The position numbers were made by a program, and so were the translations under genes. This document shows, piece by piece, positions 1-64,000 of a stretch of 64,000 bases of DNA. The number at the start of each line of letters is the position of its first letter. The first letter of the stretch is position 1. Source of the stretch: an uncultured Bacteroidota bacterium (lineage in GTDB: Bacteria > Bacteroidota > Bacteroidia > NS11-12g > UBA9320); NCBI GenBank assembly GCA_913043145.1, contig CAJWLP010000001.1, positions 1 to 64,000 of the forward strand, written 5' to 3'. Under the pieces are notes generated by a model. The model searched no databases. It had not been told where the DNA came from and saw only the letters and a program-made list of their open reading frames with translations.

Positions 1-2
1 AT

Positions 3-854
3 GTTGGGTATGGCGTTGAATTGATGAATAATCTGAGTCTTGGAGGAAATCTCAACATGAATTTTGGAAATATCCAATCCCGAAAGTACCGTGTATATCC
101 AGACACAAACACAGTATTCAGCTTCAGTGATGAGACATTTTATGCATACAAGGGGTTAGATTTTGATCTTGGTGTCCAGTATTCTATCCAAAGTAAGAAG
201 GGAAATGAGATGAATCATACCATAGGTGCAGTTTTTCGGGGTGGTACAAAATTGAACGGAAACGGTTATCGTTATGCAGAAACCTTCTATGGAGAAAGCT
301 TTCAATTTGGTATTGGGAATATAGCTTCTATTGACACTTTAATATATGAGGATAATAAGAAAGCTACAGTCAGTAAACCTCTTGGAGTTGCTTTAGGATA
401 TACGCTTAACAAAGGTGATAAATGGACACTATCTCTTGAAGCTGAACAAATTTTATTTTCATCTCTTGAAAACAAGGTAAGTTCTGGAGAGTTCAAGGAC
501 AACATGAGATATTCGACTGGATTTTCAATAATTCCTTCACCAAATTATGGTGAGAGAGGTTCTTTTTTAAAGCACGTGAGATACAGCATTGGAGCCAGGT
601 ATGAGGATTTGTATTATAATTTTGGTTCTCAAACTTTTCGTGAGTTTGGCATAAGTTTTGGTCTAGGTTTACCAGTAGTAAAGTCTGTAAGGTTAGAAGA
701 TGAGAAAGTGCCTGTTGTAAGTAGGGTTAATATTTCAGCAGAGTATATTAAAAGAGGTTCTAGTTCAAATGATTTTATACAAGAAGATTATTTTAAAATA
801 GGATTAGGTTTAAATTTAAACGATAAATGGTTTACAAAAAGAAAATATCGATAA
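3..854 (+). CDS. Outer membrane beta-barrel protein, C-terminal part (5' end outside window)
   Basis: The reading frame is open from the first complete codon of the window (Val-Gly-Tyr-Gly-Val-Glu-Leu then Met-Asn-Asn), so this is the C-terminal part of a larger gene; the TTG/ATG near position 21 is internal. The product is rich in alternating aromatic and polar beta strands and glycines (SIGARYEDLYYNFGSQ, GISFGLGLPV) and ends in a short basic tail, DKWFTKRKYR, as in OmpP1/FadL-like outer membrane proteins of Bacteroidota. It lies directly before a TPR gene and lptC, an order known in this phylum, which suggests a role in outer membrane transport or biogenesis. The substrate is unknown. Confidence 0.8.
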   Translation, partial: VGYGVELMNNLSLGGNLNMNFGNIQSRKYRVYPDTNTVFSFSDETFYAYKGLDFDLGVQYSIQSKKGNEMNHTIGAVFRGGTKLNGNGYRYAETFYGESFQFGIGNIASIDTLIYEDNKKATVSKPLGVALGYTLNKGDKWTLSLEAEQILFSSLENKVSSGEFKDNMRYSTGFSIIPSPNYGERGSFLKHVRYSIGARYEDLYYNFGSQTFREFGISFGLGLPVVKSVRLEDEKVPVVSRVNISAEYIKRGSSSNDFIQEDYFKIGLGLNLNDKWFTKRKYR

Positions 855-856
855 GA

Positions 857-2242
857 ATGAATTTTTTAAACAAGTGTATTTTAATTGTTGTTAGCATGTT
901 GCTAACAACAGGGCTTTATGCCCAAACTGCAGAAACTGTAATTTCTAAAACAAACACCTCCATAAATCCTTGTGATAATAAATGGGGTATTGATAGTGCA
1001 GAGACAGCAAGAAAGCTATCCTTATTTAATCAATATTATCAAGAGAAAAAGTATGTTGAGGCTTTTCCATACTGGATGTACTTATTTCAGAATGCTCCAT
1101 GTATTCAAAAGAGAATTACTTATTCTGGACCTTACATAGTGAAAAAGGTTTTAAGAGATACATCGTATAAATCAAGGTTTAGAGGATTGGTTGACACACT
1201 TTTGCTGTGTCATCAGAGGAGAATTGAATTTTTTGGTGATGAGGGTTATGTAAAGGGTAAATGGGCTGATGACATGTCTAAATTACAACCCAAAAATAGA
1301 GATTTAGCTTTGTCTTTATTTGATGAATCCATTCGAATTCAGGGGAATAAAACAAGATATGATGTACCTTCTGATTACATTTATGCTGGAATAAAGCAGT
1401 ATAAAAAGAAAAAAATGTCTTTGGATAGCTTGTTCTCAATACTCGATAAAGTTACTCCAATTATAGATGCCAACATAGTTAAATACACAGCACCAGGTTT
1501 GTCAGTAAAAGACTCAATTAAGGGCGTTAAATGGGTTAAGACCCAAAATGCAATTATTGGCATGCTAAAACCTTATCTTGATTGTGATAAGTTAACCGAG
1601 TTAAAGCAACCTTATTTTGAAGAGAATAAAGGAAATTCAAGCTGGTTAGCTTCTAGTGTTAAATTGTTAGATAGAGGTGGATGCGAAGGTCAGCCATTTT
1701 ACTTCCAATGTGCTGAAGCTCTTTTTGAATTAAATCCAAATATGAATGCTGCACTTTCATTGGCTAAAGCGTTTGGTAAAAAAGGGGACGATGATAAATC
1801 CATTGAATACTATGAAAAAGCTGCAGAACTATCATCAACAGACGAGGAGAAATTTAATATTTGGATAAAGCTAGCTAAAACCGCTAAAAATGGTGGTAAG
1901 TATTCTTCTATACGTGGATATGCTCGAAAAGCTCTTGCCATAAACGAGAATAGTGGAGAGGCATACATTCTTATTGGAGATGCATATGCAGCAAGTGCCA
2001 GTAGTTGTGGGAGTGGAGATCTAGGAAGAGGGGGTGTGTATTTGGTTGCTGTAGACAAGTATATCAAAGCTAGAAGTGTTGATTCTTCGATTGTTGAAAC
2101 TGCTAATTCTAAAATCTCAAAATACTCTGCTTATTTCCCTGGCAAAGAAGATGCGTTCTTTAAAAACATTAATAACGGAGACACATACACTGTAGGGTGC
2201 TGGATCGGAGAATCAACTATAGTAAGAACTATTGGCGGATAA
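857..2242 (+). CDS. Secreted tetratricopeptide-repeat protein
   Basis: The protein has 461 residues. The chosen start is the ATG at 857, which gives a clean signal peptide (NFLNKCILIVVSMLLTTGLYAQ) two bases after the stop of the outer membrane gene; an in-frame ATG at 827 would add a charged stretch overlapping that gene. Residues about 290-400 hold TPR-like helix pairs (for example DDDKSIEYYEKAAELSSTDE and YARKALAINENSGEAYILIG). A Cys-rich patch and CWIG lie near the C-terminus. TPR proteins act as protein-protein scaffolds; here it is probably periplasmic. Its place between an outer membrane barrel and lptC suggests an envelope role, but no specific function is visible. Confidence 0.85.
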   Translation: MNFLNKCILIVVSMLLTTGLYAQTAETVISKTNTSINPCDNKWGIDSAETARKLSLFNQYYQEKKYVEAFPYWMYLFQNAPCIQKRITYSGPYIVKKVLRDTSYKSRFRGLVDTLLLCHQRRIEFFGDEGYVKGKWADDMSKLQPKNRDLALSLFDESIRIQGNKTRYDVPSDYIYAGIKQYKKKKMSLDSLFSILDKVTPIIDANIVKYTAPGLSVKDSIKGVKWVKTQNAIIGMLKPYLDCDKLTELKQPYFEENKGNSSWLASSVKLLDRGGCEGQPFYFQCAEALFELNPNMNAALSLAKAFGKKGDDDKSIEYYEKAAELSSTDEEKFNIWIKLAKTAKNGGKYSSIRGYARKALAINENSGEAYILIGDAYAASASSCGSGDLGRGGVYLVAVDKYIKARSVDSSIVETANSKISKYSAYFPGKEDAFFKNINNGDTYTVGCWIGESTIVRTIGG

Positions 2243-2248
2243 TTTTTG

Positions 2249-2830
2249 ATGATATTATTAAATATTAGATATAAAGCGATAGCTATCATAGCTATCGCTT
2301 TTTTCTTTTCTTGTAAACCAAATCACTCGATTGACGAATTGTCCCAACTCAATGAAGATTTAGATAGTATGAGTGTTGAACTTGCGGAGAATGTTTATAT
2401 CACTTACACAGATTCTGCAATTTTGAGAGCAACTATAAAAGCTCCTGTTCTTAAAAGATTTCCCGATAAAAAAAATCCTCGTATGGAAATGCCGAATGGA
2501 GTTTTTGCTATTTTTTATGATGGGATGGGAGATACAACAAGTACTCTAAATTCTAAGTATGCAATGCACTATGAAAAGGAGGATAAAATAGAAATAAGGG
2601 ACAGTGTTAGGGTGCTTAATCGAAATGATGAAGAAATTAAAACCGATGAATTAATTTGGGATAAGAAACTTAGGCGAATAACATCACAAAAGCCCGTTCG
2701 AGTAAGGATTAGAAACGAAAAAATTATTATGGCCGAAGGCTTTGAGAGTGATGAAAGTTTTCTGAATTATAAGTTTTCACGTGTCACTGGCATGGTATAT
2801 TTAGATGAAGATGAAGCAACACTCGAGTAA
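2249..2830 (+). CDS. lptC: LPS export periplasmic protein LptC
   Basis: This 193-residue lipoprotein has the lipobox FFSC near residue 20 and the LptC core (YTDSAILRATIKAPVLKRFPD, then repeated short beta strands to YLDEDEATLE). LptC sits in the inner membrane and passes lipopolysaccharide from LptBFG to the LptA bridge; the matching ATPase gene lptB is at 40404. I start at the ATG at 2249, since the TTG just before it adds nothing. It lies 6 nt after the TPR gene. Its first codons form a long perfect hairpin followed by a U-tract (see the separate feature), so expression may be attenuated. Confidence 0.85.
   Translation: MILLNIRYKAIAIIAIAFFFSCKPNHSIDELSQLNEDLDSMSVELAENVYITYTDSAILRATIKAPVLKRFPDKKNPRMEMPNGVFAIFYDGMGDTTSTLNSKYAMHYEKEDKIEIRDSVRVLNRNDEEIKTDELIWDKKLRRITSQKPVRVRIRNEKIIMAEGFESDESFLNYKFSRVTGMVYLDEDEATLE
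2273..2304 (+). terminator. Intrinsic-terminator-like hairpin inside the lptC signal peptide codons
   Basis: The arms 2273-2286 and 2288-2301 are perfect inverted repeats (core GCGATAGCTAT / ATAGCTATCGC), so at least 12 bp can pair around a short loop. They are followed at once by T residues to 2304 and a further TTTT. It starts 24 nt after the lptC ATG and encodes part of the signal peptide. By form it is a Rho-independent terminator on the + strand; whether it terminates depends on whether ribosomes are covering it. Confidence 0.65.
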
Positions 2831-2845
2831 GTGTATATTTGAATC

Positions 2846-3055
2846 ATGAAAAGATTACCTCGTAAATTACAAATTATTTGGATGATAGTTGGGGCGGTTT
2901 GTTTCTTTGAAGCCTACAGCAGTTATACATCTAATAACACAGATGTAAATTCGGTATATCTTTTTTCAGGCTTAACACTCTTTGCCTTTTTTAGATATTT
3001 TATGTTAAGACGAAAGCAGTTCATACAGAAAAAAAAGGATGGAAAATTTAATTAG
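2846..3055 (+). CDS. Small two-helix membrane protein, unknown function
   Basis: This 69-residue protein has a basic N-terminus (MKRLPRKLQ), a first membrane helix at about 9-26, a short polar loop (SSYTSNNTDVNS), a second helix at about 36-52 and a very basic tail (LRRKQFIQKKKDGK), so the loop probably faces the periplasm. I recognise no named family. It follows lptC by 15 nt and is probably co-transcribed with it. Confidence 0.7.
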   Translation: MKRLPRKLQIIWMIVGAVCFFEAYSSYTSNNTDVNSVYLFSGLTLFAFFRYFMLRRKQFIQKKKDGKFN

Positions 3056-3116
3056 TAATCACTTTTTTAAGGCGGTTTAAGTTTTTAGTAATAAGGTCTT
3101 ATTTATTTTAAAAAAT

Positions 3117-3124
3117 TAACTTTG
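3117..3124 (+). promoter_or_regulatory. -7 element TAACTTTG upstream of ccmC
   Basis: An exact match to the Bacteroidota -7 consensus TAnnTTTG ends 14 nt before the GTG start of ccmC. It marks the likely promoter of the cytochrome c maturation operon. No clear -33 TTTG is seen. Confidence 0.55.
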
Positions 3125-3138
3125 TAATTAGATATAGC

Positions 3139-3807
3139 GTGAAAAAATACTGGTGGAAAATATTGTCAATTTTATGTGTTGCCTATGCCATAATTGGTGG
3201 CTTTTTGATGCAAGCTCCTGACGATATTGGCATTCTTGCAAAAACCATTCGAAACCTACACTACCATGTGCCTATGTGGTTTACTATGATTATACTTTTG
3301 ACAACATCTTATGTGTATGGTATCAAGTATTTGTCCAAAGGTGATATTCGATATGATAGCTTATCTGGAAGTTTCATCAAAGTAAGCATGGTTTTTGGTC
3401 TAATGGGCTTAATTACAGGTTCGTTTTGGGCAAGGTTTACTTGGGGGACTTGGTGGGTAGAAGATGCTAAATTGAATGGAGCAGCCATAGGGATGCTAAT
3501 TTATTTAGCCTATTATATTTTAAGAAACAGCCTTGAGGATGAAATTCAAAGGGCTAAAATATCATCAGTATACAATCTGTTTGCTTTTCCGATTTATATT
3601 GTTTTAATAATTATTTATCCTAGAATAGCAGAAACAAGTTTGCACCCAGCAAGTGGTGATACGGTCGGATTTAGTTCATTGGATTTGGATAATAATTTGC
3701 GTAAGGTTTTTTATCTAGCAAGTTTAGGTTGGATACTGTTAGGTGTTTGGATAGCAACATTGAAATTTAGACTTACTGAAATTAAAAGGAAATATGAGGA
3801 AATATAG
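3139..3807 (+). CDS. ccmC: Cytochrome c maturation heme-handling protein CcmC/CcsA-type
   Basis: The product is a 222-residue membrane protein with about six hydrophobic helices and a tryptophan-rich periplasmic motif (TWGTWWVEDAK), the WWD-type heme-binding signature of CcmC/CcsA. CcmC presents heme to the chaperone CcmE. Translation starts at GTG. The gene overlaps the following ccmD-like gene by 14 nt, and ccmE and ccmF follow in the expected order. No ccmB or ccmA lies next to it in this window. Confidence 0.85.
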   Translation: MKKYWWKILSILCVAYAIIGGFLMQAPDDIGILAKTIRNLHYHVPMWFTMIILLTTSYVYGIKYLSKGDIRYDSLSGSFIKVSMVFGLMGLITGSFWARFTWGTWWVEDAKLNGAAIGMLIYLAYYILRNSLEDEIQRAKISSVYNLFAFPIYIVLIIIYPRIAETSLHPASGDTVGFSSLDLDNNLRKVFYLASLGWILLGVWIATLKFRLTEIKRKYEEI

Positions 3808-4000
3808 TTGGACATTAATGTTATTCAGTTTACATACATTGGCACAGGATTCAATGCCTTTGGACGATTTTTTTTATCAAAATCAAAAGATTTATGTGGT
3901 AGTAGCTGTTCTTCTTATCATTTTTTTACTTTTAATCATTTATCTAATCCGATTAGATCGAAAGATTACCCAGATAGAAAAGAACCAAAATGAAGCCTAA
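3794..4000 (+). CDS. ccmD: CcmD-family small membrane protein
   Basis: This 68-residue protein carries one strong membrane helix (IYVVVAVLLIIFLLLIIYLI) followed by RLDRKITQIEK, the pattern of the Bacteroidota CcmD family. CcmD helps release holo-CcmE from CcmC. It overlaps ccmC at its start and ccmE by 11 nt at its end, implying translational coupling. The N-terminus (SWTLMLFSLHTLAQ) looks like a signal peptide, so the mature protein may be a single-span protein with its N-terminus outside. An alternative-frame ORF at 3808-3993 is a shadow. Confidence 0.75.
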   Translation: MRKYSWTLMLFSLHTLAQDSMPLDDFFYQNQKIYVVVAVLLIIFLLLIIYLIRLDRKITQIEKNQNEA

Positions 4001-4388
4001 AGTTATAGTACTTCTCATCATGTTAGCAGTTGCAATTGCTGCAATCATGACTACTTATTCAGAAGCAGAAAAGAGTTCTACATTTGCTGAAGCTGATGCT
4101 AATCCAAATGAAACCTTCCATATCACAGGTTTTTTGGTTAAAGAAAAACCTATGGAATACAACCCACAGATTGATCCTAATTATTTTAGCTTTTATCTAA
4201 AAGACAAGAATGGAAACATTCGTAAGGTAGTTTCAACAAATCCTAAACAACAAGACTTTGAACGTGCAGAAACGGTCAATATGTATGGTCGCTCAGACGG
4301 TGAAGTCTTCCGAGCATCTAAGGTCATGCCGAAATGTCCTTCTAAATACAAGGATGAACAAAACAATAATTCTGCCCAATCGTCTTAA
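3990..4388 (+). CDS. ccmE: Heme chaperone CcmE, CxxxY variant
   Basis: The protein has 132 residues: one N-terminal membrane anchor (about 4-22), then an OB-fold (FHITGFLVKEK ... FSFYLKDKNG). CcmE carries heme covalently from CcmC to CcmF in the periplasm. In classical CcmE the heme is held by the His of HxxxY; here the corresponding motif is CPSKY with Cys116 and Tyr120, the CxxxY variant reported for some bacteria and archaea. It sits between ccmD-like and ccmF, as expected. Confidence 0.85.
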   Translation: MKPKVIVLLIMLAVAIAAIMTTYSEAEKSSTFAEADANPNETFHITGFLVKEKPMEYNPQIDPNYFSFYLKDKNGNIRKVVSTNPKQQDFERAETVNMYGRSDGEVFRASKVMPKCPSKYKDEQNNNSAQSS

Positions 4389-4394
4389 TAGAGT

Positions 4395-6896
4395 ATGAAG
4401 CCCATAACATTTGTTGGAGAAAATTTATTTCTTGGTAACATTGGACATTTTTTTGTTGTTGTAGCTTTTGTGTGTGCATTGCTTAGTGTAATATTTTACA
4501 CAAAATCTTCAAAAAGTCAAAGCTTAGGAAGAGTCTTTTTTATTAGTCACGTAGTAGCTGTTTTAGGAGTATTTCTTACTTTATTTATTATTATTCAAGG
4601 GCATTATTATGAATATGCTTATGCCTATGAACATAGCAGCAACTCACTGCCATTACGCTACATGGTTTCTTGTTTTTGGGAAGGTCAAGAAGGGAGTTTT
4701 TTACTTTGGATGGTGTGGAATGCAATCCTTGGACTGGTGCTAATTTTTACAGCTAAAAGATGGGAGCGGGGTGTAGTTGCCATCATGGCTTTATCTCAAG
4801 TGGTCCTTACTTCAATGATATTAGGCGTGGATGTATTTGGAGTATATAAGCTAGGTAGTAGTCCTTTTGAATTATTAAGAGATAAGATGCAGGCACCTAT
4901 TTTTTCAATGCCAAATTATCTAGATAATGTAGTTGATGGGACGGGCCTAAATCCACTATTACAAAACTATTGGATGGTTATTCATCCTCCAACACTTTTT
5001 TTAGGTTTTGCATTGACTATTATACCATTTGCTTTTGCTGTGACATCATTGTTTGAAAAGGAATATAGAGCTTGGATAAAACCAGCTTTACCATGGGCTT
5101 TAGCTGGAGGAATGATATTAGGAGCAGGAATTATCATGGGTGGATTTTGGGCTTATGAGTCGTTAAGCTTTGGAGGTTATTGGGCATGGGATCCTGTAGA
5201 AAACGCATCCTTAGTTCCATGGCTTTTGTTGATTTCTGGAACTCATTTGATGCTAATCAAAAAGGTCACAAACAGCTCTACCATTGCCTCATATACGTTA
5301 ATTATTTCGACATATATCATGGTTCTCTATGCGACTTTCCTTACAAGAAGTGGGGTGCTTGGTGAGACATCTGTTCATTCATTTACCGATCTTGGTTTAG
5401 CAGGTCAATTAATGCAGTTTGTAGTGTTGTTTATTTGGTTGCCAATAATAGCTGTCACGGATAGTGCAGCTAAAAGATGGTATATTATCATACCTGTTAG
5501 TTTGTTAGTTTTAGTGTTGCCATTTTATACAAGAATTAGTTTTTACCCTCTACTTATTATATCAATATTAGGACTAATATGGTTTGTTCTAAATCTCAAT
5601 AAAAATATAAATAATCATGCCAGTGATGATAATATTTTAGGTCGAGAGTTTTGGATGTTTATTGGATCATTAATGTTGGTATTGTCTGCGGTACAGGTCT
5701 TAGTTGGCACTTCAAAGCCTGTTTTTAATAAGATTTTTGGAACAAATATGGTTCCTCCAGAAGATGTTGTGGGTTATTATAACATTTATCAAATGCCAAT
5801 AGCTATTGTTATAGCAGTTTTAATGGCTATATCTCAGTTTTTTAGATATAAAAATACGCCGAACACTCGTAAGCTTTTTAAAGAAATTTTAATTACCCTC
5901 ATGTTTGCTGTAGTTTTAACTATGGGAGGAATATTTCTTTTTGAAATAGCTAACCCCATGTTTGTGATACTCATGTTTGCAGGTTTTTATGCTTTAGTTG
6001 GAAATTTAACGTACATTATTTTATATATCCGATCTGTAAAATTTTCAGGCTCTTCTATAGCTCATATTGGATTTGGTTTAATGTTGCTAGGAGTACTCGT
6101 TTCCAGTGCAAAGAAACAAGTGATTACAGCAGACTTTAGCGGACAAATGGGCAATTTTGATGAAAATGCACGACGTGAGAATATGCTTTTAATTAAAAAT
6201 GAGCCTACACGTTTGGGAGATTATATGGTGACTTATCAAGGAGATAGTGTGAGTGGAGATGATATTTACTTTAAAGTAAATTACGAATCCATTGATGGTA
6301 AGGAATCTTTTACGTTACTCCCCAATACCCAGATTAATGAAGACATGGGAGGAATTCTTCCTAATCCAGATACCCGGCATTACTTGACTTATGACGTATA
6401 CACACATATAACATCCTTGCCAAAACCGGTCTCTGATAGTATTAATTGGAAAAATGTAAAAGAGTATCCAATTGAAAAGGGGGATAGTATTCGGACAGCT
6501 AATGGAACAGTTATTTTTACTGGTGTAGAACAAAGCGATGGTAAGTCCATTGGGCTTAAGAATACGACATTAGCTAAGGCTTTGTTAACAATTAAGCAGG
6601 GGAATAATCAGCTTTCTGCAGCACCAATTTTTGGAATAAACTCTAATACATATTTTAGTATTCGAGAGGAAGTTGCAGAGGCAGGATTGCGATTTGGTTT
6701 TGAGATCAGACCAACCGAAAGTGATAAACCCATGGCTGTCCTTGAAATTGCAGAGACTACTCCACAGCCTAAGTTTATAGTTATGAAAGGGATTGTTTTT
6801 CCATATATTAATTTACTTTGGTTAGGGACAATCTTTATGGTTGTTGGTTTTGGAATAGCAACATGGAATAGATTAGAGTTAAAGCGTGGGACATAA
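4395..6896 (+). CDS. ccmF: Cytochrome c heme lyase subunit CcmF/CcsA
   Basis: This 833-residue protein is strongly hydrophobic, with more than twelve predicted membrane helices. It contains the WWD heme-binding motif (GGYWAWDPVENASLVPW, about residue 260) and conserved His in HPPTLFLGFA and HSFTD. A large soluble periplasmic part (about 575-790) precedes a last helix. CcmF ligates heme from CcmE to the CXXCH motifs of apocytochromes c. It starts 6 nt after ccmE and overlaps the next gene by 11 nt, so the ccm operon runs on into the DUF2520 gene. Confidence 0.9.
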   Translation: MKPITFVGENLFLGNIGHFFVVVAFVCALLSVIFYTKSSKSQSLGRVFFISHVVAVLGVFLTLFIIIQGHYYEYAYAYEHSSNSLPLRYMVSCFWEGQEGSFLLWMVWNAILGLVLIFTAKRWERGVVAIMALSQVVLTSMILGVDVFGVYKLGSSPFELLRDKMQAPIFSMPNYLDNVVDGTGLNPLLQNYWMVIHPPTLFLGFALTIIPFAFAVTSLFEKEYRAWIKPALPWALAGGMILGAGIIMGGFWAYESLSFGGYWAWDPVENASLVPWLLLISGTHLMLIKKVTNSSTIASYTLIISTYIMVLYATFLTRSGVLGETSVHSFTDLGLAGQLMQFVVLFIWLPIIAVTDSAAKRWYIIIPVSLLVLVLPFYTRISFYPLLIISILGLIWFVLNLNKNINNHASDDNILGREFWMFIGSLMLVLSAVQVLVGTSKPVFNKIFGTNMVPPEDVVGYYNIYQMPIAIVIAVLMAISQFFRYKNTPNTRKLFKEILITLMFAVVLTMGGIFLFEIANPMFVILMFAGFYALVGNLTYIILYIRSVKFSGSSIAHIGFGLMLLGVLVSSAKKQVITADFSGQMGNFDENARRENMLLIKNEPTRLGDYMVTYQGDSVSGDDIYFKVNYESIDGKESFTLLPNTQINEDMGGILPNPDTRHYLTYDVYTHITSLPKPVSDSINWKNVKEYPIEKGDSIRTANGTVIFTGVEQSDGKSIGLKNTTLAKALLTIKQGNNQLSAAPIFGINSNTYFSIREEVAEAGLRFGFEIRPTESDKPMAVLEIAETTPQPKFIVMKGIVFPYINLLWLGTIFMVVGFGIATWNRLELKRGT

Positions 6897-7650
6897 AATT
6901 ACATTCATAGGTAGTGGAAATGTGGCCACCAATCTTGCCCAAGCATTCGATCGAGCGGGGCATAAAATTTTGCAAGTTATAAGTTCCAATTCTGATCGAT
7001 CTCGAAAATTAGCAAAACGTTTCGGTGCATATTATGGCAATTCAGTTACTTCTGTTGATTTCAATGCAGATTATGTGATATTGTGTGTGAATGATGAGTC
7101 CTATTTTAATGTCTTAGAGGAGCTTCCGAAAGGATTAAAATCCGTTGTTTGTCATACATCAGGTCCTGTTTCTATGGAAGTGATTAAGAGTTACGCTCTT
7201 AACTATGGTGTTTTTTACCCGTTACAAAGCCTTAGAAAGGAAAAATGTATTGATTTTTTAGAAGTGCCCATTTTTATTGAAGGCAACTCAGTTGATGTAA
7301 CTGAAGACCTCATGAAATTAGCAGATACAATTTCTAATCAAACTAAAGAAGTTAGTTCATTAGAACGAGAGAAGTATCATTTAGCTGCAGTTTTTGCAAA
7401 TAATTTTACGAATCTCATGTACACACTTGCTCACAGGTATTTAGAAGATGAGTCATTGGATTTTAAAAATTTAATTCCCATAATCAATGAAACAGCGAGT
7501 AGGTTAAGTGAACGTGATCCAGCAAGCTGGCAGACAGGCCCAGCAAAGCGAGGCGATTCCATTATTATGCAAAAGCACATCGACATGTTAGAAGATCAAG
7601 ATTTGAAGGAAATTTATAAACAATTAAGCGACTACATCCGATCTAACTAA
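6886..7650 (+). CDS. Rossmann-fold NADP-binding DUF2520 protein
   Basis: The protein has 254 residues, starting at a GTG inside the end of ccmF. The N-terminus has a dinucleotide-binding loop (FIGSGNVATNLAQAF) and a pyrroline-5-carboxylate-reductase-like Rossmann fold. From about residue 130 follows the helical DUF2520 domain (LAAVFANNFTNLMYTLA, then TGPAKRGDSIIMQKH). Such proteins are annotated as oxidoreductase-like, and the substrate is unknown. The overlap with ccmF suggests co-transcription rather than a shared pathway. Confidence 0.8.
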   Translation: MGHKITFIGSGNVATNLAQAFDRAGHKILQVISSNSDRSRKLAKRFGAYYGNSVTSVDFNADYVILCVNDESYFNVLEELPKGLKSVVCHTSGPVSMEVIKSYALNYGVFYPLQSLRKEKCIDFLEVPIFIEGNSVDVTEDLMKLADTISNQTKEVSSLEREKYHLAAVFANNFTNLMYTLAHRYLEDESLDFKNLIPIINETASRLSERDPASWQTGPAKRGDSIIMQKHIDMLEDQDLKEIYKQLSDYIRSN

Positions 7651-7675
7651 AATTTTCAGCTATTTTTAACAAATC

Positions 7676-7819
7676 ATGAATAATCAAGAATTTGTTAATA
7701 ATCAATATAGCCAATATAGTCATGATATTTTTGCTCTTTGTGAGGATTTTAGACAACGATTAGAAAAACTTAATCGTCTTAAAGATAAAATTTTAAAAGA
7801 TGACGAATCAATTCATTAA
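7676..7819 (+). CDS. Possible 47-residue microprotein
   Basis: An ATG-initiated frame encodes 47 residues, with an Asn/Gln/Tyr-rich start (MNNQEFVNNQYSQYSHD) and a charged amphipathic helix (FRQRLEKLNRLKDKILKDDE). It starts 25 nt after the DUF2520 stop and overlaps the next gene's ATG by 20 nt, a spacing typical of coupled genes in this window. It fills what would otherwise be a 149-nt gap in the operon. I recognise no family. Confidence 0.4.
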   Translation: MNNQEFVNNQYSQYSHDIFALCEDFRQRLEKLNRLKDKILKDDESIH

Positions 7820-8231
7820 ATCAAATCATATTAGGGCCATAATTTTATTTTTTGGGCTATTGGGTTGCCTTGATATACTTAAGGCTCAAGTAATAGATAT
7901 AAATCCTAATGTACAGTGGAAATATGTAAGATCCCAACAGTTAGAATTAAAAAATAAAAGTACCTATCAGTACGAATTTCCAGCAGAAAAAGGATATGAC
8001 TATATCTTTAGCGTTACAATTAATGAGTCGGGTATTGAAACTTATGTTAAGGTATTTGACATTCAAATGAAACCAATTGCTGGAGAGGGAATAAAGAGTA
8101 AAACAAATCAGCTTCAGTTTAGGGTGCCTGCTAATGGGACGTATATTGTTACATTAGCATATAGAGGGCCAGATTACAATGAGTCTACGCCGATTGATTT
8201 TACATTGATAAGGCGACCAATTGTTGAATAA
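7800..8231 (+). CDS. Secreted beta-sandwich protein, unknown function
   Basis: The protein has 143 residues with an N-terminal signal peptide (hydrophobic core IRAIILFFGLLGCLDILKA, then Q). The mature part is all-beta in appearance (YEFPAEKGYDYIFSVTINES, QLQFRVPANGTYIVTLAYRG), resembling pre-peptidase C-terminal (PPC)-like domains. I recognise no named family. It ends 3 nt before the stop of the convergent phosphosulfolactate synthase gene. Confidence 0.7.
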   Translation: MTNQFIKSNHIRAIILFFGLLGCLDILKAQVIDINPNVQWKYVRSQQLELKNKSTYQYEFPAEKGYDYIFSVTINESGIETYVKVFDIQMKPIAGEGIKSKTNQLQFRVPANGTYIVTLAYRGPDYNESTPIDFTLIRRPIVE

Positions 8232-8234
8232 TAA

Positions 8235-9002
8235 TTATTCTAACCAGTGGTTAAAGGTATCACCTCTTAATCCCAGTCTTAATGTTTCTAGTGGAATAAT
8301 TTCATGTGGAGCTATGTTGCCAAGATTAACATTATGGCCGTAAAGCGTTAAAAACCAAACTTGCTGTGCTTTTTGTGGAGCTTCCCAAAGAATTGTATCC
8401 AAAGGGATATGTTGTAAGATTTCTTCAATCAGACCAGATCGTATTTCTCCTGAATTTCTAAATATTCCAACCGTGCCACTTTCACGGGCTTCTGCGATAA
8501 CTTTCCAAGCACCTGCAGCTATTTCAGCCTTCATCATGGCAATCCATTTATATGGAGGGATTATTTTTTCTGCATCTTTACTACCCACCTCACTTAAGAC
8601 CGTAAAATCTTTAGCGAGCGAGTTGATATATTCACATTTTTGATCCTCGCTAATTTCCATGCTTCCGTCAGATACTTCAGCGTGGGTAATTTTGAATTTA
8701 TCAAGTAGCTTTTTATATTCATCAAACTGATTTCGAATCACGTAGGCTTCAAATAATGTTCCACCAAAATAAACTGGAATTTTTGCTTCTTGATATATTT
8801 CCAATTTTCTGTTGAGTGACGGTGTTACTGTACTTGTTCCAAATCCAAGTTTGATGATGTCAGTTTTATCTGCTGCTACTTCTAAAAAATCTTCTGCTTG
8901 CCTGAAGCTGAGGCCTTTATCCATTACCATTGTAAGTCCGCTATTTCTAGGTTTAGCTGGACGCTCTGGAATATTTTTGAGATTGAAGTCTGGGTTAATC
9001 AT
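8235..9002 (-). CDS. comA: Phosphosulfolactate synthase (ComA family)
   Basis: The protein has 255 residues and looks full length for the family. ComA adds sulfite to phosphoenolpyruvate to give (2R)-phospho-3-sulfolactate. Family features visible are a TIM-barrel pattern with IIKLGFGTSTV, KIPVYFGGTLFEAY, HAEVSDGSMEI, EVGSKDAEK, VIAEARESGTVGIF, ILWEAPQKAQQVW and NLGNIAPHEIIPLETLRLGLRGDT. No comB, comC or coenzyme M genes are nearby, so a methanogen-type pathway is unlikely; supply of sulfolactate or cysteate for sulfonated compounds is an inference. It follows the TPR gene on the same strand by 4 nt. Confidence 0.85.
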   Translation of the reverse strand: MINPDFNLKNIPERPAKPRNSGLTMVMDKGLSFRQAEDFLEVAADKTDIIKLGFGTSTVTPSLNRKLEIYQEAKIPVYFGGTLFEAYVIRNQFDEYKKLLDKFKITHAEVSDGSMEISEDQKCEYINSLAKDFTVLSEVGSKDAEKIIPPYKWIAMMKAEIAAGAWKVIAEARESGTVGIFRNSGEIRSGLIEEILQHIPLDTILWEAPQKAQQVWFLTLYGHNVNLGNIAPHEIIPLETLRLGLRGDTFNHWLE

Positions 9003-9006
9003 AAGG

Positions 9007-10404
9007 TTAGCTGATGTATATATCGATTATGTTAGTTATATTTTGATTGTTTTCTAAAAACGGAGCGAATTCATAAAGTAAAATGTATTCACTTGGATTC
9101 AATTTTAAAGCTGCGTGCAAGAAATTATAACCTTTTTCAAATTCTCCAAGTGTGAAAGAATAAGAAGCGATTCGATAATATATTCTTGAATCTTCATCGT
9201 GATATTCAATATTATCAAGAAGAAGTTGTACGGCATCTTCTAAGTCACCTAATTCAAATTTAGCATGAGCGTAGTCCAATAATATTTCTATTGTTTCTTG
9301 GTCAATTTGGTGAGCCAAATTATAGTAGTGATAGCATTTTTCTTTGTTCTCTTGGATTAAGAATATTTCAGCAAGCTCAATATGATACATTACTTCATAT
9401 CGGTCAATATCAATAGCTTTTAGTAAATTTCTTTCGGCATCTTTCCACTGATTATTTCGTTTGAATATACATGCTATGCCAAAATAAGCATCCGATAAAT
9501 TTGGGTTTATCTTCAGAGACTTTTGATAGTGATATTTAGCGGCATTGTCATCTTTTAGGTTTTCGAAGCATTCAGCAATATTGCATAGTACTTCGGCATC
9601 TGTTTCATCATTATCTAGTGATAGTTTCAAAGATTCAATAGCTTTTGGGTAATCACTAAGTTCCATTAGACAATTTCCTTTTCCTAAATGTCCCATGGTA
9701 TTTTGGTCATCTATTGCAATACAATATTCATAAGCATCAATGGCTTCTGCATTTTGGTCTTGTCTTTGGTGTATTAGACCCGTAAAATACCATGCACTGT
9801 AGTTGTAGGGATCTTCGTCGATAACCTTTTGAAGATATGTTTTAGCAAGCGTGTATTGATTAATATCTATAAACAACTTAATAAGTTCTTGTATGCTTAA
9901 TTCGTCTTTGAGGAAGTCCATTGAAATAGCATTCAGATAGGACATCGCCTTTTTTTCTTTACCCAACACAAGGTTTATTCGAATGAGTCGAATAAGAATT
10001 TCTTCATCGTTGATATCAAAGCTATGTGCTAAAAGATACATTTCTAATGCACGTTTGTAATGTAAGCTAAGGGTGTAACAGTCGCCAAGAAGTTTTAATA
10101 TTTCGACATTTTGAGGTTCAATTTGTCGATATTTTTCGAGTAGTTTTACTGCTCCATTGATATTTCGTTGGGCAATGTATAGCTCGGATTTTTTTATTTG
10201 ATAGTAGCTTTCAAACGGGAAGAGTTGTTCTCCAAAAGCAATGGCACGTGTGGCGTTTTTTAGTTGGTCAAAGTCTAAGTAGTAGTCAATCAGGCGACTT
10301 AATTCATCGTTGTCATAGAAAAAATTCTCGCCACTTTTAAGCATTTGCTCAAAATTTTTGGCTTTTTCCTCCATGCCTTCTTCAAAATACTCGCTTTGAT
10401 TCAT
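9007..10404 (-). CDS. Cytoplasmic tetratricopeptide-repeat protein
   Basis: This 465-residue protein is built almost wholly of TPR units from about residue 50 on (for example YYQIKKSELYIAQRNINGAV, AWYFTGLIHQRQDQNAEAID, AEVLCNIAECFENLKDD, AYFGIACIFKRNNQWKDAER). There is no signal peptide. Related TPR proteins in Bacteroidota are of unknown role. The gene has its own -7 box at 10424-10431 and probably heads an operon with comA. Confidence 0.85.
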   Translation of the reverse strand: MNQSEYFEEGMEEKAKNFEQMLKSGENFFYDNDELSRLIDYYLDFDQLKNATRAIAFGEQLFPFESYYQIKKSELYIAQRNINGAVKLLEKYRQIEPQNVEILKLLGDCYTLSLHYKRALEMYLLAHSFDINDEEILIRLIRINLVLGKEKKAMSYLNAISMDFLKDELSIQELIKLFIDINQYTLAKTYLQKVIDEDPYNYSAWYFTGLIHQRQDQNAEAIDAYEYCIAIDDQNTMGHLGKGNCLMELSDYPKAIESLKLSLDNDETDAEVLCNIAECFENLKDDNAAKYHYQKSLKINPNLSDAYFGIACIFKRNNQWKDAERNLLKAIDIDRYEVMYHIELAEIFLIQENKEKCYHYYNLAHQIDQETIEILLDYAHAKFELGDLEDAVQLLLDNIEYHDEDSRIYYRIASYSFTLGEFEKGYNFLHAALKLNPSEYILLYEFAPFLENNQNITNIIDIYIS

Positions 10405-10423
10405 TTTAATTTTTGGCTCTTTC

Positions 10424-10431
10424 CAAAGGTA
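10424..10431 (-). promoter_or_regulatory. -7 element TACCTTTG upstream of the TPR gene
   Basis: On the minus strand TACCTTTG matches TAnnTTTG and ends 19 nt before the ATG at 10404. Confidence 0.5.
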
Positions 10432-10503
10432 GATAAAACTCCCTTAAATATCACGGGTCAAAGGTCGGTATAATGAATTGTTTTGCCAACATAATAATCA
10501 CAC

Positions 10504-10535
10504 AAAAAAACGGCTCGCATTGATTTGCAAGCCGT
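10504..10535 (-). terminator. Rho-independent terminator downstream of the small basic protein gene
   Basis: The stem is ACGGCT (10510-10515) with AGCCGT (10530-10535), extended by GCA/TGC across one mismatch. On the minus strand it is followed by seven T (10504-10510). Its orientation supports a transcribed minus-strand gene at 10580-10810. Confidence 0.75.
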
Positions 10536-10579
10536 CTAATGTTTAACAATAAATTATACGTTTTAGGTCTATTGGTCTT

Positions 10580-10810
10580 TTATTTTCTTCTAAAGATTCT
10601 TCTGCGTTTACGTCTTTTTCGTTTTCTAGGTTTTTGGTGTTCAATTTCTTGCATCATTTTGGCTTCAATAACCCTAGTCAGATCAGTGCTGATAGGAGTG
10701 ATAGTATTTTCTGTACTAAATGTGTGTAGAGAAGAATGTACACTACTGATTTCATTTGCACTCGCTGCTTCTATAAACACAGAGCACCCAACCAGTGTAG
10801 CCGTAAGCAC
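10580..10810 (-). CDS. Small secreted protein with highly basic C-terminus, start uncertain
   Basis: The frame encodes at least 76 residues from a GTG at 10810. It ends in a strikingly basic tail (QKPRKRKRRKRRRIFRRK). The frame stays open upstream to 10927 without ATG, GTG or TTG, and reads NLLKKITNPKKAFSYG before VLTATLVGCSVFIEAASA, which together look like a complete signal peptide. A non-standard start such as the ATT at 10868-10870, or a lost ATG, is therefore likely. A terminator on this strand follows at 10504-10535. The opposite-strand ORF at 10539-10817 is less likely. No family is recognised. Confidence 0.55.
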   Translation of the reverse strand: MLTATLVGCSVFIEAASANEISSVHSSLHTFSTENTITPISTDLTRVIEAKMMQEIEHQKPRKRKRRKRRRIFRRK

Positions 10811-10927
10811 ACCATAGCTGAATGCCTTTTTGGGGTTGGTTATTTTTTTTAATAAGTTTTTGATATTAATAGTAATGCAAAAGCTATTCCACGTGTAAAA
10901 TTTTCCAATGATAAATAGCGGCTTATA

Positions 10928-11617
10928 TTATTTTAATTTTCCTTCATCTGCAAAGGAAAAATACCCGGTATTGGAAACGATGATATGGTCCAAAATTTGA
11001 ATGTCTAGGGTCTTGCTTGCTTGTATTAATTTGTGTGTGAGTTTGATATCGGCTTTACTTGGATTGAGATTACCACTGGGATGGTTATGACACAATACAA
11101 GGCTGGATGTGTTGTGCTCCAAAGCAGCTTTAAAAACTCGTTTAGGGTCGACTACAGTATGTGATATTCCTCCATCACTTACTTGGTATGGTTTGATTAT
11201 TGAATGATTTTTACTTAACAGGAGTACCCAAAACTTTTCATAGTTTTTATCTTGAAGCAGAGGTTGAAAAAAATGATAGGCATCCCTACTGCTTTTGATG
11301 ATGTTGGATGATTGTGTAGCCTTCTTTCTTCTTCCGCCCAATTCTATTGCAGCAATGAGGCTGATGGCTTTGGCTGGACCAACACCATTTATTTTACAGA
11401 AGTCTGCAATACTCATTTTAGATAAATTATTCAAGTCGTTATCCGCCAGTTGAAGAATTTCTCGAGCAAGGTCAAGTGCCGATTTATTTTTGGTTCCGTT
11501 GGATATTAAAATGGCTATTAATTCAGTATTGCTGAGTGATGTTCGACCTTGTTGGGCGAGTTTTTCACGTGGTTTGTCATCGTTTGCCCAATTTTTTATA
11601 GAGATATAGTCCGTCAT
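10928..11617 (-). CDS. radC: RadC family JAB/MPN-domain protein
   Basis: The 229-residue product starts at the ATG at 11617 (MTDYISIKNW); a TTG at 11629 would add four residues. The N-terminal helix-hairpin-helix region (KMSIADFCKINGVGPAKAIS) is followed by the MPN metalloprotease-like domain, with HNHPSGNLNPSKADIKLT giving the JAMM His-x-His and downstream Asp. RadC is named as a DNA repair protein, although its biochemical role is unsettled. It lies downstream of rpsT, separated by a strong terminator. Confidence 0.9.
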   Translation of the reverse strand: MTDYISIKNWANDDKPREKLAQQGRTSLSNTELIAILISNGTKNKSALDLAREILQLADNDLNNLSKMSIADFCKINGVGPAKAISLIAAIELGGRRKKATQSSNIIKSSRDAYHFFQPLLQDKNYEKFWVLLLSKNHSIIKPYQVSDGGISHTVVDPKRVFKAALEHNTSSLVLCHNHPSGNLNPSKADIKLTHKLIQASKTLDIQILDHIIVSNTGYFSFADEGKLK

Positions 11618-11630
11618 GTTTTTAGTCAAT

Positions 11631-11658
11631 AAAAAAGCCTTCTGATATCAGAAGGCTT
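11631..11658 (-). terminator. Terminator after rpsT (24-nt perfect palindrome)
   Basis: Positions 11635-11658 are a perfect palindrome (arms AAGCCTTCTGAT and its complement). On the minus strand six T follow (11631-11636). This should end rpsT transcription before radC. Confidence 0.85.
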
Positions 11659-11684
11659 CAAAAATATGGTTTTCTAAGAGAATA

Positions 11685-11939
11685 TTATCCCAAAGATTTC
11701 ACGTGTTTAGCTAACTTGCTTTTCAGGTTAGCAGCCTTGTTTTTGTGAATGATGTTCTTTTTAACGAGTTTGTCTAACTTAGAGAAAGTTTCTCGCATGA
11801 TTTTATCAGCTTCCGTTCTATCTTCAGAAAGACGAACTTTTTTAATCCAAGTTCTTGCTGTCTTGTGCTGGTACTTATTCCTTGCAGTTTTAACTTCGTT
11901 GCTTCGGATTCTTTTTAATGTGCTTTTATGATTTGCCAT
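11685..11939 (-). CDS. rpsT: 30S ribosomal protein S20
   Basis: The protein has 84 residues starting at MANHKSTLKRIRSNE, the usual S20 N-terminus; an in-frame upstream extension to 11963 is rejected because it runs through the promoter region. It is a helical, Lys/Arg-rich protein (KTARNKYQHKTARTWIKKVR, NKAANLKSKLAKHVKSLG) that binds 16S rRNA early in 30S assembly. It is monocistronic, with a -7 box at 11961-11968 and a strong terminator. Confidence 0.95.
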   Translation of the reverse strand: MANHKSTLKRIRSNEVKTARNKYQHKTARTWIKKVRLSEDRTEADKIMRETFSKLDKLVKKNIIHKNKAANLKSKLAKHVKSLG

Positions 11940-11960
11940 TTTATTCTTAAAAAAGGTTTG

Positions 11961-11968
11961 CAAAAGTA
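11961..11968 (-). promoter_or_regulatory. -7 element TACTTTTG of rpsT
   Basis: On the minus strand TACTTTTG is followed by CAAACC. It is the same octamer as that in front of rpsO (61508-61515) and ends 21 nt before the ATG. Confidence 0.65.
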
Positions 11969-12023
11969 ATATTAATATTGATTTTATGCACTTCTTAGAT
12001 GCATTTTTTAGAAGAATAGAAAA

Positions 12024-12620
12024 TCAGCCTAATTCGTCGAGCGTGCAGTCCCATTCATAGTCTTTCGTTTTGGGGATGATGTCTAGCGTTTTTTCGCTTA
12101 GAACAACTGTGCAATTACTTGGTATCGTACCTTTTATAAAACAACCTGCTCCAATGGTCACGTTATCACCAATGGACGCACCAGCTACGATACTGACATT
12201 GGCACCTATCCATACATTGTTTCCAATTTTAATTCCTTTAGTATGGCTTTTTTTTCGATGATCGTACTTGTAGTGATTGGTGGTCGTCAAAATTGAGTTT
12301 TGTCCAATGTTCACATTATTACCAAGGGTTAACCCTCCACCAGCATTGATGTATATCCCAGGGTTATCACCCGGATCAGAACAAATTCCTTTTTGTATGG
12401 ATTCCCAACCTACGACCTTACTTCTGAAGTCAACAGGCCATGGAATCCCTCCGTTGATTCTGAAAATTTTTTGTGTAATAAAGTATTGGCTCAATACGTG
12501 ATAGTTTTTCATATAGCCATGTCGCGGTCGCTTGTATTGTGGCCACAACCATTTAACAAAAATTCGAAGGATGTTATCATCCAATTGGTTAATGATATAT
12601 TTTACTACTTTTTTCACCAT
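12024..12620 (-). CDS. Hexapeptide-repeat acyltransferase (LbH family)
   Basis: This 198-residue left-handed beta-helix protein has hexapeptide repeats from about residue 75 to 170 (NNVNIGQNSILTT, IGNNVWIGANVSIVAGASIG, VTIGAGCFIKG). The likely catalytic His lies in TTNHYKYD. Such enzymes transfer acetyl groups from acetyl-CoA to sugars of O-antigen or capsule. It starts only 2 nt after the flippase gene on the same strand, so a role in modifying the exported polysaccharide is a fair inference. Confidence 0.85.
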   Translation of the reverse strand: MVKKVVKYIINQLDDNILRIFVKWLWPQYKRPRHGYMKNYHVLSQYFITQKIFRINGGIPWPVDFRSKVVGWESIQKGICSDPGDNPGIYINAGGGLTLGNNVNIGQNSILTTTNHYKYDHRKKSHTKGIKIGNNVWIGANVSIVAGASIGDNVTIGAGCFIKGTIPSNCTVVLSEKTLDIIPKTKDYEWDCTLDELG

Positions 12621-12622
12621 TT

Positions 12623-13945
12623 TTAGAGCATTAAACCCTTAAGATTAAAGCCTAAGTAGGCCAAAACTCCGGTTATTAGTATTGCAAATATGGTTTTTGC
12701 AATCAAGTTTTTCCCAAATAGGACAAAGAAATAATTAAGTATGGCTAGTCTTAGAAAGATACCGATAGCAGAAAAGCAGATGAGAGCTGATCGAGTATTT
12801 CCACCTTTGGTATACCCGAGATACAATGCTCCATAGGTGCAAACAAGAAAAATAAGGTTATATCCAAGTTGAAATTTTAACTTTTGATAAGTTTCAAAAG
12901 CACTACTAAAAGAACTTGTTAAAAACATTGTGAAATAAAAGAGTATCATGATTTGAATGAATATGCCTGTCTCCTTCCATTGACTTCCAAGAATAAGAGG
13001 AGCAATTTGATCTCCCCAAACTAGCATGATAATAACAGGTAAAATGCCAATGAAAAATAAAGTATTCACAAGTTGGTGGGCCATTTTACTCGTATTTTCT
13101 TTTTGACTTCGAATACGAGCAATTCGTTCAAAGAATACCTGTCCGACGGCTAATGATAACATGCTCATAGGTAGATAAGTCAGTTTGTATGCGTTTCCAA
13201 AGTATCCTGTGGCTTGCTGTCCGTCAAATGTAGAGATTACAAAGACAGGCATACTGGTTGCTATAATATTGAGAATAGCTGCTGGAGAACTAAATAGAGC
13301 AAATGATCGGTATGATTTTGATACAGCCAATAAATTTTGTTTTGTAGTTTGAAATAACTGAATTGGCAAATTATAAAGCATATGTGATAGTGCTACTATT
13401 TGAGCTATCACTTGACCGAAAAACAATCCATTACCAGCAACCAATGTAAAAGGGTGCAGTAATTTGTATCCCGTACCTGATGAAGAAAACAAAATCCGGT
13501 TGGAAGAAATTTTCTTAAATTTTTTAACTCTGTTTTGCCATAGTATGATTGATTCAGTGCTGCTTGTAATCCAGATAATGAGGGGCAACCCAAATAGAAT
13601 ATTTGAGTTGTTAAGTTTGAAGAAAACGCCAATTTTATTTTTAAATAATAGGATAATAATGAATATTATGAAACTCATTGCAAAATTTAAAAATAGGCTC
13701 AATCGCAAAAGGTCTTTTGCTTGGGTGGGGTTTTCTTCTACGACAATGGCCATTTCATAGCGTAGTCCAGCAATTGCAATAAAGACTCCTGCTAGTTTCA
13801 TGATGGTTTCTACCTCTCCAAAATCTTCAGGTGAATATATTCTGCCAAGAAAGTAGAGTGCCCCAAATCCAATGATTTGAGCTAGAAGAGAACCACTAAA
13901 TAGTAGGCTCGCATTTTTAAAGAAATCTCTTTTTAACAATTTCAA
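12623..13945 (-). CDS. Polysaccharide (O-antigen/teichoic acid type) flippase
   Basis: The protein has 440 residues with about 12 membrane helices and the MATE-like Wzx/RfbX pattern (NASLLFSGSLLAQIIGFGALYFLGRIYSPEDFGEVE at the N-terminus, then LYNLPIQLFQ and YLPMSMLSLAVGQVFFERIA). It moves lipid-linked repeat units across the inner membrane. The start is a TTG, MKLLKRDFFKN. It forms a two-gene operon with the acyltransferase. The region upstream (13946-14113) separates it from the divergent TM2 genes. Confidence 0.88.
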   Translation of the reverse strand: MKLLKRDFFKNASLLFSGSLLAQIIGFGALYFLGRIYSPEDFGEVETIMKLAGVFIAIAGLRYEMAIVVEENPTQAKDLLRLSLFLNFAMSFIIFIIILLFKNKIGVFFKLNNSNILFGLPLIIWITSSTESIILWQNRVKKFKKISSNRILFSSSGTGYKLLHPFTLVAGNGLFFGQVIAQIVALSHMLYNLPIQLFQTTKQNLLAVSKSYRSFALFSSPAAILNIIATSMPVFVISTFDGQQATGYFGNAYKLTYLPMSMLSLAVGQVFFERIARIRSQKENTSKMAHQLVNTLFFIGILPVIIMLVWGDQIAPLILGSQWKETGIFIQIMILFYFTMFLTSSFSSAFETYQKLKFQLGYNLIFLVCTYGALYLGYTKGGNTRSALICFSAIGIFLRLAILNYFFVLFGKNLIAKTIFAILITGVLAYLGFNLKGLML

Positions 13946-14113
13946 TACAACAAATAAAACCCATCTGATTAGATTTTATTCATTTTGGTTTTTAGTCAGA
14001 GATAAATAAAGTTGAATAAACCTTCATTGTAAAACATGGAGCAAGTTAATGTGAATTAAAAGTATTTATCTATTATTATATTGTTGATTTAATTAAAAAC
14101 TCTGTGATGACAT

Positions 14114-14421
14114 ATGAAAACAATCAAGAAAATTAAAAAAAATAAACCTAAAAAAAATACACTACGGCAGTAATTCTATCGGGTGTTTTTGGCATAGTTG
14201 GAATTCATCACTTCTATTTGGGGCGTTGGGGGATGGGTTTAATGGATTTTGGACTATTCATAGGAACAGTTGTGTTATACTTTTCTGACCAATTTTTAAT
14301 TGCTGGGGGATTATTATTTATTGATTTAATCCATACTGTAATTGTTACCTATTTATTACTTGTTGGACAGTACAGGGATGGTCAAGGCAGACTAATTACT
14401 TATCCTGGGCAAATTATTTAA
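14114..14421 (+). pseudogene. TM2-domain membrane protein, frameshifted in an A8 run
   Basis: The ATG at 14114 opens MKTIKKIKKNKPKKN and hits a stop after 19 codons. The TM2 domain (VFGIVGIHHFYLGRWGMGLM, then two helices, ending TYPGQII) lies in the -1 frame and is open back to a stop at 14149-14151. One added A in the eight-A run 14150-14157, or a -1 slip there, would join them as KPKKKYTTAVILSG, an ideal N-terminus for this family. It may be a sequencing error, a phase-variable tract or a slippage site. If intact, it would be a two-span membrane protein of unknown role. Confidence 0.7.
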
Positions 14422-14452
14422 ACTATTTAAAATACAATCAAAACAAATAAAA

Positions 14453-14680
14453 ATGGAAAATCAAACAGAACAAAAAAGCGAAAAAGGGTTTGTACCCATG
14501 ATTTTATTATGCTTCTTTCTTGGAGGACTTGGTGTGCACAGATTTTATGTGGGCAAAGTAGGCTCAGGCATATTAATGCTGTTGACATTAGGTGGTTTTG
14601 GAATATGGACCATAATAGACTTTATTATTATCGTGACTGGAAATTTCAAAGATAATGACGGGTTGAAAATTAAGAATTAA
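14453..14680 (+). CDS. TM2-domain membrane protein
   Basis: The 75-residue product has a charged N-terminus (ENQTEQKSEKG), then helix one (VPMILLCFFLGGLGVHRFYVG), a glycine turn and helix two (ILMLLTLGGFGIWTIIDFIII), followed by the typical ending TGNFKDNDGLKIKN. The conserved GxxGxHRFYxGK and the Asp of the second helix are present. TM2 proteins are small membrane proteins of unsettled function. It is a tandem paralogue of the frameshifted copy at 14114. Confidence 0.88.
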   Translation: MENQTEQKSEKGFVPMILLCFFLGGLGVHRFYVGKVGSGILMLLTLGGFGIWTIIDFIIIVTGNFKDNDGLKIKN

Positions 14681-14734
14681 GGGCTTTAAAATACGCCACT
14701 ACTCCTTGGAATTTCGTTAACAGAAAAGTCTAAA

Positions 14735-15301
14735 ATGAAATTAAGAGAACAAAATCCTGCTTTAATTTTGGTAGATATCCAAAAAGGGTTTTCTGATGAA
14801 GATTATTGGGGTGGAAATAGAAACAATAAGGATGCGGAAATCGTTTGCGGAACAATATTGAGAAAATGGCGAGAATTAAATTTGCCAGTTTTTCACATTA
14901 GACACAGTTCTACTAACCCAAACTCAAGACTATACAAACAAAATCCAGGGTTTGATTTTAACGACAATGTTTTACCCAATGAAAATGAGCCTGTAATTAC
15001 AAAAAATGTGAACATTGCTTTTATTGGAACTGATCTTAAAGATCAATTGGACAGTTTAGGCATCAAGGTTCTTGTCTTCGTTGGTCTTACCACCAATAAT
15101 TGTATATCATCTACAGTTCGTATGTCTGGAAATTTTGGATATGAGAATTATTTGATCTCGGATGCAACGGCAACTTTTGATAGAATCGGAGTTAATCATT
15201 TAAAATATGATTCTGAAACGATACACTTAAAATCACTTGCTAATTTAAAAGAGGAGTTTGCTACCATTTGGGATTCAAAAAAACTTATGGAGAAAATATA
15301 A
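14735..15301 (+). CDS. Isochorismatase-family cysteine hydrolase
   Basis: This 188-residue protein has an alpha/beta hydrolase fold of the isochorismatase type. The catalytic triad candidates are Asp14 (LVDIQKGFSD), a Lys in VITKNVNIAF and Cys123 (LTTNNCISST). Relatives hydrolyse amides such as nicotinamide or N-carbamoyl compounds, and the substrate cannot be told here. The gene stands alone, and an AT-only inverted repeat spans its end (about 15296-15330). Confidence 0.85.
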   Translation: MKLREQNPALILVDIQKGFSDEDYWGGNRNNKDAEIVCGTILRKWRELNLPVFHIRHSSTNPNSRLYKQNPGFDFNDNVLPNENEPVITKNVNIAFIGTDLKDQLDSLGIKVLVFVGLTTNNCISSTVRMSGNFGYENYLISDATATFDRIGVNHLKYDSETIHLKSLANLKEEFATIWDSKKLMEKI

Positions 15302-15448
15302 AAATATATATAATTAAATTTTTATATCGTTAAAGCTTAATCATTGTAATTCTCCATTAATTATCTAATCCTTTGGAATTCCCTATATGAATGGTATTGG
15401 TATTCTTCTGAGTGTCCAAGTCTTCAAATTAGAAATAAGTTGTTTGGT

Positions 15449-15456
15449 TACATTTG
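15449..15456 (+). promoter_or_regulatory. -7 element TACATTTG upstream of the GT39-like gene
   Basis: An exact TAnnTTTG match ends 31 nt before the ATG at 15488. It lies inside the in-frame upstream extension and so argues for the later start. Confidence 0.5.
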
Positions 15457-15487
15457 CGTCAACAATAAATTAGCTAAAACCCCAAAA

Positions 15488-16909
15488 ATGAATAAAGTTT
15501 TAATAAAAAAATTAATAACGGATATTAGATTTTGGATAATAATTTTTTTCGTTTTAAGACTGTTTGGGATCACCAATGCACCATTAGAGTTTGGTCACAA
15601 TTGGAGACAATCACTAACAAATATGATTGCCAGAAATTTTTTTGAAAATGGTGCAAACTTATTATACCCATCGATTGATTTGGCAGGAGAGAAGTCAGGA
15701 ATTATTGGTTCAGAATTCCCATTTTATAACTACCTGATTTATATTTTATCTTCTATTTTTGATTATTCCCATTGGCTAGGGAGATTAATTAACCTGGTTG
15801 TTTCCAGTTTCGGCCTTTATTATTTTTATAAGTTAATAAAAGACCTCATAAATAGCAGAGTAGCATTTAATGCTACAATCGTATTAACAGTATCTATATG
15901 GTTTGCGTTTTCTCGTAAAATAATGCCAGATACTTTTAGTGTATCTTTAGTTATTATAGGATTGTACTACGCTTATGATTTTTTAAAAAACGGGTTAAAG
16001 TTTAGCTTAATTATATTTTTTGTTTTCAGTACACTGGGTATGTTATGTAAAATACCTGCATTAAGTCTATTTAGTGTCTTATCCATCTCGATTTTCATTA
16101 AAGAGATTAACTTGAGAAGAAAAATCGAATTATATTTAGTAGGAGCTTTAGGTTTCTTAATTGTTTGTTTGTGGTATTTTTATTGGGTCCTTTATTTAGT
16201 GGAAACATACCATTACCAACTATATTTTACCAAAGGAATAGTTGAAGGAATCCATGAAATCACTCCTTTGATTCCAGAACTCTTTGAAAAGTTCTACTTT
16301 AGTGCATTGCAATCATATATTGCTCTGCTTTGTTTTTTAGTTGGAATTATTCTGATCATAAAAAATAATCATAAATATATGATGTATGGTGTTGGAGTTA
16401 TTTTTTTCGTTTTTGTTTTATTCATAATGAAAACTGGGGCCGTATTCCCTTTGCATAATTACTATATAATACCATTCACACCCATCATGGCTCTTATGGC
16501 TGGATACGCCATTGCTCAAATTCCCTCGAAATTTCAGTACATATTACTGATACTTATTAGTATAGAGGCAATAGCAAATCAACAACATGACTTTAAGATC
16601 AAGGAAAGCCAACTATATAAACTTGAGCTTGATGAACTTACTAAAAAATATATACCACGTAAAGACTTAGTCATAATCAATGGAGGGCCCTCTCCACAAG
16701 ATATTTACTTTTCTCATAGGAAGGGTTGGACTGTCGATAACATTCATATTATGAACCCAGTATTCGTTGATTCTTTAATTAGCTTAGGTGCCAAACACCT
16801 TATCATAGACAAGTCTCGTATTGGAAAATATACTGCTAAACATGAATTATTACATACTGATAATTACTATTCAATTTACAAGCTTAAAAAGTCAGTAAAA
16901 ATCCAATAG
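15488..16909 (+). CDS. Membrane glycosyltransferase, GT39/ArnT-like
   Basis: The product is a 473-residue protein with about ten membrane helices. The N-terminal periplasmic loop after helix one (LRLFGITNAPLEFGHNWRQSLTN) carries the acidic/aromatic signature of polyprenol-phosphate-sugar-dependent GT-C enzymes. A soluble C-terminal part (DLVIINGGPSPQDIYFSHRK to the end) follows. I chose the ATG at 15488 because the earlier TTG at 15440 would place a -7 box inside the gene. It probably transfers a sugar from a lipid carrier in the periplasm; acceptor and sugar are unknown. Confidence 0.75.
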   Translation: MNKVLIKKLITDIRFWIIIFFVLRLFGITNAPLEFGHNWRQSLTNMIARNFFENGANLLYPSIDLAGEKSGIIGSEFPFYNYLIYILSSIFDYSHWLGRLINLVVSSFGLYYFYKLIKDLINSRVAFNATIVLTVSIWFAFSRKIMPDTFSVSLVIIGLYYAYDFLKNGLKFSLIIFFVFSTLGMLCKIPALSLFSVLSISIFIKEINLRRKIELYLVGALGFLIVCLWYFYWVLYLVETYHYQLYFTKGIVEGIHEITPLIPELFEKFYFSALQSYIALLCFLVGIILIIKNNHKYMMYGVGVIFFVFVLFIMKTGAVFPLHNYYIIPFTPIMALMAGYAIAQIPSKFQYILLILISIEAIANQQHDFKIKESQLYKLELDELTKKYIPRKDLVIINGGPSPQDIYFSHRKGWTVDNIHIMNPVFVDSLISLGAKHLIIDKSRIGKYTAKHELLHTDNYYSIYKLKKSVKIQ

Positions 16910-17040
16910 AATTTTATTGTGATAGATATTTTTTTAAACCACTAACTATAGGCAGAGCAATGTCAAGATTTAAGAACTCTGCTAAACTGAATAATATAAT
17001 TCAGGTTTTATATTTCATTAGGGTTTAACGATAGGTTAAA

Positions 17041-17048
17041 TAAATTTG
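17041..17048 (+). promoter_or_regulatory. -7 element TAAATTTG of glyS
   Basis: An exact TAnnTTTG match is separated from the glyS ATG by only four nt (CAAT), implying a leaderless or nearly leaderless mRNA. Confidence 0.7.
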
Positions 17049-17052
17049 CAAT

Positions 17053-18588
17053 ATGTCTGAAGAGCATTTTAAAAATGTCATCTCACATGCCAAAGAGTAT
17101 GGCTTTGTTTTTTTGAGTAGTGAAATCTATGATGGTCTAGCTGCTGTTTATGATTATGGCCAGAATGGGGTAGAGCTGAAAAAAAATATCAGAGAATATT
17201 GGTGGAAAAGTATGGTTCAACTTCACGATAATATTGTGGGGGTTGATGCATCAATATTTATGGCACCACAAGTTTGGAAAGCAAGTGGTCACGTAGATGG
17301 ATTTAGTGATCCAATGATTGACAACAAGGACTCTAAAAAACGATACAGAGCGGATGTTCTTATTGAAGATTACCAAGAAAAATATAGACAAAAAAATCAA
17401 AAAGAGATTACCAAAGCTAAAAAACGTTTTGGGGACGACTTTGATCTTGATCAATTTGTAGCAACAAATCCGAATATTGCTAGAAACAATGCAAAAATTG
17501 CTGCTATTGATGAACGATTAAAAAAAGGTTTGGAATCGGAAAACCTTGATCTAGTTAAAGAACTGATTGAGGAATTGGGTATTGCTTGTCCAGTGAGTGG
17601 GAGTAAGAACTGGACGGATGTTCGACAGTTTAATTTGATGTACAGTACACAAATGAGTGCTACTGATGGAGATAACAAAATTTACTTGAGACCAGAGACG
17701 GCACAAGGGATTTTTGTCAATTACTTGAACGTGCAAAAGACCGGTCGAATGAAACTGCCTTTTGGAATTGCTCAAACTGGAAAAGCGTTTAGAAATGAGA
17801 TTGTTGCTCGGCAATTTATCATGCGAATGAAGGAATTTGAACAAATGGAAATGCAGTTTTTTGTAACACCAGGCAAGGAGATGGAATGGTATCAGCATTG
17901 GAAAGATCATCGCATGAAATGGCATTTAAATCTTGGAATTGATCATTCAAAATATCGTTTTCATGATCACGTTAAATTAGCTCACTATGCTAATGCAGCA
18001 GTAGATATTGAATATGATTTTCCTTTTGGATTCAAAGAAGTAGAAGGGATACATTCTCGCACTGATTTTGATTTGAAACAACACGAACATGCTACGGGAA
18101 AGAAATTACAATACTTTGATAATGAAAAAAATGAGAGTTATGTACCCTATGTAGTTGAGACTAGCATTGGTCTAGATAGGATGTTTTTAGTATTGATGAG
18201 TAATGCATTGCAGACTCAAGATATGGGAGATGGTCAAACAAGAACTGTTTTGAAATTGCCGCCAGCATTATCACCATTTCAATGTGCAATTCTTCCATTG
18301 GTAAAGAAGGACGGTCTTCCTGAGTTGGCTAAAAAAATTATGAAGAATTTAAGTCTCGATTTTAATTGCTATTACGAGGAGAAAGATAGCATTGGTAAAA
18401 GATACAGAAGGCAAGATGCTATTGGCACACCAATCTGCATTACCGTTGATCATGATAGTATGACTGACCAAGCAGTAACCATTCGTTTTCGAGATACAAT
18501 GGATCAAAAACGAGTATCATTAAATGAGCTAAACACCATCATAGAAAAAGAGGTGAGCATGAGAGGACTTCTTAGCGGGCTTATCTAA
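17053..18588 (+). CDS. glyS: Glycyl-tRNA synthetase (alpha2 type)
   Basis: The 511-residue class II synthetase charges tRNA-Gly with glycine. Visible signatures are LRPETAQGIFVNYLNV and IAQTGKAFRNEI (motif 2 region), EFEQMEMQFFVTPG, and ETSIGLDRMFLVLM (motif 3), followed by an anticodon-binding domain (SPFQCAILPLVKKDGLPELA) to the C-terminus. It is the homodimeric type common in Bacteroidota, not the alpha2beta2 type. It has its own promoter with almost no leader. Confidence 0.95.
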   Translation: MSEEHFKNVISHAKEYGFVFLSSEIYDGLAAVYDYGQNGVELKKNIREYWWKSMVQLHDNIVGVDASIFMAPQVWKASGHVDGFSDPMIDNKDSKKRYRADVLIEDYQEKYRQKNQKEITKAKKRFGDDFDLDQFVATNPNIARNNAKIAAIDERLKKGLESENLDLVKELIEELGIACPVSGSKNWTDVRQFNLMYSTQMSATDGDNKIYLRPETAQGIFVNYLNVQKTGRMKLPFGIAQTGKAFRNEIVARQFIMRMKEFEQMEMQFFVTPGKEMEWYQHWKDHRMKWHLNLGIDHSKYRFHDHVKLAHYANAAVDIEYDFPFGFKEVEGIHSRTDFDLKQHEHATGKKLQYFDNEKNESYVPYVVETSIGLDRMFLVLMSNALQTQDMGDGQTRTVLKLPPALSPFQCAILPLVKKDGLPELAKKIMKNLSLDFNCYYEEKDSIGKRYRRQDAIGTPICITVDHDSMTDQAVTIRFRDTMDQKRVSLNELNTIIEKEVSMRGLLSGLI

Positions 18589-18655
18589 ACTATTTGCGAT
18601 ATAGTCCTTGAATGATCTAGCTATCATTTTAAACAATTATCTTCGAACATTTAGA

Positions 18656-20725
18656 ATGCGTTTTTTTATTGCTTTACTCGGATTAATAATCTTCCATTTT
18701 GGTTTTGCACAGATTAAAATTTCTGCTGCATCTAAGTATGATATCCGTGATTGGAATCATGATCAATTGCCATTAATATTAAAAGTGAATGAAAATTTTA
18801 AAATCTCAGACTTAAAAAACTTAGGTGGTAATGTAGGGTCTCAGATTAAAGATGTTGTAACTCTTAGACTCAATAAAGATAAATATGTTACGCTATCAGA
18901 AGTCCCTGGAATTGAATGCATACAACTAGCTCGAAGGATGGCACCTAGCTTGCATCGAGTGATTCCTGATATTAAAGCTGACAGTGTGTATTATAGTAAA
19001 ATGTTGGACATGGGTTACACGGGTAAAGGAGTCATCATTGGTGTGACCGACTGGGGTTTTGATTATACGCATCCAATGTTTTATGATACAGCCATTCAAC
19101 ATACACGAATTATTGCTGCTTGGGATCAGTTCAAAAAAAGTGGTCCAGCACCCGATGGCTTTAATTATGGGACAGAGTATTTAGGGGAGCAAGAGCTTCT
19201 TAATGCACAAAAAGATACCATCAACATATATGGATATGCTACACACGGCACTCATGTTGCCGGAATAGCAGGTGGAGGAGGAGCAGGAACAGTTCATCGT
19301 GGTATTGCCTATGAAGCAGATTTTCTTTTAACTACTTTTTTAGTAGATGAAGTAGCAGTGATTGATGCTTTTAATTGGATGAAAAGAAAGGCTGATAGGT
19401 TGAATAAGCGATTAGTTATCAATATGAGCTGGGGATTATACAACCTAGGTCCTCTGGATGGAACGTCATTAGTCAGTCAAGCTATTGATTATTTATCTAA
19501 TCAAGGGGTTGTATTTGTAACTTCTGGGGGGAATAACGGAGATGTGAATTTTCATATCAAAAAATCGTTTGATAGTGACACACTTCAATCTAGAATTGAG
19601 TTTTATAGCTATGGATCTAATCCAAATATGTGGGGTCAAAGTATTGGCATGTGGGGACAAGAGAATGAAAAATTTAGTGGAGGGTTTACAGTATATGACA
19701 ATTCTAAAAACATATTGTATAATTCTAAATATTTTGAGACTGATGGAAGTTATTATATAGATTCTTTTATTGTTGTTCAGTCTGATACAATATTTTTTAA
19801 TGTAGCAGTAGACGAAATCCATCCACTAAATAAAAAGTCAACCATCCGATTGCGAATAAAAAATAAAAGCACACAATTGCGAATCGGATTAAAAGCTTAT
19901 GCTAAAAAAGGAATAGTTCATTTTTATAATGTGACGGAATTAACTACGGATGTTGGGAATTGGGGAATGCCTTTTTCTGCTGATATGGCTGGCTGGATTG
20001 AGGGAGATAATCTATATGGATTGGGAGAGCCTGCAAGCACCCAATCTGTGATAACTGTGGCAGCATATCGATCTGAATTTATCTTGTCTAACGGTTTAAG
20101 TGCAGGAGGATTTAAGGCTGATTTTAGTAGTATTGGTCCAACAATTGATGAACGAATGAAGCCTGATATTTCTGCTCCTGGTGTAAGTGTTGCAAGTAGT
20201 GTTTCATCTTTTACTGATCGTTCTTATGTTTTATTATTAAATGCAAGTTTTGAAGGTAAAAATTATCCTTTTTCACGTTTTTCAGGGACAAGTATGAGCA
20301 GTCCAGTTGTTGCAGGAGTTGTTGCATTGATGTTACAAGCGAATCCTCGGTTGGATTTTTCTGAAGTAAAAGAAATTTTAAAAATAACAGCACGTCAAGA
20401 TCAACATACTGGAATAATTTCCGATTCAGGAAGTACTCAATGGGGATATGGTAAAATAAATGCATTTCAAGCGGTGAAATTAGCTAAATCTAGGGTTGAT
20501 GAGTCGTGCTGTATGGGTAAACTTTTCCCGAACCCTGCCAATGACAAGGTATACCTTTCAAGCGATACGATTGAAGTAGCTCGAATGTTTTCTATAGAGG
20601 GTCGATTTATGGGCGAGTTTGAAATCAGTAGCGACAAGGGAATAGACCTATCGGGGTATGTTCCCGGAATGTATTTAATCGTATTAAATTCAGGCCAAAG
20701 TCACTTTCTCGTAGTCAATCATTAA
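18656..20725 (+). CDS. Secreted S8 (subtilisin-like) peptidase with T9SS sorting domain
   Basis: The 689-residue protein starts at the ATG at 18656, which gives a signal peptide (MRFFIALLGLIIFHFGFAQ); an upstream TTG at 18608 is rejected. The catalytic triad is Asp132 (GVTDWGFDYTHP), His197 (HGTHVAGIAGGG) and Ser546 (SGTSMSSPVVAG). A long insert lies between His and Ser. From about residue 620 the type-A sorting domain of the Bacteroidota type IX secretion system is seen (LFPNPANDKVYL ... VPGMYLIVLNSG), predicting export to the cell surface or medium. Substrates are unknown. Confidence 0.9.
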   Translation: MRFFIALLGLIIFHFGFAQIKISAASKYDIRDWNHDQLPLILKVNENFKISDLKNLGGNVGSQIKDVVTLRLNKDKYVTLSEVPGIECIQLARRMAPSLHRVIPDIKADSVYYSKMLDMGYTGKGVIIGVTDWGFDYTHPMFYDTAIQHTRIIAAWDQFKKSGPAPDGFNYGTEYLGEQELLNAQKDTINIYGYATHGTHVAGIAGGGGAGTVHRGIAYEADFLLTTFLVDEVAVIDAFNWMKRKADRLNKRLVINMSWGLYNLGPLDGTSLVSQAIDYLSNQGVVFVTSGGNNGDVNFHIKKSFDSDTLQSRIEFYSYGSNPNMWGQSIGMWGQENEKFSGGFTVYDNSKNILYNSKYFETDGSYYIDSFIVVQSDTIFFNVAVDEIHPLNKKSTIRLRIKNKSTQLRIGLKAYAKKGIVHFYNVTELTTDVGNWGMPFSADMAGWIEGDNLYGLGEPASTQSVITVAAYRSEFILSNGLSAGGFKADFSSIGPTIDERMKPDISAPGVSVASSVSSFTDRSYVLLLNASFEGKNYPFSRFSGTSMSSPVVAGVVALMLQANPRLDFSEVKEILKITARQDQHTGIISDSGSTQWGYGKINAFQAVKLAKSRVDESCCMGKLFPNPANDKVYLSSDTIEVARMFSIEGRFMGEFEISSDKGIDLSGYVPGMYLIVLNSGQSHFLVVNH

Positions 20726-20776
20726 TTTTAATATGTCTATATAGGAAGACTACTATTTTTATTTTAGGATATGGTC

Positions 20777-20784
20777 TAATTTTG
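20777..20784 (+). promoter_or_regulatory. -7 element TAATTTTG of oxyR
   Basis: An exact TAnnTTTG match lies five nt before the oxyR ATG, another nearly leaderless start. Confidence 0.65.
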
Positions 20785-20789
20785 AACTG

Positions 20790-21734
20790 ATGTTAAATAT
20801 TTCACTTATTCAAATTCAATATTTAATCGCTCTTGATGAGCATCGAAATTTTATAAAAGCAGCTGAGGCATGTTTCGTAACTCAACCTACGTTAAGTATG
20901 CAAATGAAAAAATTAGAAGATGAATTAGGAGTTTTAATTTTTGACAGAAGTAAGCAACCTATTGTCCCTACTTCTATCGGTTCAAAAATTATACATCAAG
21001 CCAGAACGATCTATAGAGAGACAGGTCAAATCGAAAATATCTTAAGGGATTTCATAGGTGATGTTTCAGGAAGTCTAAAAATTGGTATTTTACCAACGAT
21101 AGCAAATGCACTAATCCCAAAATTAATCAGAGAGGTTTCGGAGAATCATCCCGATTTGAAGTTAACTATTAAAGAAGGGTTGACCAATGAAATTATTGAA
21201 GACTTAGAGCACGATAGATTGGATGTTGGGATAGTATCCACTCCCGTTAAGCAAAGTGGATTAGTAGAAAGGAATTTGTACATCGAAAAATTCAGAATTT
21301 ATGCTCATCCAAAACATCCGAGTTTTTCAAAAAAAGCTTGGGTAGCTACGGATTTATTGGAAGATAAACTATGGTTGTTATCTGAAGGGAATTGTTTTAG
21401 AGTACAAACGATTAACTTATGTTCACTTCCTGATGAGAAGCTAAATCATTTGGCTTTAAGCTACGAAAGTGGCAGTCTGCAAACTTTAAAGAAGATTGTA
21501 GATTTTGAGGGGGGAGCTACTATCATTCCAGAGTGGGAAGCTAGTGAGTTAGATGATAGTTCTCTAGATAATTTAAGAGCATTTAGAACCGATGATGCAG
21601 GAAGGGCTGTTGGGTTGATTTACACAAAATTCTACGCTAAGGATAAGGTAATAAATCGACTAGAAGAAATGATTATGAATTGTTTACCAAGATACGTCGC
21701 CGAAAATAAAGACCTCAACATCATTGAGTCTTAA
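20790..21734 (+). CDS. oxyR: Peroxide-sensing LysR-type regulator OxyR
   Basis: The protein has 314 residues. The N-terminal winged helix-turn-helix (FIKAAEACFVTQPTLSMQMKKLEDELGVLIFDR) is followed by a LysR effector domain. The redox cysteines of OxyR are present as Cys202 and Cys211 in SEGNCFRVQTINLCSLPD, with the nine-residue spacing of E. coli Cys199/Cys208. It should activate catalase and peroxidase genes on disulfide formation; none of these is in the window. The stop lies 3 nt from the convergent sucB stop. Confidence 0.92.
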   Translation: MLNISLIQIQYLIALDEHRNFIKAAEACFVTQPTLSMQMKKLEDELGVLIFDRSKQPIVPTSIGSKIIHQARTIYRETGQIENILRDFIGDVSGSLKIGILPTIANALIPKLIREVSENHPDLKLTIKEGLTNEIIEDLEHDRLDVGIVSTPVKQSGLVERNLYIEKFRIYAHPKHPSFSKKAWVATDLLEDKLWLLSEGNCFRVQTINLCSLPDEKLNHLALSYESGSLQTLKKIVDFEGGATIIPEWEASELDDSSLDNLRAFRTDDAGRAVGLIYTKFYAKDKVINRLEEMIMNCLPRYVAENKDLNIIES

Positions 21735-21737
21735 ATT

Positions 21738-22967
21738 TTAAAGTCCCATTAAAAGGTCCATGGGGTCTTTACCCATGAGCATAGTCTCTGGATTTTCTAG
21801 ATAGTTTTTAACACTAACTAAGAATCCAACGGATTCTTTACCATCAATGATTCTATGGTCGTAGCTCAAAGCAACATACATAACAGGTCTTGCAACAATA
21901 TTACCCTTTTCTACAACAGGTCTTTCAACGATATTGTGCATGCCAAGAATAGCACTTTGCGGAGGATTGATAATCGGAGTACTTAACATACTCCCAAAAA
22001 CCCCTCCATTCGTAATGGTAAAAGTACCTCCAGTCATTTCAGGAATGGATAGTTTGCCGTCACGAGCTTTAATTGCTAGTCTTTTCACTTCACTCTCGAT
22101 GTCCCATAAGGTCATATTTTCTACATTTCTCATGACTGGAACCATCAATCCTTTAGGGCTACTCACAGCAATAGAAACATCAACAAAATCATTCATCACC
22201 ATTTCTTCTCCATCAATAAATGCATTAACTTTTGGGAATTTTTGCAAGCTTAAAGCACAAGCTCGAGTGAAGAAACTCATGAAGCCAAGATTAACCCCAT
22301 GCATTTCTTTAAATCTTTCTTTATATTTTGATCTGATGTCAAAAATAGGTTGCATGTTTACCTCATTAAAGGTGGTAAGCATTGCTGTTTCATTTTTGGC
22401 AGAGACCAATCTTCTAGCAACTGTTTTTCGTAAGTTGCTCATTTTTTCTCGATGCTGATCACGGCTAGGCTCAGAAGGCTCATTGTAGTTTGTATCTGCA
22501 TTGGCAAGAATTGCATCATATTTAGTGATTCTTCCATCTTTACCTGTCCCTGTAATTGTCTGGGCAGATATCCCTTTTTCAGCAAGTATTTTGTTGGCAG
22601 CTGGGCTTGGTGAACCCGTTGCGTAATTAAGAGTGCTACTTTTAACGAACTCTTCTGTTTTTGGGTTAGGTTCTTCTTTTTTTGCAGGAGTACTTTCTGA
22701 GGCAGATGCAACTTTTTCAGCTGGTGGCTCAGTATTCGTGTCAATAGATGCCACCACGGATCCAATCTCTACATCTTCACCTTCTTCAATCATAATTTTT
22801 AGAATTCCTGCTTGTTCAGCATTCAACTCTACTGTAGCCTTGTCACTCTCGAGCTCTGCTACAGCTTCGTCCATTTCAACATAATCTCCATCTTCTTTCA
22901 ACCAGCTAGCAATCGTTACTTGGGTAATTGATTCTCCAACAGATGGTATTTTTAACTCTACTGACAT
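21738..22967 (-). CDS. sucB: 2-Oxoglutarate dehydrogenase E2 (dihydrolipoyl succinyltransferase)
   Basis: The 409-residue protein has an N-terminal lipoyl domain with Lys43 in [11 protein letters not shown], an Ala/Pro/Glu-rich linker, a peripheral subunit-binding domain ([28 protein letters not shown]) and a catalytic domain ending with His371 and Asp375 in SYDHRIIDG. It transfers succinyl groups to CoA in the citric acid cycle. The E1 gene sucA, which often adjoins it, is not next to it here: oxyR and menD flank it. A -7 box lies at 22989-22996. Confidence 0.93.
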
Positions 22968-22988
22968 TTATGTTATACAATTGAACAT

Positions 22989-22996
22989 CAAAGGTA
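22989..22996 (-). promoter_or_regulatory. -7 element TACCTTTG of sucB
   Basis: On the minus strand TACCTTTG ends 21 nt before the sucB ATG. It supports sucB having its own promoter, separate from any sucA. Confidence 0.6.
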
Positions 22997-23183
22997 AAAC
23001 AGATTTTCAACTTAAGAGGTCCATTCAGTGAGATTTTATATTAAGATGATCAATTTATTTTAGGTATTCCTAACAAGTACCATATAACCTGAAGTTCAAA
23101 TTGAAATCATACACGGGCATGGTATCGGATAAGTAAATCCATATGTATATTCGTGTGTTCTTCTAAGAGAAGCTATAGAATTA

Positions 23184-24815
23184 ATGAGTGTTCAATCGTG
23201 CATAAAAGCATTAGTACAAAATCTACCAGGAGATAATGCTGTAATTTCTCCTGGGAGTAGAAATGCTCCTGTTTTATTTGCATTGAATCATACTAAAAAG
23301 ATTTGTTATTCGGTCATTGATGAACGAAGTGCAGGTTTTATAGCATTGGGTATGGCTAAACATACCCGTCAACCCGTAATTTTATCGTGTACTAGTGGTA
23401 CCGCATCACTCAACTATTATCCCGCTATTGCAGAGGCTTATTACGCAAGAGTTCCATTAATTATCATAACTGCCGATCGACCTATTGAAAAAATTGATGC
23501 TTGGGATGGTCAAGCTATTCGTCAAAAAAATGTATTCAGAAATCATATTCGTGGTGAGTTTCAAACACCCGACTCTTTTGACGATGAATCCGCATTTAGG
23601 GCTATTGGGAATCGAATTCAAAAATGTATTGAGTCTGAATTACCAGGACCCGTTCATATCAATGTTCCAATCAGAGAACCATTTTATGACTTTAATAAAT
23701 CAGAGGACTTATCTAAATCAGAAGTTAATTTATATCAAGCACCTGAACTAAGATTAAACCTAAGCTCAATTGCTGCTGCAAAAAATACCTCATTTGATCA
23801 TAAAAAAGTACTTATTTTTAATGGGATGGATGATGGAGAGAGAGTTATAATTAACTCAGATGACGCAGTAATCTTATCGGATATAACCTCCTACAAAGAT
23901 AGTAATGTGAGCTACTGGGATGCGATGTTGTTTTCTTCATTATCAAAAAAGGGAGGTATAGAGGCACTTAAAGTATTGTCCCCTGACGTGCTCATAACCA
24001 CTGGTACAACAACAGTTTCAAAAGGGCTTAAGCATTTTTTAAGTATTCATAAACCTGAAGTTCATTTTCACATTTCAAATTATGATGAAGTGGGGGATAT
24101 GTTTGGTACGCAACCCCAGATTATTCATCAATCAGACATTCAAATCTCACACTCAGACAATGTACAACTAGAAAAAGGTTTTTTGAATGCATGGATTAAT
24201 ATGACCAAATCATTTCAATTGAAATTCAGTCAATTAGATTGGTTAGGATATCATGAATTCTCCGTTGTGAATTTTATATTGGAGAAATTGAATTCGAATG
24301 ATATTCTTCATTTCAGTAATTCGATGCCTGTTCGATACGCGTCTTTTTTAATAAACAAAAAGAATGATGGAAATAAGATCTATGCTAATAGAGGCACAAG
24401 TGGGATAGATGGATGTTCTAGCACAGCCCTAGGTAATGCTCTTGTTAGTGATCAGAATGTAAAGCTTATCACAGGTGATATTGCATTTTTTTATGATGTT
24501 AATGTATTCTTCAATGAGCATGTGCCCAAGAATCTTAAGATTATTATACTAAATAACCATGGTGGTGGAATTTTTAATCTGATTAAAGGTCCAGAAAGTT
24601 TAGGTGAGTCGATAAAGTTTCAAACCACTCCTCATTTTTTAAATGCTTCTTCACTATGTGACCATTTTGGAATAGCGTATTTTGTAGCAAATGATGTAAC
24701 TAGTTTAAGGAGTTGTTACAATCAATTTGATTCATATCAGGGTGCTGCTGTTCTCGAACTTATAACGGATGAACAAGAGAATCAAAACGCTTTTAATAAA
24801 TTCTTGAATTTGTAG
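23184..24815 (+). CDS. menD: SEPHCHC synthase MenD (menaquinone synthesis)
   Basis: The 543-residue protein is a thiamine-diphosphate enzyme joining 2-oxoglutarate to isochorismate. Signatures are the N-terminal AVISPGSRNAPVLFALN, DERSAGFIALGMAKHTRQPVILSCTSGTASLNYYPAIAEAYYARVPLIIITADRP, and a C-terminal ThDP-binding segment TGDIAFFYDVNVFFNEH...LNNHGGGIF. It belongs to menaquinone synthesis, in line with the Ccm cluster and respiratory metabolism. No other men gene is in the window. The 216-nt gap upstream shows no clear element. Confidence 0.94.
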   Translation: MSVQSCIKALVQNLPGDNAVISPGSRNAPVLFALNHTKKICYSVIDERSAGFIALGMAKHTRQPVILSCTSGTASLNYYPAIAEAYYARVPLIIITADRPIEKIDAWDGQAIRQKNVFRNHIRGEFQTPDSFDDESAFRAIGNRIQKCIESELPGPVHINVPIREPFYDFNKSEDLSKSEVNLYQAPELRLNLSSIAAAKNTSFDHKKVLIFNGMDDGERVIINSDDAVILSDITSYKDSNVSYWDAMLFSSLSKKGGIEALKVLSPDVLITTGTTTVSKGLKHFLSIHKPEVHFHISNYDEVGDMFGTQPQIIHQSDIQISHSDNVQLEKGFLNAWINMTKSFQLKFSQLDWLGYHEFSVVNFILEKLNSNDILHFSNSMPVRYASFLINKKNDGNKIYANRGTSGIDGCSSTALGNALVSDQNVKLITGDIAFFYDVNVFFNEHVPKNLKIIILNNHGGGIFNLIKGPESLGESIKFQTTPHFLNASSLCDHFGIAYFVANDVTSLRSCYNQFDSYQGAAVLELITDEQENQNAFNKFLNL

Positions 24816-24887
24816 TCAACTAGACTTAATTCTATTTTTTATAGTCCTCTTGAAGGTTTAGTTGTTAACTTGAATTTAATTTGCACC

Positions 24888-25997
24888 ATGTCATCAGAAA
24901 TCTCCACATTAAAAAGAACAAAATTGTATAACAAGCACATTGAATTAGGTGCTAAAATGGTCCCATTTGCAGGTTATGAGATGCCTGTTCAATATACAGG
25001 TCTCGCAGCCGAGCATCATGCCGTAAGAGAAAGTGTTGGATTATTTGATGTTAGTCATATGGGAGAATTCAGTGTAAAAGGTAAAGATGCTGAAGCCCTC
25101 ATATCTTGGGTATGTTCTAATAGTATCATTAGAATGGTAGATATGCAGGCTCAATATAATTGTATGCCCAATAATCAGGGTGGTATTGTAGATGATTTAA
25201 TTGTTTATCGATGGAATCAAAATGAATATACGTTAGTGGTGAATGCAAGTAATATTTCAAAAGATTGGGATTGGATTATGGAGCAAAAGAATGCTAAAGG
25301 ATTTGATTGTGAATTGGAAGATATTTCAGACGATGTGTCACTAATCGCTGTTCAAGGACCAAATGCCAGTAAGGTACTTCAAAAATTAACACCAATTGAT
25401 CTAGATGGAATTAGATTTTATCACTTTGATGCGGGAAGCTTTGGTGGGAGTGAGGATGTGGTAATAAGTAATACAGGTTACACCGGTTCAGGAGGATTTG
25501 AACTATATGTATGGAATCATGAGGCTGAAATGATTTGGGATGCTATCATGAGTGCAGGAGAAGAATTCAACATTACACCTTCCGGTTTGGGTGCTAGGGA
25601 TACTCTTAGGTTGGAAAAAGGATACTGTTTATACGGCAATGACATCAATGATAAAACTTCTCCTATTGAAGCAGGTTTGGGTTGGATTACAAAATTTAGT
25701 GAGCCCTTTAATCATTCTACATATCATAAAAATATTAAAGATAATGGACCAGAAAAAAAACTTGTTGGTTTTGAAATGTTAGACAGAGGTATTCCAAGAC
25801 AGCATTATTTGATTTATGATATGTACGAAAACCTCATCGGTGAGGTAACAAGCGGGACTCAAAGTCCAAGTCTTGGCAAAGCCATTGGAATGGGGTATGT
25901 TAAATCCTCAAACTCTTCTATTGGTGAAGAATTCTATATCCAAATTAGGAAAAACAGAATTAAGGCTAGGGTAGTCAAACTACCATTTGTTGATTAG
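24888..25997 (+). CDS. gcvT: Aminomethyltransferase (glycine cleavage T protein)
   Basis: The 369-residue protein starts at the ATG at 24888 (MSSEISTLKRTKLYNKH); a TTG at 24870 is rejected. It contains the GcvT fold with VPFAGYEMPVQYTGLAAEHHAVRESVGLFDVSHMGEF and NTGYTGSGGFELYV, and a C-terminal barrel (LVGFEMLDRGIPR, GEVTSGTQSPSLGKAIGMGYV). It moves the aminomethyl carbon from H protein to tetrahydrofolate. gcvH and gcvP are not adjacent. A near-consensus -7 box, TTAATTTG (24876-24883), ends only four nt before the ATG. Confidence 0.94.
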   Translation: MSSEISTLKRTKLYNKHIELGAKMVPFAGYEMPVQYTGLAAEHHAVRESVGLFDVSHMGEFSVKGKDAEALISWVCSNSIIRMVDMQAQYNCMPNNQGGIVDDLIVYRWNQNEYTLVVNASNISKDWDWIMEQKNAKGFDCELEDISDDVSLIAVQGPNASKVLQKLTPIDLDGIRFYHFDAGSFGGSEDVVISNTGYTGSGGFELYVWNHEAEMIWDAIMSAGEEFNITPSGLGARDTLRLEKGYCLYGNDINDKTSPIEAGLGWITKFSEPFNHSTYHKNIKDNGPEKKLVGFEMLDRGIPRQHYLIYDMYENLIGEVTSGTQSPSLGKAIGMGYVKSSNSSIGEEFYIQIRKNRIKARVVKLPFVD

Positions 25998-26036
25998 GTT
26001 TTGTATCGAATCAATTAGATACTCCCTTTTTGTCGT

Positions 26037-26044
26037 TAAATTTG
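26037..26044 (+). promoter_or_regulatory. -7 element TAAATTTG of yqeY
   Basis: An exact TAnnTTTG match is separated from the ATG by four nt (CTCT). It is identical to the glyS and PfkB boxes. Confidence 0.7.
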
Positions 26045-26048
26045 CTCT

Positions 26049-26498
26049 ATGAGTTTGTCACAACAGATTAACGACCAATTAAAGCAGGCAATGAAAGCAA
26101 AAGATCAAAGTACTCTGCGTGGTTTAAGAGCAATTAAAGCTTCATTACTATTACTTCAAACACAAGAAGGAGGAGGAGATGTTACTGAAAAAGATGAGAT
26201 GGAGGCCTTGGTCAAAATGGCTAAGCAACGGAAAGATTCTATTAAAATTTTTAATGACCAAGGTAGAACAGATTTGTCAAAAATAGAGGAAGAAGAATTA
26301 TCTGTGATTGAGAAATTTCTTCCAGCTCAGCTTACTAGTGTTCAGGTAGAAGCCGAAGTGAAATCTATCATCACTCAATTAGGTGCGAGCAGTATGAGGG
26401 ATATGGGGAAGGTTATGGGGATGGCAAACGGAAAACTTAAAGGGAAAGCTGATGGTAAATTAATCGCCGATATCGTCAAGGGGCTGTTAGCAGGATAA
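26049..26498 (+). CDS. yqeY: GatB/YqeY domain protein
   Basis: The 149-residue protein consists of the YqeY helical domain (QINDQLKQAMKAKDQSTLRGLRAIKASLLL) and a C-terminal part resembling the GatB tail (MGKVMGMANGKLKGKADGKLIADIVKGLLAG). It resembles the tRNA-binding tail of the amidotransferase subunit GatB, but stand-alone YqeY has no established enzyme activity. The 3' end overlaps the convergent glycosyltransferase by 12 nt. Confidence 0.9.
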   Translation: MSLSQQINDQLKQAMKAKDQSTLRGLRAIKASLLLLQTQEGGGDVTEKDEMEALVKMAKQRKDSIKIFNDQGRTDLSKIEEEELSVIEKFLPAQLTSVQVEAEVKSIITQLGASSMRDMGKVMGMANGKLKGKADGKLIADIVKGLLAG

Positions 26499-28400
26499 GA
26501 AAATCCTTAAGTCATTGTATACCGTGTAATTCTTTGCGTAAAGCAAGTCTAGATTTTTTTGGAATCCACTGTTTTTATCTTCAAGTTGGTAGTCTGTTGC
26601 AAAAACACCTGGCTTTATTGATGGAAGGTCATCACTATCACTAGCATATCCAACCCATGTTTTTTTCCCTAATAAAACATCGATGGAATAGCTTAATCTC
26701 AAGCGAGTTCTTTTGAAAAAGATCCAAAGAGGGCAGGAGGATATGAGCAGAAGAGCTAACAAAATGTCAAAAAATCTTTTTTGAGTTCGATATTCATTTT
26801 TGCTAAGATTGAGTTCAATTTGTTGGCCAAAATACAATCCATTGGAGTTTTTTGATTGACTTCCTATTACAAAACTACTTGCAGAAGGTATCGTATAGTA
26901 GTTTATACTGGGGCCTAATTCATTCATAATTTGAATGGTATATTTTGTACTTACGGTTTCGTTGCTAAAAATTAATTCATTAATCCCGTAAATATGGATA
27001 ATTTCTTTTAGTTGTTTCTTTGTACCTAACCATTGAGATGATTCGCTTTTTTTATCTGAAATAAAACCAACTTGCTGGTAATCCTTTTGATAGCTGCTAA
27101 GAATCTTTGATAATTCAATCCACTTTTTCTCACTTCCAATAAGTACACTTTTAATGTTTGATTTTTGTGAGAAGTCAAGCGTTTTGTATTTTAACAAATG
27201 ATATAGTGTTCTCCAAGAGAATAAAATGGCAGAAACAACAAGTGTCCCAAACAAAATAATTCCTCGGCTAAAATGCAAGTGGTTGGGGAGAAGACCATAT
27301 ATCATTAGAATAACCAATGTGCCAATTAGAATACTTCGAACTAATTTACTAAAGTTGAATGGGGCCTGATAAGACCCATTGAAAGCAATGCTAAAAACCC
27401 ATACTAGTGTGTAATAGGGGAGGTGAATTGTTAGCATTTCTTTAGGGTAAGATGTGATTCCTTTGATATGTTCTTCCCAATATTCTTTAAGTAAAAATAA
27501 GCTTAAAAATATAAGGATTGATTCAAGTGAGGCAAGCCAAAATCGTTGGATAAAAGTATTTATTAAACTGATGCTAGCTCGGCCATAAATGGCTAAGTTT
27601 ATAAATAGTTTGAATAGCTTTTGATTGCCTCCAGCATAGTGTTTTTCAGCAAAAATCACCATAGCCTTATAAAATATTTTAACGTAATTGGTACTGAGTT
27701 TTTTTGTACTTTCTCCTTTGTAGTGAATGATTCGAGAACCTGCAAAGTAGTAATTTTTCCAACCAGCTTTCGTGATGCGATAACTTAAGTCAATGTCCTC
27801 ACCGTACATAAAAAAAGTTTCGTCCAGAAGTCCAATTTTATCCAATACTTCCTTTCGGATAAGCATAAACGCCCCAGCTAAAATTTCGACTTCGTGATTT
27901 TGATTAGCAGGTAAATAACCGAGGTGATATTTCCCGAATTTCTTAGATTTTGGAAAAAGTTTATTTAATCCAACCATTTTATAAAAAGCTACTTCGGGTG
28001 AAGGTAATCCACGTTTACTTTCAGGGAGATAATTTCCTTGTCCGTCAAACATAGGTACGCCACAACCACCTAAATCAGGAGTTTGGTCAGCAAATTTTAT
28101 AATATTATCAAAACAATTCTCAGGAACAATGGTGTCTGGATTTAGAAGTAAAATATACTCCCCAATTGATTTTTTTATTGCTTGATTATTGGCTTTACTA
28201 AAGCCGGTATTCTTTGCATTAGAAATAAGATTAACCTCAGGAAATGAAGAACGAACCATCTCTTGAGACCCATCGACTGAGTTATTGTCAACTACGAATA
28301 TTTCTGCTTCAATGTTTTGAATAGCTTGATAAACAGATTTTAGACACTGTTCGAGGAAGTGCTTTACATTATAATTGACTATGACTATTGAAAGTTTCAA
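26487..28400 (-). CDS. Two-domain protein: GT2 glycosyltransferase plus reduced sugar-phosphate transferase-like domain
   Basis: The 637-residue protein begins at the TTG at 28400 (MKLSIVIVNYNVKHF); an upstream TTG at 28421 would contain the promoter. Residues 1-235 form a rhamnosyltransferase-like GT2 domain (FVVDNNSVDGSQ, LLLNPDTIVP, FFMYGEDIDLSYRITKAGW). Four to five helices follow, then a Rossmann-like part (SVLIGSEKKWIELSKILSS). The last 120 residues resemble a polyprenyl-phosphate sugar transferase: QKRFFDILLALLLISSCPLW, GKKTWVGY, IKPGVFATD and LDLLYAKNYTVYNDLRIFL match its start and end, but the central catalytic stretch is missing. Such fusions occur in Bacteroidota polysaccharide loci. 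Confidence 0.8.
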   Translation of the reverse strand: MKLSIVIVNYNVKHFLEQCLKSVYQAIQNIEAEIFVVDNNSVDGSQEMVRSSFPEVNLISNAKNTGFSKANNQAIKKSIGEYILLLNPDTIVPENCFDNIIKFADQTPDLGGCGVPMFDGQGNYLPESKRGLPSPEVAFYKMVGLNKLFPKSKKFGKYHLGYLPANQNHEVEILAGAFMLIRKEVLDKIGLLDETFFMYGEDIDLSYRITKAGWKNYYFAGSRIIHYKGESTKKLSTNYVKIFYKAMVIFAEKHYAGGNQKLFKLFINLAIYGRASISLINTFIQRFWLASLESILIFLSLFLLKEYWEEHIKGITSYPKEMLTIHLPYYTLVWVFSIAFNGSYQAPFNFSKLVRSILIGTLVILMIYGLLPNHLHFSRGIILFGTLVVSAILFSWRTLYHLLKYKTLDFSQKSNIKSVLIGSEKKWIELSKILSSYQKDYQQVGFISDKKSESSQWLGTKKQLKEIIHIYGINELIFSNETVSTKYTIQIMNELGPSINYYTIPSASSFVIGSQSKNSNGLYFGQQIELNLSKNEYRTQKRFFDILLALLLISSCPLWIFFKRTRLRLSYSIDVLLGKKTWVGYASDSDDLPSIKPGVFATDYQLEDKNSGFQKNLDLLYAKNYTVYNDLRIFLSC

Positions 28401-28410
28401 ACTGGTAGGG

Positions 28411-28418
28411 CAAACATA
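28411..28418 (-). promoter_or_regulatory. -7 element TATGTTTG upstream of the fused glycosyltransferase
   Basis: On the minus strand an exact TAnnTTTG ends ten nt before the TTG at 28400. It decides the start codon choice. Confidence 0.55.
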
Positions 28419-28505
28419 CAATATGAATATGGGTATTGAGCAGATGACTTTCGAGTAATTTCTGAATCAAGGTATTTTGTAGTGTAATTGTTTCATGGGG
28501 TTACC

Positions 28506-28513
28506 TAAATTCG
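28506..28513 (+). promoter_or_regulatory. -7-like element TAAATTCG of the BatA-like gene
   Basis: One mismatch to TAnnTTTG, followed by CAT as in several others here, and ten nt before the ATG at 28524. It would drive the five-gene run from 28524 to 34441. Confidence 0.45.
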
Positions 28514-28523
28514 CATAGATTAA

Positions 28524-30515
28524 ATGAAATTTTTATTTCCTCAATTTCTGTGGGCTTTATTGCTTTTGATTATTCCTATAATTATTCATCTTTTTAATTT
28601 TAGGAGATACAAGAAAGTTGTCTTTAGTAATGTGACTATGCTAAAAGAAATTGAGACTCAAAGTCGCAAAACAAAGCAGCTTAGGAAATGGCTAATCTTG
28701 TTGACCAGAATAATTGCATTATCATCATTAATTTTAGCTTTTGCAATACCTTATATTCATAGTAAAGATAGTTTGTTCGGTCGCAAATTGATTAGTATTT
28801 ATATAGATAATTCTCAAAGTATGCTTGCTGAAGGGGAGAATGGTCAATTGTTTGAAGTTGCCAAAAACAAGGCACGCGAAATCATAAGAACTCTGCCAAA
28901 AAATTCAGAAATTCAAGTTATAGACAACGGTTTAAGCTTTTCAAGTAATAAAACTAATTCGTCATCCAATGCTTTGAGATTGATTGATAATATGGATATC
29001 GATCATAGACCCAACGATTTGTCCGGAGTCTTAAAAAAAATAGAATCTATGTTTAAATCCGATTCTTATGGGCATAACTATACATTTTTAATTAGCGATT
29101 TTCAGTCTCAAGAAAGAACAGATAATATAGCATTGGATAGCAATTATCATATTTATGCTTGTCCAGTATATCCAAATTTGTCACAGAATTTAGCTATTGA
29201 TTCTGTATGGTTAATCAAGCCAATTACACAATCATTTAAACCGATTGAGATGATGGCTCGCATTCATAATTATGGAAGAAAGGGCAATTTTTTATCCAAT
29301 CTCACACTAAAAATTAATGGTGTTCAACGTGTGGTCAAGAGTATAGATATACCTGAGAATTCATATAGAGATGTGCCATTGAGTTTTATTTATTCAGGTA
29401 CAGGTTGGTTAGGTGGTGAACTAACCGTTTCAGATGTACCCATTGATTTTGATAACTCTTATTATTTTTCAATATTGATTGATTCGTCGATTAAGGTTCT
29501 TCAGCTAGGAGAAGATTCAGATGAATTTTCAAGAATTTTTGATAGTGATTCTCTTTTTTATTTTTCTCATTCTGATTTAAATCAAATTGATTATTCTGGA
29601 TTGAATTTCTACGATTGTATTATACTTAACCAATTACCAAAAATGAGTTCTGGCTTAATCAGTCAACTTAAGAATTTTGTTGAAGATGGTGGAGTTTTAT
29701 CTGTTGTTCCGGGTGTTTCTAATAGTAGCTACACGGATTTTTTTAGTGAATTAGGAATTTCAAATTATCAAATCAAAGTGGACGATGAGATGGGTGTGTC
29801 TCCTTTAAGTATTTCTGGTGTTTTCTTAAAAGATGCCTACAAGCAAATTCCCAGTAATTTGCTTTTACCTAAGATCAAGACGTATTATCGTTTGAAATCA
29901 AACCCCCAGTCTGACAAAATAATATATCTGAAAGATGGTACTGAAATATTGACCAAAACAGATATAGGCTCTGGTTCAGTTTTTCAATCTACTGTTCCTT
30001 TTGATTCAAATTTCAATTACACATCTAGTGAATTGTTTGTTATTATACAACTAAAGATTGCTTTCAGTAAAAGAAAAACACAATCTATTGCCTCTGAAAT
30101 TAATTCGACAAATCCTGTTTATTTACCAAAATCATCGGGTTTGATTCACCTAAGAAAAGGAAATTCCGATATTGTGACAGAATCATATACTCATAGTTTA
30201 GGAAGTAGGTTTTGGTTAAATGATGCGATATCTGAGTCTGGTATTTATTCTGTTTTTGATTCAGAAGAATTACCCATAGCCAAATTAGCTTTTAATTACT
30301 CTAGAAAAGAGTCCCATCAGAATTATCTTGATGAAGTGAGAATTGATGAGGTTTTTGATAATACCCAATTTACAATGAATAAAAACAATATGGTATCACT
30401 TTTAAAATCTACTCAAGATTTGCAAAATAGAAGCCAGTTGTGGAAAGTCTTTATTTTAGTATGTTTGATATTTCTAATGATAGAGATACTTTTGTTAAGA
30501 TTTGTAAAATCATAG
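28524..30515 (+). CDS. BatA-domain/von Willebrand A-like membrane protein
   Basis: The 663-residue protein starts with the BatA N-terminal domain (MKFLFPQFLWALLLLIIPIIIHLFNFRRYKKVVFSNVTML), with a second helix at about 57-77. A VWA-like domain follows, with a MIDAS-type Asp-x-Ser-x-Ser (YIDNSQSML) near residue 92. One C-terminal helix (VFILVCLIFLMIEILLLRFV) ends the protein. The soluble part is periplasmic. Homologues are tied to the Bacteroides aerotolerance (Bat) family in name, but function is unproven. It leads a tight cluster with the dihydroorotase-like gene 13 nt downstream. Confidence 0.82.
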   Translation: MKFLFPQFLWALLLLIIPIIIHLFNFRRYKKVVFSNVTMLKEIETQSRKTKQLRKWLILLTRIIALSSLILAFAIPYIHSKDSLFGRKLISIYIDNSQSMLAEGENGQLFEVAKNKAREIIRTLPKNSEIQVIDNGLSFSSNKTNSSSNALRLIDNMDIDHRPNDLSGVLKKIESMFKSDSYGHNYTFLISDFQSQERTDNIALDSNYHIYACPVYPNLSQNLAIDSVWLIKPITQSFKPIEMMARIHNYGRKGNFLSNLTLKINGVQRVVKSIDIPENSYRDVPLSFIYSGTGWLGGELTVSDVPIDFDNSYYFSILIDSSIKVLQLGEDSDEFSRIFDSDSLFYFSHSDLNQIDYSGLNFYDCIILNQLPKMSSGLISQLKNFVEDGGVLSVVPGVSNSSYTDFFSELGISNYQIKVDDEMGVSPLSISGVFLKDAYKQIPSNLLLPKIKTYYRLKSNPQSDKIIYLKDGTEILTKTDIGSGSVFQSTVPFDSNFNYTSSELFVIIQLKIAFSKRKTQSIASEINSTNPVYLPKSSGLIHLRKGNSDIVTESYTHSLGSRFWLNDAISESGIYSVFDSEELPIAKLAFNYSRKESHQNYLDEVRIDEVFDNTQFTMNKNNMVSLLKSTQDLQNRSQLWKVFILVCLIFLMIEILLLRFVKS

Positions 30516-30528
30516 CTGCAGAGTGTCC

Positions 30529-31791
30529 ATGACATATATAATAAGACAAGCAACATTAATTCAAAAAGAAAACTCCTCTCATAATTCTAGAGTAGATCTA
30601 TTAATAAGTGATGGTAAAATTGAAAAAATAGCGAATAATATTTCTGAGAGTAATGCTGAGGAAATTGTCGGGGATGATTTGTGTGTAAGCTCAGGTTGGA
30701 TTGATATGAGGGCCGGACTTACTGATCCTGGTTATGAACACAAAGATACCCTGAATAATATCCTTGATACAGCAGCATTTAGTGGGTTTACTTCCATAGT
30801 TACTCTTCCTAGTACTACTCCTAAAATTGCAGATAAAGCTTCTGTTTCATATTTGATTAATGCTTCTAAGAATCACCTAGTAAATATTCTACCGACTGGT
30901 ATAATTGAAGATCCAAATAGCAAGGGTGATCTTGCTGAAATGTATGATATGTATGAGTCTGGAGCAGTAGCATTCACCAATGGAGATGATGAGGTCTCTA
31001 ACGGACTTCTTAAAAAAGCATTATTGTATACTAAACCATTCGATGGGATAATAATTTCACATCCTTCCGACAAGTCATTAGAACACGGAGGAGTAGTTCA
31101 TGAGAGTAGCATGATGGTTGCTACAGGACTAAAAATGTCGCCGTCAATTGCAGAATATGTTAGTTTGAACCAACAATTAGAGGTTGCTAAATATTGTGAT
31201 ACTCCAATACATTTTTCGTGCATATCTACTGCAAAATCAGTTGAAATAATAAGAGATGCAAAAAAATCTGGGCAGCAGGTAACTTCTGATGTTTCAATCT
31301 TAAACTTGTGTTTTACTGAAAAAGAATTACTCCAATTTGATGAAAATTTCAAGGTATATCCACCATTACGATCAGAGTTTGACCGAAGGGCTTTGATCCA
31401 AGGTATTGTTGATGGTACGATTGACGCAATTTCAAGTAATCACAGTCCTCAGAACATTGAGGGAAAGGCTGTGGAGTTTGATTATGCCGAATCAGGTGCT
31501 TTGAGTCAGCAGTTTATGTTTAGTTGGTATGAGAAGTACTTAGCAAAAGATATACCAATGGATATTTTTGTGAAATCGTTAACTCATGGGCCAAACGATA
31601 TACTTGGCAAAAAAAATACAAATATTGAAGAGGGAGTCATGGCTAACTTAACTATATTCGATTTAAATAGAAAGTGGCAACTCAGCCAATCTAACAATAC
31701 TTCTAAATCCTCAAATACTCACGAGTGGGAGAAAGAACAAAAAGGCAAGGTTGTGGGGCTATTTAACAATAACTGCGTAAAATTGTATTAA
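30529..31791 (+). CDS. Dihydroorotase-like protein lacking catalytic residues
   Basis: The 420-residue protein has the amidohydrolase fold of type I dihydroorotase (SSGWIDMRAGLTDPGYEHKDT, IIISHPSDKSLEHGGVVHE, VYPPLRSEFDRRALI). The metal-binding His-x-His of the DxHxH motif is replaced by Arg61-Ala-Gly63. The HxxHxST region reads HFSCIST, the HH pair reads LN (SILNLCF), and the catalytic DHAPH reads NHSPQ. It therefore cannot act as a normal dihydroorotase and resembles the inactive PyrC' type. I use the ATG at 30529; a GTG lies at 30523. DUF4199 follows at 9 nt. Confidence 0.82.
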   Translation: MTYIIRQATLIQKENSSHNSRVDLLISDGKIEKIANNISESNAEEIVGDDLCVSSGWIDMRAGLTDPGYEHKDTLNNILDTAAFSGFTSIVTLPSTTPKIADKASVSYLINASKNHLVNILPTGIIEDPNSKGDLAEMYDMYESGAVAFTNGDDEVSNGLLKKALLYTKPFDGIIISHPSDKSLEHGGVVHESSMMVATGLKMSPSIAEYVSLNQQLEVAKYCDTPIHFSCISTAKSVEIIRDAKKSGQQVTSDVSILNLCFTEKELLQFDENFKVYPPLRSEFDRRALIQGIVDGTIDAISSNHSPQNIEGKAVEFDYAESGALSQQFMFSWYEKYLAKDIPMDIFVKSLTHGPNDILGKKNTNIEEGVMANLTIFDLNRKWQLSQSNNTSKSSNTHEWEKEQKGKVVGLFNNNCVKLY

Positions 31792-31799
31792 ATATTATT

Positions 31800-32354
31800 A
31801 TGATAAATTTATATAAACCATCGATTGATCAAGGTGTTAAAATGGGGATTATCTCCGTTGTAGTTTTTCTTGGGATTTATGCTTTTGATCCAATGTTTTT
31901 TGGTAAGCCAACAGGAATGTTAACTCTACTAGTGGTTAACCTACTAGCTATACCTATTGTATTTATGATTTTGGGTGCTAGAAATACAAAAGCAAATTTC
32001 ACACCGTATTCATTTGGCAATGCATTTAACGCTGCTTTTTTTACAGCAATTGTTTCAGCTTTAATTGTATTGGTCTTTAATGTTATCTTTTTATCGTTGA
32101 TTGACCCAACATGGGAGCAATCAATATTCGAAGAAACGATGAATACAACAGAGTCTTTTATGTCTAATGCAGGGGCATCACAAGATGACATTGATGAGGC
32201 AATGGAAAAAGCAAATGAAGCATATGCTGATCAGCCAAAAGGGGTTTTAGGAGCAATTATCAATACAGGTAAAGGGTTAGTTTGGTATTTAATCCTTGCA
32301 CTTATTATAGGAGCAGTTCAAAAAGATAAAAAGACCGAAGAAGAGCTCGTTTAG
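31800..32354 (+). CDS. DUF4199 membrane protein
   Basis: The 184-residue protein has four predicted helices: about 12-32, 36-56, 75-97 and 158-178. A short amphipathic acidic loop lies between the third and fourth (EQSIFEETMNTTESFMSNAGASQDDIDEAMEKANE). It matches the Bacteroidota family DUF4199, whose function is unknown. It sits between the dihydroorotase-like gene and a GT2 gene, with intergenic gaps of 8 nt and 1 nt, so the cluster is one transcript. Confidence 0.82.
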   Translation: MINLYKPSIDQGVKMGIISVVVFLGIYAFDPMFFGKPTGMLTLLVVNLLAIPIVFMILGARNTKANFTPYSFGNAFNAAFFTAIVSALIVLVFNVIFLSLIDPTWEQSIFEETMNTTESFMSNAGASQDDIDEAMEKANEAYADQPKGVLGAIINTGKGLVWYLILALIIGAVQKDKKTEEELV

Positions 32355-32355
32355 T

Positions 32356-33312
32356 TTGAATCTATCTGTAGTCATACCTTTACTCAATGAAGCAGAATCT
32401 TTGCCAGAATTGCATGCTTGGATAAAACGTGTGTTGGATCAAGAAAAGTTATCCTATGAAATTATTTTCATTGATGATGGATCAACAGATGATTCATGGA
32501 GAATTATACAAGATTTAAAGTCTAAACATTCAGAGATTAAAGCTCTTAAATTTAGAAGAAACTACGGAAAATCTGCGGCATTAAACAAGGGCTTCGCTCT
32601 TGCAAAAGGAGATAGTGTTTTCACAATGGATGCGGACCTTCAAGATAGTCCAGACGAACTCCCGATCATCCATTCTATGCTTTGGAATGATAACTATGAT
32701 CTTATTAGTGGTTGGAAAAAGAAGAGGTATGACCCTATTACTAAAACGATACCAACAAAACTTTATAATTGGGCCACTAGGAAAATGAGTGGTATATATC
32801 TCCATGACTTTAATTGTGGTTTAAAAGCATATAAGAATGAGGTTGTAAAGAGTATCGAAGTATATGGAGAGATGCATAGATATATACCAGTAATGGCTCA
32901 TCGAGCAGGGTATAAAAGGATTGGTGAGAAGGTGGTTGCTCATCAGTCTAGAAAATATGGTGAAACCAAGTTTGGTCTAAGTAGATTTATACGCGGTCCT
33001 CTAGACTTGTTAAGTATCATATTTGTTTCTAAATTCGGAAAAAGACCCATGCACTTTTTTGGTTTTGGAGGAGCTCTAGCTTTTTTATTAGGATTTTTTC
33101 TTACAGTATATGTGCTTGTAGACAAATTAATTGCAATAAGCTATGGTGTGCGTCAATCTTTAGTTACGGATAATCCACTGTTTTATATTGCTTTGGTAAT
33201 GTTAATTATTGGGACTCAACTTTTTATGGGCGGATTTTTAGCCGAAATGCTCAGTAGAAATGCACCCAATCGAAATAAATATGAGATATCAGAACGATTA
33301 GGTTTTGAGTAA
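32356..33312 (+). CDS. GT2 polyprenyl-phosphate glycosyltransferase (GtrB/DPM1-like)
   Basis: The 318-residue protein starts at a TTG one nt after the DUF4199 stop (MNLSVVIPLLNEAESLPELH). The GT2 domain shows IIFIDDGSTDDSW, a DxD-type FTMDADLQDSPDE, and FNCGLKAYKNEVV. Two C-terminal helices (FGFGGALAFLLGFFLTVYVL and FYIALVMLIIGTQLFMGGFL) mark it as the kind that loads a sugar on polyprenyl phosphate at the inner face of the membrane. It overlaps the next glycosyltransferase gene by 8 nt. Confidence 0.88.
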   Translation: MNLSVVIPLLNEAESLPELHAWIKRVLDQEKLSYEIIFIDDGSTDDSWRIIQDLKSKHSEIKALKFRRNYGKSAALNKGFALAKGDSVFTMDADLQDSPDELPIIHSMLWNDNYDLISGWKKKRYDPITKTIPTKLYNWATRKMSGIYLHDFNCGLKAYKNEVVKSIEVYGEMHRYIPVMAHRAGYKRIGEKVVAHQSRKYGETKFGLSRFIRGPLDLLSIIFVSKFGKRPMHFFGFGGALAFLLGFFLTVYVLVDKLIAISYGVRQSLVTDNPLFYIALVMLIIGTQLFMGGFLAEMLSRNAPNRNKYEISERLGFE

Positions 33313-34441
33313 GCAAATCACCATAATTGGTCCTGCTTATCCACTAAGGGGTGGATTATCATCCTATAATGAACTGCTTGCTTCAAAACTACAAAAGCAA
33401 GGTCATCAGGTAAAAATAATCACATTTAGTCTGCAATATCCTGATTTTCTATTTCCAGGAAAAACTCAATATTCTAATTCTTTACCTCCAGACAATTTAG
33501 AAATAGAGGTTAGTTTAAACTCTGTAAACCCCCTAAATTGGATTCTTCTCGGTAGAAAAATTAAAAACGAAAAGCCTGATTTGGTAATTTTTAGATTTTG
33601 GATGCCGTATATGGGACCAAGTCTTGGGACTTTGGGTCGAATTATTCGCAGAAATAAACATACTAAAATAGTTGCTATAACAGATAATATTATTCCTCAC
33701 GAAAAAAGGTTTGGAGATCGATTACTGACCTCTTATTTTCTGAAATCATGTAACGCATTATTAACCATGAGTAAGTCGGTTTTAAATGATTTAAAATCAT
33801 TTGATATTTCTATACCAGCAGTTTTTAATCCTCATCCGATGTATGAAAATTTTGGGGAACATATCAATAAATTTAAGGCTAGAAAAAAACTAGGATTGGA
33901 TAAAGATGTGGATTATGTTTTATTCTTTGGATTTATCAGAAAGTATAAAGGGTTAGACACCCTACTAAAAGCTTTTTCAGACCAACGGTTGAAAGATAAA
34001 GAACTCAAGCTAATCATTGCAGGTGAATACTATGATAGTCCTCAAGCCTATCAAAAAATAATTGATGATTTAGAATTAAAAGATCATATTATTCATGCAA
34101 ATCATTACATCGAAGATTCAGAAGTAAGTTTATATTTTAGTGCTGCTGACTTGGTGGCACAGACTTATAAAACAGCAACGCAAAGTGGAGTTACTCAAAT
34201 TGCTTACTATTACAACACACCTATGCTTGTGACAGATGTTGGAGGACTAGCTGAATTAGTGCCACATCAGAAAGTAGGTTATGTCACATCACAAAATTCT
34301 AGAGAAATATCAGATTATATTTTTGATTTTTATGAGAATGATAGATTATCTGAATTTTCTAAAAATATAGAATCAGAACGAAACAAATTTACGTGGGAAA
34401 GTCTAATCGATAACCTATTCAAAGTTTCAGGATTGAACTAG
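33305..34441 (+). CDS. GT4-family glycosyltransferase
   Basis: The 378-residue protein starts at a TTG within the end of the preceding gene (MSKQITIIGPAYPLRGGLSSYN). It is a GT-B fold retaining enzyme: an N-terminal Rossmann half with GGLSSY, and a C-terminal donor-binding half with VLFFGFIRKYKGLDTLLKAF, ADLVAQTYKTATQSGVTQ and DVGGLAELV. It likely adds a sugar to a cell-surface glycan. Its stop shares bases with the stop of the convergent lipoprotein gene (CTAG at 34438-34441). Confidence 0.88.
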   Translation: MSKQITIIGPAYPLRGGLSSYNELLASKLQKQGHQVKIITFSLQYPDFLFPGKTQYSNSLPPDNLEIEVSLNSVNPLNWILLGRKIKNEKPDLVIFRFWMPYMGPSLGTLGRIIRRNKHTKIVAITDNIIPHEKRFGDRLLTSYFLKSCNALLTMSKSVLNDLKSFDISIPAVFNPHPMYENFGEHINKFKARKKLGLDKDVDYVLFFGFIRKYKGLDTLLKAFSDQRLKDKELKLIIAGEYYDSPQAYQKIIDDLELKDHIIHANHYIEDSEVSLYFSAADLVAQTYKTATQSGVTQIAYYYNTPMLVTDVGGLAELVPHQKVGYVTSQNSREISDYIFDFYENDRLSEFSKNIESERNKFTWESLIDNLFKVSGLN

Positions 34442-35862
34442 TATTGACTTTCATATGCACCTATATCTGGAGTCCCTGTTCTAGGTCTGTTTAAAAAATC
34501 TTCGGTTATGGGCGGAATTATTGGGAAGGCCATATCCTTGGCTGCGGACAGCGTATCTAATTCAAAGTGGAAATTGTAGGAGTCTTTAAACTTTGCAGAT
34601 TTATTTATAATGTTATTAGAGCCTACACCCGTATAAATTGCTTTGTTTGTCTTCATTAAATTATAGTCTATCACGGAGGGTGTTATTACTTTTGAATAAT
34701 CAATGTCTTCCCCAATTTCTGATTCAGCTAAAACACCATCTATGATATTATTGACAAAATAAAATTGGATATCATAGGTTTCTAAAATTGATCCGAATTC
34801 ATCTCTTCTTCTGTTTAAATAAGCAAATGTGGGTTCTTGTCGAGAAAAATCTCTTCTACCAGTATAGAATGTATTGTGTAACAAGGTGTAATTTCCACCA
34901 TTAGCACCCAAAAAAGTGAACCTACCACAATTAGTGCTGACACTATTTTGAACGTGAATTGTACTACCTTTTCCACTGATTCCGTCAAAACTCATGTTTC
35001 GAATCATTGTTTTGTTTATGGTAACATTTTTTTTGTTTTCCTCACCAGGCACAGAATCACAATAGACTCCAACGGTCCCATTCTTGATTATAGCATGTTC
35101 GATTGTATTACTATGACTTGGGTGACTAATCCATATTCCACCCCATTGTCCACTTTCCTCTTCCCATGAGGGCTGTAAACGATCCCCTTGCATTAATACG
35201 GGATTGTCAATATTGCCCTTTACATCCAATTTTCCTTCAACAAATAGCCAGCTTCTGGGAGCAAAATGGACATTCATTCCTTCTTCTATGGTAAGATTCA
35301 CATTGGGTTTTACATAGCAATATCCATAAACGACTATAGGAAGTTTATTATTAGACCAGATGGTATCTGTTTCGATACTGTCTCTAAAAATATAGTGAGC
35401 ATCCTGTCCCCAACCAATGAGCATAGTTTTAGATTCGTTACCGTTGGTATTGAAAAGAATGGAATCACGGATAATCAAGGGGTTAAAATCGGGATTATTG
35501 TTGTTCGGATCGGGATGAACTTCAACAAATAAGAAGATGCTATCATTGGGAAATAATTCAATGTCCGAAAATGAACTTCCAGCTTCACCATCAACATTCA
35601 GTCTAAAATGAGAATTGCTTCCTCCACCTAATTGGATTGACGTTTTAATCCGTTGGTCGTATGGGTTATATACGAGTATCTGCTTATTAACTGATATGGG
35701 GGTAGTTGAACTTACTTTGGTGAATACCGTATCAAACCATAAAGTATCCGTGTTAACCTTAACTTGACTGTTTGGATTGGTGTTAAATTCTTCTTTTTTA
35801 CACGAAGAAATCATGACATACAATCCAAAAATAAAAAGCGAGTATTTGAGCAATGATTGCAT
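34438..35862 (-). CDS. Lipoprotein with beta-helix-like repeats
   Basis: The 474-residue protein has a lipoprotein signal (YSLFIFGLYVMISSC, Cys at about 21). The first 130 residues look like an Ig-like beta domain (TPISVNKQILVYNPYD). A right-handed beta-helix-like region follows (IEEGMNVHFAPRSWLFVEGKLDVKGN, IEHAIIKNGTVGVYCDSV, FLGANGGNYTLLHNTFY), and the end is GTPDIGAYESQY, which closes many surface beta-helix proteins in Bacteroidota. It is an outer-membrane-anchored surface protein of unknown function. Confidence 0.8.
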   Translation of the reverse strand: MQSLLKYSLFIFGLYVMISSCKKEEFNTNPNSQVKVNTDTLWFDTVFTKVSSTTPISVNKQILVYNPYDQRIKTSIQLGGGSNSHFRLNVDGEAGSSFSDIELFPNDSIFLFVEVHPDPNNNNPDFNPLIIRDSILFNTNGNESKTMLIGWGQDAHYIFRDSIETDTIWSNNKLPIVVYGYCYVKPNVNLTIEEGMNVHFAPRSWLFVEGKLDVKGNIDNPVLMQGDRLQPSWEEESGQWGGIWISHPSHSNTIEHAIIKNGTVGVYCDSVPGEENKKNVTINKTMIRNMSFDGISGKGSTIHVQNSVSTNCGRFTFLGANGGNYTLLHNTFYTGRRDFSRQEPTFAYLNRRRDEFGSILETYDIQFYFVNNIIDGVLAESEIGEDIDYSKVITPSVIDYNLMKTNKAIYTGVGSNNIINKSAKFKDSYNFHFELDTLSAAKDMAFPIIPPITEDFLNRPRTGTPDIGAYESQY

Positions 35863-35934
35863 GCGGAGCTTGAACGATGTTACAAAGGAAATATTTTATT
35901 TCAGCATAACCAATGTTATGTGATTAAGACATTT

Positions 35935-35964
35935 AAATAAAAAGGCCCACATTAGTGAGCCTTT
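35935..35964 (-). terminator. Rho-independent terminator of tRNA-Asn
   Basis: On the minus strand the ten-pair arms AAAGGCTCAC and GTGGGCCTTT (one G-T pair) enclose TAAT and are followed by T-rich sequence. It starts three nt after the tRNA 3' end. Confidence 0.8.
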
Positions 35965-35967
35965 TAT

Positions 35968-36043
35968 GCGCCCTCACCTGGACTCGAACCAGGGACCTAT
36001 TGATTAACAGTCAACCGCTCTAACCAGCTGAGCTATGAAGGCA
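35968..36043 (-). tRNA. tRNA-Asn (anticodon GTT)
   Basis: The 76-nt cloverleaf begins TGCCTTCATAGCTCAGC and has anticodon loop CTGTTAA (GTT at positions 34-36). The T arm is CCTGG-TTCGAGT-CCAGG, and the acceptor arms TGCCTTC and GAGGGCG pair with wobbles. CCA is not encoded. It is a single gene with its own terminator. Confidence 0.95.
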
Positions 36044-36127
36044 TTATGCTTTTGCGATGAAAACAATCTTTTCAAAAGCGTGTGCAAAAATAGATTTTTA
36101 CTTTAAACGAAAAATAATTTTCACAAA

Positions 36128-36889
36128 TTATTTTGCTAGAATTGAACAACTTCCAATGCCTTCGACTTTAGCGGTAATTTTTTTACCAGACTCTACAAAT
36201 ACTGCTGGTGTAGCTGCTCCAGCCAAAAGAAGGTTTCCTGCAGAAAAGGGTTGATTATACTTGGCTGCTAACCTTGATGCATTGCAAATTGATAGTAATG
36301 GATTGTCTAGTATGGCATTACTTGAATCTTCTTCCTTGATTTCTTTGTCAAATAGAAGAGCCATCGACCGATTTGTCAGTGATTCAGGTAGGGGCTGCCA
36401 TGCACCAATTACAAAGCCAGAAGAAGAACAATTATCTGCAATTACATCTTCTAGAGAAAATTTGAAATTTGCAAAGCGAGAATCAATGATTTCAATAGCT
36501 GGGGCACATGCGGAAATGTATTCAGGAATTTCATCCAAAGAAATTTCACAATTTATGTCCTTTTTCAGTAGGAAGGCAATCTCAGGTTCAGCCCTTGGAT
36601 GTATAAATTGATCCATGTAAATAGTTTCCCCATTTTTGAACCACATCGAGTTGGTAAGCCGTCCCCATATCATATCATGAACTCCCATTTGATCCATTTT
36701 TGCGTATGATGTAAATCCTAATTTTAAACCAACAAATTTTTCACCTCTGGTATATCTTTCTTCTATGGACAGTTTTTGAATTTCGTAGGCATCTTCTTCA
36801 GTAAAATCAAGTTTATTACTAATTTGGGTTATAGCTTCAGCCCTTAATGCAGCGTTATCGAGTGATTTTGCAATTTCTGATTTGTTCAT
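36128..36889 (-). CDS. 2-Keto-4-pentenoate hydratase/4-oxalocrotonate decarboxylase family protein
   Basis: The protein has 253 residues from the ATG at 36889 (MNKSEIAKSLDNAALRAEAI). An upstream ATG at 36958 is rejected because a -7-like box (TATTTTCG, 36896-36903) lies between the two. It has the FAH-type fold of MhpD/DmpH proteins (KFVGLKLGFTSYAKMDQMG, HPRAEPEIAFLLKKD, ACAPAIEIIDSRF, ADNCSSSGFVIG, LLLAGAATPAVFVESG). Relatives act in meta-cleavage of aromatics, but no other such gene is near, so the substrate is unclear. Confidence 0.82.
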   Translation of the reverse strand: MNKSEIAKSLDNAALRAEAITQISNKLDFTEEDAYEIQKLSIEERYTRGEKFVGLKLGFTSYAKMDQMGVHDMIWGRLTNSMWFKNGETIYMDQFIHPRAEPEIAFLLKKDINCEISLDEIPEYISACAPAIEIIDSRFANFKFSLEDVIADNCSSSGFVIGAWQPLPESLTNRSMALLFDKEIKEEDSSNAILDNPLLSICNASRLAAKYNQPFSAGNLLLAGAATPAVFVESGKKITAKVEGIGSCSILAK

Positions 36890-36990
36890 TTGGTGCGAAA
36901 ATAACCATTGGCTAAAATATGAATCAATATCATTGTGAGTTATAGGGTATAAATACATCCAAAGTAATCATGTTATGCTAATATTAGGAC

Positions 36991-36998
36991 TAAATTTG
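36991..36998 (+). promoter_or_regulatory. -7 element TAAATTTG of the PfkB kinase gene
   Basis: An exact TAnnTTTG match lies five nt before the ATG at 37004. An out-of-frame ATG also occurs at 37000. Confidence 0.7.
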
Positions 36999-37003
36999 CA
37001 TGC

Positions 37004-37924
37004 ATGAGTTTACTAGTGATTGGTAGTGTTGCATTTGATGCAATTGAGACACCATTTGGCAAGACAGATAAAATAATTGGAGGTGCTGCAACATATATTT
37101 CGTTGAGTAGTAGTTATCTGGAGGATAACATCAATCTAGTTGCTGTTGTTGGTGGGGATTTTCCAAAAGCGGATATCCAATTATTGGAATCGCATGGTAT
37201 AGATACCGAAGGTTTACAGATTAAGGAAGATGAAAAATCATTTTTCTGGAGTGGAAAATATCATAATGATATGAATAATCGTGACACGCTGAATACGGAG
37301 TTGAATGTTCTCGAAAATTTTGATCCTATCATTCCAAGCTCATACCAAAACTTAGATTATGTGATGTTAGGAAACCTCTCTCCAGATGTACAACGTACAG
37401 TTATTGAAAGAATTGAGAATAAGCCTAAATTAATTGCGATGGATACTATGAATTTTTGGATGGATATTGCTCAAGAATCGTTGAATCAAACCATCGCAAT
37501 GGTTGATGTTTTAATTATTAACGACGAAGAGGCTCGACAACTTAGCGGTGAATATGCACTCGTTAAAGCAGCAAAAAAGATTATGGCAATGGGACCTCGT
37601 TTTTTAATCATAAAAAAAGGAGAACATGGGGCTTTATTATTTGATTCGGAGTCGGTTTATTTCTGCCCTGCTTTGCCCTTAGAAGAGGTGTTTGATCCAA
37701 CAGGAGCAGGGGATACATTTGCAGGAGGTTTCATAGGATACCTTGCATCTACTGATGATATTTCATTTGATAATATGAAGAGAGCAGTTATTTATGGTAG
37801 TGCGATGGCTAGTTTTTGTGTTGAAAAATTTGGAACAGAACGGCTAGTTAACCTAAGTAAGTCTGAGATTAAGTCTAGAGTTCAACAATTCATTGATTTG
37901 AGTCAAGTTCAGATTTCGATATAA
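37004..37924 (+). CDS. PfkB-family sugar/nucleoside kinase
   Basis: The 306-residue ribokinase-like protein has the N-terminal signature IGSVAFDAIETPFG and GGAATYISLSSSYL, and the C-terminal PfkB motif with the catalytic Asp and anion hole in FDPTGAGDTFAGGFIGYL. An ATP-dependent kinase of a sugar or nucleoside is expected; the exact substrate cannot be told from the sequence. It is followed 2 nt later by recJ, so the two are co-transcribed from the leaderless promoter at 36991. Confidence 0.88.
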   Translation: MSLLVIGSVAFDAIETPFGKTDKIIGGAATYISLSSSYLEDNINLVAVVGGDFPKADIQLLESHGIDTEGLQIKEDEKSFFWSGKYHNDMNNRDTLNTELNVLENFDPIIPSSYQNLDYVMLGNLSPDVQRTVIERIENKPKLIAMDTMNFWMDIAQESLNQTIAMVDVLIINDEEARQLSGEYALVKAAKKIMAMGPRFLIIKKGEHGALLFDSESVYFCPALPLEEVFDPTGAGDTFAGGFIGYLASTDDISFDNMKRAVIYGSAMASFCVEKFGTERLVNLSKSEIKSRVQQFIDLSQVQISI

Positions 37925-37926
37925 CT

Positions 37927-39645
37927 ATGACAAAGGCTATTTGGAAACCAAAAGATGAACCAGATTTTTCTCAAGTTAACACGTTAAAGACAGAGTTAAA
38001 TGCCCCTGAAATAATAGCTAAAATGCTTGTACAGAGGGGCGTAGATTCTGTTGAGAAGGTTAATAGATATTTTAACCCAAGAATTGAAGATTTACATGAT
38101 CCTTTTTTGATGAAGGATATGGATAAGGCTATTGAGCGTATTCAAATTGCTCAAGATAATAAGGAAGGAGTTCTAATTTTTGGAGATTATGATGTTGATG
38201 GAACTACTTCTGTAGCTCTAGCTTATTCTTTTTTTAAAGATAAGTTTGATAGAATTGATTTTTATATTCCAGATCGTTATGAAGAGGGTTATGGAATAAG
38301 TATTAAAGGGATTGATTATGCAAAAACTAATAATTTATCGCTAATCATTGCCTTAGATTGTGGAATTCGTTCAGTTGATAAAATTCAATACGCAAAGTCA
38401 TTAGGTATTGATTTTATAATTTGTGATCATCATTTGCCGGGGAATTTATTGCCTGCGGCGACGGCTGTACTTGACCCTAAGCGAGAAGATTGTGATTATC
38501 CATTCAAAGAGCTTGCGGGTTGCGGTATTGGTTTAAAATTAACTCAAGCATACGCTCAAGTGAATAACTTAGACGAAAGATCGTATCTTCAGTATTTGGA
38601 TTTTGCTACGTTGAGTATTGCTAGTGATATTGTACCAATTGAAGATGAAAATCGAGTGATTGCTCATTTTGGTCTAAAAATTATCAATCAACAACCAAGG
38701 TTAGGTTTAAAGAAACTTATTAAAGTAGCTGTTAATAAGGAACAGTTATCCATTGGTGATTTGGTCTTTTATATTGGTCCAAGAATAAATGCTGCAGGAC
38801 GTATGAGTGATGCAAAAAGTGCAGTTAGGATGCTTATTGCTAGTGATGATGAGACAGCTGAAAGGTATGTTTCAGAACTCCAAAATCAAAATGAAGACCG
38901 AAAGTTGGTTGATCGACAAATAACATCAGATTTAAAAGAAATTATTGAAAAAGATGCTTCGTTATTAAACCGCAAAACACATGTTTTTTATCAGGAAAAT
39001 TGGCACAAAGGAGTAGTTGGGATAGCGGCTAGTAGAGCAATTGAGCTATACTACAGACCGACAATCATTCTTACTAAAGGAACAGGTGATATATTAGTTG
39101 GTAGTGCTAGAAGTGTTCGTGGGTTTGATGTGCACGCTGCTTTAGAAAAATGTAGTGATCATCTTATTCAATTTGGAGGGCATATGTATGCAGCTGGTAT
39201 GACGTTGAAATTAGAGAATTTGGAAGCCTTCAGAGATGCGTTTGAGTCAGTTGGAGAGGAGATATTGACAGAAGAACTGCTAACCCCAAAAGTATATTAT
39301 GATGCGGAGTTAGATGTTATTGAAGTTAATCATAGATTTTATAATATCATTAATAAAATGGGCCCTTTTGGTCCAGCAAATATGACCCCTGTTTTCTATG
39401 CCAAAGGACTAAAAGATGACGGGACTGGTAAAGTAATTGGGAAGACAGCAGAACACCTTAAATTAAATATTAAACGTCCTTCTGGAGCCATACCTGCTCT
39501 TGCTTTTGGGATGGCGGATCAATTTTTAGCTATAAAAAAAGCAGACTCTTTCGAAGCCTGCTTTCAAATTAATGAAAATATTTTTCGGGGAAGTCGAACG
39601 CTTCAACTCATGTTGAAGGATATTCGATTTACCAACGATGTCTGA
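37927..39645 (+). CDS. recJ: Single-stranded-DNA-specific exonuclease RecJ
   Basis: The 572-residue protein has the DHH phosphoesterase motifs LIFGDYDVDGTTSVAL and FIICDHHLPG, and GPRINAAGRMSDAKSAV in the core. The DHHA1 domain includes GSARSVRGFDVHAAL and QFGGHMYAAGM, and an OB-fold C-terminus follows (FYAKGLKDDGTGKVIGKTAEHLK). It degrades single-stranded DNA 5' to 3' in recombination and repair. The 3' end overlaps the convergent outer membrane gene by 17 nt. Confidence 0.93.
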   Translation: MTKAIWKPKDEPDFSQVNTLKTELNAPEIIAKMLVQRGVDSVEKVNRYFNPRIEDLHDPFLMKDMDKAIERIQIAQDNKEGVLIFGDYDVDGTTSVALAYSFFKDKFDRIDFYIPDRYEEGYGISIKGIDYAKTNNLSLIIALDCGIRSVDKIQYAKSLGIDFIICDHHLPGNLLPAATAVLDPKREDCDYPFKELAGCGIGLKLTQAYAQVNNLDERSYLQYLDFATLSIASDIVPIEDENRVIAHFGLKIINQQPRLGLKKLIKVAVNKEQLSIGDLVFYIGPRINAAGRMSDAKSAVRMLIASDDETAERYVSELQNQNEDRKLVDRQITSDLKEIIEKDASLLNRKTHVFYQENWHKGVVGIAASRAIELYYRPTIILTKGTGDILVGSARSVRGFDVHAALEKCSDHLIQFGGHMYAAGMTLKLENLEAFRDAFESVGEEILTEELLTPKVYYDAELDVIEVNHRFYNIINKMGPFGPANMTPVFYAKGLKDDGTGKVIGKTAEHLKLNIKRPSGAIPALAFGMADQFLAIKKADSFEACFQINENIFRGSRTLQLMLKDIRFTNDV

Positions 39646-40324
39646 TGTGTTTTCTTTTAGTTAGACTAAAATCCAAAGCGAGGTATCCAACCATAGATAG
39701 GTTGGTTGCAGAACCTAATCTCGAATCTTTGTAAACATCCAAAAGGCCGTAATTGGCTCTCGTGCCAACAATTAGTCTATTTTTCCCTTCACGAATACTA
39801 AAGTTTATTCCAAGCCCAGCAGTGAACCCAACATCAATGGTATTAGCCTCTTGATTTGAATCAGATATTGGATCATCTGAACCTTCATAGTTGGTTATAA
39901 CAGTTTGATCAATATAAATATCTACAGCGGTTCCATACGAAAAATTTGGACCTCCTTCAACGAACCAATAGCTTGATGGTTGTCCTATTCGGTAGGGCAC
40001 TAGCTCTTTTTTCTTAAAAGGAATCATGTATTGAATAGTCAAAGGTACTTGTATGTAGGTACCTCCACCAGCAAAATATCCATCGTCACTTTGTAAATAT
40101 TCAACTGACCGAATATCAAATAACACATCACCTTCAGCTATGAGTCTTTTGGTTATTTGATGTTTGTATCCAAGACCAGACAAAATCGCCATTCCGCCTT
40201 TAGCTCCATCACTTCCACTAGCTAATGCAAGACCTCCTCCAGCTTTTAAATTTAGCCACATTTGTGCATTGGCACTCAAACTCATTGCTAGAATAATAGA
40301 TAGGGATAAAAGAATTTTTTTCAT
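39629..40324 (-). CDS. Porin-like outer membrane beta-barrel protein
   Basis: The 231-residue protein has a signal peptide (KKILLSLSIILAMSLSANA-Q). The mature part is a small beta barrel with glycine-rich strands (LKAGGGLALASGSDGAKGGM, AEGDVLFDIRSVEYL, VGFTAGLGINFSIREGKNRLIVGTRANYGL, LSMVGYLALDFSLTKRK). It fits the family of 8-10 stranded outer membrane proteins (outer membrane protein beta-barrel domain). Function is unknown. It is transcribed towards recJ and divergently from lptB. Confidence 0.8.
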   Translation of the reverse strand: MKKILLSLSIILAMSLSANAQMWLNLKAGGGLALASGSDGAKGGMAILSGLGYKHQITKRLIAEGDVLFDIRSVEYLQSDDGYFAGGGTYIQVPLTIQYMIPFKKKELVPYRIGQPSSYWFVEGGPNFSYGTAVDIYIDQTVITNYEGSDDPISDSNQEANTIDVGFTAGLGINFSIREGKNRLIVGTRANYGLLDVYKDSRLGSATNLSMVGYLALDFSLTKRKHIRHRW

Positions 40325-40387
40325 CGTTTATTTATTTATGTTTGACAAATATACTTTAAAACCAATAGTTGTTATTCATTAGTATGC

Positions 40388-40395
40388 TACTTTTG
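40388..40395 (+). promoter_or_regulatory. -7 element TACTTTTG of lptB
   Basis: An exact TAnnTTTG match lies eight nt before the lptB ATG. It is the same octamer as for rpsT and rpsO. Confidence 0.6.
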
Positions 40396-40403
40396 AATTA
40401 GTT

Positions 40404-41129
40404 ATGCGTCTTCGAGCAGAAAATTTAGTAAAGCAATACAAAAAGAGACGAGTCGTGAATGACATGTCTCTTGAAGTGGAGCAAGGTGAAATCGTTGGAT
40501 TGTTGGGTCCCAATGGAGCGGGTAAAACAACTACTTTTTATATGACCGTTGGACTTGTAAGACCAGATGAGGGTGAGGTGTATTTAGATAATAAAAAAAT
40601 TACAGGTTTGGCCATGTACCAGCGAGCTCAGAGAGGGGTAGGGTATTTACCACAAGAGGCTTCGGTTTTTAGAGATTTATCTGTGGAGGATAATATTATG
40701 GCTGTGCTTGAATTGACTAATAAATCAAAAGAAGAACAAATAAAAAAAACAGAATCTCTAATTACCGAGTTTGGTCTTGAGAAAGTTCGCAAAAACTTAG
40801 GTAAGGTATTGAGTGGCGGTGAACGAAGAAGGTGCGAAATTGCCAGAGCACTGGCAGTTGACCCAAAGTTTATTCTTCTAGACGAGCCATTTGCTGGTGT
40901 TGATCCGATTGCTGTAGAGGATATTCAACAAATCGTTCAGAAGTTAGTTAATCGAAATATTGGAGTACTCATTACCGATCACAATGTTCATGAGACCCTT
41001 AGTATTGTTGATCGTGCGTATCTTTTGTTTGAGGGAAGGTTGCTTAAGAAAGGTACCGCGGAAGAATTAGCTGCTGACGAGATGGTACGAAATGTATATT
41101 TAGGCAAAAACTTTGAGTTGCGTTCTTAG
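40404..41129 (+). CDS. lptB: LPS export ABC transporter ATPase LptB
   Basis: The 241-residue ATPase shows Walker [17 protein letters not shown], signature [15 protein letters not shown], Walker [14 protein letters not shown] and switch His in [10 protein letters not shown]. The family-specific stretches are [23 protein letters not shown] and [20 protein letters not shown]. It powers extraction of LPS from the inner membrane with LptFG and LptC (lptC is at 2249). It stands alone here, convergent with the DUF4175 gene across 5 nt. Confidence 0.93.
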
Positions 41130-41134
41130 GCAGT

Positions 41135-44100
41135 TTAATTTTCGAAATAACTTTCCACTTTTTGTTTATAGTAAGGCTGTAATTCTGGAGAAACTTTTCT
41201 AATCATTTCAGTTTCTTTTTCTTTTTGCTCTAAATATTTTTCGATATTTTTTGGGATAGGCCGATCAAATTCTTTTCCTTCTTTAGATGATCTTGTTTTA
41301 TCTTGTTCTTGTTCTTTTTCTGCTTTTTCGTGTTCACTTAGTTTGAATTCAATTTGATTTAGCTTATGAAATGTTTGATTGTTTAATCTTTTGTTGTAAA
41401 AATCTTCTTCGACTTGGTCCATCAAATCTTGAGTTCTTTTGAGGTCACCTAAACTTCCTCCTTTTCCTTCTTTCTGTAATTTACTATTTAGTTCTTGAAT
41501 TTTCTCTCTAATAGCTGCTTGTTTAGTCGCCATTTCAGCAAATTGTTTGCTTGAAGGTTTCCCCTTGCCTTGTTTCTCTCCTTTTTCTAATTCTTTAATT
41601 TGCTTAGCAAGTTCATCTTGCATTTTTTTTATTGCACTAGCATTGGGCTTTTGTGGTTTTTCCCCGTTTTTGGCTCCCCCTGGTTTCTTGCATTTTCCTT
41701 TTGGTTTTCCCTTATTTTCCCTCTGATTTTTGATCTGTTGCTGCATCTGTTTGAGCGATTCAGTCAGCATTAGTGCAAGGTTGTTATAACCCGTCATGGC
41801 ATATTGTTGGGTAACAAGTGCTTTGTATGTAATTCGCTCTCCTAAGTGTCTGATTGATTCATCAAGATTATCGTTAACCTTTGAAATTTCTTCATTTACA
41901 AAAGAATGAATTTGCTCATTTCGCTTGCTTAAAGCCAACAAAGAGTCTTCTACCATTTTAGTCTCATCTTTTATCCTTCTTTGATCTTGACGTAATTCAA
42001 CATATTTAGGGCTGTATTTCTCATTCTTTTTAAATGCCGCTATGAGTGCTTCTTGGTCAAATGATAATTGGATTAGATTTTCTAGAATTTGTCTTAAATT
42101 ATTGTAGTCCTCTGTTTGTTGTTCTTCATAAGCTTCTTCCATTTCTTGTTGCATTTTTTGAGCTAATTCACCAATCTGTTCAGCAGATTCATTCATTTTT
42201 TGAGATGCATTTTTAGACTTTCCTTGTTGTTCTTTTGACAAAGCATCTTTCATTTTTAGACTAATACTTTGTTGATCATCCTCATGATTATTAAGATTTA
42301 ATGGTTTTTCTAAATCCTTGTTATTTTGTTCAATGGTTTTTAAATCTTTTTTAATTTCATCAAATATTTTGTTTAGTTTCTCTTGTTCAGCAGCTTTATC
42401 TTTTTCTTTCTTGTTTGTTTTTGATGCAAGTTTTTTTTCTTGTTTTGCTAGTTGATTAAGTTTATCAATGGTATCTAATAACTTCTTTTCGAGCTCAAGT
42501 TCTTTGAATAACTCTAATAGTCTATCCATTTCCTTATTCATTTGTTTCTCATCAAATTTTAACTTTTGAAGAGCATTCTGAATTTCATCTTTCTTATTTT
42601 TTTCTAATAGCTCTTGAATTTTATCCATTAGTTTTTGGGTTTTATCATCAAGCACATCGTTCATGATTTTTTCAAGTTTTTTTTGTTTTTCTAGAAGTTC
42701 CTCTTGAATAGGATTAAACTCATTCTCCTTAAAATTTTTTTCGATGTTTTTTTGGATTGAGTTTTTTAGTTTTTCCTGAATGGATTTTTTCTTTTCAAGC
42801 AATTCTTGGATTTTTCTTTTATCGTTCCAGTCCAAATTCTTTTTTTCTGTGAGCATTTTTTCGACACTCTTTATCTGTTCTTCTAAATTTTTAGATTTTG
42901 ATTGGGCATCATTTAATGATTCTTTGATTTCTTGATTAAGTTTTTCAGTTAATTTCTCAATTTCTTTCAAAGATGGGATCTTATAATTAGCTATAGGTGT
43001 TTGAGTGTACTTTGATCCATTTACCTCATCATTATCCCAAATCTTAAAATAGTATTCAATTTTATCATCGGGTTGGGCTTCAATGGCATCCAAATTCCAT
43101 AGGTGATAAAATTTTTGATTAATTTGGGAAAGATTAATTGGTATCTCGATATTATTTGAATCACTTATTAAATACTTTTCATCTCTTAAATGGGTATAAT
43201 GAAACTGGAGTTTATCGAAACCGTGATCGTCTGAAATACTACCCATGAAATATAAAATTTTCTGACTCAAGCTATCTTTTTGTAAGTTTACTTCAATAGA
43301 AGGGTACAGGTCAGGAGAAACTCGAATGGAGAAGTTTATGGAGTCACCCTTTTTTATTAAGTTATTTTGTGAGGTAATGTTCAATCTGCTTGATTTCAGA
43401 AAACGCCTACGAACTTGAGTGTTATTATCTATCGGAGATAATGTATCATTGGAAGGGTTAATTATCAGTCTATTAACATTTTTAGTTTGAATATTCCACT
43501 CAATGATAGTTCCTGCAGGAACATTTATTTCTCCAATATTCTCCACCACACCATTATCCAAATTAAGATACTTAGGATAAATTAATTTAGTGTATGTGTT
43601 AATTAGCCTTGGCTTAGGGACTACATTTAGAAGATATTCTCTGCTAGAAAACCCACCAGCTTCAAAGTATATTTTTTCTGTTTTTTGAACGTTACGAAGT
43701 CGATATGAAAAAGACCCTAGTTTATCCATTTTCATCTTGTACTTATAGGTGCCAATTCGTAGATAGGCATCTTGAGGGATTTGTTTTCCTTTTGTGTTTA
43801 ATTGTATTTTGATATCCTCATTTTGAATAGCCACAACTTTTTCTAAATCCGACTCAAACTCAAAGGGAGCCTCGATTTCAAAATGGGTTTTATATTGTAC
43901 GATTCGTTGACTACTTTTTTTAAATCCAGGTGTTGTAAGTAAAATGAATAACAAAAGAATTGCTGGAAGTAAAGCATATTTTATATAGGCAATATTTTCC
44001 TTATATGGTATAGCTTTGGCAAATGATATTGGACTTAAATTTTTAATTCTTTGATCAATGCTGGCAATGAGCAATTGTTGATTGGAATTATTTACTTTTT

Positions 44101-44443
44101 CTTGGAGTTGTAAGGTGTTAATTAGCTTGTCTTGAACCTCAGGAAAATGGTTTCCAATTAGCGTTGCAGCTTCGGAGTATCCAAAATTTCTTTTTATGTT
44201 AATTAAACCTAAAATTGGAAGAATAATGTATTGGACTAAAACTAAGATTGAAAGCACTACCAATGTATAAAAAAGGTAAGTTCGAGTTTGAATTTCAAAT
44301 CTTCCCATATATTCAGAAAAACTAAGCGTAAAAAAAGCGATAATTATTATTGATATGCAGATTATAATCCCTTTTAACAGTTGGTTTTGGTAATACTTCT
44401 TTATGAAGTATTCTAATCGATTTATGAGCTTATTGTTATTCAA
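41135..44443 (-). CDS. DUF4175 family membrane/coiled-coil protein
   Basis: The 1102-residue protein has three N-terminal membrane helices (about 21-42, 54-78 and 152-170). A beta-rich extracytoplasmic part follows (170-490), then a very long Lys/Glu/Gln-rich coiled coil (490-1090) with repeated short motifs such as KKKSIQEKLKNSIQKN and QQGKSKNASQKMNESAEQIG. It matches the Bacteroidota family DUF4175, which co-occurs with BatA/VWA membrane proteins; two such genes are in this window (28524, 59294). Function is unknown; a periplasmic scaffold is an inference. Confidence 0.82.
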   Translation of the reverse strand: MNNNKLINRLEYFIKKYYQNQLLKGIIICISIIIIAFFTLSFSEYMGRFEIQTRTYLFYTLVVLSILVLVQYIILPILGLINIKRNFGYSEAATLIGNHFPEVQDKLINTLQLQEKVNNSNQQLLIASIDQRIKNLSPISFAKAIPYKENIAYIKYALLPAILLLFILLTTPGFKKSSQRIVQYKTHFEIEAPFEFESDLEKVVAIQNEDIKIQLNTKGKQIPQDAYLRIGTYKYKMKMDKLGSFSYRLRNVQKTEKIYFEAGGFSSREYLLNVVPKPRLINTYTKLIYPKYLNLDNGVVENIGEINVPAGTIIEWNIQTKNVNRLIINPSNDTLSPIDNNTQVRRRFLKSSRLNITSQNNLIKKGDSINFSIRVSPDLYPSIEVNLQKDSLSQKILYFMGSISDDHGFDKLQFHYTHLRDEKYLISDSNNIEIPINLSQINQKFYHLWNLDAIEAQPDDKIEYYFKIWDNDEVNGSKYTQTPIANYKIPSLKEIEKLTEKLNQEIKESLNDAQSKSKNLEEQIKSVEKMLTEKKNLDWNDKRKIQELLEKKKSIQEKLKNSIQKNIEKNFKENEFNPIQEELLEKQKKLEKIMNDVLDDKTQKLMDKIQELLEKNKKDEIQNALQKLKFDEKQMNKEMDRLLELFKELELEKKLLDTIDKLNQLAKQEKKLASKTNKKEKDKAAEQEKLNKIFDEIKKDLKTIEQNNKDLEKPLNLNNHEDDQQSISLKMKDALSKEQQGKSKNASQKMNESAEQIGELAQKMQQEMEEAYEEQQTEDYNNLRQILENLIQLSFDQEALIAAFKKNEKYSPKYVELRQDQRRIKDETKMVEDSLLALSKRNEQIHSFVNEEISKVNDNLDESIRHLGERITYKALVTQQYAMTGYNNLALMLTESLKQMQQQIKNQRENKGKPKGKCKKPGGAKNGEKPQKPNASAIKKMQDELAKQIKELEKGEKQGKGKPSSKQFAEMATKQAAIREKIQELNSKLQKEGKGGSLGDLKRTQDLMDQVEEDFYNKRLNNQTFHKLNQIEFKLSEHEKAEKEQEQDKTRSSKEGKEFDRPIPKNIEKYLEQKEKETEMIRKVSPELQPYYKQKVESYFEN

Positions 44444-44585
44444 TTATTTCAGAAACTCTACTCATGCGAAAATAATTGATTTGTTGCCGATATGCTTCGA
44501 TTTAGCTGTAATATTCGAGTCATTTGAGGTTGTTAAACCATTATAAAATAGGTTAATGTCCATAATTAAACTTAATGTATTGAGT

Positions 44586-44593
44586 TATCTTTG
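44586..44593 (+). promoter_or_regulatory. -7 element TATCTTTG of the thioredoxin-like gene
   Basis: An exact TAnnTTTG match lies eleven nt before the ATG at 44605. Confidence 0.6.
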
Positions 44594-44604
44594 TAGAATT
44601 ATTT

Positions 44605-45090
44605 ATGATACGTATAGTTACAATGATTTTTTTTCTTCCATTTGTTCTTGGGGCATCCTCCTACGTGGGTGAACCTCAAAAAATTAAATGGGTAGATTTT
44701 AATACTGGATTAGCATTGGCTCAACAGACAGGGAAGATAGCGGTAATTGATTGTTACACTGATTGGTGTGGTTGGTGTAAGGTCATGGATAAGAAGACAT
44801 TTTCAGATCCGAAAATTATTGAAAGAATCAATGACAATTACATCGCTATCAAGTTTAATCCTGAAAAACCTGGTAAATATTATGCCGGCACAAAGGATTC
44901 TTTGAGTGGTCGTCAGTTATTAATGGCTTTGTCCAATAATAAGCCATCGGGATATCCTACTTTTTTCTTTTTTGTTCCTCAAGATGCAAAGCTGTTTCAA
45001 ATGCCAGGATATCAGGATGTTTCTCAATTTGGAGCTACGTTAAATGACGTGGAAAAGTATCAGTATGAATTGCATAACAAAAACAAATAA
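44605..45090 (+). CDS. Periplasmic thioredoxin-fold protein
   Basis: The 161-residue protein has a signal peptide (MIRIVTMIFFLPFVLGAS) and a thioredoxin fold with active site CGWC (Cys55, Cys58 in DCYTDWCGWCKVMDKKTF) and cis-Pro in PSGYPTFFFF. It belongs to the DUF255/thioredoxin_7-like group. It probably reduces or isomerises disulfides in the periplasm, and a link to cytochrome c maturation is possible but not shown. rlmD follows 47 nt downstream. Confidence 0.85.
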   Translation: MIRIVTMIFFLPFVLGASSYVGEPQKIKWVDFNTGLALAQQTGKIAVIDCYTDWCGWCKVMDKKTFSDPKIIERINDNYIAIKFNPEKPGKYYAGTKDSLSGRQLLMALSNNKPSGYPTFFFFVPQDAKLFQMPGYQDVSQFGATLNDVEKYQYELHNKNK

Positions 45091-45137
45091 CACCCCAAGT
45101 TAAATCAGTTCATAAACGAAAAATAGACCAATAATTA

Positions 45138-46547
45138 GTGGAAAGAAGGAAACAAAAGCAAAAGCATTTTGAAAATGTAGAATTGGTTGCTGCGGGCGGA
45201 GAGGGTCATGCTTTAGCCAAGATTGACGGAAAGGTGATTTTTGTAAAATATGGTGCACCAGGTGACATAGTCGACCTTGAAATCGTTGGCCGTAAGAAAA
45301 AGTTTAGTTTAGCTAAAATCACCAAACTTCACCGATCGTCCGAATTAAGAGTTGATTCATTCTGTGATCATTACGGAACCTGTGGAGGTTGCAAATGGCA
45401 ACACATCGAATATGCCTCACAATTGACACTTAAAGATCAATGGGCAGACGATTGCCTCCAAAGAATTGGAAAAATTGAAGTGGGCGAAAAGCTTCCTATT
45501 ATGGGTTCAAATTCTCAGCAATTTTACCGTAATAAAATGGAATATACGTTCTCAAATAAACGGTGGTTATATGAAGATGAAACCTTAGCTGAATTAGAGC
45601 ATACAAATGCTTTAGGATTTCATGCACCTGGAAGATTCGATAAGGTATTGGCAATAAATAAATGTTGGTTGCAAGATGAGCTGGGTAATGATATTCGAAA
45701 TTTTATCTATGAATTCTGTATTGAAAATGGCTTCACATTTTACGATCTAAGAGAGCATACTGGTTTGATGAGAAATTTGATGTTAAGAAACACTCGAAAA
45801 GGAGATTGGATGATTAATGTAATTTTTGCAAAAGACGAGCCTGAAAACAGAAACCTTCTTTTGAATGCAATCCATGAAAAATTCGATCCATATGCATTAA
45901 ATTACTGCATAAATGAAAAGTTGAATGATAGCACATTTGATCAGACATTTATTAGTTACAAGGGAAATTTTGAGATACAAGAAGAACTCAATGGGCTAAA
46001 GTTTAATATATCTCCTAAATCTTTTTTCCAGACTAATCCCATTCAAGCAGAAAAGCTGTATCAAGTGGCAGTGGACTTTGCAGAAATCACAGAAAATGAT
46101 GTGGTTTATGATTTGTATTGTGGAACAGGAACAATTACATGTTTAGCTGCTGCTAAAGCAAAAAAGGCAATTGGTGTTGAGATTATTGATGAGGCTATTG
46201 CAGCTGCTAAAGTAAATGCGTCGATTAATAATATTAATAATGTTGAGTTTCTAGTTGGGGATATGAAAGATGTATTCAACCCTCAATTTTATGCCAAACA
46301 TGGTAGCCCTGATATTATTATAACGGATCCACCACGAAGTGGAATGCATCCCAAGGTGGTAGAGTATCTTAGCGAGATAAAAAGTCCAAAATTGGTTTAT
46401 GTGAGTTGTAATCCTGCGACTCAAGCACGGGACCTCGCTATATTAGACTCAACCTATCAAGTTGTTAAATCTCAAGCGGTTGACATGTTCCCGCAAACGC
46501 ATCATGTTGAGAACGTAGTATTATTGGAATTGAGATCAACTACTTGA
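45138..46547 (+). CDS. rlmD: 23S rRNA (uracil-C5)-methyltransferase RlmD
   Basis: The 469-residue protein starts at a GTG. The N-terminal TRAM domain (NVELVAAGGEGHALAKIDGKVIFVKYGAPGD) precedes an iron-sulfur cluster site with Cys76, Cys82, Cys85 and Cys176 (CDHYGTCGGC, NKCWLQ). The SAM-binding domain has VVYDLYCGTGTITCLAA, and the catalytic Cys lies in VSCNPATQARDL. It methylates one uridine of 23S rRNA. It overlaps the convergent GNAT gene by 8 nt. Confidence 0.92.
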   Translation: MERRKQKQKHFENVELVAAGGEGHALAKIDGKVIFVKYGAPGDIVDLEIVGRKKKFSLAKITKLHRSSELRVDSFCDHYGTCGGCKWQHIEYASQLTLKDQWADDCLQRIGKIEVGEKLPIMGSNSQQFYRNKMEYTFSNKRWLYEDETLAELEHTNALGFHAPGRFDKVLAINKCWLQDELGNDIRNFIYEFCIENGFTFYDLREHTGLMRNLMLRNTRKGDWMINVIFAKDEPENRNLLLNAIHEKFDPYALNYCINEKLNDSTFDQTFISYKGNFEIQEELNGLKFNISPKSFFQTNPIQAEKLYQVAVDFAEITENDVVYDLYCGTGTITCLAAAKAKKAIGVEIIDEAIAAAKVNASINNINNVEFLVGDMKDVFNPQFYAKHGSPDIIITDPPRSGMHPKVVEYLSEIKSPKLVYVSCNPATQARDLAILDSTYQVVKSQAVDMFPQTHHVENVVLLELRSTT

Positions 46548-47052
46548 TTTCGTAGATCATCTCAAAGTCATCCATAACAAACCCGTTTCCGATATCAATT
46601 ACGAGTTCTCTTTTTTTAACAAATCCGTATTTTTGGTATGCACGTATGGTGTTTTTATTGTACTTGTTTACTGTTAGAGTTATGGATTGATATCTTTTTT
46701 TGGATGCTTGTCTTTTTACAAATTCAAACATTTCTCTTCCATATCCCATTCTTCGAAAAGGTTTTTTTAGATAGATTTTACTTAGAAAAAGGGAATTAAT
46801 TTCGTTATTTTTAATAAAACACAGATAACCAATGTGTTGGCTATATCTACTAACAATGAAATAGTCATAATCATCTTTAATTTGCTGAATAATGGCTGAT
46901 TCAGATTGAAACTTATCAATCATATAATTTACTTGATCTTTTCCTATGATAGGAGTATAATGTTCTTCCCAAATTTCTTTTGCCATGAGGGCAAGATTTG
47001 AAATATCGTCTGAGTAACTGACTGGTTTAAATTGAAGTTTATCGATTTCCAA
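46540..47052 (-). CDS. GNAT-family N-acetyltransferase
   Basis: The 170-residue protein has the acetyl-CoA-binding loop FRRMGYGREMFEFVKRQA and strand KRYQSITLTVNKYNKNTIRAYQKYGFVKK, the standard GNAT ending. The N-terminus (MEIDKLQFKPVSYSDDISNLALM) fits the fold. The acetylated substrate is unknown. It is a single gene, antisense to the end of rlmD. Confidence 0.86.
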   Translation of the reverse strand: MEIDKLQFKPVSYSDDISNLALMAKEIWEEHYTPIIGKDQVNYMIDKFQSESAIIQQIKDDYDYFIVSRYSQHIGYLCFIKNNEINSLFLSKIYLKKPFRRMGYGREMFEFVKRQASKKRYQSITLTVNKYNKNTIRAYQKYGFVKKRELVIDIGNGFVMDDFEMIYEIK

Positions 47053-47142
47053 TATTAAAAATTGTAATGAATTTGAGACTTTTATTTTTCATTTTTGTAA
47101 ATGATATTCAAATATTATAGAAATTTGAGGAATATTATATAA

Positions 47143-47508
47143 ATGGAAAATATTATTAATCCCAACGAACAAGAACTTTTGCAGTCGTTGGATGGAGATA
47201 TAAAGCTGCTCAAGAAAGAATTAAACGAAACTGTAAAGGCGATCGTTGATGGCGGGTATTCTAATTTTCCCATTTTATTAGCTCATGAAGAAGAAATTGC
47301 AATAGCTCAAAAAGTAATAGACAAGAAAGAGTATAAAACAAGTTTTAGTTTTTCAGCAAGTACAATGGAAGAGTTAGTAGCTCGAAAAATTATCTTAGAC
47401 GAAAAAAAGAGTGCCTTTAAAAAACAGTTTACAACTCAATCAGACTCATTTTGTATTTTGCTGGTTCATAAAGAAAGTATGAAGTTTATTTTTAGAAAGA
47501 AGAACTAG
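47143..47508 (+). CDS. Hypothetical cytoplasmic protein
   Basis: The 121-residue protein is acidic and helical at its N-terminus (NPNEQELLQSLDGDIKLLKKELNETVKAIV) and then mixed (DKKEYKTSFSFSASTMEELVARKII, FCILLVHKESMKFIFRKKN). It has no membrane segment or signal. I recognise no family. It is 9 nt upstream of a GT2 gene and probably co-transcribed with it. Confidence 0.75.
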   Translation: MENIINPNEQELLQSLDGDIKLLKKELNETVKAIVDGGYSNFPILLAHEEEIAIAQKVIDKKEYKTSFSFSASTMEELVARKIILDEKKSAFKKQFTTQSDSFCILLVHKESMKFIFRKKN

Positions 47509-47517
47509 AATTTTCCT

Positions 47518-48564
47518 ATGCCTAGCCCTAAAGTAGCAGTCGTTATACTAAACTATAATACTCAAGAATTACTTGAAAAGTATCTTCCTGACATATTAGC
47601 AACAGATTTTGATAATATGGATGTATGGGTAGTTGATAATGCCTCGACTGACAATTCGGTTTCTTTTTTGAAAAGCCAGTTTCATCAACAGATTCATATT
47701 CTAAAATCTTCAGAAAATAGAGGGTACGCTGGTGGGTATAATTGGGCTTTGGATCAGATTGAAGCAGAATATTATGTGCTCATCAATAGCGATGTTCGAG
47801 TATCAAAATCATGGTTGAGGCCCCTGGTTGATTTAGCACAAGCAAATCCAAAAATTGGAGCAATTCAACCCAAGATTCTGGATGACAAAAGAGCTCAATA
47901 TTTTGAATACGCTGGTGCAAGTGGCGGCTTCATTGATAGATGGGGGTATCCATTTTGTAGAGGAAGAATCTTTGACAGTTTAGAGCAAGATATAGGTCAA
48001 TACGATGATACTACCTCTATTTTTTGGGCTGCAGGTGCATGTTTATTTGTTCGTGCAGATGTTTTTCATAATTCTGGTGGTTTTGACGATGACTTATTTG
48101 CTCACATGGAAGAAATCGATCTTTGTTGGCGAATGCAAAATTTGGGTCATGAAATATATGTTGAACCAAAATCAGAGGTATATCATTTAGGTGGAGGTAC
48201 ATTGAGTGAGGGATCTTCATTTAAATACTTCCTTAACTATAGGAATAATCTTATTTTAATAACTAAAAATTTAGCTTCATCATTTTGGTTAGGGACATTA
48301 TTTTGGCGGATGATTTTGGATGGAATTTCTGCTTTAAAATTTGTTTTAGATGGTAAACCCAAATTATTTTTGACCGTGCTTAAAGCACATTTTTCTTTTT
48401 GGTCAAGCTTAAAATCTTCAATTGTTAAAAGAAAACAAATTCAAGCTAATCGAATAACTCGGCCTAGATTATACAATCACTCCGTTGTATGGTTGTATTT
48501 TTTTCGTAAAAAAACTAAATTCAAAGACTTACCAAATGTTGAATGGCTAGTCGATAACCATTAA
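47518..48564 (+). CDS. GT2 glycosyltransferase (rhamnosyltransferase-like)
   Basis: The 348-residue protein has the GT2 start PKVAVVILNYNTQELLEKYL, a donor motif VDNASTDNSVSFL, ENRGYAGGYNWALDQIE, INSDVRVSKSWL, and an acceptor region FDDDLFAHMEEIDLCWRMQNLG, all of WbbL type. C-terminal helices (FWLGTLFWRMILDGISALKFV) suggest membrane association. It adds a sugar to a surface polysaccharide; acceptor unknown. Its last 44 nt overlap aroQ in the antisense direction. Confidence 0.87.
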   Translation: MPSPKVAVVILNYNTQELLEKYLPDILATDFDNMDVWVVDNASTDNSVSFLKSQFHQQIHILKSSENRGYAGGYNWALDQIEAEYYVLINSDVRVSKSWLRPLVDLAQANPKIGAIQPKILDDKRAQYFEYAGASGGFIDRWGYPFCRGRIFDSLEQDIGQYDDTTSIFWAAGACLFVRADVFHNSGGFDDDLFAHMEEIDLCWRMQNLGHEIYVEPKSEVYHLGGGTLSEGSSFKYFLNYRNNLILITKNLASSFWLGTLFWRMILDGISALKFVLDGKPKLFLTVLKAHFSFWSSLKSSIVKRKQIQANRITRPRLYNHSVVWLYFFRKKTKFKDLPNVEWLVDNH

Positions 48565-48943
48565 TTCCTAATCCAAAAACTCCCCCATGAACGTATTGTG
48601 CACTAAGCTCTTTATGGCGTTCAGATTCCCTTTGGTAGATATTAGATATATGAACGGAAATTACAGGAACAGATATGCTTGCTACTGTGTCTGCAATAGC
48701 GACTGAAGTATGGGTATATCCTCCTAAATTAATGATAATTCCAGAGAAATTATGGTGTTCTGCTTTTTGAAGGGTATCTATGATTTCACCTTCTATGTTA
48801 CTTTGATAATAGTCAATTTCGTGGTTTGAAAATTCATTTTTGGCTTCTTTTAAAAACACTTCAAAACTAGTGGCACCATAGATATTTGGCTCTCTTTTGC
48901 CGAGCAAGTTAAGATTGGGTCCGTTTAGAATTAGTATTTTCAA
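48521..48943 (-). CDS. aroQ: Type II 3-dehydroquinate dehydratase
   Basis: The 140-residue protein has the family start MKILILNGPNLNLLGKREP with catalytic Tyr22 (NIYG), GGYTHTSVAI and VHISNIYQRES. It dehydrates 3-dehydroquinate in the shikimate pathway. It is a single gene with a 35-55 nt gap to the divergent PurF-like gene. Its 3' end lies inside the convergent GT2 gene by 44 nt, the longest such overlap here. Confidence 0.93.
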   Translation of the reverse strand: MKILILNGPNLNLLGKREPNIYGATSFEVFLKEAKNEFSNHEIDYYQSNIEGEIIDTLQKAEHHNFSGIIINLGGYTHTSVAIADTVASISVPVISVHISNIYQRESERHKELSAQYVHGGVFGLGINGYRLAIQHLVSL

Positions 48944-48972
48944 AATTGTAACTTATTAATGGTTCAAAGTTA

Positions 48973-48980
48973 TACATTTG
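48973..48980 (+). promoter_or_regulatory. -7 element TACATTTG of the PurF-like gene
   Basis: An exact TAnnTTTG match lies 18 nt before the ATG at 48999. It overlaps an in-frame upstream start (48978) and so supports the later ATG. Confidence 0.6.
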
Positions 48981-48998
48981 TTTTATCATTTTAGCTGT

Positions 48999-50888
48999 AT
49001 GAGTGATCCAATAAAACACGAGTGTGGAGTAGCCTTAATTCGATTAAGAAAACCATTAGAATTTTACCGGGATAAATATGGAACAGAGTTGTACGGGTTA
49101 AAGAAACTTCAGATGTTAATGAGCAAGCAACTTAATAGAGGCCAGGATGGAGCAGGTCTTGCAGCTATAAAGCTTAATCCTGAGTACGGTAGTCGTTATA
49201 TTGCTCGTGAGCGTGCTATAGGTTCAGGTGCAGTGAGTACGCTATTTGATCGACTGAATAAGAGATACCGTTCATTAAATCCCGAAAAAGTGAATAACAC
49301 TTCCTGGTTAAGAAAAAAATATCCTTATGCTGGAGAGTTATTATTAGGACATCTTAGGTATGCTACGCACGGGAAAAATAGCATTGAAAATGTACATCCG
49401 TTTCTTCGCCAAAACAATTGGATGAGTAGAAATCTTGTTCTTGCAGGAAATTATAATATGACGAATGTGCAAGCCATGTATCGACAGCTCATTGATTTGG
49501 GGCAACATCCCAAAGAAATTAGTGATAATGTAACCATGCTTGAAAAAATTGGTCATTTTCTGGATGAAGAAAATGCTCGGTTGTATCATGATTTTAAAAA
49601 AGATGGGATGGATAGTCTTGCTATAGCGGATAAAATTAAAAATAACCTAGATCTTGAATACGTCCTCAAGAATGCATTCAAAAATGTAGATGGGGGATAT
49701 AATATGGTTGGACTTATTGGTGATGGAAATGCATTTGTAATGAGAGACCCGAATGGGATTCGACCGAATTATTATTGGGCAAATGATGAAATAGTAGTTG
49801 TAGCTAGTGAGCGTTCAGCTATTCAAACAGCATTTGACTTACAACAGGAAGATCTCAAAGAAGTTACTCCGGGTTCAGCTCTGATTATTGCATGTGATGG
49901 AAGTTTTCAGGAGAAACAAATACTGACTCCACTTAAACGCCTATCTTGTAGCTTTGAACGCATCTATTTTTCAAGAGGTAGCGATGGAAAAATCCATGAA
50001 GAACGAAAAAGATTGGGTAGAAAACTTGCAAGAAAAATACTTAAACGTTTGGATTATGATATACGATCTACGGTATTTTCATATATACCTAATACTGCTG
50101 CTACATCCTATTATGGTTTAGTAGATGGAATATACAAATACTTGGATAAATGGAAGAGGGAGGCCATTCTGAAACTAGGGTCTAATGCACAACCTGAAGA
50201 AATTGATAAGCTGTTATCTGTAAAAATCAGGCGAGAGAAACTGCTAGTTAAAGATGCTAAAATTCGAACTTTTATTGCTCAAGATGAGGGTAGAGACGAT
50301 TTAGTAGGAAATGGCTATGATGTCACCTACGGTTTAGTGAAGCAGACAGATACTTTAGTGGTGGTTGATGATAGTATTGTTAGAGGGACAACATTGAAGA
50401 AGAGTATCCTTCGTATTTTAGACCGTTTAGGTCCTAAAAAAATTATCGTTGCATCATCGGCACCAATTATTAAGTACCCTGATTGCTATGGAATTGACAT
50501 GAGTAGAATGAATGAGTTCATTGCATTTAAAGCAGTCAAAAGTCTCTTAGAAAAAAACAATAATTTAGCTTTTCTGGATAAGGTCCAGGATGCTTGCCAA
50601 GAGGAACTCAAAAAACCAATTGTACAAATGCAAAATAAAGTAAAAATGCTTTATGATCAATTTACTGATGAAGAAATTGAAAATGAGATTGCTTTGCTTG
50701 TAACTCCTGATGACATTCAAGCAGATGTTGAAATTGTTTACCAATCCATTGATAATCTGCACGCTTCGTGCCCTAATCATTTAGGTGATTGGTATTTCTC
50801 TGGGAATTACCCGACTCCAGGGGGCAATCAAGTCGTGAATCGTAGCTTTGTTTATTTCATGCAAGGGAGTTCAGATAGAGCATACTAA
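48999..50888 (+). CDS. Amidophosphoribosyltransferase-like glutamine amidotransferase (long Bacteroidota form)
   Basis: The 629-residue protein has an N-terminal class II glutaminase with nucleophile Cys9 after a short propeptide (SDPIKHEC), LGHLRYATHGKNS and VHPFLRQNNW. A phosphoribosyltransferase domain has the PRPP loop VVDDSIVRGTT. It is longer than PurF because of inserts (for example SKQLNRGQDG and a long helix after residue 200). Its role in purine synthesis in place of, or beside, classical PurF is an open point. It ends 3 nt from hutI. Confidence 0.85.
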   Translation: MSDPIKHECGVALIRLRKPLEFYRDKYGTELYGLKKLQMLMSKQLNRGQDGAGLAAIKLNPEYGSRYIARERAIGSGAVSTLFDRLNKRYRSLNPEKVNNTSWLRKKYPYAGELLLGHLRYATHGKNSIENVHPFLRQNNWMSRNLVLAGNYNMTNVQAMYRQLIDLGQHPKEISDNVTMLEKIGHFLDEENARLYHDFKKDGMDSLAIADKIKNNLDLEYVLKNAFKNVDGGYNMVGLIGDGNAFVMRDPNGIRPNYYWANDEIVVVASERSAIQTAFDLQQEDLKEVTPGSALIIACDGSFQEKQILTPLKRLSCSFERIYFSRGSDGKIHEERKRLGRKLARKILKRLDYDIRSTVFSYIPNTAATSYYGLVDGIYKYLDKWKREAILKLGSNAQPEEIDKLLSVKIRREKLLVKDAKIRTFIAQDEGRDDLVGNGYDVTYGLVKQTDTLVVVDDSIVRGTTLKKSILRILDRLGPKKIIVASSAPIIKYPDCYGIDMSRMNEFIAFKAVKSLLEKNNNLAFLDKVQDACQEELKKPIVQMQNKVKMLYDQFTDEEIENEIALLVTPDDIQADVEIVYQSIDNLHASCPNHLGDWYFSGNYPTPGGNQVVNRSFVYFMQGSSDRAY

Positions 50889-50891
50889 TTA

Positions 50892-52112
50892 TTACACAAT
50901 CACACTGCTGATCATATTTTCTCCAAACCAGTAGGGGATGTCTTCAAGTCCATTTGCAGGTTTTGTGATGATGAGATTAGCTTTTTTGCCAACTTGAATA
51001 CTCCCCACTTCATCTTGAACATTTATGGCAAATGCGGCATTATAGGTTAATGCATTAAATGCTTCTTCTGGAGTAAGTTTCATTTGTGAACATGCCAGAG
51101 CAAATACAAGATTTAGGTTGCTACTAGGAGCAGATCCTGGATTGAAGTCACTCGCTAATACAAGGGGTATGTTTCGCTTGATAAGTTGTTTAGCTGGCGA
51201 GTATGGAATATCCAAGAACATAGAGCATAATGGCAAAGCTGTAGCTAATGTGTTGGAATTTTCAAGGGCAACATAATCTTCTTTATTCATAACTTCAAGG
51301 TGGTCTAAGGATAATGCCCCATATGAGCATGCAAGTTGAACAGCACCAAAGCTACTGAACTGGTTGACGTGAACCTTGGCTTTAATTCCGAATTTATCGC
51401 CCGCTTCGATAATTTGTTTTAAATCGTCCAAATCAAAATACCCTATTTCACAAAAAATATCAATAAAATCTGCTAGATTTTCACCAGCTATGCGAGGCAA
51501 CATTTCATTGCATACGAGATACATATATGCTGCTTTGTTATTCTTGAATTCCTCCGGAATCGCGTGTGCACCCAAAAATGTAGACTTAATTGGGATGGGT
51601 GATAGTTGTTTGAGAACTCGAATGACTCGTAACATCTTCATTTCGTCCTCGATGTTGAGGCCATAGCCACTTTTTATTTCGATAGCTCCCGTTCCACTTT
51701 TGATAACCTGCTCCAGTCGCAAGTGTGCATCGTTATAGAGTTGTTGTTCACTCATTTTATGAAGCTTTTTAGCGGAGTTAAGTATTCCACCACCAGCTTC
51801 AGCAATTTCTTGATAAGATTTTCCTTGCAGTCGCATCTTCATTTCATCACTCCTGCTCTTAGCAAAAACGAGGTGGGTATGAGAATCAACATACATTGGC
51901 ATGACCAATTGATTAGTACAATCATGAGAAGTTAACTCTGTATTTGGGCAATCATTCATTTGACCAAAATCCTGAATTATTCCATCTCTAATAACCAAGT
52001 ATGCGTTTTTTATGGTTTGAACATCACCTTGTGAGTTTCCTTTTTTTACCTCTTTTGAATTTTCTGTAATTCCGATCAGTTGCTTTATGTTGGTAAGTAC
52101 CAAATTATTCAT
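50892..52112 (-). CDS. hutI: Imidazolonepropionase
   Basis: The 406-residue protein starts at the ATG at 52112 (MNNLVLTNIKQLIG); the frame is open to 52208, but that part holds the promoter and a terminator. Amidohydrolase metal ligands appear in PMYVDSHTHLVFAKSRSDEM, IKAKVHVNQFSSFG and LASDFNPGSAPSSNL. It opens the imidazolone ring in histidine degradation. The other hut genes are not adjacent. It has a -7 box at 52138-52145. Confidence 0.92.
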   Translation of the reverse strand: MNNLVLTNIKQLIGITENSKEVKKGNSQGDVQTIKNAYLVIRDGIIQDFGQMNDCPNTELTSHDCTNQLVMPMYVDSHTHLVFAKSRSDEMKMRLQGKSYQEIAEAGGGILNSAKKLHKMSEQQLYNDAHLRLEQVIKSGTGAIEIKSGYGLNIEDEMKMLRVIRVLKQLSPIPIKSTFLGAHAIPEEFKNNKAAYMYLVCNEMLPRIAGENLADFIDIFCEIGYFDLDDLKQIIEAGDKFGIKAKVHVNQFSSFGAVQLACSYGALSLDHLEVMNKEDYVALENSNTLATALPLCSMFLDIPYSPAKQLIKRNIPLVLASDFNPGSAPSSNLNLVFALACSQMKLTPEEAFNALTYNAAFAINVQDEVGSIQVGKKANLIITKPANGLEDIPYWFGENMISSVIV

Positions 52113-52137
52113 TTGCTTTTGGCTGTGTTTTGGATAG

Positions 52138-52145
52138 CAAAAATA
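52138..52145 (-). promoter_or_regulatory. -7 element TATTTTTG of hutI
   Basis: On the minus strand an exact TAnnTTTG match lies 25 nt before the hutI ATG, just downstream of the terminator at 52174-52205. Confidence 0.6.
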
Positions 52146-52173
52146 AGTTATAAGTATCGAGTATAGTATTATA

Positions 52174-52205
52174 CAAAAAAAGAACCGCACCATTAGGGTG
52201 CGGTC
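52174..52205 (-). terminator. Strong Rho-independent terminator between rny and hutI
   Basis: The arms ACCGCACC (52184-52191) and GGTGCGGT (52197-52204) form eight perfect pairs around a five-nt loop; on the minus strand a T-run (52174-52181) follows. It ends the transcript from rny or from the leader region. Confidence 0.85.
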
Positions 52206-52248
52206 CACTCGTTAGCTTAAACCAAAAAACTAAACTGATTTTTGTTGA

Positions 52249-52278
52249 CTACTTGATGGTAATCATCCGAGTAATCAT
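52249..52278 (-). other. Nine-codon leader-type ORF (MITRMITIK)
   Basis: On the minus strand a nine-codon frame of mostly Ile and Thr ends 44 nt before the terminator stem. It lies in the 329-nt region between rny and hutI, where no larger gene is seen. It resembles an attenuator leader peptide, but the next gene is hutI, not an Ile/Thr gene, so it may be relic or chance. Confidence 0.25.
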
Positions 52279-52392
52279 TGTACTATTATGATAAGATAAA
52301 TTTAACTCGTTAACACAAGTTAATTGATCCAATATTTAAACAATCACAATCGAAGAATTGTTTTGTGTATTGTTGTTTTTAATAATTAGCAC

Positions 52393-52420
52393 TTCAAATA
52401 TGATGTTGGTCATATTTGAA
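52393..52420. repeat. Perfect 10-bp inverted repeat downstream of rny
   Basis: The arms TTCAAATATG and CATATTTGAA flank an eight-nt loop. There is no adjacent U-tract, so this is either a 3'-end stabilising hairpin in the rny transcript or a protein-binding site. It begins 21 nt after the rny stop. Confidence 0.4.
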
Positions 52421-52441
52421 TAAAATATTGATTTAGAATAA

Positions 52442-53995
52442 TTACTTAGCAAAAGCCACAGCTCTTCGTTCCCGAATAACTGTAACTTTTATTTGACCGG
52501 GATAAATCATCTCTTTCATGATTTTTTGGGAGATATCAAATGATAACAAATCGGCACTTTTATCATCCAGGCTATCGCTATCCACAATCACTCGAAGTTC
52601 TCTACCCGCTTGGATAGCAAATGCATTTTCTACACCGTTAAAGCCAATAGCAAGTTTCTCAAGATCTTGTAATCGTTTAATGTAGCTTTCACTATCCTCT
52701 CTTCTTGCACCTGGTCGGGAGCCACTTATGGCATCACATGCCTGAACAATGGGTGAGAAGAGGTTTGTCATTTCAATTTCATCGTGGTGAGCACCTACAG
52801 CGTTACAAACTTCAGGATGTTCGCCAAATTTTTCACATAGCTTCATTCCAAGAAGAGCGTGTGGCATTTCACTGTCTGTATCAGGCACCTTACCAATGTC
52901 ATGAAGCAATCCGGCACGTTTTGCACGTTTCGCATCTAGACCAAACTCTGCAGCCATAGTAGCACACAGGTTAGCGACCTCTCTACTATGTTTGAGAAGA
53001 TTTTGCCCATAGGATGATCTAAATCGCATTCTTCCAACCATTCGAATCAGTTCAGGATGCAATCCATTAACACCTAAGTCTATGACAGCCTGTTCACCAT
53101 ATTCAACAATTTCTTGATCTACATCCTTTTTAGTTTTTGCTACCACTTCCTCAATGCGTGCAGGATGAATTCTACCATCAGCAACTAAGCGATGCAGTGA
53201 TAGTCTTGCAATTTCTCTTCGAACAGGATCAAATCCTGATAATATGATTGCTTCTGGTGTATCGTCTACTATAATTTCTATTCCAGTTGCAGCCTCTAGT
53301 GCACGAATATTTCTACCTTCTCGACCAATGATACGTCCTTTTACATCGTCATTGTCAATGTTAAATACAGTTACAGAATTCTCGATGGCTTGTTCAGCAG
53401 CTGTTCGTTGTATGGTCTGAAGAATCATTCGTTTGGCATCTTTATTTGCTGTGAGTTTGGCTTCTTCAATAATGAGTTTTTGTTGTGCAAGAGCCTCTGT
53501 ATGAGCATCTTTTGCCACAGCTTCTATCATTTGTGATTTGGCTTCTTCTTTGCTCAAACCCGCTATTTTTTCCAGTTGAGATATCTGAGCACCAATTTGT
53601 TCTTTTAGTTCTTGTTGTTTTTCTTTTATGATTTCAAGTTGATTATTCAGGTTCTTTTTGACTGAATCAAGTTCTTTTTCTTTTTGGTTGTTATTATCAA
53701 TTTTAGAATCCAAGCTCTGTTCTTTACGCTTAATTTCGTTAAGTTTTTGCTCAATCTCTCGGTCCTTATTTCGAGTAAATTGTTGGTGTTCATTTTTGAG
53801 CTTTAGGAACTTCTCTTTGGCTTCTAATTCTCGTTCTCTTTTGTATGAGTTTGCCTTGGCGTGAGCTTCTTTGAGAATTATTTCTGCTTTGGACTTCATT
53901 TCGGCTGCTTTTGTGCTTGAATTCTTGGAAGCTATTGTCCAAGCTATTCCTCCACCTAAAGCCAATGCTACGACTGCAATTATTGCTTCTATCAT
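52442..53995 (-). CDS. rny: Ribonuclease Y
   Basis: The 517-residue protein has an N-terminal membrane anchor ([21 protein letters not shown]), a long coiled coil (about 30-150), a KH domain ([31 protein letters not shown]) and an HD domain with [21 protein letters not shown]. It is a membrane-bound endoribonuclease that starts mRNA turnover; pnp, an exonuclease of the same process, is at 62037. It lies after zapA on the same strand, with a 67-nt gap. Confidence 0.95.
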
Positions 53996-54062
53996 TTTTC
54001 TTTTTTAGGTATAGAAAAAGATCTGAATGACTGAATGTTGAGATTTCCTTGTTTAACTGTTT

Positions 54063-54344
54063 CTAGATTTCAAGCAATTGCTCTAGTCTTTTAAGTTTAG
54101 TATTTAGGGTTTTAAAGTCATTTGATTCTGCTATGGTTTTATTTTGACCCGATGCAAATTCTAGTGCAACCATAGACAAAGCGTCTTGCTTGTCTTGAAT
54201 CGAAAAGTTTTGATTGTAGTGTTTGGCTCGTTCATTAATACTATTCACAGCACTTCTAACACCTTCTTCTTCAGAGGTTTTGATGCGTAGTGGATAAAAT
54301 CGATCGCAGATATTGACTTTTATGGAAATCTCTTGTTCAGACAT
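54063..54344 (-). CDS. zapA: Cell division protein ZapA
   Basis: The 93-residue protein shows the ZapA pattern (ISIKVNICDRFYPLRIKTSEEEGVRSAVNSINERAKHY) with a C-terminal coiled coil (TKLKRLEQLLEI). ZapA cross-links FtsZ filaments at the division site. It lies in the order pheT, coiled-coil protein, zapA, rny, common in Bacteroidota. Confidence 0.85.
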   Translation of the reverse strand: MSEQEISIKVNICDRFYPLRIKTSEEEGVRSAVNSINERAKHYNQNFSIQDKQDALSMVALEFASGQNKTIAESNDFKTLNTKLKRLEQLLEI

Positions 54345-54365
54345 TTAGTCTGTTTCTGGGTTAGT

Positions 54366-54650
54366 TTATAGGTTAATTAATTCTATGCATTGATCAATTT
54401 CGTGAATCATTCGGTCTATCTTTTTGATAAACTTAGCACGATCCAATGGATTATCGATGCTATGTGCAAGTTTAATAATTTTATTTGTTTCCTCAAGGTT
54501 TTTCAACTTTTGAGCAGCATCTTCTAGTTTGATTTGAAGTCCTAATTTTTCATTTTTGAGTTGTTCATTTTCAATTATCAGTTTTTTATTCTGCTCTTTA
54601 ATTTGAGTAATTTTTAACTCAATATGTTCTAAACGAGCAAGTAATTCCAT
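54366..54650 (-). CDS. Small coiled-coil protein (ZapB-like)
   Basis: The 94-residue protein is nearly all coiled coil, with heptads (ELKITQIKEQNKKLIIENEQLKNEKLGLQIKLEDAAQKLKNLEETNKII), and a helical C-terminus (FIKKIDRMIHEIDQCIELINL). It has no membrane segment. Its location between pheT and zapA suggests a partner of ZapA in cell division, by analogy only. Its start overlaps the pheT stop by one base. Confidence 0.72.
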   Translation of the reverse strand: MELLARLEHIELKITQIKEQNKKLIIENEQLKNEKLGLQIKLEDAAQKLKNLEETNKIIKLAHSIDNPLDRAKFIKKIDRMIHEIDQCIELINL

Positions 54651-56992
54651 TATTTTCTTATGATAGCATTTAAGTTTTTCTCCAAGTTAAGAATAAGTTT
54701 TTGCATTAAATGATCGATTTCTGAATCTTCCATTGTTTTCTTAGGATCATATAAGAAAAAAGCTACAGAAAATGACTTTTGATTTTCATTAAGCGGTTTC
54801 CCTTGGTATACATCAAATAGGAGAGTATCTGTTAGTTTTTGTTGCAAGGATACTTTTGCTACCTTTAGTACATCATCATAGCTTGTCTTTTTGGAAAGTA
54901 CTATTGAAAGATCCCTGCGGACAATTGGATATTTAGGAATTTCTTTGAGTTGAATTGTTGAGTTTGCTTTATGAATACACGCATCCCAATCGATACTCAG
55001 TGTGATAACTTCTTGTTTTAATCCATGAAACTTCATCTGCTCTGGAGTGATATTCTCGAGCTTTATTATCTTTTTTATTTTGCTCTTAGATATATTTAGC
55101 TTTTCACCAATGCCTTGAGCAACAGCAATAAGCTCATTATGAGTAAGTTCTGAGTTTTTAATGCTCCAATGTTCAGGGTGACGTTTGCCAGAAAATGTTA
55201 GCTGTAAGATTTCTTTTTCAATGTATTTATCTTCTTTTTTTCTGTACGTTTTACCAAATTCAAAAAACTTTAAATCTGAATTTTTTCTATTCAAATTATA
55301 TGCCACAGATTCGAGTGCAGAATTAGCTAACTCCATTCTCATGATGTCCATATCAATACTCAAGGGATTGAGCATATTGACAGCATCTTTCAGTTCATCT
55401 TCATTGTACATCCGTGATGGAACCAATGAGTTATTCATAATTTCATTGAAGCCAATGTTAGCCAGATAGTTACTAATTTTAGTCTTTAGCTTGTTGGGTG
55501 CGTTTTTATCAATATTGGATGGAATGTAATTTACTTTTTCTGGTATGGGAATGTTGTCAAACCCATAAACTCTGAGTATTTCCTCATAAATATCAACAGG
55601 TCTTTCAATATCAGGGCGATATCTTGGGACTTCTAGTAAAACATTAATATCATTATTAGCTAGGATTTTGATTTCTAAGTCTTTAAGGATTTCAATGGCT
55701 TTTTCTTTTGGTATTTCATAACCAATAAATCGGTTGAACTCATCAAATTTGATTTCGATTTGTCGAGGTTGAATGACTTCTGGGTAAATATCAACGATTT
55801 CGGAGTTAATTTCTCCTCCAGCCAATTCCAAAATTAGGTTGACGGCTCTAATAAGACCAAATTCAACCATTTCTGGGTCAGTTCCTCTTTCAAATCGATA
55901 GCTAGCATCGGTATTTAAACCAAAACTTTTGGCAGTTTTACGAACAGCAGCAGGATTGAAATAGGCACTTTCAATAAAGATGGAGTTTGTTAATTCTGTT
56001 ACACCAGAATCTGCACCTCCAAGAACACCAGCAAGTGCGATGGGTTGAAATGAGTCGGCAATAACGAAGTGATTTTCGTCGAGGTTACGCTCTTCACCAT
56101 CTAGGGTTATAATTTTTTCACCGGGTTGAGCAAATCGGGGTATAATTTTGCTTTCTTGAATTTTGGCATAGTCAAATACATGTAGTGGTTGTCCAATTTC
56201 ATGCTGGATAAAATTAGTTACATCCACAATGTTATTTATCGGCTTTAAATCAATCGATAGCAGACGTTTTTTTAACCACTCTGGAGATTCTTTTACTTCT
56301 ACCGATGATAATGTTATACCAGCATACCTTGGACAAGCCTGGGGGTCTTCAATACTCACATCAACACGCATGGATCCACGAGCATCTATTTTATCAACGG
56401 TAGGTTTCTTATACTTAACTCCGGTAAGAGCTTGTAATTCTCGAGCTACGCCAAGGTGAGATATGGCATCACCTCTGTTTGGGATAATAGCTATTTCAAT
56501 TTGTTGATCTGTTTCAACATCATAAAGATTAGTTAATGGTGTACCTGTTTTAATTTGATTATCTAAAACAAGGATGCCGTCATGATTAGAGCCTAATCCT
56601 ATTTCGTTTTCAGCACATATCATTCCCTCAGAGACTTCCCCTCTGATTTTTGCCTTTTTAATTTGGAAGTTGTCCGTGTCTGTATGAATTATTGTGCCAA
56701 TTGGAGCAACGACTACTTTTTGACCTACAGCAACATTCTTTGCACCACACATAATAGAAAGTAAACCCTCTGTACCAATATCTACAGTTGTTAGATTCAA
56801 AGAGTCAGCATTTGGATGTTTAGTTTTAGACATCACCTCACCAACAATTAGATTTTTGAGTCCACCTTTAATCGATTCTGTTTCTATGACATGTTCTACT
56901 TCGAGTCCACTCATGGTAAGTTTATCACAAACTTCTTCTAATGGTAAATCGATATTTATCAGCTGTTTAAGCCAGTTGTAGGATATCTTCAT
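54650..56992 (-). CDS. pheT: Phenylalanyl-tRNA synthetase beta subunit
   Basis: The 780-residue protein has the domains in order: N-terminal EMAP-II-like tRNA-binding domain (VGEVMSKTKHPNADSLNLTTVDIG), B3/B4 editing domain, B5 (IKFDEFNRFIGYEIPKEKAIEIL), the class II-like core (YEEILRVYGFDNIPIPEKV), and a C-terminal ferredoxin-like anticodon domain (YPIVRRDLSIVLSKKTSYDDV). It partners PheS, whose gene is not here. A -7-like box TATCTTCG (57008-57015) ends 15 nt before the ATG. Confidence 0.95.
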   Translation of the reverse strand: MKISYNWLKQLINIDLPLEEVCDKLTMSGLEVEHVIETESIKGGLKNLIVGEVMSKTKHPNADSLNLTTVDIGTEGLLSIMCGAKNVAVGQKVVVAPIGTIIHTDTDNFQIKKAKIRGEVSEGMICAENEIGLGSNHDGILVLDNQIKTGTPLTNLYDVETDQQIEIAIIPNRGDAISHLGVARELQALTGVKYKKPTVDKIDARGSMRVDVSIEDPQACPRYAGITLSSVEVKESPEWLKKRLLSIDLKPINNIVDVTNFIQHEIGQPLHVFDYAKIQESKIIPRFAQPGEKIITLDGEERNLDENHFVIADSFQPIALAGVLGGADSGVTELTNSIFIESAYFNPAAVRKTAKSFGLNTDASYRFERGTDPEMVEFGLIRAVNLILELAGGEINSEIVDIYPEVIQPRQIEIKFDEFNRFIGYEIPKEKAIEILKDLEIKILANNDINVLLEVPRYRPDIERPVDIYEEILRVYGFDNIPIPEKVNYIPSNIDKNAPNKLKTKISNYLANIGFNEIMNNSLVPSRMYNEDELKDAVNMLNPLSIDMDIMRMELANSALESVAYNLNRKNSDLKFFEFGKTYRKKEDKYIEKEILQLTFSGKRHPEHWSIKNSELTHNELIAVAQGIGEKLNISKSKIKKIIKLENITPEQMKFHGLKQEVITLSIDWDACIHKANSTIQLKEIPKYPIVRRDLSIVLSKKTSYDDVLKVAKVSLQQKLTDTLLFDVYQGKPLNENQKSFSVAFFLYDPKKTMEDSEIDHLMQKLILNLEKNLNAIIRK

Positions 56993-57087
56993 GGTAATAT
57001 GAAACAGCGAAGATAATTGTGTAATTTTAATCTATGGCTTCAGGTAGTAATATTTATTCATATTTTGTTAAAATTGCATGTACATAA

Positions 57088-57915
57088 ATGAATAAAGAAC
57101 AGATTCAAGAAAGTTTTGAAGTATTTGCCTCTATGGCTACCAACTATTTACCAAAATTAGCGATCGGGCTTTTTTTATTAGTTGGAGGATGGTGGTTTAT
57201 AGGTAGATTTACTAAATGGTTAGAGCGAAAATTAAAGGCTACATCCATAGAAGTTACATTAGTACCTTTCTTGTGCAGTGTCACAAGATTTTCACTTAGG
57301 GTGTTGCTACTTATTAGTGTGGCATCTATTTTAGGTATTGCTACCACCAGTTTTGTTGCTATGCTTGGAGCAGGGTCATTAGCTATTGGATTAGCTCTTC
57401 AGGGGAGCTTATCCCATTTTGCTGGTGGAGTTGTTATTTTATTTTTTAAGCCATTCAAAGTAGGAGACGTGATTGAAATAGACGGAATTAAAGGAACCGT
57501 TCAGTCGATCACTATTCTTTACACTATGATTTCAACCCCTGATGATAACACAGCTGTTCTCCCTAATGGTCAAGTTGCAAATAATAAGGTACTGAACTAT
57601 ACGAAAGAGAATAATCGAAGAATTGATCTTTCAGTTGGAATTGCCTATGATCAAGACATAGACAAAGCAAAAAAAGTAATATCTGATGCATTAAATGCAG
57701 TACCCATAATCTTAGATAAGCCAGAACCATTTATTGGTGTTTTGGGCTTTGGAGATAGTTCGGTAAATATTGCTTTTAGGCCTTATGCCAAGTCAGTTGA
57801 TTATATGGAAGCATATTTTGCAGCAAACGAGGCAGTAAAGAAAGCTCTTGATAGTCATCAAATAGAGATGCCATTTCCTCAACGGGATATACATATTAAA
57901 TCTGGTAAGATTTAG
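57088..57915 (+). CDS. mscS: MscS-family mechanosensitive channel
   Basis: The 275-residue protein has three membrane helices, with TM3 seen in GAGSLAIGLALQGSLSHFAGGVVILFFKPFKVGD, which includes the pore-lining Gly/Ala pattern of MscS. A C-terminal beta-rich domain follows (EIDGIKGTVQSITILYTMISTPDDNTAVLPNG). It releases solutes on hypo-osmotic shock. It shares the stop-codon bases with the convergent arsC-like gene (57912-57915). Confidence 0.93.
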   Translation: MNKEQIQESFEVFASMATNYLPKLAIGLFLLVGGWWFIGRFTKWLERKLKATSIEVTLVPFLCSVTRFSLRVLLLISVASILGIATTSFVAMLGAGSLAIGLALQGSLSHFAGGVVILFFKPFKVGDVIEIDGIKGTVQSITILYTMISTPDDNTAVLPNGQVANNKVLNYTKENNRRIDLSVGIAYDQDIDKAKKVISDALNAVPIILDKPEPFIGVLGFGDSSVNIAFRPYAKSVDYMEAYFAANEAVKKALDSHQIEMPFPQRDIHIKSGKI

Positions 57916-58244
57916 ATAAGCTCCATTACGAGCTCTGGGGGTCTGCAGACTATTGCTTTATCTTTTGTCTCAACAATAGGTCTTTCCATAAGTTTTGGGT
58001 TATCAATCATTGCCGTTATGTAATCATTGTTACTCATTTTTTTTCCTTTGAAATTTTCTTTCCAAATAGTTTCATTTGTTCGAATTAGTTCTGCAGGTTG
58101 TATGCCAATTTTTGAAACAAGTGCTTTTAGCTCATCAAATGATAGCGGTTGTTTGATATAATCTACTATTTGGACGTTTGAATTTCCAATTAAAGCTAAG
58201 CATTGTCTGCTTTTGGAACAGCGATTATTGTGATATATTTTCAT
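57912..58244 (-). CDS. arsC: ArsC/Spx-family thioredoxin-fold protein (arsenate reductase type)
   Basis: The 110-residue protein starts at MKIYHNNRCSKSRQ, with the active-site Cys8, and continues with KPLSFDELKALVSKIGIQPAELIRTNE and MERPIVETKDKAIVCRPPE. The family reduces arsenate using glutathione/glutaredoxin, or acts as a regulator (Spx); no ars operon is near, so the function is open. The ATG at 58244 lies 20 nt inside the end of the reductase gene; an upstream ATG at 58265 is less typical. Confidence 0.85.
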   Translation of the reverse strand: MKIYHNNRCSKSRQCLALIGNSNVQIVDYIKQPLSFDELKALVSKIGIQPAELIRTNETIWKENFKGKKMSNNDYITAMIDNPKLMERPIVETKDKAIVCRPPELVMELI

Positions 58245-59253
58245 GTTGTTTAGCACTTGGATCACCCATAACTGTGGTGTATTTTAGGACTAATTTTTTA
58301 TCTGGAAAAATTCGTTTATAACAGCTTTGTACAGCTAAAGTTACCTCATGAAAACCGCATAAAATCAATTTGAGTTTACCTTCATATTGATTGATATCCC
58401 CAACTGCAAAGATTCCGGGCACATTTGTCTGGTAGTCTTTTGTGTCTACAAGAATGGCTTCTTTCCCTAAATCAAGTCCCCATTCTTTGATAGGTCCAAG
58501 TTTTGGACTTAGACCAAATAATGGAATGAAGTAATCTGTATTTATTTTGATAGCTTCTTGATTTTTGGGAGTAACTTCAATACTGGTCAGTTGGTCGCCC
58601 CCGTTAAGGCAAGTAACTTGTGCTTCCTTAATTAATTGAATCTTACCTTGACTTGCAAGTTGATCAACCTTTTCTACAGAATCTAAAGCCCCACGAAATT
58701 GTTTTCTTCGATGGACTAAAGTTACTTCACTAGCTACATCTGCCAGAAAAATAGTCCAGTCTAAAGCACTATCTCCACCACCTGCGATAATGATTTTTTT
58801 ATTACGATACACCTCTGGATCTTTGATAATGTATTCCACTCCATGGTCTTCAAATTTTTCCAGATTAATTAATTCGGGTTTTCTTGGAGCAAAACACCCA
58901 AGACCACCTGCAATCATGATATTTGGTGCTTTGTGTTGTGTGCCACGATCTGTAGTTACAATAAACTGATTGTCATCTGTTTTTATAATATTTTCTGCCC
59001 TTTCCCCAAGTGTGAATCCCGGATTGAATGGCTTGGACTGTTTGACCAGATTATCTACTAAATCACCAGCAAGAATACTTGGAAACCCAGGGATATCATA
59101 GATGGGTTTTTTCGGATAAATTTCAGCCAGTTGCCCGCCAGGTTGTGGGAGATAGTCTATTAAATGGCATTTCAATTTGAGAAGTCCAGCCTCAAAGACA
59201 GCAAATAAACCTGTAGGTCCAGCTCCAATAATGATAATATCTGTTTCTATCAC
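58225..59253 (-). CDS. Ferredoxin/flavodoxin-NADP+ reductase (TrxR-like)
   Basis: The 342-residue protein starts at a GTG at 59253 (MIETDIIIIGAGPTGLFAVFEAG). It has FAD- and NADPH-binding loops (GAGPTGLFA, IAGGGDSALDWTIFLADVASEVTLVHRRKQFRG) and YDIPGFPSILAGDLVD. It lacks the CxxC redox pair of thioredoxin reductase, which marks the reductase type that uses ferredoxin or flavodoxin. A -7 box lies only four nt before the start, so the mRNA is leaderless. The arsC-like gene overlaps its end. Confidence 0.9.
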   Translation of the reverse strand: MIETDIIIIGAGPTGLFAVFEAGLLKLKCHLIDYLPQPGGQLAEIYPKKPIYDIPGFPSILAGDLVDNLVKQSKPFNPGFTLGERAENIIKTDDNQFIVTTDRGTQHKAPNIMIAGGLGCFAPRKPELINLEKFEDHGVEYIIKDPEVYRNKKIIIAGGGDSALDWTIFLADVASEVTLVHRRKQFRGALDSVEKVDQLASQGKIQLIKEAQVTCLNGGDQLTSIEVTPKNQEAIKINTDYFIPLFGLSPKLGPIKEWGLDLGKEAILVDTKDYQTNVPGIFAVGDINQYEGKLKLILCGFHEVTLAVQSCYKRIFPDKKLVLKYTTVMGDPSAKQHENISQ

Positions 59254-59257
59254 GTTG

Positions 59258-59265
59258 CAAAGGTA
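59258..59265 (-). promoter_or_regulatory. -7 element TACCTTTG of the ferredoxin-NADP reductase gene
   Basis: On the minus strand an exact TAnnTTTG match is followed by CAAC and the GTG start. It fixes the start codon. Confidence 0.7.
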
Positions 59266-59293
59266 ATTATCTATTAACTCATCTACTACCAAA

Positions 59294-61459
59294 ATGTTTC
59301 ACTTATTTATTACAATTCAAATATTATTTATGATCTATTCAATGGATAAATCGTTTGTGCGAACTAATTTTACAGCCGTGAAATGGGATCTAAATATAGC
59401 TTACCCTATGTGGTTGATTGTTGCCTCTGTAGGCATGGGTATCTTGTATGCTTGGATGCTATATTTTTATGATTCAAAAAATGGTAGTAGTCTCAATTTA
59501 AGTGTAAGAAATATTCTAGCATTTTGTCGTTTCTTTCTCACTGTATTGTTATCATTTCTCTTGCTTGAGCCAGTCGTCAAGCACATTAACTTTGTTAAAC
59601 AAAAACCTACTTTGGTTATGCTTATTGATGACTCTGAATCGATGGCAATAATGAAAGATTCCAGTCAGCGTATTGTCAATCGCTTACTTGACCTGAAGGA
59701 AAAAATAGAGGATGAATATCAAGTTGATTATCTATTTTTTGATAGGTCCCTCAAATTCATTAATAGTGATAATCTAAAATTTGATGGCGAGGAATCTAAT
59801 ATTGGTGGGGCCCTTCGGGAGATAAAGTCACAATATTTCAATCAGAATTTAGCGGGAGTCATCTTGATGACAGATGGTATTAACAATGCGGGTATTAATC
59901 CACAAAACGTTGCAGAAAATTATAATGTTCCAATCTACACATTGGGGATAGGAGATACAAATAGGTATGCAGATTTAGGTGTTCAGAATGTGATATGTAA
60001 TTCTATGGCATATTTGGGGAGCGAATTTACTTATGAAGTGGAATTAAAAGCAGATAAATTGAAGGGAAAGAATGCCTCAATTCAAGTTAAAATGAATGGT
60101 AGAGAGGTGCAACAAAAGGATGTATTCTTGTCGACCAATCATTTTTTTAAAGAAATTTATTTTACCACTGAAGCAACTAAAATTGGGTCAAATAGAATTG
60201 ACATTAAATTGACTGTATTCGATGAAGAGAAAAACATTCAAAATAATTCGTTTACATTTTATATTGACGTTATTGATGGTAATAGAAAGGTTCAGATTTG
60301 GAGTAAAATGCCACACCCTGACATTGGAATGTTGCGATCTACCATTGGCTCAAATATGAATTATGATGTTGCTGTTAAAATGAAAAAATTTATGGTTAAT
60401 GACCAGCTTGATTTGGTAGTTTTATTCAATTGGTTTTCTGATCGAAGTCAATTGGATCTATTCGAAAATCTAAGAGCAAAAGGAGTTCCCGTATTGTGTG
60501 TTGTCGGTGATCAATTCAAGCCAAACTATTTTAATGCAGGGAGTCAAAATATCAAGTATAGAAGCATGGGTAATAGTATGATCTCGACATTGCCTGTTTT
60601 GAATCCCGAATTCAACTATTTTGATCTCAAAGAAAAAGCTCAAAATATTAATCAGTTTCCTCCATTGATTTTTCCTTATGGGGTTTGGAATGGATTTTCA
60701 CAGAATGATGTCTTTATTTACCAAAAAATTGGAAATATTGAAACCGGAGATCCGCTATGGATAATGCATAATGAGAATGGATATCGCTATGGCATAATTT
60801 CTGGTTTAGGAATTTGGCAATGGAAACTTACAGATTATGAGCAAAATGAAAATCACGATGTGACTAGGATTATAATAAATAAAGGCTTGCAATATTTGAC
60901 TGTTAAAGAAAACAAAAAGTTGTTGAGAGTTCAGCCAAGTAAAACTGAATATGGAGCAAAAGAGATCATTTCCTTACAAGGCGAATTATACAATCACGCT
61001 TTGGAGTACGTGAAAGGGCAAGAAATTAACGTTTTGCTCAAGGATGATCTGAATAAAGAATATCAATATATCATGAGTGAAAAGGATGTGAAGTATGGTC
61101 TTGAATTAAGCAATTTAAAGTCAGGGGTATATAGCTATGAGGCAAGTGCCTTTATTGGTAGTCAAAAATTAATGGATTATGGTTCGTTTGTAGTTCTTGA
61201 ATCACAAAAAGAATTGATGAATCAAACTGCAAACTTTGATATTCTTCATAAAATAGCGTTCAAAACAAATGGTCGCTTCTATCAGCCCATGTCAATGGAT
61301 TCGTTAGTTCGTGATTTAACAGTTAGTAAACTTGGTAAAACTCAGATTTTAGATCAACATAAATATTCAGAACTTATTCATTTTAAGTTCCTATTTTGGG
61401 TCATATTTCTGATTTTGAGTTTGGAATGGTTTGTCCGTAAATGGGCTGGGGGGTATTGA
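59294..61459 (+). CDS. VWA-domain membrane protein
   Basis: The 721-residue protein has membrane helices near residues 40-60 and 73-95 and a C-terminal helix (FLFWVIFLILSLEWFV). A VWA-like domain has MIDAS-type Asp-x-Ser-x-Ser (VMLIDDSESMAIM, about residue 115) and DGINNAG further on. A second beta-rich part follows (residues 250-560). The start is uncertain: the ATG at 59294 or a later ATG at 59342 could serve. It is related in layout to the BatA-like gene at 28524 and may form a complex with DUF4175-type proteins. Function is unproven. Confidence 0.78.
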   Translation: MFHLFITIQILFMIYSMDKSFVRTNFTAVKWDLNIAYPMWLIVASVGMGILYAWMLYFYDSKNGSSLNLSVRNILAFCRFFLTVLLSFLLLEPVVKHINFVKQKPTLVMLIDDSESMAIMKDSSQRIVNRLLDLKEKIEDEYQVDYLFFDRSLKFINSDNLKFDGEESNIGGALREIKSQYFNQNLAGVILMTDGINNAGINPQNVAENYNVPIYTLGIGDTNRYADLGVQNVICNSMAYLGSEFTYEVELKADKLKGKNASIQVKMNGREVQQKDVFLSTNHFFKEIYFTTEATKIGSNRIDIKLTVFDEEKNIQNNSFTFYIDVIDGNRKVQIWSKMPHPDIGMLRSTIGSNMNYDVAVKMKKFMVNDQLDLVVLFNWFSDRSQLDLFENLRAKGVPVLCVVGDQFKPNYFNAGSQNIKYRSMGNSMISTLPVLNPEFNYFDLKEKAQNINQFPPLIFPYGVWNGFSQNDVFIYQKIGNIETGDPLWIMHNENGYRYGIISGLGIWQWKLTDYEQNENHDVTRIIINKGLQYLTVKENKKLLRVQPSKTEYGAKEIISLQGELYNHALEYVKGQEINVLLKDDLNKEYQYIMSEKDVKYGLELSNLKSGVYSYEASAFIGSQKLMDYGSFVVLESQKELMNQTANFDILHKIAFKTNGRFYQPMSMDSLVRDLTVSKLGKTQILDQHKYSELIHFKFLFWVIFLILSLEWFVRKWAGGY

Positions 61460-61507
61460 TTTTGCTATTTTTTTAAGCTTTAATCTAAATTTACATAAAA
61501 AATAGTA

Positions 61508-61515
61508 TACTTTTG
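61508..61515 (+). promoter_or_regulatory. -7 element TACTTTTG of rpsO
   Basis: An exact TAnnTTTG match lies 36 nt before the rpsO ATG. It is the same octamer as in front of rpsT. Confidence 0.65.
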
Positions 61516-61551
61516 CACCCCTTAAATAGAAATATTTATTAATTATATACG

Positions 61552-61821
61552 ATGCGATTAACAGCGGAAAAGAAATCAGAAATAATAGCACAGTACGGTG
61601 GAGATGCCAAAAATACTGGTCATGCGGAAGCACAAGTAGCTTTGTTCACACACAGAATTTCCCACCTAACAGAACATCTCAAGAAGAACAAAAAAGATTT
61701 TTCTACAGAGTTGACACTTGTTAAACTTGTAGGTAAAAGAAGATCTCTATTGAATTATATAGCTAAAAAAGATATTGTTCATTACAGAGAGCTTATCAAA
61801 CAACTAGGTATCAGAAAATAA
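61552..61821 (+). CDS. rpsO: 30S ribosomal protein S15
   Basis: The 89-residue protein has the S15 core (DAKNTGHAEAQVALFTHRISHLTEHLKKNKKDFSTELTLVKLVGKRRSLLNYIAKKDIVHYRELIKQLGIRK). It binds 16S rRNA in the central domain. It lies before pnp as in many bacteria, and a short spacer with a weak terminator hairpin separates them. Confidence 0.96.
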   Translation: MRLTAEKKSEIIAQYGGDAKNTGHAEAQVALFTHRISHLTEHLKKNKKDFSTELTLVKLVGKRRSLLNYIAKKDIVHYRELIKQLGIRK

Positions 61822-61888
61822 CCTTATCCCCCTAATTATAGGCTGATAGAAGTTTCTGGAGAAAGTCCCAACCGTGAAAGTGAAGTAA

Positions 61889-61920
61889 GGCATAAAGATT
61901 TGTGCCACATTTTTTATTTT
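61889..61920 (+). terminator. Weak terminator downstream of rpsO
   Basis: GGCAT (61889-61893) pairs with GTGCC (61902-61906) around eight nt, and a T-rich tract (61909-61920) follows. The stem is only five pairs, so termination may be partial. Confidence 0.4.
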
Positions 61921-62036
61921 CAAGTCGAATAATTTCTAGCATATTACCATTCGGTAACAATAGCTTTAAATTTCAATCAAGCAGATAAAAAATGGTTGAC
62001 AATTTAAAAATAACATAGCGGTATTTCCGCACAATT

Positions 62037-64000
62037 ATGAATGTATTTACACAAAAATTAAGTTATGGTGATGGCAAAGACATTACCATCGAAACTGGGA
62101 AATTAGCACGTCAGGCACATGGATCTGTAGTAGTTTCTCAAGGAAAATTAAAACTATTGGCAACGATAGTTTCTAACAAAGACGCTAGAGATGGAGTAGA
62201 TTTTCTCCCCATGTCTGTAGATTATCAAGAAAAGTTTGCTGCTGGAGGAAGAATTCCGGGTGGTTTTTTGAGAAGAGAAGGAAGACTGTCCAATGCAGAA
62301 ATATTGGTTTGTAGAATTGTAGATAGAACACTGCGACCACTTTTTCCATCTGATTATCACTCTGAAACTCAAGTAATGATTCAATTAATTTCTGCTGATT
62401 CAGAGGTTATGCCGGATGCACTGGTTGGTTTAGCTGCCTCTGCAGCACTAACCATTACAGATATTCCATTTGAAGGTCCTGTTTCTGCTCTCAGAGTTGG
62501 TAGAATTAATGGAGAGTGGCTAATTAATCCTTATGCCAGTCAAATGGCAGACTCAGATGTTGATTTGATGGTAGCTGGAACAGCTGCAGATATTAATATG
62601 GTAGAGGGTGAGATGAACGGTATTTCTGAAAAGGAAATGGTTGAGGCTCTCAAATTTGCACATACCCACATCAAAAATGATTGTGCAGCACAGTTAGCAC
62701 TATGTGATCAAATGGGTGGTCGAAAGACACCAAGAGAATATAATCACGAGACTAATTCGGATGAATTGAAGAAGCAGGTTATGGATGCTACCTATCAAAA
62801 ATACTATGATGCAGCCAAAACACCTTCTGTTAAAGAAGAACGTGCCGAAAAGTTTAAAGCCATTGATAATGAATATGTAGACTCCTTACCAGAGGATACG
62901 GATGATACTAAAATGACTATGATAAAAAGGTATCTCGGTAAATCAAAGAAAGAGGCTGTACGTAATATGATGTTGGACAATAAGCAGAGGTTAGACGGTA
63001 GAGCATTAAATGAAGTACGTCAAATATGGACAGAAGTTGATTACCTTCCATCCGTTCACGGATCTGCACTATTTACAAGAGGTGAGACGCAATCATTAAC
63101 ATCGGTTACGTTAGGTTCTAAACTAGATCAGCAGATGATTGATAATTATCAAGAGAAGTCATTTAGTAAATTTATGTTACATTATAACTTCCCTTCATTT
63201 TCAGTAGGTGAAGCAAGACCAAATCGAGGTCCTGGTAGACGTGAGATAGGTCATGGTAATTTAGCTGAGCGTGGACTCAAACGCATGATACCTGACGACT
63301 TTCCATACACACTTCGAATCGTTTCAGATATTTTAGAAAGCAATGGGAGTAGTTCTATGGCTACAGTATGTGCTGGTAGTATGGCCATGATGGATGCTGG
63401 TATTCAAGTGAAAGCCGGAGTTTCTGGTATTGCAATGGGTATGGTAGCCGATGATAAAGGTCGATATGCAATTCTTTCAGATATTCTAGGAGACGAGGAC
63501 CATTTGGGAGATATGGACTTCAAAGTTGTAGGCAACGAAGATGGTATATATGCATGCCAAATGGATATGAAAGTGGACGGTTTATCGTATGATGTACTTG
63601 AAGAGGCACTCATGCAAGCCAAAGAAGGTCGTATGCACATATTGAACGAAATGGAAAAGACCATTTCTAAACCAAACAAAGGGTTGAAAGATCACGCACC
63701 TCAGATTGAAGTAATGACTATTCCTAAAGATAAAATTGGTGCTGTCATTGGTTCTGGAGGGAAAGTAATTCAAGAAATTCAGCAAGAAACAGATGCTATA
63801 GTAACTATCGAAGAAGATGGCGACTTTGGTATTGTAGAAATTTCTGGTGTTGGTAGTGGTCCAATAGAGGCAGCGAAAGAATGGATTCTTGGTATTATAA
63901 CGGATCCAGAAGTAGGAACAGAATATGTTGGTAAGATAAAGTCAATTGTTGATTTTGGTGCTTTCGTAGAAATTCTTCCTGGAAAAGAAGGATTACTTCA
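62037..64000 (+). CDS. pnp: Polynucleotide phosphorylase (3' end outside window)
   Basis: The frame is open from the ATG at 62037 to the window edge, 654 codons so far. The first RNase PH domain starts MNVFTQKLSYGDGKDITIETGKLARQAHGSVVV, and the helical linker and second RNase PH domain follow (RLDGRALNEVRQIWTEVDYLPSVHGSALFTRGETQ, SSSMATVCAGSMAMMDAG). The KH domain (PKDKIGAVIGSGGKVIQEIQQET) and the beginning of the S1 domain (YVGKIKSIVDFGAFVEILPGKEGL) are included. It degrades RNA 3' to 5' with phosphate. It is the partner of RNase Y in mRNA decay. Confidence 0.96.
   Translation, partial: MNVFTQKLSYGDGKDITIETGKLARQAHGSVVVSQGKLKLLATIVSNKDARDGVDFLPMSVDYQEKFAAGGRIPGGFLRREGRLSNAEILVCRIVDRTLRPLFPSDYHSETQVMIQLISADSEVMPDALVGLAASAALTITDIPFEGPVSALRVGRINGEWLINPYASQMADSDVDLMVAGTAADINMVEGEMNGISEKEMVEALKFAHTHIKNDCAAQLALCDQMGGRKTPREYNHETNSDELKKQVMDATYQKYYDAAKTPSVKEERAEKFKAIDNEYVDSLPEDTDDTKMTMIKRYLGKSKKEAVRNMMLDNKQRLDGRALNEVRQIWTEVDYLPSVHGSALFTRGETQSLTSVTLGSKLDQQMIDNYQEKSFSKFMLHYNFPSFSVGEARPNRGPGRREIGHGNLAERGLKRMIPDDFPYTLRIVSDILESNGSSSMATVCAGSMAMMDAGIQVKAGVSGIAMGMVADDKGRYAILSDILGDEDHLGDMDFKVVGNEDGIYACQMDMKVDGLSYDVLEEALMQAKEGRMHILNEMEKTISKPNKGLKDHAPQIEVMTIPKDKIGAVIGSGGKVIQEIQQETDAIVTIEEDGDFGIVEISGVGSGPIEAAKEWILGIITDPEVGTEYVGKIKSIVDFGAFVEILPGKEGLL

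Follow-up and report, generated by a model that had tools for sequence, protein, structure and literature searches.

In the known class A complexes of aspartate transcarbamoylase (ATCase), two PyrB trimers are held together by three dihydroorotase (DHO) dimers (PMC7053772). The DHO chain of Pseudomonas aeruginosa is catalytically dead, and the PyrB of this species is monomeric and inactive when that chain is missing (PMC7053772). In class B ATCases, the bridge between two PyrB trimers is made up of PyrI dimers (PMC7053772). Dead DHO domains are also found in fungi, where the Ura2 pseudo-DHO lies within the ATCase polypeptide (PMC7053772, PMC4581275). Pseudo-dihydroorotases as ATCase subunits are already known, and we found no description of such a protein (PyrC') from Bacteroidota in the open-access literature. 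What appears to be new, judged from genome comparison, is the fixation of PyrC' throughout a class, its separation from pyrB, and comparative evidence for its exchange with PyrI.

The PyrC' described here, from an uncultured Bacteroidota bacterium, resembles the class A2 PyrC' of P. putida, P. fluorescens, and P. aeruginosa (PMC7053772), as it is a type-I homologue that has lost the zinc ligands, retains the full fold, and occurs without PyrI. The proposed role, holding the ATCase together, is also the same; complex formation is proven in Pseudomonas, whereas for Bacteroidia we infer it. Furthermore, the erosion of the active site varies between lineages of Bacteroidia, unlike in the Pseudomonas class A2 proteins. 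The Pseudomonas PyrC' gene lies with pyrB, unlike the Bacteroidia gene, which is located in a BatA operon away from pyrB; in the source genome, pyrB is paired with pyrR. The Aquifex aeolicus class A1 ATCase-DHOase (3d6n, 4bjh) ranks among the closest matches of PyrC' in both sequence and fold, but within that complex the DHO retains its activity. PyrI fills the niche proposed for PyrC', that of a dimeric bridge between PyrB trimers, and the two proteins are mutually exclusive in the class sample, although PyrI has an unrelated fold and acts as an allosteric regulator. The fungal pseudo-DHO is a fused domain, unlike the free PyrC' subunit.

Gene and operon

The window, the whole stretch of 64,000 nucleotides that was analyzed, is part of a 1.70 Mb genome that is about 80% complete (G000). 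The following genes form a run in it, apart from pyrR-pyrB:

28524..30515, + strand: BatA-like membrane vWA protein (PF07584, TIGR02226), immediately 5' of PyrC' (conserved neighbour)
30529..31791, + strand: PyrC', a catalytically dead type-I dihydroorotase homologue by profile match, alignment, and AlphaFold model; 420 aa, ATG start
31800..32354, + strand: DUF4199 membrane protein (PF13858), the following operon gene
32356..33312, + strand: GT2 glycosyltransferase, the operon gene after DUF4199
33305..34441, + strand: GT4 glycosyltransferase, the final gene of the run, overlapping the preceding gene

The PyrC' reading frame starts 13 bp after the BatA-like gene, and its stop lies 8 bp ahead of the DUF4199 gene. 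The ATG at 30529 is the likelier start, with an in-frame GTG at 30523 as a possible one, and the stop ends at 31791.

On the opposite strand, at 26487-28421, a fusion protein combines a GT2 glycosyltransferase with the N-terminal half of a polyprenyl glycosylphosphotransferase; of the 445 positions of TIGR03025, only 4-271 are matched. The catalytic sugar-transferase part looks degenerate, so that here, too, an enzyme domain seems to lack its catalytic end.

Lost residues and preserved fold

Profile, sequence, and structure matches indicate that PyrC' is homologous to type-I dihydroorotases from end to end. More specifically, TIGR00857 matches over the full length (8e-78, 262 bits), narrowly missing its curated threshold of 279. 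Among solved structures, A. aeolicus dihydroorotase entries are closest in sequence (5e-61). PyrC' proteins in general score around the cut-off of the dihydroorotase model in profile searches, which would explain why they are named dihydroorotase. The single-chain AlphaFold model (pLDDT 92.5, pTM 0.92) has among its best PDB matches the DHO chains from the DHO-ATC complex of A. aeolicus, on which it superimposes with TM-scores of 0.92-0.93, in agreement with the preserved fold that had been proposed from the sequence.

Alignment with active PyrC from the outgroup, using A. aeolicus dihydroorotase numbering, reveals the substitutions H61R, H63G, R65T, N95S, D153G, H232C, D305N, and H309Q, while H180 is retained. 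None of the six key residues (H61, H63, R65, N95, D153, D305) remains in the source-genome PyrC'. The altered motifs listed in the preliminary description are all present in the reading frame, within DMRAG, SILNLCF, HFSCIST, and SNHSPQ, and the aligned segments are as follows:

30703..30720, + strand: DMRAGL in place of DMHVHL; metal ligands H61 and H63 are gone, and R65, the next codon, is T
30970..30990, + strand: AFTNGDD in place of AFTDDG; D153 is gone
31210..31230, + strand: HFSCIST in place of HVAHIST; H232 is gone, H229 is retained
31354..31374, + strand: VYPPLRS; the first Pro and the Arg of PPLR are invariant in 71/71 class members despite the lost active site
31435..31455, + strand: SNHSPQN in place of TDHAPH; D305 and H309 are gone, H306 is invariant

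On these substitutions, PyrC' probably no longer cyclises carbamoyl-aspartate.

Class-wide fixation and selection

Orthologues of PyrC' were detected in 104 of the 108 genomes of the source order and in ~170 of the 197 sampled genomes of the class (E <= 1e-30). Among the carriers with a species name are Flavobacterium cheniae and Spirosoma telluris; those among metagenome-assembled genomes (MAGs) include Fluviicola, Algoriphagus, Arcicella, Saprospiraceae, and Cyclobacteriaceae. Of the six key residues, each of the 71 class members inspected keeps between zero and four, so that the loss is fixed throughout the class. All 30 outgroup PyrC, taken from other classes of the same phylum, retain all six. 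The substitutes differ between lineages, with R/Q/H/G/K/F/S/N at H61 and N/H/S/F/G/V/T/Q/R at H63. H306 is invariant in all 71 proteins, as are the two PPLR residues, and H229 is kept in 70.

Mean entropy in PyrC' amounts to 2.53 bits at the catalytic positions versus 0.79 bits at 57 other outgroup-invariant columns (p = 7e-5). Comparisons of close relatives give a dN/dS of ~0.08-0.12. Taken together, the active site has therefore been released from constraint while the remaining protein is conserved. Since the same sites are eroded in 71/71 class members and other outgroup-invariant columns are kept, the loss of the motifs is not due to chance. The purifying selection indicated by a dN/dS of ~0.1 bears out the earlier suggestion that the gene is under selection. 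It also leads us to reject the reading of PyrC' as a decaying pseudogene, which has practically no probability left: the loss of catalytic residues would fit decay, but frames are full-length class-wide and the 57 columns are largely kept.

Pathway genes elsewhere in the genome

A search of the source genome for an intact dihydroorotase and for PyrB retrieved both. The dihydroorotase belongs to another family (PRK09236 type, C8:29776-31107, above cut-off) and carries the motifs THCED, HILHIST, and TDHAPHT; in the class as a whole, this type scores above cut-off in 180/197 genomes. The pyrB gene (C2:62078-62971) directly follows a gene with a phosphoribosyltransferase domain of PyrR type, and the second-best PDB match of its product is the A. 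aeolicus ATC. A match to PyrI was not found in this genome, of which about 80% is covered.

The preliminary description had placed the gene in an envelope cluster without pyrB, which holds at the locus, while the genome as a whole has pyrR-pyrB on C2. The hint of a role outside ATCase that it drew from the missing local pyrB is not sustained: pyrB is present in the genome, and across the 197 genomes the presence of PyrC' follows the type of ATCase.

The PRK09236-type protein (L001) reads DDQVHFREPG, in which Gln replaces the first of the two histidines of HxH, the metal motif. Despite this Gln, it appears by sequence to be the sole functional dihydroorotase found in the source genome.

Co-occurrence with the type of ATCase

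All nine PyrI-bearing genomes among the 197 lack PyrC' (Fisher p = 5e-9, a test that ignores phylogeny). A tree of 129 PyrB sequences places 92 in the native Bacteroidia clade, 82 of them from genomes with PyrC', while PyrC' occurs in 0/13 genomes with a replaced PyrB (the nine PyrBI genomes, G326, G012/G094, and G071). These correlations share phylogeny and comprise few (~4-6) independent partner swaps. Five of the six genomes in which ATCase was not detected also lack PyrC'.

The most telling comparison for a partner swap, as far as gene content can indicate one, comes from a single small order. Family f81 lacks PyrC' altogether. In three of its genomes (G376, G411, G356), the order BatA-DUF4199-GT2 is kept and PyrC' is missing between BatA and DUF4199; two of them (G356 and G376) have adjacent pyrB-pyrI. 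The sister families f62, f76, and f78, in contrast, possess PyrC' and no PyrI. Further cases are less uniform. G367 combines PyrC' and a native PyrB with a second, PyrI-type PyrB copy (L094/L308), and PyrI was not detected there. The sole PyrB of G326 (L102/L309) is of PyrI type, with neither PyrI detected nor PyrC' present. G071 (L184/L196) has a divergent, apparently acquired pyrB-pyrC pair in which PyrC keeps all catalytic residues, and no PyrC'; in its congener G385, ATCase was not detected.

A native-clade PyrB without PyrC' occurs in ten genomes from two lineages only, f56 g128 and f68 with f75. The partner can therefore be lost without such a replacement. The PyrBs of f68, f75, and f56 g128 (L190, L193-L195, L197-L202) are mostly more divergent.

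In PyrB itself, one of 116 conserved columns tracks PyrC' (0.08 expected), namely R239 in the numbering of the L034 protein. This Arg is kept in 81/82 PyrBs from PyrC'-bearing genomes, in 22/23 outgroup PyrBs from pyrBC operons, and in the A1-type PyrB of G071, and it is lost in all five lineages without PyrC'. R239 may be a candidate contact residue, in an exploratory sense only; as a PyrB signature of the PyrC' partnership it was set aside, as the A. aeolicus ATC has Ser at this position.

Origin of PyrC'

In 23 of 30 outgroup loci within the phylum, pyrB lies directly upstream of an active PyrC. The PyrC' clade is sister to these outgroup PyrCs (node 0.996), with a support of 0.46 for its own monophyly in one tree, and the PyrBs from PyrC'-bearing genomes are likewise sister to the outgroup operon PyrBs. 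The likely history starts from a pyrBC pair. After a second dihydroorotase had taken over, its PyrC would have become non-catalytic, and it would have parted from pyrB.

A probable structural role in ATCase and its alternatives

PyrC' is likely a non-catalytic structural subunit that assembles or stabilizes PyrB, by analogy with the Pseudomonas class A2 PyrC'. This role fits because PyrC' and PyrI exclude each other, PyrC' co-occurs with native PyrB, and it is akin to the PyrC of pyrBC pairs. The features of class A2 PyrC' found here are full-length type-I homology, lost ligands, a separate dihydroorotase, and PyrB without PyrI; adjacency to pyrB, which is usual but not required for the complex, is missing. 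An active PyrC would show HxH, D153, D305, and R65/N95, of which 0/6 are present here and <=4/6 in any of the 71 proteins, while PyrI, the mark of a class B ATCase, is absent from the source genome and present in 9/197 class genomes. PyrC' would work like a class A2 PyrC', and it has every class A2 sequence feature tested except pyrB linkage.

In the proposed mechanism, PyrC' dimers would link PyrB trimers to form a dodecamer resembling that of class A2 and would stabilize the active PyrB trimer, with ATCase activity depending on PyrC'. PyrC' and PyrI would fill an exchangeable scaffold role for PyrB, and the BatA-PyrC' operon would reflect shared expression rather than a functional partnership. 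We infer both the physical binding of PyrC' to PyrB and its stoichiometry. Counting against a scaffold for PyrB are the position of PyrC', which lies beside pyrB in 0/58 class loci, the ten genomes with native-clade PyrB and no PyrC', and the loss of BatA, which also correlates with the loss of PyrC', with exceptions both ways.

The main rival is a functional link to BatA, in which PyrC' would have no connection with ATCase and would take part in envelope assembly as a cytosolic partner of BatA or, alternatively, of the DUF4199/GT2 module; we regard it as rather unlikely. BatA lies directly upstream in 45/58 PyrC' loci across the class, so that the link is old, and the two genes, 13 bp apart in the source genome, are co-transcribed by appearance. 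Moreover, PyrC' is absent from 9/15 genomes without BatA versus 18/182 others (p = 1e-5). The envelope neighborhood pointed out in the preliminary description is hence real and old, but BatA and PyrC' also occur separately. BatA is kept in G326, G356, G376, G411, G284, G313, G385, G275, G331, and f68, all without PyrC', while G002, G032, G090, and G110 have PyrC' without BatA, and f81 retains the BatA-DUF4199-GT2 operon with PyrC' missing. The exclusion between PyrC' and PyrI has no exception, whereas the correlation with BatA is less strong and is broken both ways; the conserved adjacency may reflect co-regulation only. As each occurs without the other and the site in f81 is empty, BatA was not our first choice as an obligate partner.

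With a smaller probability, PyrC' retains another function of its barrel, for example as a metal-free hydrolase or as a sensor binding nucleotides or carbamoyl-aspartate. The pocket does survive in part despite the loss of the metal site: PPLR and H306 are invariant, and H229 is almost invariant. The substitutes at the ligand positions vary by lineage, however, and this variation at H61 and H63 suggests release from constraint, not a new conserved active site. Slightly less probable again is that PyrC' binds both PyrB and BatA, tethering ATCase at the membrane or tuning it to envelope polysaccharide synthesis. It is highly improbable that PyrC' still acts as a dihydroorotase by means of an unusual metal site. 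H180 and H232 alone are dispensable, as the H180A/H232A mutant of the A. aeolicus enzyme retains activity (PMC3880350), but the source-genome PyrC' has lost the zinc-alpha ligands H61, H63, and D153 together with D305, and a complete second dihydroorotase family is present in nearly all genomes.

If PyrC' is an ATCase scaffold, the first committed enzyme of pyrimidine synthesis would depend, in most of the class (Flavobacterium, Spirosoma, Cytophagaceae, Saprospiraceae, and others), on a pseudoenzyme that is unlinked from pyrB and matches the models for dihydroorotase. The functions assigned in databases and metabolic models would be corrected, PyrC' and PyrI would exemplify how one ATCase scaffold is exchanged for an unrelated one, and the reason for the long retention of a dead enzyme would become testable.

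Inactive PyrC' proteins in other bacteria

In a wider set, inactive PyrC' proteins were found beside pyrB, mostly in Alphaproteobacteria, and they often share H61R and D153G with the Bacteroidia proteins. Such proteins (L350, L354, L357, L379, L390, L392-L394; also L342, L348, L375, L386) show similar substitutions, namely H61R and D153G and often H309Q. Unlike the Bacteroidia PyrC', those of Alphaproteobacteria and others all lie with pyrB. The nodes that join the Bacteroidia and proteobacterial PyrC' are weak in the wider tree, which is compatible with a single origin as well as with separate ones.

PyrC that lie beside PyrB and have lost metal ligands or residues for substrate binding were also observed in one MAG each of Acidobacteria, Verrucomicrobia, Bacillota, and Methylophilaceae and in another proteobacterial MAG (L342, L348, L375, L382, L386). 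Class A2-like arrangements may be more widely spread than the Pseudomonas case suggests.
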